The notes below the pieces were generated by a model. That model was not told the origin of the DNA. It did not search any database and saw only the letters and a program-made list of their open reading frames with translations. From Rhododendron vialii (Eukaryota > Streptophyta > Magnoliopsida > Ericales > Ericaceae), in NCBI RefSeq assembly GCF_030253575.1, contig NC_080568.1:19864501-19928500 (forward strand): a stretch of DNA of 64,000 nucleotides. The letters are read 5' to 3'. Every line of letters starts with the position of its first letter. The first letter of the stretch is position 1. The position numbers and the translations under genes were made by a program. Shown in pieces: positions 1 to 64,000 of the stretch.

Positions 1-310
1 AAAGGTGATGAATAAACCCTCTAAGAACTCTGAGGATTCTTGGTACAGGTGCGATGGGAAGGGTCATTGGTCGCGTACCTGTCATACGCCAAAGCATTTG
101 ATTGAGCTTTACCAAGTATCGCTTAAAGAAAAAGGAAAAGAAATTGAAACAAACTTTATCGATCAAATTAGTCAGAACCAATCTGTTGACCCTTTTGAAC
201 CCATTGACATTCCGTCTTTCGACATTTCTGAGTACCTTGCAGGACCAAGTGGAACCAAAGATGATTTCTTTGGTGATGGAGGTGACTATTCTGAATGGTC
301 TCAAGAATAA
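1..310 (+). pseudogene. Ty1/copia gag 3' fragment (degenerate zinc knuckle)
   Basis: C-terminal end of a copia Gag; the element continues beyond the left window edge. The nucleocapsid zinc knuckle is recognisable (WYRCDGKGHWSRTC), but the first Cys of the CX2CX4HX4C motif is replaced by Trp and the usual Gly by Asp, so zinc binding should be lost. An acidic tail follows. About 150 bp of non-coding, AT-rich sequence separates it from the pol remnants, so the usual gag-pol reading frame is broken. It belongs to the same element as the pieces at 460-2175 and 5090-6988. Confidence 0.8.
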
Positions 311-459
311 TTGTGTGCTTATAGCATACCTTGTGTTTCTACTTATATCCAAAATAAAGACATACTAAGGTTATATCTCAATAATATTATGATGTAATAA
401 ATTAATCACGATGCACTTATTCGATAATAATATTTCAAAGTGTTTTTTTTTTTTTATTC

Positions 460-2175
460 GTGAAACTTTTGAAATTATGTTTTGTATATAATAGGGACAT
501 GGATACTAATCGGGCACTATCAAACATGAAGATAACTGGTGAAGATATTTGTTTAGTAGATATTGGTACAATACATACTATTCTCCGAGATAACAAATAT
601 TTCAAACAATTGACAAAGGTACAAGCAAATGTCAATACAATATCAGGTTCTACAAATCTAATTAAAGACTCTGGAAGAGCAAATATTGTGTTAACAAATG
701 GAACAAATCTAAGTATTGATAATGTTTTGTACTCTACCAGATCCAGAAGAAATCTGTTAAGTTTCAAAGATATACGTCATAATGGTTATCATATTGAAAC
801 CATCAGCGAAGGTAAAGAAGAGTATTTGCGTATCACTTCTTACGTATCTGGCCAAAAGCTAGTACTGGAAAAACTTTCTGCATTCTCTTCTAGGTTATAT
901 TATACGACGATTAGAACAATTCAATCGTATGCTGTTATGCACCAGAAGTGTACTAACCCAAAACTTTTCATGCTATGGCATGATCGCCTTGAGCATCCAG
1001 GTTCAATAATGATGCGTCGTATTGTTGAAAATTCACAAGGGCATCCGTTGAAGAACCAGAAGTTTCTTTTGCCCAGTAATTATCCATGTACTACTTGTTC
1101 ACAAGAAAAACTAATAACTAGACCATCCATCTCAAAAGTTATTGTTGAATTCCCATCCTTTTTACAAAGAATTCAAGGGGATATTTGTGGCCTGATACAC
1201 CCGCCATTTGGACTATTTCGCTATTTCATGATTCTAGTTGATGCCTCAACTAGATGGTCACATACTTGTTTATTGTCTACACGAAATATTGCATTTGCTA
1301 AATTACTAGCCCAAATAATTAGATTGCGAGCACAGTTTTCAGACTATCCAATCAAAACAATTAGTCTTGACAATGCTAGAGAATTCACATCTCAAGCATT
1401 TAATGATTACTGCATGTCAATTGGTATTGATGTTGAGCATCCTGTTGCACACACTCATACCAGAATGGTTTAGCGGAATCTTTTATTAAAAGACTTCAAT
1501 TGATTGCATGACCATTACTTATGAAAACAAAATTACCAGTTTCTACTAAGGGACATGTTATCTTACATGCTGTATCTTTAATTCGTGTTAGACCAACTGC
1601 ATATGATCACACATATTCACCTACACAACTTGTATTTGGTCAACAACCGAATATCTCTCACTTAAGAATTTTTGGTTGTGCTGTGTATGTGCCCATTAGA
1701 CCTCCCCAATGCACTAAAATGGGTCCTCAAAGTAGACTTGGTATATATGTTGGTTTTGACTTTACGTCTATCATTAGATACCTTGAACCCTTAACAAGTG
1801 ATGTTTTTAAGGCACGATTTGAGGATTGCTATTTTGATGAATCAGTATTCCCACCATTAGGGGGAGATAATTAAGTTGCAGCCAAAAGCTCAACGAGAAA
1901 TTATCTGGAATACTTCGACGTTATCTCATCTTGATCTTCATACTAATCAATGTGAACTAGAAGTTCAAAGGATCATTCATTTGCAAAGTATTACAAATCG
2001 GTTCCCGGGTGCATTTACTGACACAAAAAGGGTAACTAAATCCCATATACCAACTGCTAACGTTCCTACATGGATTGAAGTTCTTGCAGGACAAACCACT
2101 AGTATAACAGCTAATGAATCTAAGACACGCCAAAAGCGTGGGAGACCAGTCGGTGCAAAAGATAGACTTCCCTAG
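460..2175 (+). pseudogene. Ty1/copia pol 5' part: protease, GAG-pre-integrase, integrase
   Basis: Order is protease, pre-integrase zinc finger, integrase core, then integrase C-terminal region, as in Ty1/copia. The protease site reads D-I-G at 559-567 instead of D-S/T-G, a likely inactivating change. The pre-integrase HHCC finger is visible (WHDRLEHPG ... CTTCS), followed by the rve core with GDICG and DNAREF carrying the first two acidic residues. The frame breaks near 1470, exactly where the third catalytic Glu region should begin, and continues in other frames at 1521-1874 (copia-typical FGCAVYVPI and GIYVGFD) and 1876-2175. Several frameshifts and stops make this a dead copy. The pol sequence is cut at about 2329 by the inserted LTR. 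Confidence 0.88.
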
Positions 2176-2329
2176 AAGAAGAAAATCCAAGGCAAAGAGA
2201 TTGACGCCCAAGAAGAAGCTGACACTCTCGAAGAGACCAAACTAATAAAAGCAAACGCTTCCGAAGAAGCTAAATATAACGCCCCGAATATTGAGAACGG
2301 TAAAGAGACAATTTCATTGAAAATCTAAA

Positions 2330-5084
<2,755 letters not shown>

Positions 5085-5089
5085 TTAAA

Positions 5090-6988
5090 CCTACAGGACA
5101 GGAAAATGAAAGAATGAATCTACCAATATTTTCTCGTAAGTTTGAATTTCCTGAATAGAAGTCTCTTGAAGAGGTATTTCCTGAAGAAGAACAGGTACCT
5201 GCAAATAATGAGATCTCAATACACTATATGAATATAAGAGAAATATTGGATAGAAACAAAATCGTTGCCGATAACGTATTTTCGTTAAAAGTTGCTCTTA
5301 ACATTACCAGAAGTAATGAGAACATTACTGGAAGTAATGAAGAAAGTGAACCACAAACTGTCGAGGAATGTCGACATAGGAATGATTGGCCAATGTGGAA
5401 ATGAGCAATTCAAGCAAAACTAAATTCTATTGCAAAAAGGGAAGTATTTGGACCTGTAGTCCAAACCCCTGAAAGGATACAGCCTGTAGGATATAAATGG
5501 GTGTTTGTGCGAAAGTGCAATGAGAAGAATGAAGTTGTGAGATACAAAGCACGACTTGTTGCACAAGGTTTCTCGCAGAGACCTGGAGTTGATTATGAGA
5601 AGACATACTCTCCTGTAATGGATGGTATCACATTCAGATTTTTGATTAGTTTAGTAGTAACAGAATGTCTAGATATGTGTCTGATGGACGTAGTGACATC
5701 ATATTTATATGGATCACTAAATGCTGACATATACATGAAGATCCCCGAAGGATATGCTATGCCTGAAGTATGCAATTTAAAACCCCGAAGTGTTTATTCT
5801 CTTAAGCTACAAAAATCACTGTATGGGTTGAAACAGTCTGGTCGTATGTGGTACAAACGACTTAGTGATTATTTGTTAAAGGAGGGATATGAAAATGATC
5901 TAATTTGTCCATGTATTTTTACTAAGAAATCAAATTCTGGATTTGCGATTTTTGCGGTTTATGTCGATGACTTAAATCTTGTAGGAACTCCGGAAGAACT
6001 TATAAAAACTGCGGAATATTTAAAAGGGGAGTTTGAAATGAAAGATCTTGGTAAAACGAAATTTTGTCTCGGCCTGCAGATCGAGCATTTGCCAAATGTT
6101 ATCCTAGTACATTAGTCGGTATACACTGAAAAAATTCTGAAGCAATTTTACATGGATAAAGCGCATCCATTGAGTACTCCCATGGTAGTTCGATCACTTG
6201 ATGTTAACAAGGATCCCTTCCGTCCTCTTGAAGAGGAAAAAGATATTCTTGGTCCTGAAGTACCATATATGAGTGCAATTGGTGCACTTACGTATTTAGC
6301 AAATTGTATACGACCAGATATAGCGTTCTCGGTCAATTTATTGGCTCGATACAGTTCTGCTCCAACTCGGCGGCATTGGAAAGGAATTAAACACATCTTC
6401 CGTTACCTTCGAAGAACGGTTGACTTAGGCTTATTTTATTCAAAAGGATCGACATCTCAATTAATCGAATATGCAGATGCTGATTATTTATCGGATCCAT
6501 GTAAAGCCCGATCACAAACAGGATATGTGTTTACTTGCGGCGGTGCTGCCATTTCATGGCGTTCTGTGAAGCAAACGTTGACTGCTACTTCTTCTAATCC
6601 CTCTGAAATCATTGCAATTCATGAAACAAATCGTGAATGTGTTTGGCTGAGATCAATGATTCAACACAATCGGGAGAAATGCGAATTGTCTTCAATCAAG
6701 GATTGTTCAACAATTTTGTATAAAGATAATACCGTATGTATCACACAAATCAAAGGTGGTTATATCAAAGGAGACAAAACTAAGCACATATCGCCAAAAT
6801 TCTTTTACACTCATGACCTCCAGAAAAGCGGTGATATTGATGTTCAGCAAATACGCTCTAGCGACAATCTGACAAACTTATTCACTAAGGCATTACCAAC
6901 TACAACGTTCAAGAAGCTGGTAGTAAATATTGGAATGCGTCGACTCAAAGATTTATCATACAATGTTGAGGGGGAGTCAACGACCTGA
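5090..6988 (+). pseudogene. Ty1/copia reverse transcriptase - RNase H (broken)
   Basis: One continuous frame resumes directly after the inserted LTR. It holds the RT domain (YKARLVAQGFSQRPGVDYEKTYSPV; catalytic YVDD motif in VYVDDLNLVG) and then RNase H (YADADYLSDP..S.TGYVF; C-terminal LFTKALP). Three in-frame stops interrupt it: TAG at 5156, TGA at 5402 and TAG at 6113. The frame is otherwise kept for about 1.9 kb, so decay here is mostly point mutation. An RNase H motif of copia type and a downstream polypurine tract confirm the family. The lineage within copia was not determined. Confidence 0.92.
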
Positions 6989-7092
6989 AGATTATATACC
7001 ATGTGTACTCTTTTTCCTTCGCCAGAGGTTTTTCCCATTGGGTTTTCCTTGGCAAGGTTTTAACGAGGCATGCGTTTAATATTTTGTCATCC

Positions 7093-7545
7093 AGGGGGGA
7101 GTGTTGTGAAATTAATGATTGACAAAATGTAATTAATGGTGAAAGTCATAAGTTTCAGTGAATTAAATTTACAGAAAACGCAATTGTAACAGGCGTATTA
7201 AATATACGTTTGTAAACTTGTAATCTTTGTCTCCTATAAAGACATAATGTAAATTGCAATAAATAGTAAGAATCAGAAGTATCTGATTGATCCTGCTGAT
7301 CAATTGTGTTTCTGATTGTTCTAAAAGAACTATATTTAACATATTTGTGTTATTATTGTCCTTATTTTATGTTTTGTTCTTTTGCTATTATCTTAGTTTT
7401 ATATCAATGTGGTAACTTTTGGTTATCCATTTTTAATTATGTCATTAGAGATAGCTTAGGAGATGTTTATTTAAACCCTGTGCAGTGGCTTTTACTGGAC
7501 TATCCATTTGGACCATGCAGTTCTACTACGTAACGTATTTTAGCA
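7093..7545 (+). repeat. Polypurine tract and 3' LTR of the copia element
   Basis: The polypurine tract AGGGGGGAG (7093-7101) is followed by TGTTGTGAAATT at 7102, the expected LTR start. A TATA-like CCTATAAAGA lies at about 7233-7242, so the LTR carries a promoter. The 3' boundary is uncertain: a terminal CA could lie anywhere from about 7290 to 7545. The 5' LTR is outside the window, so the pair cannot be compared to date the insertion. Confidence 0.6.
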
Positions 7546-8690
7546 GTCAGGCCCGTTCTGCTAATATTCTTATTTTTTTAAGTATTTATTTGTAATTATT
7601 TAACTTTAATAGCTAGGCAGAAAATATGCGGAAACACAAATTAATCAATCTAATTTTTCCTTTGGCATTCATAGACTCAAGCATAGGCCAAATATGAAAT
7701 GTTGAATATATACTTTATATGTCAACATATGTGTTTCACCTAAGTTAAAACCTTTTTATTCTTCCACTTAGGTTAACACCACAATTTTGGATTAACCAAA
7801 ATGTAAGTAAATTTAATTTGTTGGGATCGGTAAATCTGTGTCCCATCCCAGTTAAATACTACTCCAGTATTGATTACATTCCGAGATTTGCACCATCTGC
7901 CCTTGCAAGTCTCATATCCCAAAAGAAGTGTGTGGGGGTCCCGGGTCCCCTATAGGCATGTGAAAGAGGTTATGTTTTGATTGTTGTGTTTCTAGCATTT
8001 TTGTTTGTCAAATTAGTGTACATGCACATGCAGAATGAATCAATTTTTATCTGTATCCCCGCGCGCACTTATACCATATATATGTTATTGGTCAATCAAA
8101 TTCGAATCTATCTGTATCGGTCAATTCTTATGGGTGTCTTTTATTTTGGTCCGTCTTCATGCAGCCCTTTTGGGTTTGTCATTTGAAGTGCGGACATCCT
8201 AAACTTCTATTTGGGATGGTTCTGATGCTGTGGAAAATAACAAATTATTTCTCTTTTTTATGAACCTGATCACATGCCTGAATTTTCTTTTGCACTATTC
8301 TTCAAGACATTTCCTATTTAAAAAAGTGTTTAACTATCACATCTACGAAGAAAAAAATTCAAAAATAATTTTATGTTGCAAATAAACTTATATGTTCCTC
8401 AAGTAAAATAATTTAATTTTTAGATATAAACGAATCATCTTCAACAAAAATGAGAGAGATGTTTTTGATAGATTTAAGAAGGAAAATAGAGAAATAAAGA
8501 AGAAGATGAAAAGGAGGCTCGCTTGACTTGCTTTCTATGATAAGATAGTAATTAATTCCATAAACACGTGGTCGTTTTGAGGTGAAAGTTCAGTGAATAG
8601 CGGCTTGATTGTGTGTAATTAATTATTTAGTAGTTTTTTGGGCATCATCACATGATACCCCAATACCCTTCTCAATAACATATTCAGGTG
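7546..8690. other. AT-rich intergenic DNA, nothing recognised
   Basis: No supported gene. The reading frames seen here are short and lack any family motif. Confidence 0.6.
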
Positions 8691-8700
8691 GGACACCATG

Positions 8701-9050
8701 GGGCCTGTTTGGTTACTTATTGCATTTTCAGGTTCTCATTTTTGAGTTTTTGGCTCCCTCATTCTAGAATTCAGTTTCACAGGACTCATTCACCCTTTTT
8801 CACTCTAGAGGCAAGAAGTGAGAAGTAAAGAGAGAGGAGCTTTTTGACTTCTCATTTTCTCTTCTTTTTTTTTCATTTTGATTAACAAAAAGATTTACAG
8901 AATGTATTCTGCATGTATCTCATTAACATTAATCATGTTGCAAAATACATTCTACACATATTTCTCAAACACTCTATCATATTCAAAATACAATCTGACC
9001 AAAATTTAAAAAGCCAAAAAGTCAATAACCATGAGGGTAACCAAACACCC
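8701..9050. mobile_element. MITE, hAT-like ends
   Basis: Terminal inverted repeats GGGCCTGTTTGGTTAC (left) and GTAACCAAACACCC (right) bound 350 bp of non-coding sequence. The pentamer CCATG directly flanks both ends (8696-8700 and 9051-9055). The GGGCCTGTTTGG end is typical of plant non-autonomous DNA elements. The 5 bp duplication is shorter than the 8 bp expected of hAT, so the superfamily is uncertain. Confidence 0.65.
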
Positions 9051-9398
9051 CCATGAGGCAGTGCCCCAAAAGCACTTAATAATTCTCCCTTGTTCGAGAG
9101 GGGTACAATACTTGTTCCAGTAGCAAAAAAAGACAGAACAAAACAATGGCCCTCAAGTACCTCCGCCTACGTTGGTAGCCGAATGATATATAGGTACCTT
9201 CGGCTCCATGCATAAGATTTAGGTTCAACTCTCAGTAGCTTCGCCTACAACTAACCACTAAACACTTCTTAATTAACCTGTCACAATTAAAAAAAACTAG
9301 TTTTTCTTATTTGTGCATGAAGTAATTAATTAATTATTGTCTCTAGCAAGATTTGACTCATCAGGTTTATTCTTGAACGTAAGTATAATCAGTAGCGG

Positions 9399-9604
9399 AC
9401 TTTCTGTTGCCATCCAACTTTCTTAAACTGTAATTTGATTGGGTGGTGATCGAGATGGTTGCCATCCAACTTTCTGTTGAAGGGTTTTGTTTTAATTGTT
9501 CTTTTTTCTTGTTCGAACTAGTAAGTGTATAATCTTATTGTGTTCGAGCCAGCTCGATGTATCCTTTCGAGTGATATAAGAGTTTCGTTTGCCGAGAAAA
9601 AAAA
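9399..9604 (+). mobile_element. Short 5'-truncated retroposon with A-tail
   Basis: An 18 bp flanking repeat, AAGTATAAT[C/A]AGTAGCGG, lies at 9381-9398 and 9605-9622 with one mismatch. The right copy follows a run of A. Long target duplications plus a 3' A-tail are the hallmark of target-primed reverse transcription (LINE machinery). The 206 bp body has an internal duplicated segment (GTTGCCATCCAACTTTCT near 9407 and 9460) and no coding capacity. It could be a LINE 3' end or a SINE. Confidence 0.7.
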
Positions 9605-9622
9605 AAGTATAATAAGTAGCGG

Positions 9623-10499
9623 TGAGCAAAACAAGCAAGTTATTCGAGTTTAGGCCCCAAAAATTTACTTACTACACAGACGGGCCCCTAAAGTTTGGGT
9701 AGTTTTCATTGAATATAGATTTATAAAACTATATTCATTTAAATGAGCCCATCCTATAGAAGTAAAATGATTACACATGCATAATTAGTACTTATGCCAC
9801 CAAAATACAAGAAAAGTGATATATTTAAGCGATTGTTTTCAATTTTTTTACTGATGCAAAATTTTCTAAAAAAAACATATCATGTTAAGTACTTGTAATT
9901 TTACTTTTTTGAAATCGACATATTTTTGCTTGTAAAAATGCAAAAGGATCTCTTTTTTTAGGTTCGCCTTGGGCCCTAAATATTTCACGGCCACCCCGGC
10001 CCCGGTCCTGAGTATAGTGTTGACTAAAAAGTGGAGCTCCTTACATAGGGGTCCATAGATTAATTGAGATGCGAGACTTTAATTGTTAAAGTGCATAATT
10101 ACTAAAGGGAAAATCATACTCCTTAGTGATGATTTGACCTATTCTTTTCTGATTGGATTAAATTAATTGAAGTTTGTCTAAAGCCGCTTCAAAAAAAAAA
10201 AAAGTTCGTTATGCCAATAAAACTTTTAAGTATTTTGATCACTGTGACATGAGGTGCAAGATTAATCTGGATTTCCATATATCCATCGATTAAGAAAGAA
10301 AGGAAGTACTGTAAACAAAATCTGGGCGGTTTAGCAAAATTAGAAAGTTCCCAAATCCATTAGTTACAGATGAATTTGGCTGATATAAACCACCCGAATA
10401 CTTAAATTTCTTCAAACAGGATCGAATAATGTTATCATAATCTCACTAAAATCAAAATAATTTTCTCATAAACCCTACCTTTGTGAATTAGTACTTCTT
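9623..10499. other. Intergenic, no gene recognised
   Basis: AT-rich sequence with a short GC-rich stretch near 9990-10010. No gene or clear element boundary seen. Confidence 0.5.
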
Positions 10500-10512
10500 C
10501 ACTTGCGTCTCT

Positions 10513-10731
10513 CTTTTTTTCCCCACGGTTAAGGGTGTTCAGGTCACCTTATACATACCTCAACTAATCCCCTCTGATCCGGTTTAAAGCAAGTCATCTA
10601 CGCCGGAACTATAAAACTCATAAGAAATTATTTTCTTACGGTCTAAACCCAAGAATCGAACTGTAATCAATTATATGGAGAGCAAACCTATCAACCAACC
10701 GAACCAACCCTTTGGCAGCTCCACTTGCGAC
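10513..10731 (-). mobile_element. tRNA-derived SINE
   Basis: On the minus strand, an A-box-like TTGGTTGATAGG is followed about 30 bp later by a B-box-like CAGTTCGATTC, which together resemble an internal Pol III promoter. The 3' end is an A-rich tail (a T run at 10513-10520 on +). A 13 bp flanking repeat, CACTTGCG[T/A]CTCT, occurs at 10500-10512 and 10732-10744. Size and structure fit a plant SINE. Confidence 0.75.
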
Positions 10732-10903
10732 TCTGCTGCTACTGCATTTGTGCAGTTACAGTTGCTTTCTTATCCTGGAAAAACATGGGCCAAGCCCTTA
10801 CAGTGCTGAACCATATAACGGGCCCATTACCCAGCCGAGTCTCATGTTTGTTCCATGAACTCGGTTTGGCCCACTTCATTCACCCACCCATCATTGAGGT
10901 TTT

Positions 10904-11035
10904 GGGAAAATGACGATCCATGACGTGTTTCAATAATTAATATCTGCCAAGGATAAATTAAGAATATTTATTAATACTGAAAATGTTCTTAACGGATATT
11001 AATTATCAAAACACTTCATTGACCGTCATTTTTCC
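10904..11035. mobile_element. Foldback MITE, about 130 bp
   Basis: Near-complete palindrome. The left arm starts GGAAAATGACGATCC and the right arm ends GACCGTCATTTTTCC, with AATTAATATC/GATATTAATT inside. No coding potential. First of four small palindromic elements lying in a row before psbY. Confidence 0.65.
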
Positions 11036-11269
11036 GATTTCGGGAGAATTCTATAGAAAAAAGATTTTACTCCGTATTAAAAAGGGTTAAGATTGCGACA
11101 GAATCACAGTGAGAAAATAGCATCTCAAGAAGGTCATCAATCCTATGGCTGACGTGACGCCACCAAGTAGTGGTAAGTAAGGATAAAATTTTGTGAACGG
11201 CCGTAACACCATATATGGTGCTGATGTGATGTCACCACTTCACTTATAGGTCATATAAAAGGGAGATGT

Positions 11270-11423
11270 TAGGGGCACATTAATTTGTCACATTTCAATT
11301 ACACCTCTCTCATATACATGTGGGTTCTTAGCGGATTTTTAGCATTTATTGTGAAATTTTCACACATGCATGTAAGAGATGTGTGATTGGGATATGACAC
11401 ATTAATGTGTCATTAGCATTTTT
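11270..11423. mobile_element. Foldback MITE, about 150 bp
   Basis: Inverted arms: GGGCACATTAATTTGTCACA on the left and TGACACATTAATGTGTCATT on the right, with a further TCATATACATGTG / ACACATGCATGTAA pairing inside. Non-coding. Confidence 0.6.
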
Positions 11424-11597
11424 CCATATAAAAACAACGAAAATTCTAAAATCAGCCCAATCGGCTGACAATAATGCGTGTAAATATGTATTAAAAGGTG
11501 TATAAAGTACACAGAAATACGTCTTTTCCTTGTCTTTTAGTGTGTTTATTGTCAACCCACTAGCAAGACCGTAAAAACAAAGTAGAACCCTCCAATA

Positions 11598-11736
11598 ATA
11601 TTACGGGCACATCACTCGGCTACATCCTGACTACATCACTCTCACATACATGTGGATCTCATGTCACAATTAAATGTGTAAAACTTATGTGAGAGTGATA
11701 TAATCGGGATGTGGCCGAGTAATGTGTCCGTAATAT
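11598..11736. mobile_element. Foldback MITE, about 139 bp
   Basis: Long inverted arms of about 50 bp: ATATTACGGGCACATCACTC on the left pairs with the right end GTAATGTGTCCGTAATAT, and ATCACTCTCACATA pairs with the inner right arm. Non-coding and clearly hairpin-forming. Confidence 0.72.
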
Positions 11737-11777
11737 AAGGTCCATAATCTCACCGATTCCTCGGATAAAAAAAAAAC

Positions 11778-12169
11778 AGGAATGCTACATACACTACACA
11801 CTTTCACTACACCATCCACTACATTCTTTATGGGACTCATTTCGGGTCCAACAAAAAATACAGAAAAATATCCATAAATTTTAAAATAATATTTTAGGGG
11901 GCCCCGTAAAAAATCAGCTCTAACAAGTATCGATAAATATTATTTCTGGGTTCGTATGTTTGAAACTGCGAAATTGAGCATTTTCACTCCTATAAATTTA
12001 AAAATAATACTTACCGATACTGGTTAAAACTGATTTTTTGCAGGGCCCCCTAAAATATTATTTTAAAATTTATGAATATTTTTCTGTATTTTTTGTTGGA
12101 CCCGAAATGAGTCTCATAAAAAATATATTGGATGATATAGTGAAAATGTGTAGTGTATATAGCATTCCT
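11778..12169. mobile_element. MITE with about 150 bp inverted arms, next to psbY
   Basis: The left end AGGAATGCTACATACACTAC mirrors the right end GTAGTGTATATAGCATTCCT. The arms continue inward through GGGACTCATTTCGGGTCC / GGACCCGAAATGAGTCTC and TTTTAGGGGGCCC / GGGCCCCCTAAAA. A central unpaired segment holds about 80 bp. Total 392 bp, non-coding. It ends only 149 bp before the psbY start codon, so it forms the distal promoter. Confidence 0.85.
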
Positions 12170-12318
12170 CTAAAAAAATAAAAAATATCTCACCAATTCC
12201 ACTATCTGGATAAGGGTGCAAAATTTCTCATATCTTTTGGTCTTCGTCTATCTCCTTCTCTCTCATCTCACTTCTTACTTCTACCCTGAAAACAAAAACC
12301 AAAACACCCGCAACCCTA
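12170..12318 (+). promoter_or_regulatory. psbY proximal promoter and 5' leader
   Basis: 149 bp between the MITE and the ATG. It holds GGATAAG (about 12208-12214), an I-box/GATA-type motif common in light-regulated plant promoters, then a C/T-rich leader (CTTCTCTCTCATC...) and an A-rich stretch before CTAATGG. No canonical TATA box stands out. Regulatory roles are inferred from motif type only. Confidence 0.45.
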
Positions 12319-12687
12319 ATGGCTGGAACCATCACAACAATAACGGCCATTCTCAATCCCAAGTGCTTAACCACCACTCCAAACACCTCTTCCAAACCCA
12401 TCTCTCTCCAACTCTCAATCCAAACCCTCCCCAAACTCATTTGCTCCTACAGACCATCAGAAACCTCAATTCCCTCCCTCGCCGAAACCGCCGTCGCGGC
12501 AGCCGTTTTCTCCGCCCTGAGTCCATCAGGGCCCGCCATGGCCGCGCAGGAACTCGCCACCATCGCCGAAGGAAGCGACAACCGTGGCCTCGCTCTGTTG
12601 CTGCCCATAATTCCGGCCATTGCTTGGGTGCTTTTTAACATCCTCCAACCGGCTCTCAACCAGATTAACCGTATGAGGAACAAGTGA
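12319..12687 (+). CDS. psbY: Photosystem II PsbY-like protein, single-unit form
   Basis: 122 residues, intronless. PsbY is a small thylakoid membrane subunit at the periphery of photosystem II, near cytochrome b559. Residues 1 to about 50 are Ser/Thr-rich and lack acids, as in a chloroplast transit peptide. Residues 55-75 form a hydrophobic thylakoid signal ending in an A-M-A processing site (73-75). The mature unit then reads SDNRGLALLLPIIPAIAW, with one membrane span at about 90-108, and ends LNQINRMRNK. Plant PsbY precursors known to me carry two such units joined by a second thylakoid signal; here a TGA ends the protein after unit one. A decayed unit two lies just downstream. The gene may still supply one functional PsbY peptide, or be a pseudogene of a normal copy elsewhere. 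Confidence 0.8.
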   Translation: MAGTITTITAILNPKCLTTTPNTSSKPISLQLSIQTLPKLICSYRPSETSIPSLAETAVAAAVFSALSPSGPAMAAQELATIAEGSDNRGLALLLPIIPAIAWVLFNILQPALNQINRMRNK

Positions 12688-12701
12688 GGTAACTGATGGG
12701 T

Positions 12702-12825
12702 GAGGCGGCAAGTGACAACAGGGGTCAGTTTTTGTTGTTTGTAACTCCGGCGATTGTTTCGGTGCTTTATAGTAATATATTCTACAACTGGTTTTGAATC
12801 AGCTTAATCGGATGAGGGCTGAGTT
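12702..12825 (+). pseudogene. Relic of the second PsbY unit
   Basis: Only 14 bp after the psbY stop and in another frame, the DNA encodes AASDNRGQFLLF and VTPAI, then VLY, a stop at 12795, and in a third frame NQLNRMR. This matches the pattern of the second PsbY unit (AA..D.RGQ.LL..VTPA...VLYN..QP.LNQ.N.MR). The linker that normally joins unit one to unit two is absent, so a deletion plus frameshifts is inferred. Confidence 0.7.
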
Positions 12826-13331
12826 ATCAGATTCAGATATGTTTGGATATTCATGCTCAAAACTAGTTTTGATTGAAACTTAATTCTTTTCTTGTACCTT
12901 GTCTTTTGTTGAACAATTTTGGGGGTTTGTTGGTAGTTTTTTCTTTTTTTTTTCCCAACTCAAATTGATAAATAGGGGCAACCAGCCTAGCAATTCTAGG
13001 CATTACCCAACGGGTTCTCGTCCATTTTGTATTGTCCTGTTTGAGCCATAGCTATTACTTGAAAAAAGGGGAAAAGAGTCCGTCAGCACAACCCCACCAA
13101 AATGCTAGAGCGGTCTAAGAACCCTCCCCACAACAACATCTGATTCACAACCGTGTGTGGGTCGGGGACTTTCACCCTCACACCTCAACCATCTAGGCTA
13201 CCACTTGGTGGTGGGAGTTTGTTATTCATTATAGCCCATTTCTGGCTGGATTGAATCCCAATGGAAGATGTGTGGGGGCTAATTTTACCGTGCCTTTCCT
13301 TCTCGAGCCCTTCTTCTGGAATCCGTGGGAA
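12826..13331. other. psbY downstream region and possible internal sequence of an LTR element
   Basis: No gene supported. On the minus strand, 13331 downward would be the primer-site and leader region of the LTR at 13332-14136 (CCAGAAGAAGGGCTC is close to the leader of plant gypsy elements), but no gag follows. Confidence 0.35.
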
Positions 13332-14136
13332 TGTTGAAATCTTTGTGTACCTGCAGAACCGGAGGGGGGGTGTTCTTCCGGGAAGAAGCTCCGACGGACT
13401 AGTCAGTAAGTGAAGAAAGGAAAAATTCAGCAAGAAGGCTATGGAAAGATAGAGCTAGAGAGAGAGAGAGGTGTTTTTCCTTACTTTTTTTAGACCCCCT
13501 CCCATGAGGGGGTAGTCTTGTATTTATAGTCAGAGATGTTGAGTGCTTGAGTGCTGCACAGGGTGGCTTTGCAACCCGCGTGGTGTGCCACGTTCGGATG
13601 ACGTCACATGTCAGCGTATTTACTAGACATCACTTCTCTGTAGATTGCAGAGCCGCGTTTGTCAGTGTCAGAGAAATCACATCATACAGATATGCCATCT
13701 CAATTGTCAGAGATGACATCCCAAATATCAGTGGAAGCTTCTAGAAGATTCTACTGAAGCGATATCCGAACAAACTTACTCCCGAGTGAATCAAACCAAT
13801 TCGATTGAACTCATTATCTGCCGAACAACAGGAACTCTATCCGAACATAGTGATCACCGAACGTTTGAACAGATTACCGAAGGAGACCAAATCTTCATAT
13901 CCTCGGATAATACCTTGTTCGGCGAAGATTACAAGGACCTCCTTATCCTTCGGGAAATGATCACATCCATCATACCAACTCATGTGTAAATCCACAGATG
14001 AATTGAGACAACTATGTGGTGAGCTCAGCCAAGCGCGACTCATTTGGACTCGTCTACCCCTCGGATATTTGAGCCCACTACAAGATGGCTTCCTCTTTAG
14101 TTTGAGATGAGAAACTTGGTTAATATAAAATCTAAC
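13332..14136 (-). mobile_element. LTR of a retroelement, minus orientation
   Basis: On the minus strand it begins TGTTAGATTTTATATTAACC and ends TTCAACA, so both termini fit TG...CA and give an imperfect inverted repeat. A TATA box (TATAAATA; + strand TATTTATAG at 13521-13529) is followed by a short leader with a CT run. No flanking 5 bp duplication was found and no internal coding domains follow, so it is either a truncated element or a solo LTR. The 106-residue frame inside it (13837-14157, -) has no family motif. Confidence 0.45.
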
Positions 14137-14451
14137 AGCTGCTCCACCTGTAGTCAATTGATTTTAGATTAGAATCTTTCAAAAAATCTACCAGTATTGA
14201 TTACAAACTATTGTGTAGAGAAGTTGGATAAAATAAATAATTTATTTAATTTGAGACTATCCGCTAGTATTTTATATGTTAGATCTCGTCAAGATGCTTG
14301 TTTGTAGAAATAATTTTAATAGGACATGTATGAGTAAATTAACGGAACACATTTAGATGCAAGAATTGGATTTTGTTGGTTTTCGAACCAACATGCATGA
14401 AACCCAGTTTACACATCTAAAGTTGTACCGATCACGTACTTAAGATACGCT

Positions 14452-14656
14452 GGCTTTGTTCGGTTAACAACTTAGTTTTAGTTTTAGTTTATTTTTTAAT
14501 CATTATCCTATTTCTTTCTCCAATCATTACCCTATTTCTCCAATTATTACTTTCTCATCTCTCTCCAATCATTACTCATATTTTCAATTATTACTATATT
14601 TCTCTCTCTACCTATTACCAAAACTAAACTAAACTAAACTCCCAATCAAACACAAT
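14452..14656. mobile_element. MITE with TTAGTTTTAG / CTAAACTAAA arms
   Basis: Left end GGCTTTGTTCGGTTAACAAC with TTAGTTTTAGTTTTAGTTT; right end AAACTAAACTAAACTCCC followed by AATCAAACACAA. Between them are repeats of CCAATCATTAC. The ends resemble the GGCCTTGTTTGG termini of plant non-autonomous DNA elements. No target duplication identified. Confidence 0.45.
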
Positions 14657-15480
14657 TTGTGACGATAAACATCTTGATGTGATTGAAAATTGAAACGGTT
14701 TGAATTATGAAATTAAGGTCCATATCAGGAAACGAAAGGGATGAAGGGCAAATAGCTTGGCCACAATCCCATCTAATCCAATCACTCCTATCAAACAGGG
14801 CCTAATCAAACAGGGCCTAAGGGGATATAGCTGCACACAAATGACAGAAAAGTCATGTCCTATATTTTTTACATAGCTTTTTCTCAACTCTAATAGATGA
14901 CAACCCGTGAGATTGGTGCTTCCATAAATTATATGAGTCGAGCATATCATTAATCCAAGCTGATTTCGAAATCTATGCAGTTATTTGTTTGTTTGTTTTT
15001 TTTACCTCCCTTGGAGCATATAGACCACCAGGTGCTTCGTAAAATTTTTTGGTTGAATTCTCAAAGTCAAGTCTATCATTATGATGTTACAACGTGTTAG
15101 GTGTGATTGATTCATTATGTGATATGATTTGGGTTAGTGTTGGCCTATTTTTCCCAAACTTGCAAATAGGCGTGCCAACAAAGAGGACATTTTTCAAGTG
15201 CAACTTAAGTTCACTTCGAATAAGGAAAATATTTACAAGGAAGAAAAGGGGAAAAAAATTAGAAATGGAGAAGAAGGAGATGTCTTGCACTTTTTTTTTT
15301 TTTTGGTAACAGAAGACAACCACCGAGAATGCCACGAATTGCTAAAAAGCAATAAGATTGAACCATCTACGTTAATCTACCTACTCCTATCTACCTCGTC
15401 CAAGGGGCATCTACTCCTATTTGCTTCTTGGACCTAATTTTACAATGAGATGAAGAACAAGGGGATATTTTTTTATACCC
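14657..15480. other. Intergenic, no gene recognised
   Basis: Contains duplicated CCTAATCAAACAGGG near 14800 and poly-T/poly-A runs. No supported gene. Confidence 0.5.

Positions 15481-15546
<66 letters not shown>
15481..15546. repeat. Poly(A) and (TA)n microsatellite
   Basis: 15 A followed by about 26 TA dinucleotides. Confidence 0.97.
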
Positions 15547-15548
<2 letters not shown>

Positions 15549-16221
15549 GTAAGAAATAACCACCCTCCCTTATTTTTACTCTTTGCTTGCCACATGTGTT
15601 CTCCACATTCTTCACACACGTGTTTGAATCTTCTTTTAAATTCCAAGCGAGTAGGAGTTCAACGGACTAGGGGTAGTGTGCCGATGTCACTATGCGTCTA
15701 CGAAATGTAGGGTGTCGCAATGTGCTTAATCAAGATTTCATCATCGCGATCTGGACTGTTCAGTTTTGTAAAATGTGTTGAGTAGATCATTCAAAAAGAT
15801 TCAAATAATCGAAATCAATCTCTTGGTCAGATAACATTTGGTATACAAAAATGGATGGTCAGTATAATCCTGAAAATGTATTGAGAGATAAACTGTCATA
15901 TGCTCATGTAGACAAAGATTCCAAACACCAATAATCCAAAATTTTGACATGGAAAATGATTTTCACGCCCCCTTTTAACCATCTGCATTCTTTTTTTTGT
16001 TTTTATCCACATGAATTTATAATATTTTTTCTTGAATGTGTGAAAAAGAGTATTGAATAAAGGGCAAAATAGTAAATTTAAGTGGATAAAGACAAAAAAA
16101 AAAGTAGTGTCAATGGTTAAAAGGAGAGTGAAAATCAATTCCCTCTTGACAATTCAAAATGTAAAACAGACTCACAGAGGTATCCAAACAACCTGATCCG
16201 CTTGAGCATGCACATAAACAA

Positions 16222-16530
16222 GAGCTGTGCTACTTGCACAGCAGGCTGTGCACAGCAGCTGTGCACAGCGGCCGTTTTCTCCCGCCTCGGGTCACGCAAA
16301 AATGATCGGAGCCGCTCATTTTGTTCAAAGGCCTAAATTCTGAAGTGATTTTGGGTGTTTTGTTAACGCCTCTAACGATATTGAACGAAGCTCATTTTTT
16401 TCAGAGACCTTAAACAACATATTTTGAACAAAATGAGCGGTTCCGATCATTTTTGTGCGACCCGAGGCAGAAAAGAACGGGATCTGTGCACAGCTGCTGT
16501 GCACAGCATGCTGTGCACGTAGCTTTTCTG
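16222..16530. mobile_element. Mutator-like MITE with 9 bp target duplication
   Basis: A 9 bp direct repeat, CATAAACAA, flanks it at 16213-16221 and 16531-16539. The arms are inverted repeats rich in CTGTGCACAGC (left GCACAGCAGGCTGTGCACAG, right CTGTGCACAGCATGCTGTGC), with CAAAATGAGCGG deeper in. 309 bp, non-coding. Nine-base duplications are typical of Mutator-like elements. Confidence 0.75.
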
Positions 16531-16822
16531 CATAAACAAAAGGCTGGGAACAAGCTCAGCCCAGAAATGTACTTTAGGGCTTTACTTTGGGCTTGCTTGC
16601 ATAATTTCATTGGCAGTAAAATACCCGTAAGCTTTAGGCCTAGTTTCCAAAAAAACAAATTTCTGTTTTGTCCTTTTTCAAAACAAAAAAAAAAAAATCG
16701 CATTTGTTAATTTTGCGTTAAAATTTTTATGAATTTTTGGTTTTTCTCAAAGAGAAAGCTAGGTTAAAAGTGCTAAAATTTGGATATTTCCCTAAAAAAA
16801 GAAAAGAAAGAAGAGGTGAGGT

Positions 16823-16844
16823 GGGGGGGGGGGGGGGGGGGGGG
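16823..16844. repeat. 22-base poly(G) run
   Basis: 22 consecutive G followed by TGGGGTGGGTGG on the plus strand. Long G runs are rare and this one can form G-quadruplex structure. Confidence 0.97.
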
Positions 16845-17016
16845 TGGGGTGGGTGGTTGTTGTAAAAGTCATAGTAATTTTTTACTTTTACAATGCCTCT
16901 CATCGACACGAAACAACAATCACAAAAGTTTAAAGCAAAGCTAACAACTACGAAAAAAATATGAATAAAGACAAAACATAAGAAAGCCCCAACTTATTTT
17001 GGAAAACTAGGCCTTA

Positions 17017-17922
17017 GGGCTTGTTTGATAACCTAAATTCAGTACTTAATACTGAATTAATTAAGTAATAAGTGATTCAGTAGGTTTGATAACCACATTT
17101 CATATTACTTAACAAATTAAGTACCACTTAAAATATAGGCTAAAAAGTTGAAAAAAATTAAGTAGCTTTGAGCTACTTAATTCTGGCTGAATTTTTGTGT
17201 ACTTACATTCAACCGTCATACCACCACCACAACCACTTCCACCAACACCTCCACCACCACCTCCACTACCACTCCTCCTCCACCACATCACTACCACCAC
17301 CACTCCCTCCACTACCACCACCACCACCACATCACCACCACCAACTCCACCACCACCACTTCCTCCACTACCACCACCACCACCAGCTCCACCACTCCAC
17401 CACCACCACAACTCCACCACTACCGTCACTACACCACCACCACCACCGCTCCTACAACCACCACCACCGCTCCACCACCATCACCACCACCGCCACTCCC
17501 CCACCACTACCATCACTACACCACCACCACCATTTCCTCCACTACCACCACCACCACCAGCTCCACCACTCCACCACCACCACCACCACCACCACATCAC
17601 CACCACCACCACCACTCCACCACTACCATCATTACACCACCACACACCACTGCTCCTACCACCACCTCCACCACTCCACTACCATCACCACCACCACCAC
17701 TACCATCACTACACCACCACCACTCCACCACCATTACCAAAAGTATATTGTGACCGTTAGTAAATTAAGATAGAATTGGAATAAAATTAATTCATCATTT
17801 TTTTAATTCAATACTTAATATATTTATCAAACAGCTTTTCAGCTTAAAAATTTCAGCATTTAGTTTCCAATACTTAATTTTTCAGCTTTCAATTTCAGTT
17901 TTCAGTTTTATCAAACAGCCCC
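17017..17922. mobile_element. Non-autonomous hAT-type element carrying a CCA expansion
   Basis: Left end GGGCTTGTTTGATAACC and right end GTTTTATCAAACAGCCCC are inverted repeats. Subterminal ACTTAAT / ATTAAGT words are repeated at both sides. About 520 bp of the 906 bp interior is a CCA/CAC simple repeat. No transposase. A clean 8 bp target duplication is not visible. Confidence 0.6.
17218..17735. repeat. CCA/CAC trinucleotide repeat field
   Basis: Imperfect (CCA)n with CTCCACCA and CTACCA variants, and larger internal duplications (for example TTCCTCCACTACCACCACC at about 17360 and 17535). It creates His/Pro/Thr-rich open frames that are artefacts. Confidence 0.95.
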
Positions 17923-17929
17923 TTTAATG

Positions 17930-18840
17930 TGCTGAATGTTGGCAGGAACCAAACTGGGACAGGCCAAACCGGCGGGCTTCTGGACATTGCTATCAGTCTT
18001 TTTGAAACCCAACCTGAGGCCCAACTGTTTACTGGGCTATCTACAAACGTAGCAGAAGAATTTCCTGAATGGGTTGGAAATGTGTAGCTTTTGGGAGTTC
18101 AGGAAATTACAGGCCGGTCCCATTTTCTTAATGGGGTTCCATGCCAACCCTCTTTTGTCAAGACCTCCCATCCAAACCCTTTTAAAAGATACTTTTACCA
18201 TTTTGCCCTTAAATGCTCTCTGTATGTTCAAATCATTTCCTAAACCTTAACCTCCCACCACCATCGCCCTTCTCTCCCGTACTTCCCGTCGCCGATCACC
18301 GTCGATTTGAGCGTCGTCGCCACTGGTGGATCTTTTCCGGTCCTCTTTGAATGCCGCCGGACATCATCGATCCACGTTCTGTGCCCCAGAATAAATACAT
18401 ATAGTTATTAAACAGACAATTTTATTCTCCTATAAAATTGAAATCGTCTACGGGGATAAAAATACATGTCAATCATAGAGATTACCAGCCCGGGACGGAG
18501 GGAGAGGCTTGGACTGAGCGGCGGTGGAGGGCTGCGCCCCTGCCGGTGATTTCTTCGGTGCCGCCGCGATTTTCTGTTGCTAAGCAGCGATGAGCTGGCT
18601 CCGGTCCCCTAGTTTTTGCTTTAACCCCATAATTTTATAGATCTTACAACAGGTGTAGCTTAGATAGAGAAAGTAGATAGGTGAAGGCTGATGAGAATAG
18701 GGAGGGAGAATTGGAGGGGTCTGAAAATCGTAAGTCGGAGCTGAAGAGTATGTGAGATTTTTTCTTTTTTCGTGGGTAAGTTTTTCTACTGTTAAAAACA
18801 CTATTGGGTGTATTTAAGTGTGTGCGGCTACACTAGATTA
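17930..18840. other. Intergenic with a GC-rich patch
   Basis: 18250-18350 and 18480-18600 are GC-rich and resemble plant 5' leader sequence, but no convincing coding frame was found. Confidence 0.4.
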
Positions 18841-18841
18841 A

Positions 18842-21395
18842 CAAGTAGGTCTTGTGATTTTTTGCATAGAGATGTGAATTGTGCACAACATGAGCTTAGG
18901 GGGTGTGAATTTTTGCCCGTGCAATTTTAAAAGTATTACCGCTTCACATTTTTTTATATCAAAAGTATTGGGGGTGTGAATTCGTTGAGGTATAAATTTT
19001 TTGGGTGTGAATTCTTGTGGTCCTGGGTGTGAATTTTTTTCTTGTATTTTTTCATACCTTTCAAATTACACAATTTATATCTTATCTACACTATTCAACC
19101 CCAAATTACACAATTGACACCCCTAATGAGCTTGCTACTTACAAAATCTAAAACGAATTACTGTAATTCCTAAATGTAAAATTCGACCCAAACCCAGGTA
19201 TGAAACCAGGATATACCCAATTGAGATGAATCTAGATTAAAGCAAATACATTGAAAAAAATAACATAATTCAATCAAGGTGGGTTTTTACTCGGATAATC
19301 CAGAAACTGAACCTGAGGGTGTGAATTATTCGCTTGAGAGGTGTGAATTTTGCATTTTAATGGGTGTGAATTGTTTATTTTGGAGGGTGTGAATTATGCC
19401 TTTGAAGGGTGTGAATTCTTTCATTTTGGGGTATGAATTCTGTATTTTGGGGAGTGAGTTGTGCAAATTATGTTTGAATTTTGCATTTAGGTGTGTTAAT
19501 TCTTTTATTTTGCAGGGTGTGAATTCTGCATCTAAGGGATGTGAATTCTCTCATTTTGGTGCATGAACTCGGTATTTTGGGGATTGAGTTGTGATGTGTG
19601 AAAAGACAGAATTCACACTCACAATTTAAAAAATTTAAAGAATTCATACCTTCGAAAAAGAAGGAATTCACACTCACAATTTAACAATTCATACCTAGGG
19701 TTTAGGCACTTTAATAGGGGTACCCCTAGGGTTTAGGCACTTTATACTCTCAAGAATTCACACATCCCAGAATTCACACCCATTTACAGAATTTACAACC
19801 CTCAAAATTCACACTCATTTGCAGAATTCACCACCCCTTTGCAAGAATTCACACCCCAGAATTCACACGCCTTTGCATAATTTACACCGTTTACAGAATT
19901 CACACCCATCTGCAAAATTCACACCCCTTCAGGTGAATTCTTAGTGTGTGAATTCAGTCGCCGTACACCTCTGGCGGGGTGAATTCTTGGGGCTACAAAC
20001 AGTCCTTTCCACACCTTTTGCAGAATTCACATCCCTATAATTATACATCCTTTTTTCAAAATTTACATATTTGAAAAAGACAGAATTCACATTACAAAAT
20101 TAAGAATTCATTTTTTCGAAAAAAAGAATTCACACCCTTAAAAAAGATAGAATTCACATCACCTAATTCACACCCTCATAATTCCCACCCAAATGCTAAT
20201 GCACCAATGCTAACTCCAAATATAATCAATTTAATTTTTGGTGTGAATTCTTGGTGTGAGGTGTGAATTTGGCCCAAATACAAAATTCACACTCCTAAAA
20301 ATTCACATAAATAAAGAATTCACACCTTTGAAAAGGACACAATTCACCCCAAACAAACAACCTATGGTTCTCTTCACCTATGAAATCTAAACCTAAGGGT
20401 GTGAATTCTTTCATTTTGGGGTGTGAATTCTGTATTTTGGGGAGTGAGTTGTGTAGATTATGTATGAATTTTGCATTTAGGTGTGTTAATTCTTTTATTT
20501 TGCACGGTGTGAATTCTGCATCTAATATATGTGAATTCTCTCATTTCGGTGCATGAACTATGTATTTTGGGGATTGAGTTGTGATGTGTGAAAAGACAGA
20601 ATTCACACTTACAATTTAAAAAATTTAAAGAATTCATACCTTCGAAAAAGAAGGAATTCACGCTCACAAGTTAACAATTCACACCTAGGGTTTAGGCATT
20701 TTAATAGGGGTATCCCTAGGGTTTAGGCACTTTACACTCTCAAGAATTCACACCTCCTAGAACTCACACCCATTTACAGAATTTACAACCCTCAAAATTC
20801 ACACTCATTTGCAGAATTCACCACCCCTTTGCAAGAATTCACACACCCCAGAATTCACATGCCTTTGCATAATTTACACCGTTTACAGAATTCATACCCA
20901 TCTGCAAAATTCACACCCCTTCAGGTGAATTCTTGGTGTGTGAATTCAGCTCCTGTACACCTCTGGCGGGGTGAATTCTTGGGGCTACAAACAGCCCTTT
21001 TCACACTTTTAGCAGAATTCACAACCCTATAATTATACACCTTTTTTGCAGAATTTACATATTTGAAAAAGACAGAATTCACATTACAAAATTAAGAATT
21101 CATATTTTCGAAAAAAACAATTCACACCCTTGAAAAAGATAGAATTCACATCACCTAATTCACACCCTCATAATTCCCATCCAAATGCTAATGCACCAAT
21201 GCTTACTCCAAGTATAATCAGTTTAATTTTTGGTGTGAATCCTTGGTGTGAGGTGTGAATTTGGTCCAAATACAAAATTCACACCCCTAAAAATTCATAT
21301 AAATAAAGAATTCATACATTTGAAAAGGACACAATTCACCCCAAACAAACAACCAGTGGTTCTCTTCACCTGTGAAATCTAAACAACAAAATTTA
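18842..21395. repeat. Field of GGTGTGAATTC / GAATTCACACC words
   Basis: Dozens of copies of a 10-11 base word centred on GAATTC, spaced irregularly by about 15-40 bp. They occur in blocks: mostly GGTGTGAATT orientation at 18900-19560, then mostly AATTCACACC at 19600-20370, and the same again in the next 990 bp. The spacer sequences differ, so it is not a simple satellite. It resembles subterminal repeat arrays of DNA transposons, but no terminal repeats were identified. No protein coding is supported. Confidence 0.85.
19404..21384. repeat. Tandem duplication, unit about 990 bp
   Basis: 19404-20393 and 20394-21384 are homologous along their length. Matching landmarks such as TCTTTCATTTTGGGG, GGGGAGTGAGTTGTG, CCTAGGGTTTAGGCA, CTCTGGCGGGGTG and GGTTCTCTTCACCT recur at a constant offset of about 990. 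Scattered substitutions and small indels show it is not brand new. Confidence 0.9.
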
Positions 21396-21399
21396 ACAA

Positions 21400-22240
21400 A
21401 TGAGGGGGTTCTCAGCATTTTCGGATATTCAGTGAGGAAATATATCCCAACATAAATAGATAAAAATAGTAAAAGTTACACACGCAGCAATGGCCGAGCA
21501 CTGCCACGACCAAGAGTAGCGCTACCAACAACAACAGCAGCAGCAACGCCGCAGCGGCCCCACCGACCTCACCAAATCAAAAATCAAAAAACTCACCCTA
21601 TCAAAGCCAGGGTTGCCGCCTTGAACTAGAGCAAAAAATGGAAGACAAGTAAACTAGATCTTGTTTGAACCTAAACCCCAATTTTCAGTAGATCTGGTGA
21701 GACCAACACGTCCTTTGACGGTCCGTAGATTGATGGGAGAGGAACCGCTGAGAGGTCGACTATAAAAACCGATGACTCGTTTTCGCCTTCGCTGGCGCCG
21801 GCGGCGGGTTGACAAGCGATTTGGAGGAGGAAGACGGTGGGGAACGTGGGCTGGTGGACACGGAGACTTCACTGTAACTCTGACAACCTTGCTGTATGAT
21901 GAAGGAGGCAAAGCTGTGCGGCTTGCAATTTGAGGGGAGAAGATGAGAGTGGGGTATTTGGGGCATGTCACTTAAAACGGGACTTATGCGGAATAAGTTT
22001 GACAGGAGGTGGGCGTGGACAGACAGAGGAAGACGAAATAGGGCCGGTCAGGAAGAACCCCTTGATTTCTCTTGGTTACTGCATTTCGTTATTTTTTACT
22101 CCAAAGTCCAAAAAAAGAGGAAAACAATAACAAAAACTCCAACAACGACTGATCAACATCCAACTGTGCAAAAGTGATGGGCTAGCTAATCATGTAGGCC
22201 CAAAGCTAGCTAGTTAAAAGCCTAAGACTACCCATTTGAA
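21400..22240. other. No supported gene; GC-rich on minus strand
   Basis: 21480-22050 has a coding-like base composition (CAGCAGCAGC run near 21535), but the overlapping short frames (for example 21654-21971, -) show no recognisable domain. Confidence 0.4.
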
Positions 22241-22254
22241 AATAATTGTAGGAT

Positions 22255-22471
22255 TTTTTTTGATAACACATTTTAAGCCCGCTTACGCACACTTCAATTA
22301 ATTCTGAGAACCATTTGCACCATGCACTAGCGGGGCGCTCAATTAAAGCCGAAGCATTATGAAATGACCTCAAAAAAGTTGATAGCACCTTAAGAGGTTT
22401 TGAACTTGACACCTAGAAGGAGTAAGCCCCTAAGTCTCGGTCATTACCACCACGCCAACATCTCATGGTTG
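22255..22471 (-). mobile_element. tRNA-derived SINE
   Basis: Minus strand: A-box-like TGGCGTGGTGGTAATGA and B-box-like AAGTTCAAAACC, ending in a short A tail (T run at 22255-22260 on +). The flanking repeat AATTG[T/A]AGGAT lies at 22244-22254 and 22472-22482. 217 bp. It shares its layout and words (GTCAAGTTCAAAAC, GTTGATA) with the SINE at 29362-29568. Confidence 0.75.
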
Positions 22472-22653
22472 AATTGAAGGATATTCTGAGGCAATAATCT
22501 TATAGCACAGACATTTAAGGTGCAATAACCTTAGAACACTTACCCCCAAAAAAAACCCCCTTAGATCGAGCACTCTACAAAATGGAGAATGAATAGCATT
22601 CATTCCATTTCTGCAGTGATTCTCCAAAGTCCAAGATATAGAGTGGAATTTAC

Positions 22654-23672
22654 GAGAAATTATTCATTGCCCCAAAGGCAACACCTAATCTTTAACAGGT
22701 GGTGCCTTTTACCAATTAAAATTTGCTCAATTGAAAGTGTCAGACTTCTGACACATAAGCAACCTCTCACTTGACGGGAAAGAGGTAAACGGAAATGCAG
22801 TCTACCTACCCCTTGTCTTTTCAATTTCAATTTTAATTTCTCCCCTGTCCCACTAGACACACAGTCTTTTCTCTAAAATTAAGTGTTTTAAATTTCAATT
22901 CGTTTGAATGGGTGAGAAGATTTTATTTTTTTTATCATTTAATTCTAAAGGGTCATAATTAAATTTTGACTATAGGACTCTCGTTGATTAGCCCTAAGAA
23001 AGTCGTAGAATCAAATATCTTTTAGGACTAACCAACGAGAGCCCTAGAGTCAAAATTTAATTATGACCATTTAGGATAAAATGATCAGAAAACTAAAATC
23101 TTTCTATCGGTTCAAACGGATTGAAATTTGGAGCACTTAATTTTTTAACCATATTTTTTAATATATAAACTGAAGGTTGAAAAATTAATTGTTCTAAATT
23201 TCAATCCGTTTGAATGGGTGAAAAGATTTTATTTATCTGATCATTTAATTTTAAAGGGTCATAATTAAATTTTGACTATAGAGCTCTCGTTGGTTAGTCC
23301 TAAGAGATATTTGATTCTACGACTTTCTTATGGCTAATCAACGAGAGCCCTATAGTCAAAATTTAATTATGACCCTTTAGAATTAATGATAAAAAAATAA
23401 AATCTTCTCACCCATTCAAACGGATTGAAATTTAAAACACTTATAATTTTAGAGAAAAGGCGGTGTGTCTAGTGGGATAAGAGGAGAAATTAAAATTGAA
23501 ATTGAAAAGACAAGGGGTAGGTAGACTGCATTTCCGTTTGCTTCTTCTCCGTCAAGTGAGAGGTTGCTTATGTGGCAGAAGTCTGACACTTTCAATTGGG
23601 CAAATTTTAATTGGTAAAAGGCACCACCTGTTAAAGATGAGGTGTTGCCTTTGGGGCAATGAATAATTTCTC
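22654..23672. mobile_element. 1019 bp Mutator-like foldback element
   Basis: The whole element is an inverted repeat centred at 23163, with perfect ends GAGAAATTATTC...GAATAATTTCTC. A perfect 9 bp target duplication, GGAATTTAC, lies at 22645-22653 and 23673-23681. Outer arms pair over about 240 bp (GCCCCAAAGGCAACACC, AAGTGTCAGACTTCTG). Each inner arm is itself palindromic, so a block containing GGGTCATAATTAAATTTTGA occurs four times in alternating orientation. No transposase. The 9 bp duplication and a TIR starting with G fit Mutator-like elements. Confidence 0.88.
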
Positions 23673-23689
23673 GGAATTTACCCTATCAT

Positions 23690-24770
23690 GTATAGCATTC
23701 TCATCAATGTTGCACCAAATCCAAACTTGTAGTAATGAATCCGGCTATGGGTACATGGGCGGGTACTGATTGCGCACCAATTCTTTTTATGGAGCTCACC
23801 ACAGAATCCACATAAATGATCTGGGACGTTCGCGTTGTTTTAACATATAATGTTATAATTTCCCCTCAATCGGTGTACCCATAGCATTTTTGCATGGTAA
23901 TTGGGTGAGCATACGTTCATGTGGCATACATCGATGAAGCCGTTGAGGTAGGTAGTTTAAATGCAAGTAGCTAGATATTACTACAAGCTAGCTAGTGTTT
24001 CTCTCTTTTCAAAAGTCTTGGGAGCTTTCAATTGCAACCTGACTTTCATAACTGCATAATTGTTTCGCCTTAATAGGAAAGTAGTAGTCGAATACTATAG
24101 TACTCCACTAGCTAGTAAATTGGAGTGTTTATAGCAGCAGCTAGTTAGGTGGGGTGCGGTTGGACCACTTTGTTTGTGCCCACTGTCCATGTGCAGTGCC
24201 CTGGCTTCTACTCGTCTTAGCCTAGCTCCCTTCGCATTATCACATCACTTAGATAGTGTGTGTGGTTATTATTCAACTCATTGTTAGATGCAAATACTAA
24301 CTCCTAAAACTGCATTTTTCTCCTTCGGTCTTCTTAAGAAATTATTTTTGTTGGCATCTCAAGAAGGACGTGGATGATGTCTAGAAAGAAGATATAACAT
24401 GCGCAAGGGTTTTGGACTTACAACTCAGACTGGTGCGACCGATTGAGTCATCGACTGTTAAATATGGACCTAACCAAAACAAACAATAGCTTCAGTTAGT
24501 AATCGGGTCTTGCGTGTGTGTAACAGTGTATGCATGTACGTTGTGCTTGCCCGATACTTATGTTTAGTTGATCGAGTCACAGGTATTTTTGGTATTTATG
24601 GGAGATCTTGGCATTTTGCTCCTCCAAACACTTAATAGTTATCACACTTGTATGACTTCAGGTACATATATTCCTCCAATATCTAGATAAATTTCTCCTT
24701 GCGCCCTCAAAATCTATGTGCTACTAGATGTTAGAATTCCACCATTGTAACGACGATTAATGTTATTTTG
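23690..24770. other. Intergenic, no gene recognised
   Basis: Repeated AGCTAG words near 23990-24150. No supported coding region. Confidence 0.5.
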
Positions 24771-24779
24771 ATGGCGGCC

Positions 24780-25145
24780 TTGATAACTAAAGCAAGACGA
24801 GGGGTGCGGGGAATATAATTAAGGGATGAGTTCGGGGCCTTCAGAGCAGCCAGAGCAGTGCATTATGGTAACCTGCAGATAAATCCAGTGGTGTTAGAAG
24901 CATTGGCAGCCAGAGGATGCCTAATTTTTGCACAGGAATTGGGTTTGAAGTTGGTTCATATGGAAGGTGATTCACATCAAGTGGTTAATCTAATTCGAAG
25001 GCAGGAAGAAGTAAACAGTAAACACGGAAGTGGGAGTGCTCATTGCTGATGTGAACAAACTGAGGTGGTCTTTCGATGGATCAAAGGTGAGCTTTGTTTG
25101 GAGAGGTCGCAATTCAGTGGCACGGCACACTTAGTGGCCTAGAAT
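24780..25145 (+). pseudogene. RNase H-like (RVT_3) domain fragment of a non-LTR element or relative
   Basis: Translated pieces read LEALAARGCLIFAQELGLKL, then HMEGDSHQVVNLIRR, and in a shifted frame NKLRWSFDGSKVSFVWRGRN followed by SVA. This is the pattern of the RNase H-like domain found in plant LINE-derived proteins (E and D catalytic positions, then the R..N..A/H tail). A frameshift near 25040 and a stop near 25138 break it. No RT domain lies upstream, so it is a lone fragment. Confidence 0.7.
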
Positions 25146-25574
25146 GTTGTGAGAGGGAGTGGGATTTGTGCGTGCAAATTCCCCACTACTAAGATGATGC
25201 ATCATGCATGACAGTTCAATGTTAAAAACGCCTTGAGACTTAGACCGTAAAACAAAATTCTGTATGATGCTAGTTAGGAACAGTACTAATTTTTTTCCTT
25301 TGAACCTTGGTTTTGCGAAGGAGATAGAGCAGCCCCACAAGGCCATTAACTAGGGGCGAACATAGAAATTCAAGGTTGAGTGGGCAAACATTAGGAAAAA
25401 AAATTTATGGACGGTAAAAGGCGCTCGATATCTATTAACTTTTCCAATATAAATAGAATAAACACCACCAATAAAAATTATTAAAAATACTTTCAATCAA
25501 ACCATTCAATTACTAAGATATCGTTATCAATAATTACAACTGTATATCATTTTGTGCATCTCTATCCATTTTGA

Positions 25575-25877
25575 AAAACAAAAATAATGGTACAATACAC
25601 ACCTTTTATTTGGGTGTGTATAATATACACCTCCCAAAATGTTATGAATTCTATAGAAAATGTTACGAATCGTATTGCTAAAAAGTTACGAATCGTATAA
25701 AGGTAACGAGATACATCAAAATGTTATGAATCGTATTAAAAATGTTACGAATCGTACTGCTGAAAAGTTATGAATTCTACAACAAAAGCTACGAAACAAG
25801 CTAAAATATTATGAATGAACCATAAAATAGGTGCATATGATACACCCTTTTAAGGGGTGTATATTGTAGACTTTTCC
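25575..25877 (+). mobile_element. MITE family A, copy 1
   Basis: Ends GGTACAATACACACC and GGGGTGTATATTGTAGAC are inverted repeats. The body holds repeated TGTTACGAATCGTA words. An inverted, homologous copy lies at 27571-27869. No clean target duplication seen here. Confidence 0.7.
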
Positions 25878-25879
25878 TA

Positions 25880-27230
25880 CTTTAAAGTAGCATTAGTTTT
25901 TCAATCACTCTTTTGGGCGGTCTTCGTATTGTTGAAAAAGATGTTGGACGTGCAAACTTTTACGAAAAGTCTGAGGTTCCCGACGGGGAAATCCCGACCG
26001 AATTCCCGACAGCCCGCCGTCGGGAACTGTAGCACCACTCAAACTTTTATACTCCATAATTTCGAGAATTAAAATTTTGAAATATGGGTAGGGCTGTCGC
26101 CCAACTGCTCCGGCCATCCTTACTTTTAGTGAAGTGATTGCGGCAATCGGTTGCGCGCTCTCTCTTTCAGTGCAAAAGCTTACAATAAAAGGACCTGGTG
26201 ACCCTGCAATGAGCAAGCGGATAAAAAAAAAAAAAGACCCTACAATGAGCTAGCTGGTTCAGATTCGTTGTTTACTTTACCAGTCAAAATACACTTTTAT
26301 TGGTAAGAATTACTGTAACAAACATATCTGAATCATTAATTGTCGAAATGAACGATTCTAATTGCACAATACTACAAAGGGCGCTACATTATTGCTCACT
26401 ACGGATCCCAATTTAACAATAGAAAGGGTGTTGCCGGGTTGTTTTCTTCCTTCCATATAAAGTGAGATGGGCCACGTACCGTCCCTTCATATTCCATGTG
26501 CCCACTCACATGCCCATTAAAACTTCCTCTATCTCTACAGGGCCACACAGGCTACAGAAGAGTTGATTAATTGCTACTGAGAGTGGGGATGGATATACTA
26601 CTGTACTAGAATGTACTGGCTCTCCAGTTTACACACGTACAAACGGACGTACGAGATTGTCGAAAGCCGATGTGTTTTTGGACTCATTGGGAAAGGAAAC
26701 CCTCGTGGGTTGAAAAAACCGTCGGTGGCCACATTATTATTCTTCACGCTTTATGATGAACAAGAACAACAACAACAACAACAAAAAAAAAGAAACAAAA
26801 TAAAGGCGCTACTGAAGTAGGAGCTAGGACCTAATTTATAAATCTACCCAAATTAAGAATGTACGGTTTCGGTTGCGTATACTAATCAAACTTCAAAATC
26901 AATAATTCATAAACTTTTCCCCAAGTCATTATGAGGTTAAACGACATTCTTTGTGGTCCGTATATTAAAAACGAAAAAAGCTACTAATTGATGATTGCGG
27001 TATTAGTCGATTGAAAACAAGTTGTTTTGATGTAACTTCCTTTATTAGTAGTACATGATTTAAAATAAAATGGAGGTCTATTATTCATGTATGAAATAGA
27101 TATAGATTGAAGATCAATTCACGTACCAGTTTGAATGGAAGGGAGAGCTAATCAACCTCTGAGCTAAAAACGTTATAACCATATATATATTTGACTTTCA
27201 TATGCAGATAGTAATGACTAATGAAGTCGG
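25880..27230. other. Intergenic, no gene recognised
   Basis: A short palindrome, GTTCCCGACGG...CCGTCGGGAAC, lies at about 25977-26028. An (ACA)n/A-rich tract is at 26760-26800. No supported gene. Confidence 0.5.
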
Positions 27231-27245
27231 ATGACCTTATTTACC

Positions 27246-27454
27246 GGAATGGGAGAAGCTGTAGTGCACCTGCCGTATTACACACCGATCCGGTCGTCCA
27301 TCTTAACACGAATGGTTCGGATTTAATTTGAGCTCCTACAAATCCTAGCCATCTATTATTCGGATAAAAATCCGAGCCGTCTATTGCCGAGATAAACGAC
27401 CGGATTGACCGCCTTACTCGTGTAGTGCGAGAGGTGCACTACTGCACCTCCGGT
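27246..27454. mobile_element. MITE family B, copy 1
   Basis: Arms containing TGTAGTGCACCT (left) and GGTGCACTACTGCACCTCC (right), with CGATCCGGTCGTCC / ACGACCGGATTG inside. The 11 bp repeat CCTTATTTACC flanks it at 27235-27245 and 27455-27465. Related to 30428-30661. Confidence 0.65.
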
Positions 27455-27570
27455 CCTTATTTACCACGTTGATGATTGTGAAATGAATCGAACACCTCCT
27501 AGCCAGCTTTTGTTGAGTTCAACCTACATCAAAAGTTTTCATGGAAATAAGATAAGAGTAATAAATTCTA

Positions 27571-27869
27571 TGAAAAGTCTACAATACACACTCCTTAAAA
27601 TGATGTACCATATGCATCTATTTTATGGTTCATTCATAATATTTTAGTGTGTTTCGTAACTTGTGTTCTAAAATTCATAACATTTCAGCAGTACGATTCG
27701 TAACATTTTCATTATGATTCATAACATTTTGGTGTATCTCGTAACCTTTATACGATTCGTAACTTTTTAGCAATACGATTCATAACATTTTCTACATAAT
27801 TCATACTAAGATTTTTGGGGGTGCATATGATACACACCCAAATAAGGAGTGTGTATTATAGTCTTTTCC
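27571..27869 (-). mobile_element. MITE family A, copy 2
   Basis: TIRs of about 27 bp: TGAAAAGTCTACAATACACA and TGTGTATTATAGTCTTTTCC. A perfect 9 bp target duplication, TAAATTCTA, lies at 27562-27570 and 27870-27878. The body is the reverse complement of copy 1 (ACGATTCGTAACATTTT words). Nine-base duplications suggest the Mutator superfamily. Confidence 0.85.
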
Positions 27870-28238
27870 TAAATTCTAGGGTCGCAACTAATAAGATAAT
27901 GTGTCAATTTTTTAAATTTGCGGCTGACTAATTAAAGATGGATAAGAAATGTGCACAGTTGTGAAATAACTAGCTCATACCTGTGCCCAAGGTATGGCTT
28001 GAAGAATTCGGTATTCAATATGGTTTCCAATGTCCTAAGTAAAATGTAAGCAAATTGCTCATACCTAAAGGAGCGGCACTACTTGATATTGAGTTTACAA
28101 CAACTGAATCATCCAAAATAAATACGCACTAATTAGAAGGCATTTATGAATCTTAATAATTAATTATCTACAACAACTAAACACTACGTCCAGGCATAGG
28201 ATTTCAAGTTTTCTGTCCTTACCTAAATAAATTGTCCT

Positions 28239-28967
28239 TAGTGATGGAGCCAGGGATGGGCCAGTAAGGACGGTCGCCTTTGCAAGAAGAAAAAAACACT
28301 ATTATTATATGTAAAAATAATAATTCCTATGAAAGTATATAGGCTCGCCCCTATGTAGAATTTTGAAAAAAAAATATAATAGTAACCTTGAAATATGAGA
28401 ATACCAACATTAATTATTAAATGCGAAGGATTAAAATATAACAAAACATAAAAATAGAGGGTTAATGTTGTGAATATTCAAGTAATAAACTTCTACCTTA
28501 GATGGGTTTAGTGTTTTACAGTTTTATTTCTTTTTGTCCTAAAATCTCAATCTTGGCACAAACATCTCCAATTGTTAAGATTTCAAAGGCAATTTCAAGA
28601 AAATAGCAACGGATGAGAAGAGACTTTGAAAACCCTAAGTAATTTTGGTGAAATCTAAGTTGTAGGTATGTCTTTCCCCAATTGTTGTTCTAGACTTCTA
28701 ATTCTTTATTTTTTGACTGGTAAAATCAAGTACCATGAAAGCTCATGTACCGAATTCATCCAGTTATGATGAATGAAAAAAAAAAGATGAACAATAAAAA
28801 AAAAACTAGACACATACATCAAGATCGATCTCATTAGTTAATCCCGATTTATGCATTTACGTTATTTTGAGTTTTAATGTATTTATGTTATTATGCATGT
28901 GTATTTATATTTTTTTTCTCGCATGCACGGTCGCCCCTGCGTGATGAAATTTCTGGCTCTGTCCCTG
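28239..28967. mobile_element. Non-autonomous hAT element, 729 bp
   Basis: A perfect 8 bp target duplication, ATTGTCCT, lies at 28231-28238 and 28968-28975. Ends TAGTGATGGAGCCAG and CTGGCTCTGTCCCTG are imperfect inverted repeats, and GGTCGCC/GGCTCGCCCC words lie subterminally. The interior is AT-rich and non-coding. Confidence 0.75.
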
Positions 28968-29361
28968 ATTGTCCTCCTTATTATATATTGACCACCCTCA
29001 CAAATAAACTTGAATCATCCCAAAGGCTGGATTTTTTTTCTTTTTTAATAAGCTTTACCTTTATGACATTCATGATCTATGGCATGTCAACTAAACCAAA
29101 ACACTATTGGTTGCAGTATCCTTAATATCTTCTCCCTACCAAAGAAACCATGATTATGCATGGAGAGAGAGATTGATTTAGATTCTTCCCAAAAATGGCC
29201 AGCCCAAGAAATTAGCCGTTGGATTCAAGGAACCACTCTATATCATTAGATTTATGTTTGTATATTAGAATTAAAAATTGAGCTTGATTATTATATAGAT
29301 AACCATCAAGGAAAAATAAAAATAAAAAACACAACAACAGCTGCCAAGTGGATAAGAATGT

Positions 29362-29568
29362 TATTTTGTTATTAGTACTGAGTATAATTTTGTCGTCCAC
29401 TTACGGGGAGTCTAATTAAAATCGAAGTGAATACCTCTATGAACTGCCAGCTAACCCCCAAAGCAGTTGATATCACCTAAAAAATTTTGAACTTAAACTT
29501 TAAGAAAGAATAAACCCTTAATAAATCTCAAATATTGACCACCAGGCCAACCTTAGTGCCTCCGGGGT
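29362..29568 (-). mobile_element. tRNA-derived SINE
   Basis: A perfect 16 bp target duplication, AAGTGGATAAGAATGT, lies at 29346-29361 and 29569-29584. On the minus strand the A-box-like TTGGCCTGGTGGTCAA and B-box-like AAGTTCAAAATTT are degenerate. It is related to the SINE at 22255-22471. Confidence 0.75.
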
Positions 29569-29849
29569 AAGTGGATAAGAATGTGGCCCAGCCAAGTTGC
29601 CTAGTTATGGTTTAACCACAACAAACTGATGATGATAACGATGATGATATCCTAACCTTCTAATCAACCCACAAAAGCAAATTATTCGCAAAAAGTATTC
29701 TGGCCCAACTTGAGTGGAAGTTGACAAGTTCCAAGAGCTGAAAACGCTCGAATTAGACAACGAACGGCCAAGATTAAGACCATCCGATACAACGCGCATG
29801 GTGTGGCCCAGCGTGGAGAGAATCTAGGGGAACAAAGCTCACACGGAAG

Positions 29850-29940
29850 AACATGGCCACGTCATCACGTTACGGACAGTACGGCCTCCACCATTAAACC
29901 CTCCACGTGGACTCAACAACGTAGTGACACGTAAAGATTT
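29850..29940. promoter_or_regulatory. Cluster of ACGT-core motifs
   Basis: GCCACGTCATCACG, CCACGTGG (a perfect G-box) and GACACGTAA occur within 90 bp. In plants such clusters bind bZIP factors in ABA and light responses. No gene starts nearby, so it may be a stray or captured promoter. Function is inference. Confidence 0.3.
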
Positions 29941-30427
29941 CCGTGTTTTACCGTTCGAAATATCCCTTGGAATAAAGAAGGAATATATCACAATACAGTT
30001 GAAAACCATGTGATCATCCAAGATTATTTCCAATGAAATTTCAGATTCTTTGTTCCACTTTTGTAGAGGTTTTAATGACAGCGCTAGAAAGTGGGATGAC
30101 GTCGTTATTATATTTATTTTTTGACGTTCAGTCCAAGTTTAAAATTTGAGCCCGAGTAATATCATCAGGATAACATTAGGGAATTACTGAAAACTTATTT
30201 GGTTGTTAATTGACTTTCAAGTCACATGATTATTTGAGACACGAGTAAATTAGCTTGCATACTTGAACTAGAAATTATTTTTGTAATACTATTCCAAGAG
30301 GTTATTATGAATCTTCCACTCAGATTTCAAAATAAACAAATTTTTTGAAGAAAGATAAGGATGTTGAATTTTTCTAAATAAATAATATATATTCTCACAA
30401 AACAAATTATTTTCTTGTGTTCCTCTG

Positions 30428-30661
30428 GGAACCGGAGGTGATGTAATGCACCCCGGTGTAATGCACGTGAAGTGCAAAACATGGATTGTTGATGTCATCA
30501 ATCAACGATTGCGATGTGTTTTTAATTTCTGACCGGTAATAAATATCTTTTACCAATAAAATATTATATTTAATTTGGACCGTTGATTGATGAGATCGAA
30601 GACTGTGTGCCGCCCCACACGTGCACTACACAGAGTGCACTATAGCACCCCGGCCCGGATC
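30428..30661. mobile_element. MITE family B, copy 2
   Basis: The left arm GGAACCGGAGGTGATGTAAT with GTAATGCACGTG pairs with the right arm CACGTGCACTAC ... AGCACCCCGG. Flanks GTGTTCCTCT (30417) and GTGTTCTCT (30663) may be the target duplication. It shares the ACCGGAGGTG end with copy 1. Confidence 0.6.
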
Positions 30662-30685
30662 CGTGTTCTCTGATTAGCTCTTACT

Positions 30686-31878
30686 TTTTCTTTTCTTTTT
30701 TTTTGATCAACAATTCATTTCATTAAAGGCCTAAAAATAGGCAAATATAGCGAATCCATCCGAATACAATGAAGAGGGAACTACAGCCAAACCATCCAAA
30801 AAATACACATGATAAACAAGGACAAAGAGACCAATAATGCCTAGATTCTAAGCCGAGTCACAGACTCACTACTCACCGCCTCTAAGGGTCGGGTCACGAG
30901 GAGCTAGCAATCTATCCATTCAGTCGCCTCGGGATGGCGCAACCCCCAAATCACAGACGAACAATAACAAACCGATGGAAACAGACAAGAAATCAAGCAG
31001 ATCAGAAGCACAAACACCTTGGACTGACACCAATAAGCCGTCGGCCTACTCCGGTCAAGGGATGACGTCGTACGCCGACAAGGAGGCACAGACGGGTCCT
31101 CGGACCAGAGTGAAGGAGATTAAATCTCCGGCAAGCCCCCGCTGCCACGCGGGGCTCCGGGCGAGGAGATCGAAATAGAAATCCACATGGGCTAAAATTC
31201 CGATCACACGCGACCACGGCGGCCGATGCCTGCGAACCCAAGTCTGCCTATTCAAGTCCCAGGGCTCTTCAAATCAGACGACACACTCAAGGGCCAAGCC
31301 CTGAGCCTTATACTACCGCTGTCAAATCCAGATCAACAGCTGCAGTACCCACCATATCAGCGGGAGGAGGACGCCGACGATCTCCGACGACGGCCAAACC
31401 ACTAACACAGCACCACCACCACCGAAATCGAGAAAAAACCAGCAGCCGCTAACTAATTATTAACCCACCACCAAACCCACCGGATCTGAAAAAACAGACC
31501 GATACAAATACTGAGCTGGGCAGACCAGTCGATAGAACCAAAAAAAGCAAGGAAAAACCCAACCCCAACACCCTATTATTACGTCACCGCCGGCCACTAT
31601 TCACCGGATCTGAGAGGACGAGGCGGAGACCGGTCGAAAACAGGCCCACCGACAGCCGACCAAAAGCCCGAGCACCAGAAGCATGAACGCCTTGATCTCA
31701 ACAGCCCACAGCCGAAACAGATCGAGAATAGATACACCAAGAAAACGGAGAGAAGAAGGAGAGGCGATGGAGAGAGGGGTGGAGGAGGGGGAGGAGGCGG
31801 CGGCCCCCCTCCCCCAAAGTTGAAAAAGATTTAGGCGAGTTCTTTTTAGAGAGAGAGAGAGAGGAAAGAAATTTTGGA
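30686..31878 (-). mobile_element. Non-autonomous LINE-like retroposon, complete insertion
   Basis: A perfect 16 bp target duplication, CTGATTAGCTCTTACT, lies at 30670-30685 and 31879-31894. The 3' end (left, minus strand) ends TTGATCAAAAAAAAAG, an A-rich tail. The 5' end is a CT-rich leader. The 1193 bp body is GC-rich and has a mRNA-like feel, but its frames (for example 31002-31241, -) match no family I recognise. Insertion by target-primed reverse transcription is well supported; the parent element is unknown. Confidence 0.8.
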
Positions 31879-32306
31879 CTGATTAGCTCTTACTCACTAT
31901 ATGCTTTCTGCTCTATGCGTAAGCTAGTTCGTATAGACTGATTTGAAACAAACCCTACGATAACGGCTTTAATTACTAATTTGGTAATGCAACACATGCA
32001 AGTTACATCCAAGAGCTAGCGACATATTCTTCTTAAAAGAGATGTTTCATTGTCAAACACCACCGACAATAACGAAAAGTATATATAGAATATAAATACA
32101 AAGGATGAGAAAAAGGCATCAGTTTTATTTTATTATATTTATTAACCCAAGTTACTTTTTTATTTTTTTGTTTTTTAAAAGATCACAATGAACCCAAGTT
32201 ATTTATGTTGGGCGTTTGCACATCGATCCATTGATGTGCAACTGTGTAAGCAACGCCGGATGTGTTAGGACTTAGGAGTGCGCTAATGCTAACTGCACAT
32301 GTAATA

Positions 32307-32650
32307 GAGTACATACTCCCGTACAGATCGTTTTAGGACACATTTTGGATCCTACAACCATAATCGGAGTCGCTCATTTTGTTCCAAATATTTTATTTTA
32401 GGCTCCTGTAAAAAATCATTTCAACCGGATACCGATAGGGGCCTTTACGAAACATCCAACTTTGTCCTAGAATTCAAGCCAAATTCTGGGACGAAGTTGG
32501 ATGGTTTGTAAAGGCACTTACCGGTATCGGGTAGAACTTATTTTTTTTATGGACCCTAAACAAAATATTTTTAACAAAATGAGCGGCTCCGATCATACTT
32601 GTGGGATCTAAAATGGGTCCCAAAATGATCTGTGCATGGAGCATGTACTC
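32307..32650. mobile_element. MITE, 344 bp
   Basis: Ends GAGTACATACTCCCGTACAG and GTGCATGGAGCATGTACTC pair imperfectly. Deeper pairs are CAAAATGAGCGG with its complement, and CATCCAACTTTGTCC / GACGAAGTTGGATGG at the centre. The CTCATTTTGTTC word is shared with the MITE at 16222-16530, suggesting related families. Confidence 0.65.
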
Positions 32651-33069
32651 CAGTGTCGGTGCAGCTAGCAAAACTCTTAGGAGTGACTACAAAGAGTTCA
32701 TCACATCATTGGGCCCAATATAACTTGGATGAACTCGAGCCCACTTGAAAACTTAAGCCCGGATGCGTTGGGAGAGACTACAGCGCTAGATGTTTATTTG
32801 ATAAGAGACTAAACATTCACACATGTTCTAACAAATTGGTAATTTGGTATTGTCGAGAAAACGACCAAACAACAAATACATAATCGCGAAGAACAATCAA
32901 GAATAGAAAACAAGAACGCACACAAAGAATTTACGTGGTTCCCTAACTGTGTAATTTAGTACATTCATGGTTCACCCCAGTTTCCTTACGTAATTCAAAT
33001 GAAAGAAGTACAAATTACTTTAATCACCATTAAATTGTAATACCGCTGCCTTGGTGCCCCCGATGAGTT

Positions 33070-33542
33070 CTTTTTCGTACTTATAGTGCATCCACGTTGT
33101 AATAAGCAAATTGCTATGGATAAGCAAACTTAACAACAATACTAAAAAAACACCTCACATTGTAATAAGCAAAGTTACAAGTCTTTTAGCAAATAACCAA
33201 ATTCCACCAATTCCATAACCAAACTTAACAACTTTTACCAATAACCAAAACTCAATAATCAAACCCAATAACCAAATTCAAAACTAAAAAACACCCCACA
33301 TTAGAATCGTCTCATCGAGAAGAATAATTTGGTGTGGTCGGGTGCATGATTAGAACTCGTTTGTAATTGGACATAGGTGCATTGCGTATTGTGGGGGGGT
33401 TTTTTTATAGGGATGCAAAAATAACCAATGTGGAGGTAAAGTTTGTTAAGTTTGATTATGAACTAAATGGATAATCAAATGCTGACGTGGCACATTTTGG
33501 TTATTGATTTTGATTATTCCCATTGCGGATGCTCTTAGAATA
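33070..33542. mobile_element. Possible MITE ending GCGGATGCTCTTA
   Basis: The right end CCCATTGCGGATGCTCTTA matches the frequent plant element terminus TAAGAGCATCC..CAATGG in reverse. The body repeats AATAACCAAA / TTTGGTTATTG in opposite orientations. The left boundary is uncertain. Confidence 0.35.
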
Positions 33543-33549
33543 TTAATTT

Positions 33550-34774
33550 GCATATAAGTGTACATAAATTAGAGTCAACTTAATTTGATCGGGATGGCGC
33601 TTTATCTCTAAGATGCTGTAATAAACTTTAAATGAAGATGGGCTACGAGTCCCTTGCATCGCAAAACGTCCTTGGGGCCACTCTTTAGGTTAGTAAAGGC
33701 TAGTGGGAGACTGGAGAGATTAGTCCTGTGGTGCGCGCAAATTGATCCGGGGATAACTTTTCACTACCAAAAAACATATTAGGGTAGAATTTCTCCTCTT
33801 TTTTTTCTTTGTTTTTTTGCGCTTCGGAAATAGAATTTCCCCTTTTGACAATTGATAACAATGATTATAAATATCTAGAGAGGTTATAAAAAAAAAAAAG
33901 CTGGATATTCAGCAACATACACTCCATATAAGCAAGTCCGGCAACATTAATTACGAATGTAATCTAAATTAATTTTAACAAACTTAGCGATCATAAAAAA
34001 ACAACTCCAACGAAAGAGTAAAGCTGTTATGTCTTGGTGGTTTGGCGCTCATACGGCCGCTCATTCACTTAACTCTAAGCAAGAACCGATTCTAAAATTT
34101 TTGAGCTTAAAGCAAACTCTCAGCATGGTGTCCCCTCGGTACATTTTCAATATGTATCCCGATATGGTCTTATTGAAAGGCAAAAAAAAAATTCATTGGT
34201 CTTTGAAGTTGTTCTACCATGCAGTATCCCGATATGTTCTACCTACCATGCAGTATCTAAAACAACTCTAAAAAGACACTAGTAATGAGGGACTTTAATT
34301 AACATGCCACATTGGTTGAGTTAAAATCATAAAAGCATCGAATACAGCAATTTGATTGGAGAACCACTAAACCAATTGCAATTTTAGATGGGTGCATGCC
34401 ACTTGATTATACTCCAGAGCACCCAATTTCTTCTCCTGCTATACAGCACCCTATGACCATAAATGTAAGTATTTTAATGCAAAAACATGCGCCCAAGAGT
34501 AGCAAATTGGGAGCCTAAAATCTGAGTTTCTTTTTTTTTTTTTTTGAAAACATCATAACCTAAAATCTGAGTTTGAAACCGGGTAAAATGAGAGGAATCT
34601 TTTTTAAGACTCTCCTAGTCTTGGTATGGATGACTTATCTTTAAAGGAATCGGGAAAAAAAAAAAAACCAGAGTGTGCGGAAGATAAACCAGACACCCCT
34701 ATCAATCGAGAAAAAGAACAATAATTCTATGTACCCCGAAAGTGAAATTATTGATTGACATTCATTCACTTTGA
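33550..34774. other. Intergenic, no gene recognised
   Basis: A repeated TATCCCGATATG word occurs at about 34157 and 34230. The 80-residue frame at 34029-34271 has no family motif. Confidence 0.5.
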
Positions 34775-34782
34775 TGTGCGAG

Positions 34783-35130
34783 TAGAGGTGTCAAATGGGC
34801 CGTGCCGGCACGGCACGACACGGGCACGGCACGGGCACGGGGCAGCACGGCACGTCACAGGCACGGTATTGGCCTGGCACGGCACGACACAACTCGATTG
34901 TAGTGGGCCCGGGGCACGGCACGGGAACGGAAGTGGGCGGCACAGCACGGGCACGGCACGAAAATTGGCCTGGCACGGCACGGCACGACACAGTCGTAGA
35001 CGGGCACGACACGGGCACGGGCACGAAAAGTGGACAGGAACGGCACGGCACGGCACGGTTCTAGCAAGGCACGGGCACGGGCACGACCCGGCACGAGCAT
35101 GGGCACGAAAGGGCACGGCACGAGGCACGA
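34783..35130. repeat. Left terminal and subterminal GGCACG array of the hAT element
   Basis: After the TIR, about 340 bp consist of degenerate GGCACG, GGGCACG and GACACG units. In Ac-like elements subterminal motifs bind the transposase; the same role is inferred here. The open frames in all phases through this region are artefacts of the repeat. Confidence 0.9.
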
Positions 35131-35605
35131 AAAAAAAAATTAATTAAGCCAAATGACTTTTTTTTAAAAATTTTAAAAAAAATAAACAATTTCTATTCGG
35201 TAAAAAATATTTATTTACCTTTTTTTAAAGGTAAACAACTAAGATATTTAATTTTTTTTTAAAAACAATTTATTAAAAATCATGTTTTTAAAAAATCATT
35301 TTTTTACTTTTAAAAAACTATCAAATTTTATTTGGTAAAAATATTTGTTTTGTTTTTGTTAGTAAAATTAAATAGGTTTTGGACCTTTGGTTTGCAAATT
35401 TAACATTACAATACAAGATAACAAGTAAAATTAAAAAAACTTATCAAAATATTTATGGTGCAAGAGTAATTTAATATGAAAGGAAACGTGCAAAAGTCAT
35501 ATATTATTTACCCCAAATCTAACAAGAAATAAGAAAAAAAGGTGTCAAACAAAAAAGAAAAAAAATACATAGTAGAAATAAGGGGAAAAAATAAATAAAT
35601 AAGGG

Positions 35606-35690
35606 TTAGCTGGACAGCCTAGACTAGGACTTGAACCCAGGTCCTTAGGTCCTTTTATACACAAACAAACCACTATGCCACCAATTAACT
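35606..35690 (-). other. tRNA-like Pol III promoter module inside the hAT element
   Basis: Minus strand: TGGCATAGTGG (A-box, 35670-35680) and GGTTCAAGTCC (B-box, 35628-35638) are near-consensus and correctly ordered, about 30 bp apart, with a T run beyond. No cloverleaf acceptor pairing was found, so it is more likely a SINE remnant than a tRNA gene. Confidence 0.5.
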
Positions 35691-35759
35691 TGTATTATGA
35701 ATTTGAAAAATTAGTATACGTTATGTAGCTCTATTATATAAAAACGAGGCCATCAAGCA

Positions 35760-36560
35760 GTAGCCACACAATCGCAATGCAATCACAACGATCGATACCA
35801 TTCAATGCATTCATTTTGTTGTGTTTAGTGTTTTAATCATTGGATCCAATTTTTTCGTGCGTCAGATTTTGATAGCTCTTTCATCGGCACACTGATCATT
35901 GTTTGATTGAATTTTTTTTACGTCTGATCAAGTATGTAGCGATAAGCATTTTACTTGATTATTGATATGAATGATCTAATCCCTCCCAAATAAAAGTTAG
36001 ATGGTTCTGATTTTTATAAAATAGCTTAGGCAGCACTTAAGTAGTAATTTATAGGACTTAAACACCTCTAGAAGAACCGAATGTGCTTCGATCACGTGGT
36101 TTCTGACATTCGATTATCACCTATTCAGGTGAGAATGATAAATTTGATAAGACGTGAAATCCTAACGGTTTAGATCGAACATTCAGGAAAAAGAGTCTGT
36201 AGCTACCTTTCAAATATATACATCGAACTTAGTTGGTCATGAAGCAAGGTATTCTGCTATAATATAATGTACGTTAGCCACACGATCACAAAACAAAAAT
36301 GACGATCCATACCGTTCATTTTGTTATTCTCTATGTTTAATGACTCTAACCAATTTTTGGGTCTACCGGATTTTTAAAACACCTTCATCAAGACGTAGAT
36401 TCATTAATAGAAAAATAAACGTTATAAACAATCAAGTATATAATGATAACCAAATTACTTTATTTTTTGCAAGAATGATATAATCGCTCCCACATAAAAG
36501 ATAGACGGTTTCGATTTCAAAAAAAAGCTCGGGCGGCCCTCAAGTGATGCATTATAGGAC
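35760..36560. repeat. Diverged tandem duplication, about 0.3 kb units
   Basis: 35760-36055 and 36275-36560 share an ordered set of words (AGCCACACRATC, GATCSATACC, TTCATTTTGTT, AATGATNTAATC, CTCCCA..TAAAAG, TATAGGACTT). Non-coding interior of the hAT element. Confidence 0.6.
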
Positions 36561-36629
36561 TTTACGAGAATTTTCCATTATTGGTGCATATGGATTATTG
36601 GCGTCTCGTATGCACATGATCATACCGTT

Positions 36630-37178
36630 CATATAAAAGAGTAAGAGATGTTGCCCTAGCAGACATCTCTCATCTCTGGACTCTGATTCTCTCTCTGCCT
36701 CTCACAATCTCACTCTCTCAAGTCTCTCACGACAGTCTCAGGCCAGAGCAACGTTCGGAAATCTAACGTTCGGAATTGTCAACAGATAAATCCGATCTCT
36801 CTCACTCCCAACGTTTGAATCTCACTCTCGTCTCTCTGACACTCTCCACTCTCAAAGTTCTGATTCTCAACATCTCTCTCACACTCTCTCCGTCTCTCGC
36901 TTCTCTCCACTTTCAACGGTGACTGGTAGTGGTCTGGCGGTGAGTCAAACCGTAGATCGACTGCCGTTTTCGATTGAGGTCGTTTGTTTGCCCGATTGAA
37001 AGTCTGAAACCCTGGATCTGAGTTTGTTTGCCCGACTGAAGGCCCCTGTCACGTTCAACGATTTGTCTCTGAAACGCGACGACTGAGGTCATTTACGGTG
37101 ACAGACGTGTACGACGAGTTTCCTTTTCCGGTGACCGACGTGAACAGATCTAGCCCTTCCCTTTCCAGACGTCAACAG
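36630..37178 (+). promoter_or_regulatory. Putative transposase promoter and 5' leader exon
   Basis: A TATA-like CATATAAAAG at about 36630-36640 is followed by a C/T-rich leader (many TCTCTC and CTCACTCTC words) to about 37178, where CAACAG|GTACCT is a good splice donor. Acceptors TGTTTTCAG (to 38740) and TTTTTTGTAG (to 38750) lie just before the transposase ATG. An intron of about 1.56 kb in the leader is therefore inferred. Confidence 0.5.
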
Positions 37179-37591
37179 GTACCTCTCTCACTTCCCTCTC
37201 CAGACGTGAACAGATTTGGGTTTATGGTTTCTATTTGTTGATCCTGATTTGATTTGAGTGAATTTTTTCAATCATTTGATGCATATATGAGATTTGATTT
37301 TACGGCAGTAATGATGCAGATATGAGATTTGATTTTACTGAGGTCATTTGATGCATATATGAGACGTGAACAGTCTGAAACCCTAGATCTGATTTGATTT
37401 TTTCCTCTGATTAGATTTGAGTTATAGTGATCTCCATAAGCATGTCAGTAATGATGCATATATGAGATTTGATTTTACGGCGGTTTAATTTCCAATAGAT
37501 CGACTTTTATACTTTATATATAATATATATAATATAATCAGAGGAAAGTATAGAGGCCATTGTATGAAACAAACTACAAGAAAAAGCTTAC

Positions 37592-38222
37592 ACAGAAAAG
37601 GAGGCTAGCTTCTTTATAGTAGTAACTTGACAGGTTGCGAAGCATGCCAGCTATTCTAGCATTGTTGGTTCCGGCACCAATCAACCCCAAGGAGATGACA
37701 GCAGCCTGTAGAATCCAGAAATGTAAAATATTTGAAATATAACAAGAATTAGATAATACTAACACTAATTCTCAATTAAACAACAGTTAGAATACCATTG
37801 CTACTTCAGTATCAGTGTCATGACTCATGACTAAGTCTGCTTAATGTGTCCTTAACATTGACCTGGATCACAACATCCAATCACAGATTTTCTTAGCAAT
37901 ATATCAACTGCACTCTAACTGCCACTTCAAGAGTGCTCAGCTTGCAAGATATCACTGGATAGGTTACCTTAGGGTTCGATATACAGAGGAGACCAAGAGC
38001 CAAAGGAACTGCCCTTCTGATATTCTGCTCCCCATACTGCAAAAGATGCTCTAATGAGCGAATAGCCATTTCAATACCCAATTCTTCAGCCATTGCTACC
38101 ATAAGCACCTTGAGCACATTCCCTGTACCAGCATAAGCACGGGAAAGTAGAGTCATGTCACAGTACTTCCTAATTTGCACATTAAGTGTCTTTGAAACCT
38201 CTGCCGTTGCCTCCACACTTTC
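37592..38222 (-). pseudogene. RPN1: Captured fragment of 26S proteasome subunit RPN1 (PSMD2) gene
   Basis: Three exons with introns, antisense to the transposase. Exon 1 (38222-37978) encodes [31 protein letters not shown] and [20 protein letters not shown]. Exon 2 (37862-37796) encodes VNVKDTLSRLSH..DTDTEVAM. Exon 3 (37705-37592) encodes AAVISLGLIGAGTNNARIAG and MLRNLSSYYYKEASLLFC. GT-AG borders are intact. This is the PC-repeat region of RPN1, the base subunit of the 19S particle that docks ubiquitin receptors and Usp14/UBP6. Compared with the family, about 27 codons are missing inside exon 1 (junction near 38108), and exon 2 carries a 7 bp duplication (GTCATGA twice) that shifts the frame. 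Only about a tenth of the gene is present, so it cannot make RPN1. Retained introns show DNA-level capture. Confidence 0.9.
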
Positions 38223-38753
38223 CTGTTAAACGACATTCCGAAGAAAACCATCACAAACATATCAGGATATTAGGAACCAACTGACCAACATATACCAAGC
38301 CTAATGATAGGCCAAGTTCAAAGGTAATAGGATATTAGGATTTGGACTTGTTTTTTATTTCGTGTTTATAGTTATGGTATGCAAAATGTTTTTTGTTTTC
38401 CATCTCTGCACTGAACTGATCATCTGCTTTTGGTGGAGCCTAAATTCAGAAGCTCTCTTTGTTTGATTATTTGTCTGGTTAGACTGCATATGGTTTTGGT
38501 GTTGAGATATAGTAGTTGTAATAAAGGAGCACAAACTCCACATGGGACTCTGGACATGCTTGAGCTATAAACGATGTGGTTTATGGTTACTGAGTCAGTC
38601 ATTACCGTCTTGAATTCAAATTTCGAATACAGTTTACTTTGCTCTATTTGTACATTCTAGGTTTTCTGCACATGTAGGTTATTAACTTATTTAGATGTTA
38701 TTAATTAATGTTCTACTGTACTAATTTTCTCTGTTTTCAGTTTTTTGTAGGAG

Positions 38754-40838
38754 ATGGATCCTGAAAACATTCATTTTGACAATGAGGGTTTAGACCTTAA
38801 CCCAGATGATGATGAACCAACTCTACCAGCTGGAAGGGAGTCTGTAGGTGAAGCTGCTTCAAACATTGCAGCAGGTTTTAATCCTACAGGCGTAACAGGC
38901 TGTAGCCAATCAGCCCAGTCAAGTGGAACAAGGCGTTACTCTTGGGTATGGAAACATGCATCTATAGTTGATAACTATAAAAATGCACAGGGAATTGATT
39001 TAGGATCTAGAGCTGTATGTAATTATTGTCCAAATAATTATACTTGCGTAAGTAAGGGTGGTGTAGGGCATCTTCAACGACATTTAGAAAACAAACATAA
39101 AAAATTTAAACATTCCGAAGTTGGAGTCAGTGGTGAATCTGGTGGTTTTGATTCCGTAGGTGGTACGTCGAATTTCGTATATTCTCAATCTAGTATGAGA
39201 GAGGGATTGGCCCGTTACGTAGTTGCAGCAGAACAACCATTTACTTTTGGTGATGATATTAGATTTGAATATTTTGTCAAACATTATCTTAATCCTCTTT
39301 TTTCGAAAGTTTCTAGAAATACAACCAGAAGTGATTCATTGAAAGCTTTTATTGAAGTTAGAAAAGTTTTGATGAGTGAAATTGCGGAACTTGGTAGTTT
39401 AATCTCTTTTACTTCAGATTTGTGGAGTGGTCGAAATAATCTTGGTTACATTTCTGTGACAGCTCATTATATAGACTCCAATTGGATTTTGAATAAAAAA
39501 ATTATTGCTTTCCGTTTAATGGAGTATCCTCATAATGCTATGAACATTTTTCAATGTATAATGGGTGTTTTTAGGGAGTTTGAAATTGTTGATAAAGTTT
39601 TTAGTATTACTTTTGATAACCATTCTGCTAATACTAGTTCAATTGATTTGTTCAAACAAAATTTGACTACTCTTCATGCTGGACAATTTTTTCATGTGCG
39701 ATGTGTTTGTCATATTATTAACTTAGTTGTGCAAAATGGTTTGAAACATATAGGACCACAAATAGAAAAAATTAGAGATGCTATTCTTTTTATTGCTACT
39801 TCGCCAGCTAGGCAACAAGAATTTGAAGGATTGTGTGTAAGTTACAATATTAAAGCAAAAAAAATCAAAACTGATGTGAAAACTCGTTGGAATTCAACAT
39901 TTCTTATGTTAAAATCTTGTAGGAATCATGCTGATGTAATTTCTGCTTATATTAATTCCAAGCATATGCGTACTGATGGTGGTTTAACTCGAGGTGATTG
40001 GAAGATTGCTTTTGAGTTTATGAATTTTTTGAAAATATTTTATGCTGCTACCTTAGCTTGCTCAGGTGTTCGTTATCCTACTACTTGTATTGTGCTTAAT
40101 CACTTGTATAATATGAGTCACACTCTTAAAAGTCATAGAACGAAACCAAATTTTGTAGCTGCTTGTAAGTCTATGGAAGATAAATTCAACAAATATTTCG
40201 AGAACATGCCAACAATATTTATTGTAGCTTCTGTAATGGACCCAAGGATTAAGGCAAGGGGTGTTGAAAAGCTCTTAAAAGGGCTTGGTGAGAATTTAGG
40301 GATTACATTACCTTCTATTTCTACTATCACTGCGCTGTTGACTTCTATATATGCTTCATATGAGTCTAAATTTGCATGCACTACTGCTGCTCCATATTCT
40401 TCAAGTATTAATGACCCATGTTCTACAAGTAACAATGAGAATGACCCATCTTGGTTTCTGATTTCAGGGCCAAGTAGTAGTGAAACTTTATCACGATCTG
40501 AACTTACTCAATATTTAGAGATAAATTTAGTTACCAATGAGGAGTTTCAATCATTTGATATCTTAGCTTGGTGGAAAAAAACTGAAAAGACATTTCCCAT
40601 TCTTTCTATCATGGCACGTGATTTACTAACACCACCTGTGTCTTCAGTAGCTTCCGAATCTGCTTTTAGTGCAGGTAATAGAGTGTTGGATGAGAGGAGG
40701 AGCAGACTAGCTCCCGACATTTTAGACTGTCTTATATGCTTAAAAGATTGGGAGGATGCACGTCTTGGAATTCAAAGATGCCATCCTAGAGATGAATTCA
40801 GAGATTATTTTTCGGACTCAGATATAGATGCTGATTAG
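38754..40838 (+). CDS. hAT transposase (BED finger, RNase H-like core, hAT dimerization domain)
   Basis: 694 residues without interruption; the ATG follows two splice acceptors. Residues about 62-118 form a BED zinc finger (SWVWKHASI..., C89, C92, H110, H115) that should bind the element ends. An acidic N-terminus precedes it. The RNase H-like core starts with TSDLWSG (D222) and TFDNHSAN (D288), followed by CHIINLVVQNG (319-329). The C-terminal dimerization block, residues about 600-665, reads PPVSSVASESAFSAGNRVLD then ERRSRLAPDILDCLICLKDW; E635 is the likely third acidic residue. Length and domain order match Ac-like and ZBED-type hAT transposases. It probably catalyses cut-and-paste movement of its own 9.5 kb element. 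Domesticated hAT genes are an alternative, but TIRs and an 8 bp target duplication around it argue for a real transposon. Confidence 0.95.
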   Translation: MDPENIHFDNEGLDLNPDDDEPTLPAGRESVGEAASNIAAGFNPTGVTGCSQSAQSSGTRRYSWVWKHASIVDNYKNAQGIDLGSRAVCNYCPNNYTCVSKGGVGHLQRHLENKHKKFKHSEVGVSGESGGFDSVGGTSNFVYSQSSMREGLARYVVAAEQPFTFGDDIRFEYFVKHYLNPLFSKVSRNTTRSDSLKAFIEVRKVLMSEIAELGSLISFTSDLWSGRNNLGYISVTAHYIDSNWILNKKIIAFRLMEYPHNAMNIFQCIMGVFREFEIVDKVFSITFDNHSANTSSIDLFKQNLTTLHAGQFFHVRCVCHIINLVVQNGLKHIGPQIEKIRDAILFIATSPARQQEFEGLCVSYNIKAKKIKTDVKTRWNSTFLMLKSCRNHADVISAYINSKHMRTDGGLTRGDWKIAFEFMNFLKIFYAATLACSGVRYPTTCIVLNHLYNMSHTLKSHRTKPNFVAACKSMEDKFNKYFENMPTIFIVASVMDPRIKARGVEKLLKGLGENLGITLPSISTITALLTSIYASYESKFACTTAAPYSSSINDPCSTSNNENDPSWFLISGPSSSETLSRSELTQYLEINLVTNEEFQSFDILAWWKKTEKTFPILSIMARDLLTPPVSSVASESAFSAGNRVLDERRSRLAPDILDCLICLKDWEDARLGIQRCHPRDEFRDYFSDSDIDAD

Positions 40839-40849
40839 GGGGAGATGCA

Positions 40850-41945
40850 TTGCTGATGCTGGTAACTTATGAAGGCCTTAAATGACAACTTAATGTTGCC
40901 GCATGCAGGTGCTATTCTTCTTATATCTGAGTGTGTGCTATGATGATATAATCTGAGCCTTTGGTGTTTAGTGTGGCCAAGATGATGCTGGTAACTTATG
41001 AAGGTCTTAAATGGCAACTTAATGTTACCGCATCCAGGTGCTATTCTTTATATATCTGAGTGTGTGCTATAATGATATAATCTGATCTGAGCCTTTGGTG
41101 TTTAGTGTGGCTATGATGATGTAATCTGAGCCTAATTGGTGTTTTGTGTGGCTATGATGATATAATCTGAGCCTTGGTGTTTAGTGTGGCTATGATGATG
41201 TAATCTGAGCCTAATTGGTGTTTTGTGTGGCTATGATGATATAATCTGAGCCTTTGGTTGTTTAGTGTGGCTATGATGATATAATCCTGAGCCAAATTGG
41301 TGTTATACTTCAAGCTTTCATTTGTTATTGGACTGAGCAAAAATTGAGCAGAAATAACTTTGTATGTTGCTGCTGCTGTTTGAACAACTCTGTGTGTCAG
41401 TGTGTGGGTGTCTTTCAATTCAAGTTTTAGTGTCCCAAGTGTGTGTGTATTTGCTGGTTTCAAAATGTGCAGTTTTTAGTGTGGCTATGATGATATAATC
41501 TGAGCCAAATTGGCGTTATACTTCAAGCTTTCATTTGTTATTGGACTGAGCAGAAACTGAGCAAAAATTGTGCAGAAATGACTTTGTATGCTGCTGCTGC
41601 TGTTTGAACAACTCTGTGTGTCAGTGTGTGGGTGTCTTTCAATTCAAGTTTTAGTGTCCCAAGTGTGTGTGTATTTGCTGGTTTCAAAATGTGCAGTTTT
41701 TAGTGTGGCTATGATGATATAGTCTGAGCCAAATTGGCGTTATACTTCAAGCTTTCATTTGTTATTGGACTGAGCAGAAACTGAGCAAAAATTGAGCAGA
41801 AATGGTTTTGTATGTTGCTGCTGCTGTTTGAACAACTCTGTGTCAGTGTGTGGGTGTCTTTCAATTCAAGTTTTAGTGTCCCAAGTGTGTGTGTGTTTGT
41901 TGGTTTCAAAATGTGCAGTTTTTAGTTGGTTTTTGGTTCAAAGTT
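40850..41945. repeat. Tandem repeats downstream of the transposase
   Basis: Three nested types are present. First, a unit of about 128 bp occurs twice (GATGCTGGTAACTTATGAAGG at about 40855 and 40983). Second, units of about 50 bp (GTGTGGCTATGATGAT..AATCTGAGCC) occur at 41100-41290. Third, a unit of about 215-224 bp occurs three times, starting near 41292, 41505 and 41729 (CCAAATTGG.GTTATACTTC). A (TG)n run ends near 42008. They lie in the likely 3' UTR or terminator region; no coding is supported. Confidence 0.88.
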
Positions 41946-42059
41946 TGGAGGGTTTTGGCCGATTTTTGGTTCAAAAAAGTGCAGATGTGTGTGTGTGTGT
42001 GTGTGTGTTAAAGATACAACAGTCAGCTAGTTTCAAAATGTGCAGTTTTTAGTTGTTTG

Positions 42060-43780
42060 TTGGTTCAAATGGGGAAGGCTCCTGGGACTTGCGATTTTAA
42101 TGGGATAGCTGCAATCACTACCACGAATCCAAGTAAGATTAGAATGGCATTGTCAGCAGAAAAACTGTCTGCTTTCTTTCGTTTGTGCTCTGTTCCTTTT
42201 GCTTTGACATTTTTTACTTATATGATTTTTTTTCTCTGTTATTACAATAATGCAAGTCATAATTATTGTCTATTTGGAAGGTAATATTCCTTTCTTTACC
42301 TGAACAATCATTTTCTGGTGAATGTACGGATTTAGATCTTCTCTCCATTTCATAAACAGAATTCTTATCTCTCGTTTGACACAAAGTGCAATAACTTAAC
42401 TTCAAAATACCAATGGGAAAATAACCTTTTTGTGCAACCAAGGGTCTTAAAGCCGAAACAAGTGACTTTAGCTGATATAGAAAGAGAACATTTTTTTGAA
42501 CGGACGTCTACGTAGTTGCTAACTTTATGGAACAGTTTTCAGTTTGAAATTAAGAGTTTTGGTGTCCATTTCTCACGTCATTAGTTGTGAAATGGAGAGG
42601 ATCAAAATCCAATTCTATAATTTACATGTACATGCTTTATTCATGTCCCCAATTCTCTTATTGCATATGAACTCCTACCCACAAGTATAAGGAAAACAAG
42701 GGTTAGCAAGTTAGCAACTAATGAGCAACTCACGTTTCTTGCCTTTGGTCGATGTAGTGGTGGCAACAATGGAACCTTCGTAAACACCACAGCCCCGGCA
42801 TTGAATTCTTGGAGCTCAAGTTCTTCTTCCCACTACCTCCATGGCTGTGGTTCAACACGTGCGGTTATTCTAGTTGGAGTCCTATCATTGTTTGCGATTT
42901 TCCTCTGATTCATATGTTAATGGGTTGTTTGCCAGTAGGGAATTTTAGCTAGATGGCAGTTTTTATTCATTATGTGCCCATGTAGAACTTTGTCTCGATG
43001 TACTGCTCCTAGCCAGTTTTTTCCTCTGTGAATATGTTGCAGTTGAAAGGTTAGGAATTCAGATGGGGATGTGTTTTGACTGGTCAATTATTCTTTTTAA
43101 GGTTGATGATTCCTTCAGTTCTGATTGATCGCTGATCATTGTAGAACTCTCTTTATCTATCCCATTTGGTTTATATAGATGTTTCTCTTAATGGAAAACA
43201 ATCCTCTATATGAATATGTTGCAGTTGAATAGGCTTGTGAATTACTTGAACTGAAATCTTAGAACTATACAAAGTAGTTGAAATTGCTGCCTTTTGAAGT
43301 ACATAATGTCTTGACAGTATTAGCCCAATAATAACCTGCATTTATATAGTTCAAATCTGCGTAAAGCGGCCAGTTGGGATTTTTCTTACCTTTGTGAGGG
43401 CTATAAAACCAACAAAACTCTACTTTTGAAGTTGTGTACATTTTTTTGTGGAAATTGAACAGCGTTAGGTGGCAGAAATAACAGGAATTTCACCTGTACA
43501 ACTGAAGCAGCTTGGATTTTGCCCGATATTGTGGCCTGAAAGGGATTTTGGCATGGCTGTTCCTTTTCATTTTTGACAAGACAATACATACAAACTTGAG
43601 ACCACAATGATTTTCGCACTTTAAAATTTATCTTTTAGTGTCTTGGAGTGCACTGAGGCACACAAGGATTGACAATGGAAAATGGAAAGTGATTCCTATC
43701 ATAAAATTAATGACATAGCATTTTTTCGATACTCTCCTATTTATTTTTAGAATTTACTACTCTCTCCACTTTGGATAGAG
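42060..43780. other. hAT element interior, no gene recognised
   Basis: About 1.7 kb of non-coding sequence. Short frames occur but no domain was recognised, and I cannot exclude a further captured fragment (42740-42860 has coding-like composition). Confidence 0.45.
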
Positions 43781-43977
43781 GTGTTAAATGGGACTTGTGC
43801 GACAATAAGGATTGAAAGCGTAAGCGTAGATTGACTGAACCATTTACCAAACTCGCTTGTATACTAACCGAAAAGTTGTTTAGAGATTTATCAAGTAGGA
43901 AGTTGGGAAAGCGAAGAAAAAGAGGGGACGTTCAAAGAAAAAAAAGGAAAGAAGGGGCAATCGAAGTCGAATAGCAA

Positions 43978-44329
43978 ATGGCACGGCACGACACGACACG
44001 ATTTAAGAAAACGGGCCGGCACGACACGACACGATTGAAAACGGCACGGCACGGCACGACACGATTTAAGAAAATGGGCCGGCACGACACGACACGAATT
44101 CAGAAACGGGCCAGCACGACACGACACGATTGGCAAATGGCACGGCACGACACGACACGATTTAAGTAAACGGGCCGGCACGACACGACACGATTGACAA
44201 ACGGCACGGCACGGCACGACACGATTTGAGTAAATATAGTAAACGGGCCGGCACGGCACGGCACGAAGCACGGTTAGCACGAAGTTAAACGGGCCGTGCC
44301 GGCACGGCACGATCCGTTTGACACCTCTA
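43978..44329. repeat. Right subterminal array and TIR of the hAT element
   Basis: Units such as CGGGCCGGCACGACACGACACGA alternate with ATTTAAGAAAA spacers, then GGGCCGTGCCGGCACGGCACG and the inverted end CGTTTGACACCTCTA at 44329. The core words match the left array. Confidence 0.9.
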
Positions 44330-44653
44330 TGTGCGAGACTCAAACATTCATGTGAATTTAAACCACTAGTTTCTCTTCCGAGAATATTTTCGAGGTAATT
44401 TTTCTGGGATATCTAGCATTGCTAGAAAAAAGAAAGAAAGAAAGAAAGGGAGCCTAAAACCATAAATCGATCATGAGGAAGTAAGTACTACTTTCATTCG
44501 TAAAGCAAAGGATTCACATGATCTTGTGGGCTTTTGGGGCAGTGGGCCCCAAATCGCAGTAAATGCTAATCTTCCATAAAATCATGAAGCAAGTGGGCCC
44601 AAAAAGGTTCTCTTTTTCAATATTCAGGGCCCTCTTCTCATCCTTCATCTCCC

Positions 44654-44690
44654 TATATTAATCGCCCTCTTCTCTCTCAATTAAATTTAG

Positions 44691-44729
<39 letters not shown>

Positions 44730-44736
44730 GGAAAAC
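44654..44736 (+). promoter_or_regulatory. Pectate lyase core promoter and 5' leader
   Basis: A TATA-like TATATTA at 44654-44660 lies 77 bp before the ATG. A (CT)n run at 44692-44726 fills the leader, a common feature of plant 5' UTRs. The hAT insertion ends only 325 bp before this TATA. Confidence 0.6.
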
Positions 44737-46924
44737 ATGGCAATCCCTCTGTTTCTTGTACTCCTCTTGCCCCTTCTATCTCCAAACCCCATCTCTTGTT
44801 CACCAGTTCAAGACCCCGAGAAAGTAGTACAAGAAGTGAATGAGTATGATACCATTTCTTTTTCTTTTTTTTCCGAAAAATTTTATTATAGGAATTCCAA
44901 GAATAAATCTAGACACATCTTCATCCGTAACCATTCGATACACGTGGGCCTCGTATTATTTTACGAGTCAGACGTTCATGAGGCATTTCGGGCACGTCTG
45001 TGTTTTACCTATTTGCACCAAAAATTTTGTGTACCTAAACATTGTTCTTAAAATTCGGAGCATATCTTCTTAAGTAAATTGGAAGTTCAAATGTTACTTA
45101 ACAATGTGTCTCATGTTTTTTGTACATTATATTGATTTCAGGCGCATCAATGCATCGAGAAGGAAATTGGGTTTTCTCTCTTGTGGGACGGGCAACCCCA
45201 TCGACGATTGTTGGCGGTGCGATCCAAATTGGGAACAAAATCGCCAACGCCTAGCAGATTGCTCTATTGGGTTTGGCAAAAATGCCATTGGTGGCAAGGA
45301 CGGTAAAATCTACATTGTTACCGACCCGCAAGACAATGACCCGGTAAACCCAAAACCCGGCACACTACGATACGGCGTGATCCAAGACGAGCCTCTGTGG
45401 ATCATATTCGCACGTGACATGGTGATCAAGCTCAAAGAAGAGCTGATCATGAATTCATTCAAGACGATCGACGGTCGAGGATCCAGCGTCCACATCGCCG
45501 GCGGGCCCTGCCTCACAATCCAGTTCGTAACCAACATTATCATACACGGGATCAACATTCACGATTGCAAGCAGGGGGGGAATGCCAACGTGCGGGACTC
45601 CCCGCGGCACTACGGGTGGAGGACGATATCGGACGGCGATGGCGTGTCGATTTTCGGGGGAAGCCATGTTTGGGTGGACCATTGCTCGCTGTCGAACTGC
45701 AACGATGGTCTCATTGATGCAATTCATGGATCAACGGCTATAACTATATCTAACAACTACATGACCCACCATAACAAGGTTATGCTGTTGGGCCACAGTG
45801 ATAGCTTTACACAGGACAAGAACATGCAAGTCACCATTGCATTCAACCACTTTGGGGAGGGGCTTGTGCAAAGGATGCCAAGGTAATTAATTATGGTCTA
45901 ACTGTCACCTATGATGCGTACACCTAGCACTTTCTTCCACATGAAAATGTATAATTCGTGTGAGCAGCAGCGCGAACGCAAAAGCGCCTTTGAATCACAT
46001 CTCGAACTACTAAAATCTTCGAGAGCGAGGATTAAAAGCGCAAGTGCAATATAAGAAACGAGAGCGAGAACGGAATTTAACAAGTTTGTAATGTTTCCAA
46101 CGACCATTGGTACTCTCTTTGTCCCCGCAAGTTTTTAAAATTATAAACGGAATTTAACAGGGGTACCCACACATCTACTTGCATTTATTATTCTCTACTG
46201 AGATTTGAACAAGTGGGACCACCGATGCATGTGCTGATGCCTTTTGTTGTTTATGTCGGCATCAGATGTAGACATGGATACTTTCATGTGGTGAACAATG
46301 ACTACACCCATTGGGAAATGTATGCAATTGGGGGAAGTGCAGAGCCCACCATCAACAGCCAAGGCAACAGATTCCTGGCTCCCAACGACAGGTTCAACAA
46401 AGAGGTTAGCTAGATTTACTAACCCATTACCTTTTGATTTGTTTTTTCATAATCGGGTGTCTCGACAAGATACTTAGATAAGCTCATCTCGAATACGCTT
46501 GGGCCCTAAAGTAAACAATTGAGCAAAGCTGCAATGATCTGAAAGGTTTTTCGCTGACGCTGAAAGTCGTTGGTGCCTACTTGATCTACCCGTTAGGGTT
46601 GCTTAGATTTAGCCCATAATAATTCTTCACTACAAAATTTCTGCAAAACTAGCTCAATGTTACTAATTTTTTGTTTGCCAAATTACTGTACAAATTTTTC
46701 AGATTACAAAACGTGAGGAAGCGCCGGAGAGTGAATGGAAGAAATGGAATTGGAGATCCGAAGGCGATTTAATGTTGAATGGTGCATTTTTCACGGCGAC
46801 CGGAGCCGGGGCATCATCTAGTTATGCAAAGGCATCGAGCTTGGGAGCGAGACCCTCTTCGCTAATTAGCTCAATTACTTCGGGAGCAGGTGCACTTGGC
46901 TGCAAGAAAGGCTCACGCTGCTAA
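44737..46924 (+). CDS. Pectate lyase (polysaccharide lyase family 1), secreted
   Basis: Four exons are inferred from GT-AG borders: 44737-44843, 45142-45882, 46266-46404 and 46703-46924. These total 1209 bp and encode 402 residues, the usual size. Residues 1 to about 22 are a signal peptide ([15 protein letters not shown]). The protein cleaves de-esterified homogalacturonan by beta-elimination in the cell wall and needs Ca2+. Family marks are [17 protein letters not shown] near the start, the parallel beta-helix core, the [20 protein letters not shown] block with Ca-binding acids (D215), [12 protein letters not shown], and [17 protein letters not shown] (280-296) holding the catalytic Arg region. 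The end is [14 protein letters not shown]...GCKKGSRC. No lesions are seen. The neighbouring hAT insertion may affect its expression. Which plant PLL subgroup it belongs to is not resolved. Confidence 0.93.
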
Positions 46925-47250
46925 TGATCCAATTATGGCTGGCTGCACTTAATGGGGAGGTCCTTAATGAATACTATCACAGATATAGGCCAATTGTATT
47001 TACAAGCAAATTTGTTTGTTGAAGAAGACACCATTATATATAGTTCTAAATTATGTGATTACAAGTTACAACCTCAGCATGTTTTTAACTGGATTATCAC
47101 CATCTGGGTATGTAAGAATTCTGATGGAGCCCAGATGGGATTTGAAGAAACCAGAGCTGAAGTGTTGATGAATTGTGTATTATGTTTTGTTATGTACTAG
47201 TGGATGTCCGTGTCTAAAGGTACATTAGAATGTAACGTAGTCTCAGCTTA

Positions 47251-47256
47251 AATAAA
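47251..47256 (+). terminator. Likely polyadenylation signal of pectate lyase
   Basis: AATAAA about 330 bp after the stop codon, in a T/A-rich context following a TGTAACG-type upstream element. Confidence 0.4.
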
Positions 47257-47317
47257 TTATCATTTCTACCCAATTGCTCTACGAGATAGTTGTTATCACC
47301 ATAAAAAGTGTCAGTTA

Positions 47318-48401
47318 AGGGGGAGGGAAATGGAGACAAATGGGGTCAACTGACCCCACTGCCATCTAGTTTTCAACGGAGATATTTATAGTTCACACCC
47401 AAATTATGTTAATTGACCTTCAAATTCTCAATTTGCCCCCAATTCATTTTAAAGGTTTGTGATTTAGAAAACTTAAGGAGGGCAAATAGAATCTCCTCTT
47501 CTCCCTCAAAGACAAATCCCGAAACCTAGTATTGGAGATGTTACGTTGGAGAATTTGCCGATTGTTTTCTTGATAACTCGAGGTAAGTTTGAATCATGTG
47601 TTCTTTTTCTTGTACGATTGATATTCTCACACTGTAAAGCCCTCTTCTAAATTCAGAACCGTTAAAATCAATGAAGAACACAATCATGAGGTGGTCTAGT
47701 AGGAGTAATCGGGAGTGCTATGCAAAAGTTTAAGTAATTTTGTTTCGGACTTTCATTGTGTATTTTGGGCGGTATAGATTGGGTCTCAATAGAATGATGT
47801 TTGATAGTTAAAATCTGTTGGCTTGGTTTTTTTTTTTTTTTTAGTACCACCTTTTTGATAAAATACCTCATTGAGCTCCCATAAAGTGTTTAATAATCAT
47901 TCAATTTGATTGTATACATAGTGCTATGCAAAAGTTTAAGTAATTTTGTTTTGCACTTTCGTTGTGTATTTTGGGCTTTTAGTACTACATGTTTGATAAA
48001 ATGCCTCATTGAGCTCCCATAAAGTGTTTAATGATAAAATGCCTCATTGAGCTCCCATAAAGTGTTTAATAATCATTCAATTTGATCGTATCCATAGGTA
48101 ATAATGATAAAATGCCTCATTGAGCTCCCATAAAGTGTTTAATAATCATTCAATTTGATCGTATCCATAGGTAACGATAGTATTTTTGATAGCATTACAA
48201 ATAAGATCTTTTCCAAAGTTTGAATTAAAAGTCGCAGAAGTCGATTGTAAAACAAAGCTATGTTAATTTATCAATATATATCAACTTTTTGTTTTAATTG
48301 TAACATAACTGTTTATTTTGGTTAACAAATCAAAAAAGTGAATTGCACATAGTTTTAATTTTTGACCCCACAAATAAAAAATCATAGCTCTACCCCTGGC
48401 C
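47318..48401. mobile_element. Non-autonomous hAT-like element
   Basis: The 7 bp repeat TCAGTTA flanks it (47311-47317 and 48402-48408; the eighth base differs). Ends AGGGGGAGGGAAATGG and CTACCCCTGGC pair imperfectly, and GGGGTCA/TGACCCC words lie near both ends. No transposase. The interior holds tandem repeats and mRNA-leader-like sequence at about 47490-47580 of unknown origin. Confidence 0.55.
47713..48175. repeat. Nested direct repeats
   Basis: GCTATGCAAAAGTTTAAGTA occurs at about 47717 and 47925. GCCTCATTGAGCTCCCATAA or its variant occurs four times between 47865 and 48140, the last two as units of about 80 bp. This indicates successive local duplications. Confidence 0.85.
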
Positions 48402-48409
48402 TCAGTTAC

Positions 48410-50208
48410 CATTTTTATATATATATTCCTATTTGATCATAAAAGACAATATTTACATAGAGATATATATTGTCTAAAAAGTGAAGGTAGAGAGGTATGG
48501 ATTTGTTAAAAGAATATTCTCTATATCTTCTAAAAAGAATGATGGCTACAAAGTTATCAGAAAGTGATCTAACGATTGTAGAGATTGCTCTCAATTATAT
48601 GTCTAGACATTTTTAACAAAAACCGCTATGTTTTATAGTATAGATATAGATAACTCACGAGAAGAAATAAGGAGAACCTTTCTTCTGATATTTTGTTATA
48701 ATGGTATCGCAACGAATTTTATGGAGTTCTGTTAATGGTTGTTCATTTCGCTAAAATAGCACGTATGAGGGTGTACCGAGGATATTTAGTCGATGCATTT
48801 ATAAGCTGCCAACGACTCAAATCAAAATCCTAGACGTGCATGGCTACAAACACAATGTCCAAAAATATGCATCATCGCTTTGTTTGGTAAAAATTGTAAC
48901 AAACCTACAATATGATGAGTTCCTAGAATTTTTCTTCCCAGAATAGGTTCTCTTTGATTCCATCTCGGAATATCTGGACCAGCTGCGTGCACTCATTCCG
49001 TTAATACAAACATACAGACACACTCAGACAATAAAAGCGATTGATGGAATTGCCTTCTCTCAAGGGCCCAATTTGTTGTTTTTCCCTCTCAAAGCTCACA
49101 TGGGTTAGTGGGACATTTCTATGGAGCAGAAAGGGGGGAAAAATGGACAAGTCCACAGCAATAATAACGTAGACAAATTTGCAAGACCATTTATTTACAC
49201 CAACAGATCTTGTTTGCAGAAAAGTTTGATTGGTCCCTAGCCTTGCCCCACCCACCCCCCACCACCACCATTCCTTCTTCACACATCTGGCACTCTGAAC
49301 TCTGAAGCAAATCAACGTGGTGTCATTAAAAGTCTCATCCCGCCGACACTCCCCCGAGGATGGATGCATTTTACTGTACCATAAAATGATCAGACACCCC
49401 CACCCCCCACCAACTTCCATTACACCCCCACTGGCAGCTTCCATTGCTTTTCATTCTGTGAACTTGTGCTGACTGCTGCTGTGGCCACATACTCGAGATA
49501 TGGTATACTTCAATCCCAATCCGGAAATCGAGGCCACGATTCACTTCAGCGCCAATGTGGTACTCTTAACCATTTACGTGGTGACGAATTTTTGAGTAAA
49601 GACATTATCACTTACTTTTGTTAAGTGATTGATGTGATGCACATTGTGGGGTGGCGACCTTTTGTTTGCTTGGAGTATCGCATAGCAATGCCATATGCTA
49701 CTCCGATAGTACCCAATAATTCACCTGACCTTCTTAAGATTGGTAAAAAAACAAGAAGAAGAAGAAAAGGGAGCAATGCCACGGACACGGAATTGGCCGA
49801 AGGCTTTTTTAGTAGTAAGTCCCTTCGACTTTATTTTCTCAGAATAAGATCACTACAAATTTTGTAAGAAGCCATATCTCAATTACACATTTCTTGAATA
49901 TGGAGAGGTTCACGTTAAGGGACGGCGGAGTTCCTGCCTGCCCTACATATCTTGATAGACGATGTAGTCTTACGTGGATAACATTCCAACACAATTCCGG
50001 ATACACATACATCCACAACTGTCCAAATGTCCAATGTGTGTAGATTCCAAGTGTGAATATTGTAAAATCCCCAATCTCAAACAATTCCGAACGCATTTGA
50101 CAGGGAGCTAGAGAGCACACAACCCAGATTAACAACAAAATAGGAGCAGAATCAATAATCGTACCTCATAAAGTTATATGGAAAGAACAAACAATAATCT
50201 GCGGTAAA

Positions 50209-50248
<40 letters not shown>

Positions 50249-51220
50249 ATTCATGTTCCCGTTAGGTAGCCCAACCCCATCACCAATAGCTAACCGGTTG
50301 GACTTGTTTGACCGAGTTCTCTGGTCTGTAGCTAGTACAGAACTTAACAATTAAGTCCGTACATCACTGGTGTTGGCCTGTTGGGTAGTGAATTGTCGCA
50401 ACTATAAGGCATCATTCTTAATTTTAAACTTAATTATTTTCTCCGTTTTGTGTGTGTTGTTCGTCTTTTCTAAATTTTTGTTAGATTTGAGTGATATTTT
50501 TTGAATTAATCATCCATATCAACGAGAGGAACTTAAAAAGTAAAAAATTATCACCGAAAGCAAAAAAGAAATCACTAAAAACGAAAAAAAAGTATCAAAT
50601 AACTGTCTTATTTGTCTAAAGTGCTGTCTTATTTGAATTTTTTCAACATCGGTCCACATTTTTTATACTTTTACGATTTATCTCGTCGAAAAGAACGATT
50701 AATCCCAAAAATTAAGACGAAAAGCTAAACAAAAAGTTAAGAAAAATAAAAAATACTAAAATAAGTTTCAAACATATAAGTTTACAAGAACGCAGCCTAA
50801 ACAATTATACTCCAAAACCGTTGGTAATGGAAAACTTTGCACCGTCTTCACATAATTTGTCTGCCAGGAGAACACTAACAAAAGCAAAAGCAAAAGCATT
50901 AACACAACAATATTAGCAGTCTGCCAACCAGAAAGCAAGAGTCGTAAAATACACCCATTACCAAAAACGACGTCGGTAGATCTCACAGCACGGAACATGT
51001 AGAATGAGTTACTTTGAGTCACCTTTTGATTCGATGATAATATATACAATGTGGCTGGCAACCATTCTAGGCTAATCAAAACTTTTGGAAATTAAGGACT
51101 CAGATGTGTATCAGTACTCAGAAGGAGAGATAACATCATCAATCTTCAGAATCATCTTGACAACTTGGGTTGCTAGCAATATCGATCTGCTGCTGCTTCC
51201 CAATTAGTGTCTCAAATACA
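48410..51220. other. Intergenic, no gene recognised
   Basis: Contains C-rich CCACCCCCCACCACC stretches near 49245 and 49400, and a pure (TC)n microsatellite at 50213-50244. The 147-residue frame at 49001-49444 (-) reads through simple sequence and matches nothing known to me. Confidence 0.5.
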
Positions 51221-51224
51221 TTTT

Positions 51225-51610
51225 GCTCAAATACAAGGTTTTGGGTCATGACATGGCCGCTGTTGGGAATTTTCTCTTTGTGGTGCGCGGTTGTGTTTTC
51301 TAGATTTCGACGTGAAGTTTGGATGATGAAGGAGTACGGGGTAACAGAATCGTGGACCAAATTTACGATTAATTATGGGATATGGTTATTGGAGTTGTTG
51401 TGTTTATTAGCAGAGGACGAATTTTTGTTTAGAACCAAAGGAAATGTGGAGGGAGTACTCCAAGATAAATTGGTTGTGTACAATTTGAAAAAGAAAACAC
51501 TGAGGGACATGGTGGCTCATGGTATTCCATCTAAATTTCATGATGGGGGCACCTATGTCAAGAGCCTTAATATCTCTCCTAATCATGGAGGAGGGAATGG
51601 GAGGCAATGA
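51225..51610 (+). pseudogene. 3' fragment of an FBA-type F-box gene
   Basis: Encodes REVWMMKEYGVTESWTKFTI ... LCLLAEDEFLFRTKGNVEGV ... QDKLVVYNLKKKTLRDMV ... TYVKSL. This is clearly homologous to the C-terminal third of the F-box sequence at 57725-58990 (EVWMMKEY, LCLLAED, DKLVVY.-KKKTLRDMV, GTYVKSL). Homology fades upstream of about 51225, and no F-box precedes it. A truncated duplicate of the neighbouring gene, 6-7 kb away in the same orientation. Confidence 0.82.
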
Positions 51611-51854
51611 ATGAGAAGTGTGGGGGTAGAAAATCATTACTCTATTACCAGGGATACGAAGCGTTGAAAAGTCAAAGTCTTAAGTCCAAACCGCAGAATG
51701 ATGGAATTATCCATATATGTAAAGCAAAACATTCTAATGAGCAAAGCGACACGATTCATTAAGAAGAAGACATTCTCATTAAATAAATGGAGATAATTAC
51801 ATTTCGATCCCCAGGTTATACAATTCAAAAGAGACTAAAGAAACATGAAAAGTG

Positions 51855-53021
51855 ACGCCGTTTGGGTGTTTTTGGGTTTCCGACCGGTTCATATCCTTGG
51901 GGAACTAATTTGTGCTTATTGCGAGAGGATCCATGTGACCTTGGTTTCCTTCTCTCCGGCCGTGCCGACCTGTCGTTCTTTGGACGTCCGGGTGCGATGA
52001 TGGTGGGCGCGAGCGTGCATCACCGATCTAGCTTTGGTGGCTGCTGATGGAGCAGGTCTGTGGTTGTAGGATGGTTTGATGATAGTGTGGTGTTGCTGGG
52101 TTGGCCAGAGATGGTTTCCTAGGGTTTTAGAGGGCAGTAAAGGTAGCGAAGGGTCTGGGGTGTAGATCTTACTGGTTTAGGTTTAGGATTATGTTTTTTG
52201 TCGGTTTTTGTTTTAGGTTTGCAGCAGTTTGGGGGCTTTTAGGCTTAGGGTTTTGTGCAGGTGTTTTGGGGTTTTTGAGGGGTGGATGTTGGGTGGTTGC
52301 AGGGCGGAAGCAGTGATGTTTTGGACGCTTGGTGGCGGTTTTGCAACGGAGCAGGGCAGCATGATGGCTGAGGTTGTGGTGGAGCTACAAAGGATGTATT
52401 TCTCAGTGTATTTTCAGGTGATGGTTGCTGGCGGCTGAAGGTGGTGATTGGAGCTTGGATCTGGGTTTCTGATGGCAGCAATTGCAGAGGCAAGGGTGAT
52501 TCTCATGGGTGATGGTTGGGATGCAAAGCGTTTGTGGCTGGCTCGGGGCATTTTTGGGATTGGCAACATACGGTGGTCTGCGCGATAATAGCGGCGTTTC
52601 GTATTCCGATCTTTTGTGGTTTTTGGTTGAATAGTTTCAATTTTTGGGTGTTTAGGCTTTGAAGGTGGTGATTGGAGCTTGGATCTGGGTTTCTGATGGC
52701 AGCAATTGCAGAGGCAAGGGTGTTTCTCACGGGTGATGGTTGGGATGCAAAGCGTTTGTGGCTGGCTCGGGGCATTTTTGGGATTGGCTACATACGGTGG
52801 TCTGCGTGATAATAGCGGCGTTTCGTATTCCGGTCTTTTGTGGTTTTTGGTAGGATGGTTTCAATTTTTGGGGTGTTTAGGCTTTGGTTGGTCTCGGACC
52901 AGTGATTGGGTCTCGGGTAGTGTTGAAGATTAAGTAAGTTTAATTTTGTTTTTGTCCTTGTCCTTTTAATCTTTGTAATCTTGCAGGGATTAATAAATGT
53001 TTTTTGCCGATAAAAAAAAAA
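51855..53021 (+). mobile_element. PolyA-tailed retroposon, LINE-like 3' end
   Basis: G/T-rich, mRNA-like sequence with no clear coding, ending TTTTTTGCCGATAAAAAAAA at about 53021. This tail type resembles the one at 9604. A 224 bp segment is tandemly duplicated (52441-52664 and 52665 to about 52888; GGAGCTTGGATCTGGGTTTC in both). No target duplication found and the 5' end is uncertain. Confidence 0.5.
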
Positions 53022-54391
53022 TCACTAACTTTCTTTCTCTCTTTCTTTATTTTACTTTTCTTTCTTTTCTATAGGTACCAAACAGGGCATTAAATTTCCA
53101 TACTGCTTTGTTTAGAAGTCGAGGGAAGTGAGAGAAAATAAAATGAGAAAATTAGCCATAAGGACGGTAAAATAGTTTTCATTTAGGGGAAAGACACTAT
53201 CAAAATAGTTTTCAATGGATGTCCTTCAACTTTTTGAGTTTTTTAGCTATGAGGCCAAAACATATTTAGACATTTTCATAGGATTTTTGGGTGTACTTTC
53301 CTATTACAGGGTTTTAGTGGTTTACGCACTTTCATTGGGTACCATAGGATTTTAGGCACTTTTATATAGGGTACCCTAGGATTTTAGGAACTTTTATAGG
53401 CATATTTGTCTTTATGTTTTATTGCAAAAGGTGTTTGTCCTTGAGCTCAAAAAATGTAAATATAATGAATTTTTGGCTAAATCTCCCAAACCTAAGGAAA
53501 AGAAAAGGACAAGAAAATAAAATAAAATGGGAGGAAATTTACTATTCACAAAATTTAAAACTGTTATTTTCTTCTCTCCTTCTCTTCCAACCAAACAATA
53601 GGAGGGAAAAAAATTTAGTTTTCCTTTCCTTTCTTTTAAGTTCCAAATAGAGCCAAAGTACTTTATAAAACTAGGTACATCACGACGTGCAAGGCACGTC
53701 GATCATGCCCATTGAATTGAACGGTGTTGAATATTTCTGAAAGCATAGGCTGCATAAGTTTGATAAAGAGTTTCACATACATAAGTACGCCATATTTATG
53801 ATTACAAAAGGCCTAACAAAATTATATTGCACTAAAACAATTTACTTTGCCCTTGATCCCTTCTCAAACTAATCTAAACCAATCATATAGATCAATCCAA
53901 AGAAAAGTGAACAAGGAAGATAGTCTTTACCAGTTAAATGATTCATCAAAAATTTACACATTTCATCAATACCATCAAACAATAAGTTCCATATTGTTTT
54001 ACTTCTCATGTTTAATGTTAAAACAAAGTATACTGGTTTTCAATATCATCGAATCCATATACTTGTTTTGGAAGAGAGAAGCCATATCCTCAACTAAGCC
54101 CCTTGTGTAAAATCTCCCCCAACTCAAAACTTGAAGTCCCAGAAACCCAATTTGCTGAACAACTTTTGTAATAGGAAAGTCACTCTTGGAGTTGATAATA
54201 TACGCTATTGTTAATGACCTCACAAGCTGTAATTACTTCTCTACTTGCAGCTCAATTAAAATCAATGGTCAAAAGGAAACTCTTCCTAACCAAAAATCTA
54301 TCACGAGAACCGTTAAACATAAAGAGAGGCACATAAACATATGCCATCTCTACTTCCAATCTTGAGGGACAAAGTAAGAGTAATAGCATAC

Positions 54392-54467
54392 CGTCTCATC
54401 AACTTCTCTAGGTAATGTGATTTTTCGTCCATTCTGCATGCCCTTCTCCACAATAACTTCCAAAGGC
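54392..54467 (-). pseudogene. Captured exon of a type A DnaJ (HSP40) gene
   Basis: On the minus strand TTTCCCAG precedes a 76 bp exon encoding PLEVIVEKGMQNGRKITLPR followed by EVDET, then GTATGC. This is the C-terminal substrate-binding region of plant DnaJ homologs related to yeast Ydj1 (pattern LEV.VEKGMQ.G.KIT). Both splice borders survive. No neighbouring DnaJ exons were recognised, so it is an isolated fragment. Confidence 0.75.
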
Positions 54468-54936
54468 CTGGGAAAGGAATTCAAATAAGTTAGAAATTGT
54501 TAGTTAGCACCACACCAGATGGACAATGGATCCATATTGAGTTAGTAATGATCATGATTCAACATCCATAGATAGTTGTTTATGGTTAAGTACCATGCGA
54601 AAAACCAAATCAGACCTTTGAAGATTTATGGCAATGTCTTGTGGTTTCTAGATAGCTACAACATAACTTGAATTTGACAATTCGTGTTTACCTAGTGTCC
54701 CAAAAGGCCCTTAGCATGTTGAGAGTTTCTCTAGTCTTACTTTTGTTTTTCTCATAATTTACTGAATTCAGTACTTTTCTATGCATTTCTTTCTTTTTCT
54801 CCAATATCAAAGTTCTCGTTCAAAAGGGTTTCTTTTTATCAAATTTAAACATTTTAGAAAAATCAAGTTAGATATGCTAATCAAAAAACATCAATCTACT
54901 GAAACTTAGTTTGTAATTAGCCTAATAATAACTAAC

Positions 54937-55232
54937 CTTGCTGCAACTGGTAATAACAACTTCATCTCCATCTTCTAGAAATTTACAACTTGTTCCAGCT
55001 AAAAACGGTTGTTTTTGTCCATTCCATGTTAGTTCCAACAAACATCCATGTTATACGCATCTTATTCACAGGAGGATCTAGAACCTAAGCACCATGTGCT
55101 TATAAAATCAGATAGAAACCAAACTTGAGAAAGCTTACAGGTCCTCTAATTTTCCCAGTCCTAAGGAGATTACCATGCCTCAAGTTGCAATCATTGATGG
55201 GATGATGTGCAAGTTGTTGAGTCACTATCCAA
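54937..55232 (-). pseudogene. FAH: Captured exons of fumarylacetoacetase
   Basis: Two exons on the minus strand. Exon A (55232-55139) encodes WIVTQQLAHHPINDCNLRHG and NLLRTGKIRGP, then GTAAGC. Exon B (about 55048-54937) encodes GCLLELTWNGQK, then FLAGTSCKFLEDGDEVVITS and CSK, then GTTAGT. Fumarylacetoacetase is the last enzyme of tyrosine breakdown; these pieces match its C-terminal catalytic half (TQQLAHH.IN.CNLR.G.LL.TG.I.GP; LELTWNG; FLEDGDEV). Only a small part of the gene is present, so it is non-functional. Retained intron borders show genomic capture. Confidence 0.85.
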
Positions 55233-57724
55233 CTGTTTCTTTTTTGGGTTTAATACATCTTTTGGCTTTCCCTCATGGTTGGATAGAAAAATCTACAATT
55301 ACATTAATAACGCAATGGTGAGAGTAAACCATGTTTATATGGAGTACGGACAACAAAACATAAACATTCGTCATTGACTGGTTCTTCGTCCATGGCATAA
55401 GCACAAAACATCATAGTTCTAACACTACAGCATAGTTCTCCTTAGGGACAATTTCTAGATGCTTATTACATTCCTAACAAAACTAAGAAGGAAAATTTTG
55501 TATCTAGTAATCAGTTTCTAGTGAGAACAGAGAAAAAAATACCAACTCGATGGCATAACCTAGAGTCGTGTAGAGTTATTGAGGTGGAGAGAGAGAGGCT
55601 TGAGATCCATTATTCTTGCAATTGCCAAAATTTTAAACCTGCAAAATGAATTAACGCACTCAAAGACCAACAAATGAACTTCATGAACACATTTTTTAGA
55701 GCGAATAGAGAGTAATTGTCATACATAGCAAGAAAGGCCCTTGGCCTTCTCCCCCATGACTCTCAGTCTTCCAAAATGGAGAATGCATGAACTCCAAGTT
55801 TCAGAGTGCAAACACAAGTCCAACCCCAAGTCAGGGCCAAAGAAAAAGTCACTCTAGCTTTGTGTTTTGGCTATGAATATCTTTTTCCATCCAATGAGAC
55901 GTATGAGTTTTGACCATGAATATTTCATGTGATTTCTGTGTGTGAGATGATGTCTAAAAGCTAGCCTTTCATTGTTGATGCAATGCACATGCACATTTGA
56001 TATGTATAAATTCTACTTGCACTTATAATGTCACATAGAAAAATTTCTTATAATATGCAACCACTGTTCAATCCAGTACACATCTAACTAAGAAAAGAAA
56101 ACCTACAGTGATTAAGGACCCAAAGTGTTGTGTTCTGGAAAGAATAGATCTCTGAATCAAGGCATTCAATAGAAGTGTAATTGGCCAGAGTATCAGTAGA
56201 CAAATATGCCTCCCTATACATGCCTGCATGTTTTGCAGGTCTACTAAGAGAATCTCGATTGTTTCAATCTTAAAGTTGCAACCATTTTGCCATGTGCGGG
56301 GTGAAACAGGAGAGGGGACCTTGTTTAACAAACAGTTCATCCGGTGTCTCCCATCTGTTCAGGTCCAAAAAACAAAGGGAAAGATGCATGAACATTATGC
56401 ATGTCGAATTGTTGGAAATAGGGCCAATTATGCTTGTCAAATTGATTATTGAGAGTATGGAAGTGCTTCTAAAAAGCAAGTACAACGTTCAGCAACAATT
56501 AAAAACTACAAGAGAAATAAAGAACATACTAACCGCATATGCATAAATAAACAAATAGCTATGCAAGGTGTAAAACACAATTTCCCCAGGTAAAAATGAT
56601 GGGTATAGAGCAAGATACATATACATATGCAGCTGTGTTTAATAAGAAAAAAGTGTTAGAAGTTTTAACTCAAATAACAATAAATAAAAAAAAGCATTAG
56701 ATCTACAAATTACAAATCAAGACACAAACCCAGCAAAGATCAACAAAAGCCCATGCAAACAAAGGGAAAAGAAGTTTCTTTTTCTACCTAAATCTTTGGC
56801 GACTAACATGAACCTCACTTTCTCACTCTTTCTCTTTATCGCTGTGTTTTTAAGTTGCTTGCAAAAATAGAACAAGACTTGTTTCGCTTGCAAATCTTGG
56901 CGAAGCTAGATCTGATGAAGCTAGCCGAGTGATGAAAATGCTCAAGAAGTGAACATGCAACACAAATGACCCTAAATGCTAACCCTGAATAAGTCAAAAT
57001 CACTAAACCCTAAATGCAAGAAAAATTGAAAACGCTACATCTCCCAAAGCTACTGAAGTCACAATAACATCACAAAAGCAACACAAATGCCGCCACATTA
57101 GCCAAACCAAATACCATGCAACACAAATGGAGAAGACAAAAAGCATGAAAAAACCCAACCCAACCAAAACCCTCTCCCCATAACATCCATTCACGGAACC
57201 TCCAATCAACAACCAACAAACCCTAAAAAAAGAAAAAATGTCGCTATATTAGCCAAACCAAATACCATGCAAACCGCAGCAAAGAACAGGCATCAGAAAA
57301 AGCCAGCGAGCATGGAGTCAAACCTTCTCAGAAGGAGCACAAGCCGTCGATCTAAGCACTGGACGGAGCTACTAACCTAGGCGAGATTTGGCGAAAAGAT
57401 CTACTCTACAATTGAGATAGTGTGAAGTCAAAATTGATGATCTCGAGAGAGAGAGAACTGATCAAAGAAAGAAATGGCATGGTGGTCTGAAATTTTGGAA
57501 AGTAAAGTGGGTGTCTTCTAATGCTTCACCCTCACGCCACGTAACTCACAAAGTGGAAGAGTAAAATTACCCTTCTAACCAACTGACCAAGAACAAAATC
57601 CCAGCAATAGAGGTGTAAAATCATCCAAATTGGCCAAAAATTGTCATGCGATTGAATTGCCCAAAGTGATTCTTTTTTAGGAGGAGGAGGAGGGAGGGAT
57701 TACCAGAGCCCCCAAAAACTGAAG

Positions 57725-58990
57725 ATGAAGAAGAAGAAGACGACGACGATTGTGTCCAACGGTGATGCCAAGGGCTACTCAATCTAGAGAGTTAACCTTC
57801 CACCGGAGATCCTCGCCGACATACTCTCATGGTTATCAGTCAAATCTCTCTGTAAATTAAAGTGTGTCTCTCCCTCTTGGAATTCCCTAATCTCTTCCCC
57901 CTATTTAGCCAAAACCCATCTCAAACGAAACCCTAGTCAAGAAATCATTCTCTTATGAGACTCTGAATATCTCTACTCCGTTGATGTCGCCGCCACAATT
58001 CCCGCCGCAAAAAAGCTTAATTTCCCCTCGGTCCAATACTCCCACAAGTGGGTCAAGGTTTTTGGGTCTTGCAATGGCTTGCTTCTTGTTTGTGATCAAG
58101 ATTATTCCCAATTTCTTTTGAATCCATCCACTAGAGAACGTAAGAAGCTGCCCACTTTCCCTTCTTTTATTTTGAATTTGATTTCTGAGCCATTTATTTT
58201 TCTACATGGTTTTGGTTATGACTCGTCTACAGATGATTACAAGGTTGTGATGCTCTCTTGTTGGTATAATAACTCTGATCTTAAATCCTATTGCAACCAT
58301 TATGCTAATATTACATATGTGGTTGTCTATTCAATGAAAACTTATGCTTGGAAGAGCATTCAAGGTTCCCATCATCATCCTTTGGGATGTCCTTCTAGGG
58401 TATACTTTAGTGAGCATCTTCATTGGTTTTGTAAGGGGAGTGGTGGTTTGGATGGTTCTTTAGTTATTGTTGCTTTCAATTTGTCAGATGAGATTTTCAA
58501 GGAAGTGCCCACTTTGTTTAGTCATTCCGAGATTTGGTATCATTGCATGGCAGTTCTTGGGGGTAGTCTCTGTGTGATTGTCTACCCGCCTAATTTCTGT
58601 AATGAAGTTTGGATGATGAAGGAGTACAGGGTAAGAGATTCGCGGACCAAATTTATGATTAATACTAAGATGGTGCTATTGGATTGGTTGTGTTTGTTAG
58701 CAGAGGACAAAATTTTGTTGAAAATCAAAGGAAATGTATTGGAGGAAGTGGACCAAGATAAATTGGTTGTGTACAGTATGAAAAAGAAAACACTGAGGGA
58801 CATGGTGGTTTGTGGCATTCCGCCTAAGTGTCCATACGAGGGCACCTATGTCAAGAGCCTTGTCTCTCTTAATCATGGAGGAGGGATTGGGAGAAATGAA
58901 TGGGAAACTTCTTCAGGTAGTTTTTGTGAAACTCAAATGAATTTTTGCCTTCTTATTTCATGCAAATCCATCTCTATGTTGGATGCATGA
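57725..58990 (+). pseudogene. F-box protein (FBA/kelch-type interaction domain), two premature stops
   Basis: One continuous 422-codon frame broken only by TAG at 57785 (codon 21) and TGA at 57956 (codon 78). The F-box lies at about codons 22-68 (VNLPPEILADILSWLSVKSL; SWNSLISSPYLAKTHL). Then come the F-box-associated repeats GSCNGLLLVCDQDYSQFLLN, PSTRERKKLPTFP and FGYDSSTDDYKVV. F-box proteins are substrate adaptors of SCF ubiquitin ligases. The first stop precedes the F-box, so normal translation would fail; the frame beyond is otherwise clean. The second stop fits a C-to-T change of CGA. A reinitiated C-terminal product without F-box is possible but unproven. Confidence 0.85.
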
Positions 58991-59500
58991 GGAGCGGACG
59001 CCACGGGATCCCTCTCTTTGCTGGATGAGGAGCGGAGGTCCTCTTGGTCCCGCTCGAAGCATTGTGGCTCAGTAAGCGGTCTGAGCCCCATTTCCAGAGC
59101 CACTACACTTATTTGAAAAAAGTACTTCTAGGATAATTAATTTAAAATTTGTGTCTAGAATGCATTGTTTCGTGCCTTTAGGCACAAGCAATCCCGTGCC
59201 TGATTGTTCGAGCTGTATATTGCACGCGAGTTTAGTATTTATTTGCATGTACTGATTGTTCAAGCCGTGCTTGAAGGCACAAGCATGCGCAAGTTAAATA
59301 ATAAGCTTCAGCTTTATATAAGGTTTTGTACGTACTAGTCAATGAAATTCAAAGAACGATACACACACATATCATTCTCAGTTACACCCACAATGACCAT
59401 TTTGACATGTACTCTACACAGGGCACAAGAAATGAAGACCCACAACTCCTTTTTGGTCATTATACATCCTAGACTCACATTACAAATAATGACAAAGCAG
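58991..59500. other. Intergenic, no gene recognised
   Basis: A short repeat of GATGAGGAGCGGA (about 58987 and 59024) and a pair of GATTGTTC / GTGCCTT..GGCACAAGC words at 59175-59285 that suggest a small degraded palindrome. Confidence 0.4.
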
Positions 59501-59501
59501 T

Positions 59502-59777
59502 TTAGAAGAAAACTGCGGCAATCGCGGCAACGACACCGGCAGCAGCAGAGACCTCGAGCGCAGCTGCACCGCCTTTGGGTGACGGAGCTGGGCCAGTAGT
59601 GGTGGTGAAAACTCCGTTAGGAACGGGCCCACCAACGGGTGCAGCATCAAAGTCTCCATCAACGTTACCAATGAAGTCATCATCACTATCATTGGCTGTT
59701 GGCGCATCAGCAGCGGCAGAAGCAAGCCCCACGACAGCGAAGAAAATGAGGGAGATAATGAGGATTTGGCTGGCCAT
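59502..59777 (-). CDS. Small GPI-anchored arabinogalactan-like protein (BCP1-like)
   Basis: 91 residues, intronless, starting at the ATG of GAAAATGGCCAGC. Residues 1 to about 22 are a signal peptide (ASQILIISLIFFAVVGLASA). The mature part is acidic (NDSDDDFIGNVDGDFD), then Pro/Thr/Ala-rich (GPAPSPKG, candidate hydroxyproline glycosylation), and ends in a hydrophobic tail AAAGVVAAIAAVFF suited to GPI attachment. This layout matches small plant AGP-like proteins, including pollen and tapetum proteins of the BCP1 type. It would sit on the outer plasma membrane. Exact family membership is uncertain because such sequences are short and low in complexity. Confidence 0.75.
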   Translation of the reverse strand: MASQILIISLIFFAVVGLASAAADAPTANDSDDDFIGNVDGDFDAAPVGGPVPNGVFTTTTGPAPSPKGGAAALEVSAAAGVVAAIAAVFF

Positions 59778-59901
59778 TTTCAAGCAAAGGTGGATAGGTA
59801 GAGTGTTTTTTTTTTATGGGTGGTTGAAAATGCAGTAATTCCTTAGGAATAGAGAAAAACTGCAAGGGCGAAGGGAAGAAGATAAAACAAAGGCTGTGAG
59901 G

Positions 59902-59909
59902 TAAATATA
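59902..59909 (-). promoter_or_regulatory. TATA box of the AGP-like gene
   Basis: Minus strand CCCTATATTTACCTC, about 125 bp upstream of the ATG, at a normal distance for a plant core promoter. Confidence 0.55.
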
Positions 59910-59959
59910 GGGTGTGGAATGTGGTGGGAAATGGTTGCCTCGGCATAGTTTTCGGGGCA

Positions 59960-61160
59960 TAGTCAAACGAGAGCCATGAAAAGCAATTTACATGCAATGA
60001 CTTTTTCTGAGTTGTAGTAATTTAGATTCATTGGTTTGGAGGTTATGGCGTTTGCAAGACAAGAAATTTCTTTTGAGAGTACTATGTACTATTTTTCGGC
60101 CATATTCCAAATAAAACACACAAATCATTCATTTTCATTGAGTTTTGGAGATGAGGGGGTGACTCATACCATGTATGACTATAACAGAAAGTAACACGTA
60201 GGCAATGTTATAAATACTCTAAGTTTAATATAAAAAAAATTCAATGGTGAAGCAGATTTCCAGTGAGTGGCAGTGAAGCAACAATCCAATCCATTGGTTA
60301 TCATGTAAAAGTTGTTTTCGTCCAAAAATAGTAACCAAAAAGATGTAAATAAATACTACATCATCTGTATAAAGAAGATTGTTTATTACGCAAAATAAGA
60401 ACTTAAAAATATTGTACTTATTTGTCAAAAGCTTCTCACTTTTTTTGTAAATTACTAGGAATCCATGAATGCGTATAATATAAATGAATGTGTTATGTAT
60501 ATTAATAAATCTTATTGATATACATATGTAGGTGTAGTACATAAATATTTATGTATTATATATAAATAAATATGCTCTTAAATAATATACATAGAAAAAT
60601 ATTTAAATGTACTTTGGAGTAGTATTTATGTAATTTGCCCTAAGAATGAAGAGTAAAATAGTCATCAAAATTTGAGAATCTAGAATAAGAATCCAAAGGT
60701 AGCTCCATAGCTACTTTTCATATATTGTAGCTCGTTATGTTTATTTTGATAATACATTCTTAAAATCTGCACCAAACACTTTCTGAAGGCAAAATAAGAA
60801 TCCATCATCAATCTAAAGAGTTTGCACTGAAGACCCACTCAAAACAACTTTAAATAGAATATTTCATTTTCGAGGAAATAATGCTCGCAAAAATGAGGAT
60901 TATGTTATCACCACCAAATAGACGACAATTAAGGTGCAAATATTGCCTCAAAAACTAAAAACTTCAAATACAGATTTGACATATATCCCTCCACTTTCGT
61001 AATTTTCGACAGAGTTTTCGCATATTAAGCTTCTCCCCCAGCCAATGCAATAAAGGTTATTTCAGGTACCTGAAGCTAAGAGTTGTATTCTGCCATCAAA
61101 ATAAGCCAACTACTTCATCTTCACAATAAAAGTTGAAGAAATTAAGTACAAGTTGTTTCT
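59960..61160. other. AT-rich intergenic, no gene recognised
   Basis: Repeated TATATTA/ATATTTATG words near 60480-60600. No coding region supported. Confidence 0.5.
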
Positions 61161-61399
61161 ATGTAGAGACCCGTGTTTAATTTTAATAATTTTATTGTTT
61201 AAATAAAATTTAAACAATTGAGAAGTGGTGGTATGTTGGGTGAATAGGTGTTTGGGGTTAATGTGATAGGATTGAGAGTTTAGGGTGCAAGTGTAATACG
61301 CAAGTATGTGAGTATATATATGTAGAGGTGTGTGTAGAGAACAAAAAATAATAATTCTCTTTCTCACTCTCCCTCATCTCTCGGAACACGCACATACAC

Positions 61400-61400
<1 letters not shown>

Positions 61401-61448
<48 letters not shown>

Positions 61449-61450
61449 CA
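61401..61450. repeat. (TC)n-(CA)n compound microsatellite
   Basis: About 17 TC units running into about 8 CA units, within the transcribed-leader-like sequence. Confidence 0.95.
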
Positions 61451-61719
61451 AGAAGATCTACCTCCCTTCCACCTTCTAATCACAATCTTGAGTTCGTATT
61501 TCGTTGGGTTAAGCTCGGAGAGGAGTATTCGATTGATTCGAGGTTCTTGGAGCTAGGGCTTGCTTGGAAATCCTTGGGTTCGGCTTTCGAAGCTTGAGGT
61601 AGGGATTTTTCTCCTCCTTTATGTAATTATGTGTTGATTTGGTGTGTTTAAGGGCGTTTGAACTTCTATTTTGTTGGGAGAAATCTATCAAAAAATAGAG
61701 ATTGTGCGCTGAAAACCTA

Positions 61720-61865
61720 AGTTCTACCAGTAGGGATTGAGTTCTACCGGTAGGAAAAGTCTTATGACGAGTCTGTTTTGGTTTTCTACCGGTAGGAATG
61801 TTTCTCTACCTATAAAAACTGAAATTTTGGTTCTCTACCGGTAGAACTATTTTCTCTACCGATAG
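61720..61865. repeat. Cluster of CTACCGGTAG palindromes
   Basis: TTCTACC[A/G]GTAGG or CTACCG[G/A]TAG occurs about seven times in 145 bp. Each is a self-complementary decamer or a one-base variant. Confidence 0.85.
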
Positions 61866-62670
61866 GAACTGAAAAATCTGCATTTTTGGAAAACTTCGGA
61901 TGAGCATAACTTTATCATTTGGATTCCGTTTGGGGCATATTATATATCGAAATTGATGTACGAAAAATCTTCTTTCTAACGGTGGTAGTCTCATGATCAA
62001 ATTCTAAACCTACAAGAAGTTATAGCTAAAATACAGTGGGTTGGTTGTTAGAATCCATACCAATTTTTGAGGTTATGTCATATTCTAATTTTACATGTGA
62101 TTTGGTACACTCCTAAGTGTTCGAGGTAGATGTATTGTATACATTGGGGTACCCTTTACCCTTAGAATCATTTGAGTGAGACACAGATATTTCTAGATAC
62201 GTTTAATTATTTGAAAGGTCTAACGAGCCTTAAGTGGTAGGCTAGCATGCTAGAGAAATGTTTATCGACACCTAGAAAAAATATGGGTTGAAATGATGGA
62301 TTGTATGTTGAAGTTGGAACGGGGATACTTGAATGACAAAGATTGATTATATTTATAAATAAAATTGTAAGTCACAACTATTAATTTCCTCTTGTATTAT
62401 AAATTGAAAGGTGAAACTATTTCTAATTATTTGCATGAAGTTGAGCTATTGAATGACTAGTTGATACTTCGTGGTACAACCAATAGATAGTTGATGTGGG
62501 TATGCGGGTTCCATGATGTCGTAATTGTTGATTCACTCATATTGGGTTGTTTTGATGTGTATGCAAGAGGTAGGGGTTGGGGTATTTGTCGGACAAGTGT
62601 GGTACGATAAATGAAATACGCTCGTCAACCTACTATGATATGAAAACTAGCAAGGATAATGATTGGTTGT

Positions 62671-62947
62671 GATTGAGGGAACAGACTCAGGGTGACCCTA
62701 CGCTAGAGGGAAAAGACCTGGGGTGACCCAAGTTATTGTGATTGAGGGAACACACTCAAGGTGACCCTAAGCTAGACGGAAAAGACCTGAGGTGACCCAA
62801 GTTCTTGTGATTGAGGGAACAGATTCGGGGTGACCCTAATGCTCGAGGGAAAAGACCTGGGGTGACCCAAGCGATTGTGATTATTGGAAAAGACTCAGGG
62901 TGACCCTAACGCTTGAGGGAAAAGACCCGAGGTGACCCAAGTGATTG
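62671..62947. repeat. Tandem repeat, about 70 bp x 4
   Basis: Units start near 62671, 62740, 62809 and 62879 (GATTGAGGGAACAGACTCAG or variants). Each unit is two related half-units, GGGAA.AGACTC.GGGTGACCCTA and GGGAAAAGACCTGGGGTGACCC, of about 35 bp. Such arrays are frequent in LTR-retrotransposon UTRs. Confidence 0.9.
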
Positions 62948-64000
62948 TGACTAGCTAATGTTGAGAAAAACAATTGAAACTCCTTGGTTAACAAGAAAGG
63001 AAAAGAAAATGATTTTTAAAACAAAATCCTCTAGTATTGTTGAGCGAATCAACGGACTCCGGTATTCAAATTCAAATCAACAGAGCTTGACTCATACTAG
63101 TTTTGTGTACCTCTAAACTACTTTGCTATTAAAAAGGGATGGTTTTATATGAAATGGTTTATTAACCAATAATGTGTCACTACTTTGTTCAATGAGGGAT
63201 AATGAACTTTGAACTTGAGTTGGTATCTCATAGACTTTCGATCATTGGGCTCGTTGTCCTGATGCCGGTTTGGATGAAAGATGTGTATACGTGTGATTGT
63301 GAGTTACTCATGTTAGGTTAATGTTGAAGTGGAAAGTATAATAGTAAGGGTTTAAAGATGAGGGATTAAATAGATAGTAACGGGAAATTTGTTTGGTATG
63401 AATGTTTGTATGATACATTGTAAGAGGTTTATAAAGGGTATTTGCATGTCAAACTTGTAAAAGGGAATTTGATGTAAAAATATTTTGGTAGATGATAACT
63501 TTAGACTAGAATATAAGTCGTGGGTGGGAAAGCGGAATAATTGATATATCGACACTAACAAGATGACGTGATGATGGGGACACGAGAAAGGATACGATAA
63601 GTGTTAACCTAAAATTTAAAAGATTAGACCGGTAGTCGTGTGGGTTCTTTGGTGTCGTAAGGAGGTTTGGTTCGAAGCGTCCTTGTTCGCTTTATGTTTC
63701 TCCTCTTTATATGTAGAATGGATACTTAGATGAGATGTGGACTAGTAAAGTGAGAATAGAAAGAGAAAACAGTTGTTAGAGAATCCTGGATGTTTCTAGA
63801 TCACTGAAATGGAGACGTAATAACAAGTAGTGATGATGATGATAAAAAAAAAATAGAGATTTTAAGTGAAGGAGTATCTATGCGGTTAAGAAGGTTGGTA
63901 TGTGAGATAGACTTTTATGTATGCATATGTTTAAAAGTTGGGATTGGGTCACATTTTCTACTTCTTGTCAAAACATTAAAATTTTTATTAAACATTTTTT

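Follow-up and report, generated by a model that had tools for sequence, protein, structure and literature searches.

The hAT element and its RPN1 piece

The window, meaning here the whole stretch of 64,000 nucleotides of Rhododendron vialii DNA that was analysed (C12:19864501-19928500 of a searched genome of 533 Mb in 13 contigs), contains a complete hAT element. Its superfamily is evident from 8-bp target-site duplications (TSDs), terminal inverted repeats and a transposase with a dimerisation domain. In an inverted-repeat search of the window, 34783-34822 pairs with 44290-44329 (repeat I1), and the 8-mer of the TSD occurs twice in the window and not at all on the opposite strand. The subterminal stretches are rich in GGCACG. 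All transposase domains (PF05699, E 7.5e-27; PF14372; PF02892) lie in one open frame and, thus, the element is transposase-bearing. The frame is preceded by a probable leader intron. Of 11 family copies, 8 have its splice-donor motif and all 11 have its acceptor motif, with AG changed to AA in two of them.

34775..34782, no strand: left target-site duplication TGTGCGAG, perfect 8 bp
34783..44329, plus strand: complete hAT element, 9547 bp, with inverted ends TAGAGGTGTCAAA..., delimited by repeat I1 and the TSD
37179..38750, plus strand: probable leader intron of the transposase gene, from splice motifs across 11 family copies
38754..40838, plus strand: hAT transposase, open frame of 694 aa, with zf-BED, hAT-like_RNase-H and Dimer_Tnp_hAT domains
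44330..44337, no strand: right target-site duplication TGTGCGAG, perfect 8 bp

A pectate lyase gene (PF00544 match at 45074-45886) has its probable start codon at 44737, about 0.4 kb downstream of the right end of the element, and the insertion may touch the promoter of this gene. Elsewhere in the window there are pieces of Copia-like retrotransposons at 406-1874 and 5405-6988 (gag_pre-integrs, rve and RVT_2 matches), as well as two frames with similar ends at 51161-51610 and 57959-58990. The longer of these matches the KIB1-4 beta-propeller family (PF03478), while no Pfam family matches the shorter, 51161-51610.

Within the probable leader intron, antisense to the transposase, sits a piece of the proteasome gene RPN1. 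A 123-aa peptide from this piece has its best PDB match (E 1e-55) in chain 8amz_Z, a '26S proteasome non-ATPase regulatory subunit 2 homolog', which ranks above human and yeast RPN1. The structure 8amz is from spinach. At the DNA level, the piece corresponds to host-gene positions 7364-7531 at 99.4% and 7686-8246 at 97.5% identity (donor coordinates count from a joined region starting at C6:29892000). With identities this high, introns included, a chance match is excluded. The presence of introns also shows that it was genomic DNA, not a transcript, that was copied, and rules out a retrocopy. Parts of five donor exons are present, and donor introns extend to 37536 and 38269.

37536..38314, minus strand: RPN1 insert, from alignment to the donor; alignment with the RPN1-free relatives E1 and E2 resumes at 38315
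37592..37705, minus strand: complete RPN1 exon (donor 8077-8190), from donor alignment
37796..37862, minus strand: RPN1 exon (donor 7927-7986), frame broken by a 7-bp tandem duplication, from donor alignment
37968..38222, minus strand: two fused RPN1 exons (donor 7411-7524 and the end of 7606-7821), with a 154-bp deletion at 38102/38103
38264..38275, minus strand: TCCTAATATCCT between two RPN1 bits; the identical 12 bases also occur within hAT sequence, at 38329-38340
38284..38309, minus strand: 26 bp from an RPN1 exon further upstream (ISLGLVYVG region), 24/26 identical

The piece has decayed and cannot encode RPN1. It differs from the donor by 9 substitutions in 727 aligned bases. Of the 154 bp deleted, 74 were intronic and 80 coding, and their loss fused two donor exons. 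The score of the 26-bp bit was matched by none of 300 shuffles. The original prediction of RPN1 coding sequence on the minus strand of 37592-38222 is borne out by the PDB match and by identity with the host gene. Likewise, splice motifs in the family copies agree with its placement antisense to the transposase in a probable leader intron, and the inverted ends, TSD and open frame show that the hAT is complete. That it captured part of a host gene is upheld by the donor locus, by further copies with the piece and by RPN1-free relatives, all described below. The predicted limits hold as outer exon borders, but the captured stretch is longer (37536-38314). Similarly, the three predicted exons with intact GT-AG borders exist as three blocks, but these derive from four donor exons, two of which are fused, the frame of the middle block is broken, and there is a further 26-bp exon bit. 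Neither the decay of the fragment nor a second, sense acquisition had been part of the prediction.

The host gene and the other copies of the family

A search of the whole genome with an 85-aa RPN1 query gave 12 matches, two of which form a host gene (C6:29899410-29899820), while the remaining 10 fall in hAT copies, that of the window included. Thus, one host RPN1 locus was found, on contig C6 and separate from the element copies. Exon peptides of this region match residues 76-894 of the 895 of 8amz_Z, in a search that covered residues 76 onwards. Within the 15 kb around host RPN1, nothing other than RPN1 itself matches the window element, so an adjoining hAT as the reason for a double capture was rejected. 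The large RPN1 intron of the donor (about C6:29900591-29901725) contains two dispersed-repeat stretches with many genome matches at about 70-80% identity.

RPN1 DNA is present at nine loci of this hAT family. In five of them it is antisense in the leader intron, and in four, the D set, it is in the sense orientation downstream of the transposase (whole-element coordinates were calculated from search positions).

Window, 34783..44329: antisense copy in the leader intron
C1:24127404-24137326: antisense copy in the leader intron
C9:3452784-3461565: antisense copy in the leader intron
C11:6707811-6717375: antisense copy in the leader intron
C6 around 24152384: antisense copy in the leader intron
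C1:42315152-42329345: sense copy downstream of the transposase
C1:16204774-16218271: sense copy downstream of the transposase
C11:18511746-18522522: sense copy downstream of the transposase
C10:26795402-26797128: sense copy downstream of the transposase

Both ends and a perfect TSD are found in seven of the nine, with TSDs that differ between copies and, therefore, the RPN1 piece moves with the element. The right end of the C6 copy was not found in the 32 kb examined, and no element end was found in the part of the C10 locus examined. The transposase frame is open in the window, C1:24.1, C11:6.7 and C1:42.3 copies, and it is frameshifted, stopped or truncated in the other five carriers. In the genome-wide look at family transposases, 64 of 578 candidates were scored.

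The donor locus and capture boundaries through which the prediction was to be checked were both obtained, as were further copies: in four others the piece is placed and oriented as in the window, and RPN1-free relatives exist. Two outcomes that had been named as speaking against a capture were a later independent insertion, with RPN1 absent from other family members, and a fragment that belongs to a full gene in a corrected assembly. Instead, the piece is common to family members, and its recurrence at the same element position in separately inserted copies rules out both an assembly artefact and a full gene in place. The latter is also ruled out by the host gene, which stands on another contig.

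From the donor, the D copies have retained 4374-4770, parts of 6493-7099, 7502-8873 and 9911-10255. The C10 copy holds donor 4374-6146 unbroken with a left join identical to that of the D set and, therefore, the D capture was once longer and was later cut by deletions. No RPN1 match occurs in the RPN1-free relatives E1 (C2:34413546), E2 (C3:21296900) and E3, either in genome-wide RPN1 searches or in the stretches examined, which for E2 and E3 extend no further than the equivalents of about 41.7 and 41.3 kb, respectively. In the B, D and E copies the leader intron is occupied by different sequence and, thus, it tolerates other DNA too. The leader-intron filler of the C9 copy (L011:5612-6146) and of the C1:24.1 copy matches C12:3253588 at 95% and C5:15044555 at 94%, and is possibly further captured DNA. 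A second captured gene at 42040-43800 was considered and is unsupported. In this case, 11 of 12 matches belong to the window itself or to five further loci, of which three lie beside family transposase matches, and the twelfth is 36 bases long.

One acquisition or two

It is likely that this transposase-bearing hAT family acquired host RPN1 genomic DNA twice, once antisense and once sense. The leader-intron and D sets differ in the edges, the orientation and the place of their RPN1 DNA. In a tree of 10 copies, built from the transposase frame and 130 bp upstream, the RPN1-free E1 and E2 join the leader-intron set, with D outside (supports of 97-100). In addition, the window piece differs from three D pieces at only 14, 9 and 11 of 587 RPN1 positions (1.5-2.4%), whereas the elements themselves differ by 5.1-5.5% in the transposase region and by about 17%, gaps counted, in the left noncoding DNA. 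At the transposase rate, so few RPN1 differences would be expected with P = 2e-6 to 4e-4. The C copies differ from D by 1.8-3.0% over 605 positions. The two B copies differ from D by 2.6-3.5% over 227 comparable positions, a comparison that alone would not separate the models. It should be considered that the window and C pieces differ by 2.0-2.4%, against 3.4-4.4%, gaps counted, for the left noncoding DNA of these copies; this mismatch means that rates are uneven. Two acquisitions are favoured because the RPN1-free relatives branch with the leader-intron set and because RPN1 divergence is below element divergence.

The joins point to how these acquisitions may have taken place. Read on the minus strand, the right join of the window piece runs from hAT sequence to the RPN1 exon bit, then to TCCTAATATCCT, and then to RPN1 from donor 7364. 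This alternation of RPN1, 12 bp of hAT and RPN1 is the pattern expected from template switching during repair. The switch points at the window joins share 4-6 bases, and one D join shares CTG. With such hAT-like filler at the join, insertion of a second, RPN1-carrying transposon into the hAT is unsupported; no inverted-repeat pair closely brackets the piece among the 25 longest of 73 in the window. Each acquisition would have arisen when the gap behind an excised element was repaired, with the polymerase leaving its template at a few matching bases, copying RPN1 and switching back. One acquisition put RPN1 antisense in the leader intron, and the other put a longer stretch in sense downstream of the transposase, where internal deletions followed. 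Transposition would then have multiplied the RPN1-loaded elements. The pieces would be mostly passengers, presumably tolerated in the leader intron because it would be spliced out.

Alternatively, the host gene may have been captured a single time, as the long sense piece of the D type, with the antisense piece later copied from a D-type element via template switching. Three differences from the host gene that are common to the window and C pieces and the D pieces (donor 7841, donor 7935 and one in the small exon bit) fit such copying from one element to another. They also fit later changes in the host gene, without proving them, as would be expected from two of them being coding and synonymous and the third intronic. 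Both sets, moreover, break near donor 7098, in each case following TTCCT within one RPN1 exon, which may be due to chance, to a weak spot or to element-to-element copying. Nevertheless, donor 7364-7501 is present in the window set and absent from the three D copies that cover this region, and the changes at 8026, 8056 and 8227 common to all three D copies are absent in the window and C copies. Thus, element-to-element copying is an unlikely source of the antisense piece. A single capture that predates the split of the two sets, with a later move and inversion in one lineage and a loss in E1 and E2, is scarcely credible: both sets hold an overlapping stretch of the same gene, but this course requires a capture, a move and a loss, the piece is absent in E1 and E2, and RPN1 divergence between the window and D is so far below element divergence that, judging from these comparisons, inheritance of one capture is very unlikely and could be rescued only by sequence conversion among copies.

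Known captures and a possible effect on RPN1

Capture by hAT elements has been published for grape Hatvine-6 (PMC2528002), maize Ds (PMC3260210), a fungal histone H3 (PMC6710886) and Pack-hAT (PMC8903248). Consequently, the expectation that capture is well known in Pack-MULEs and Helitrons and much less so in hAT elements has to be tempered by these cases, although the maize paper calls it rare. In the grapevine paper, Hatvine-6 elements likewise share a transposase and inverted ends, and the rest varies and often matches host introns and exons; unlike in the window family, the passages concerned do not describe one gene being acquired twice in opposite orientations. The same source suggests that MULEs captured ULP domains repeatedly and, therefore, repeated capture is known for another superfamily. 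Maize Ds2 and Ds-l4 (2 and 9 cases, respectively, in the account given) are hAT elements with intron-containing genomic fragments, as here, but Ds elements are described as nonautonomous, whereas several RPN1 carriers keep an open transposase frame. Replication errors in the repair of excision breaks are cited in that account as a suggested route of capture.

The histone H3 hAT of Dothideomycete fungi is reported as an element of about 9.5 kb that amplifies a housekeeping gene. In that case, a transcript or retrocopy is described as captured, whereas here intron-containing genomic DNA was copied, in a plant and, in all likelihood, twice in one family. Pack-hAT elements, as presented in PMC8903248, resemble the window element in having hAT ends that flank captured coding DNA in plants. 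By the definition given there, Pack-TYPE elements are without a functional transposase, whereas the window element encodes one; its 694-aa open frame sets it apart from the nonautonomous Pack-hAT class. The RPN1 piece is instead a transduplicated host gene fragment, with a separate donor locus and a position inside the element, which carried it to nine loci. No report of an RPN1 fragment in a hAT, or of hAT gene capture in Rhododendron, was found in open-licence literature, and, among the matches listed from that literature, none describes a hAT family that captured one gene twice. Thus, hAT gene capture itself is already known, and what is new is the acquisition of one gene twice in opposite orientations.

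The best supported reading of the pieces is that they are passenger DNA. The window copy has 287 of 807 RPN1 exon 21-mers in antisense, and three D copies have 367-459 of 807 in sense. Such shared 21-mers are, as sequence, a precondition only for small-RNA action, and an antisense or small-RNA effect on RPN1 is possible. It is quite improbable that the antisense stretches of the window set and the sense stretches of the D set form a functional silencing locus whose small RNAs would act on RPN1. In its favour, a review (PMC13317346) reports for maize that captured fragments come into siRNA-linked conflict with their essential donor genes; a search of the text of this review found hAT elements nowhere mentioned. 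However, none of the eight RPN1-bearing copies counted (C10 being outside the count) has both orientations, and the window piece lies within a probable intron. More doubtful still is that the double capture was no accident, with elements that carry sense or antisense RPN1 being favoured by escaping full silencing and the two subfamilies jointly supplying double-stranded RNA in trans. The escape would come about because small RNAs against RPN1-loaded elements would also strike the only host RPN1 locus found.

Because several carriers keep an open transposase frame, capture need not cost an element its coding capacity. The family offers a clean natural experiment, with one host gene, one transposon family, two opposite acquisitions, RPN1-free relatives and several copies of each. 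With it, two questions become testable: whether hAT elements regularly capture genes through gap repair, and whether a transposon that carries part of an essential gene is silenced differently by its host.
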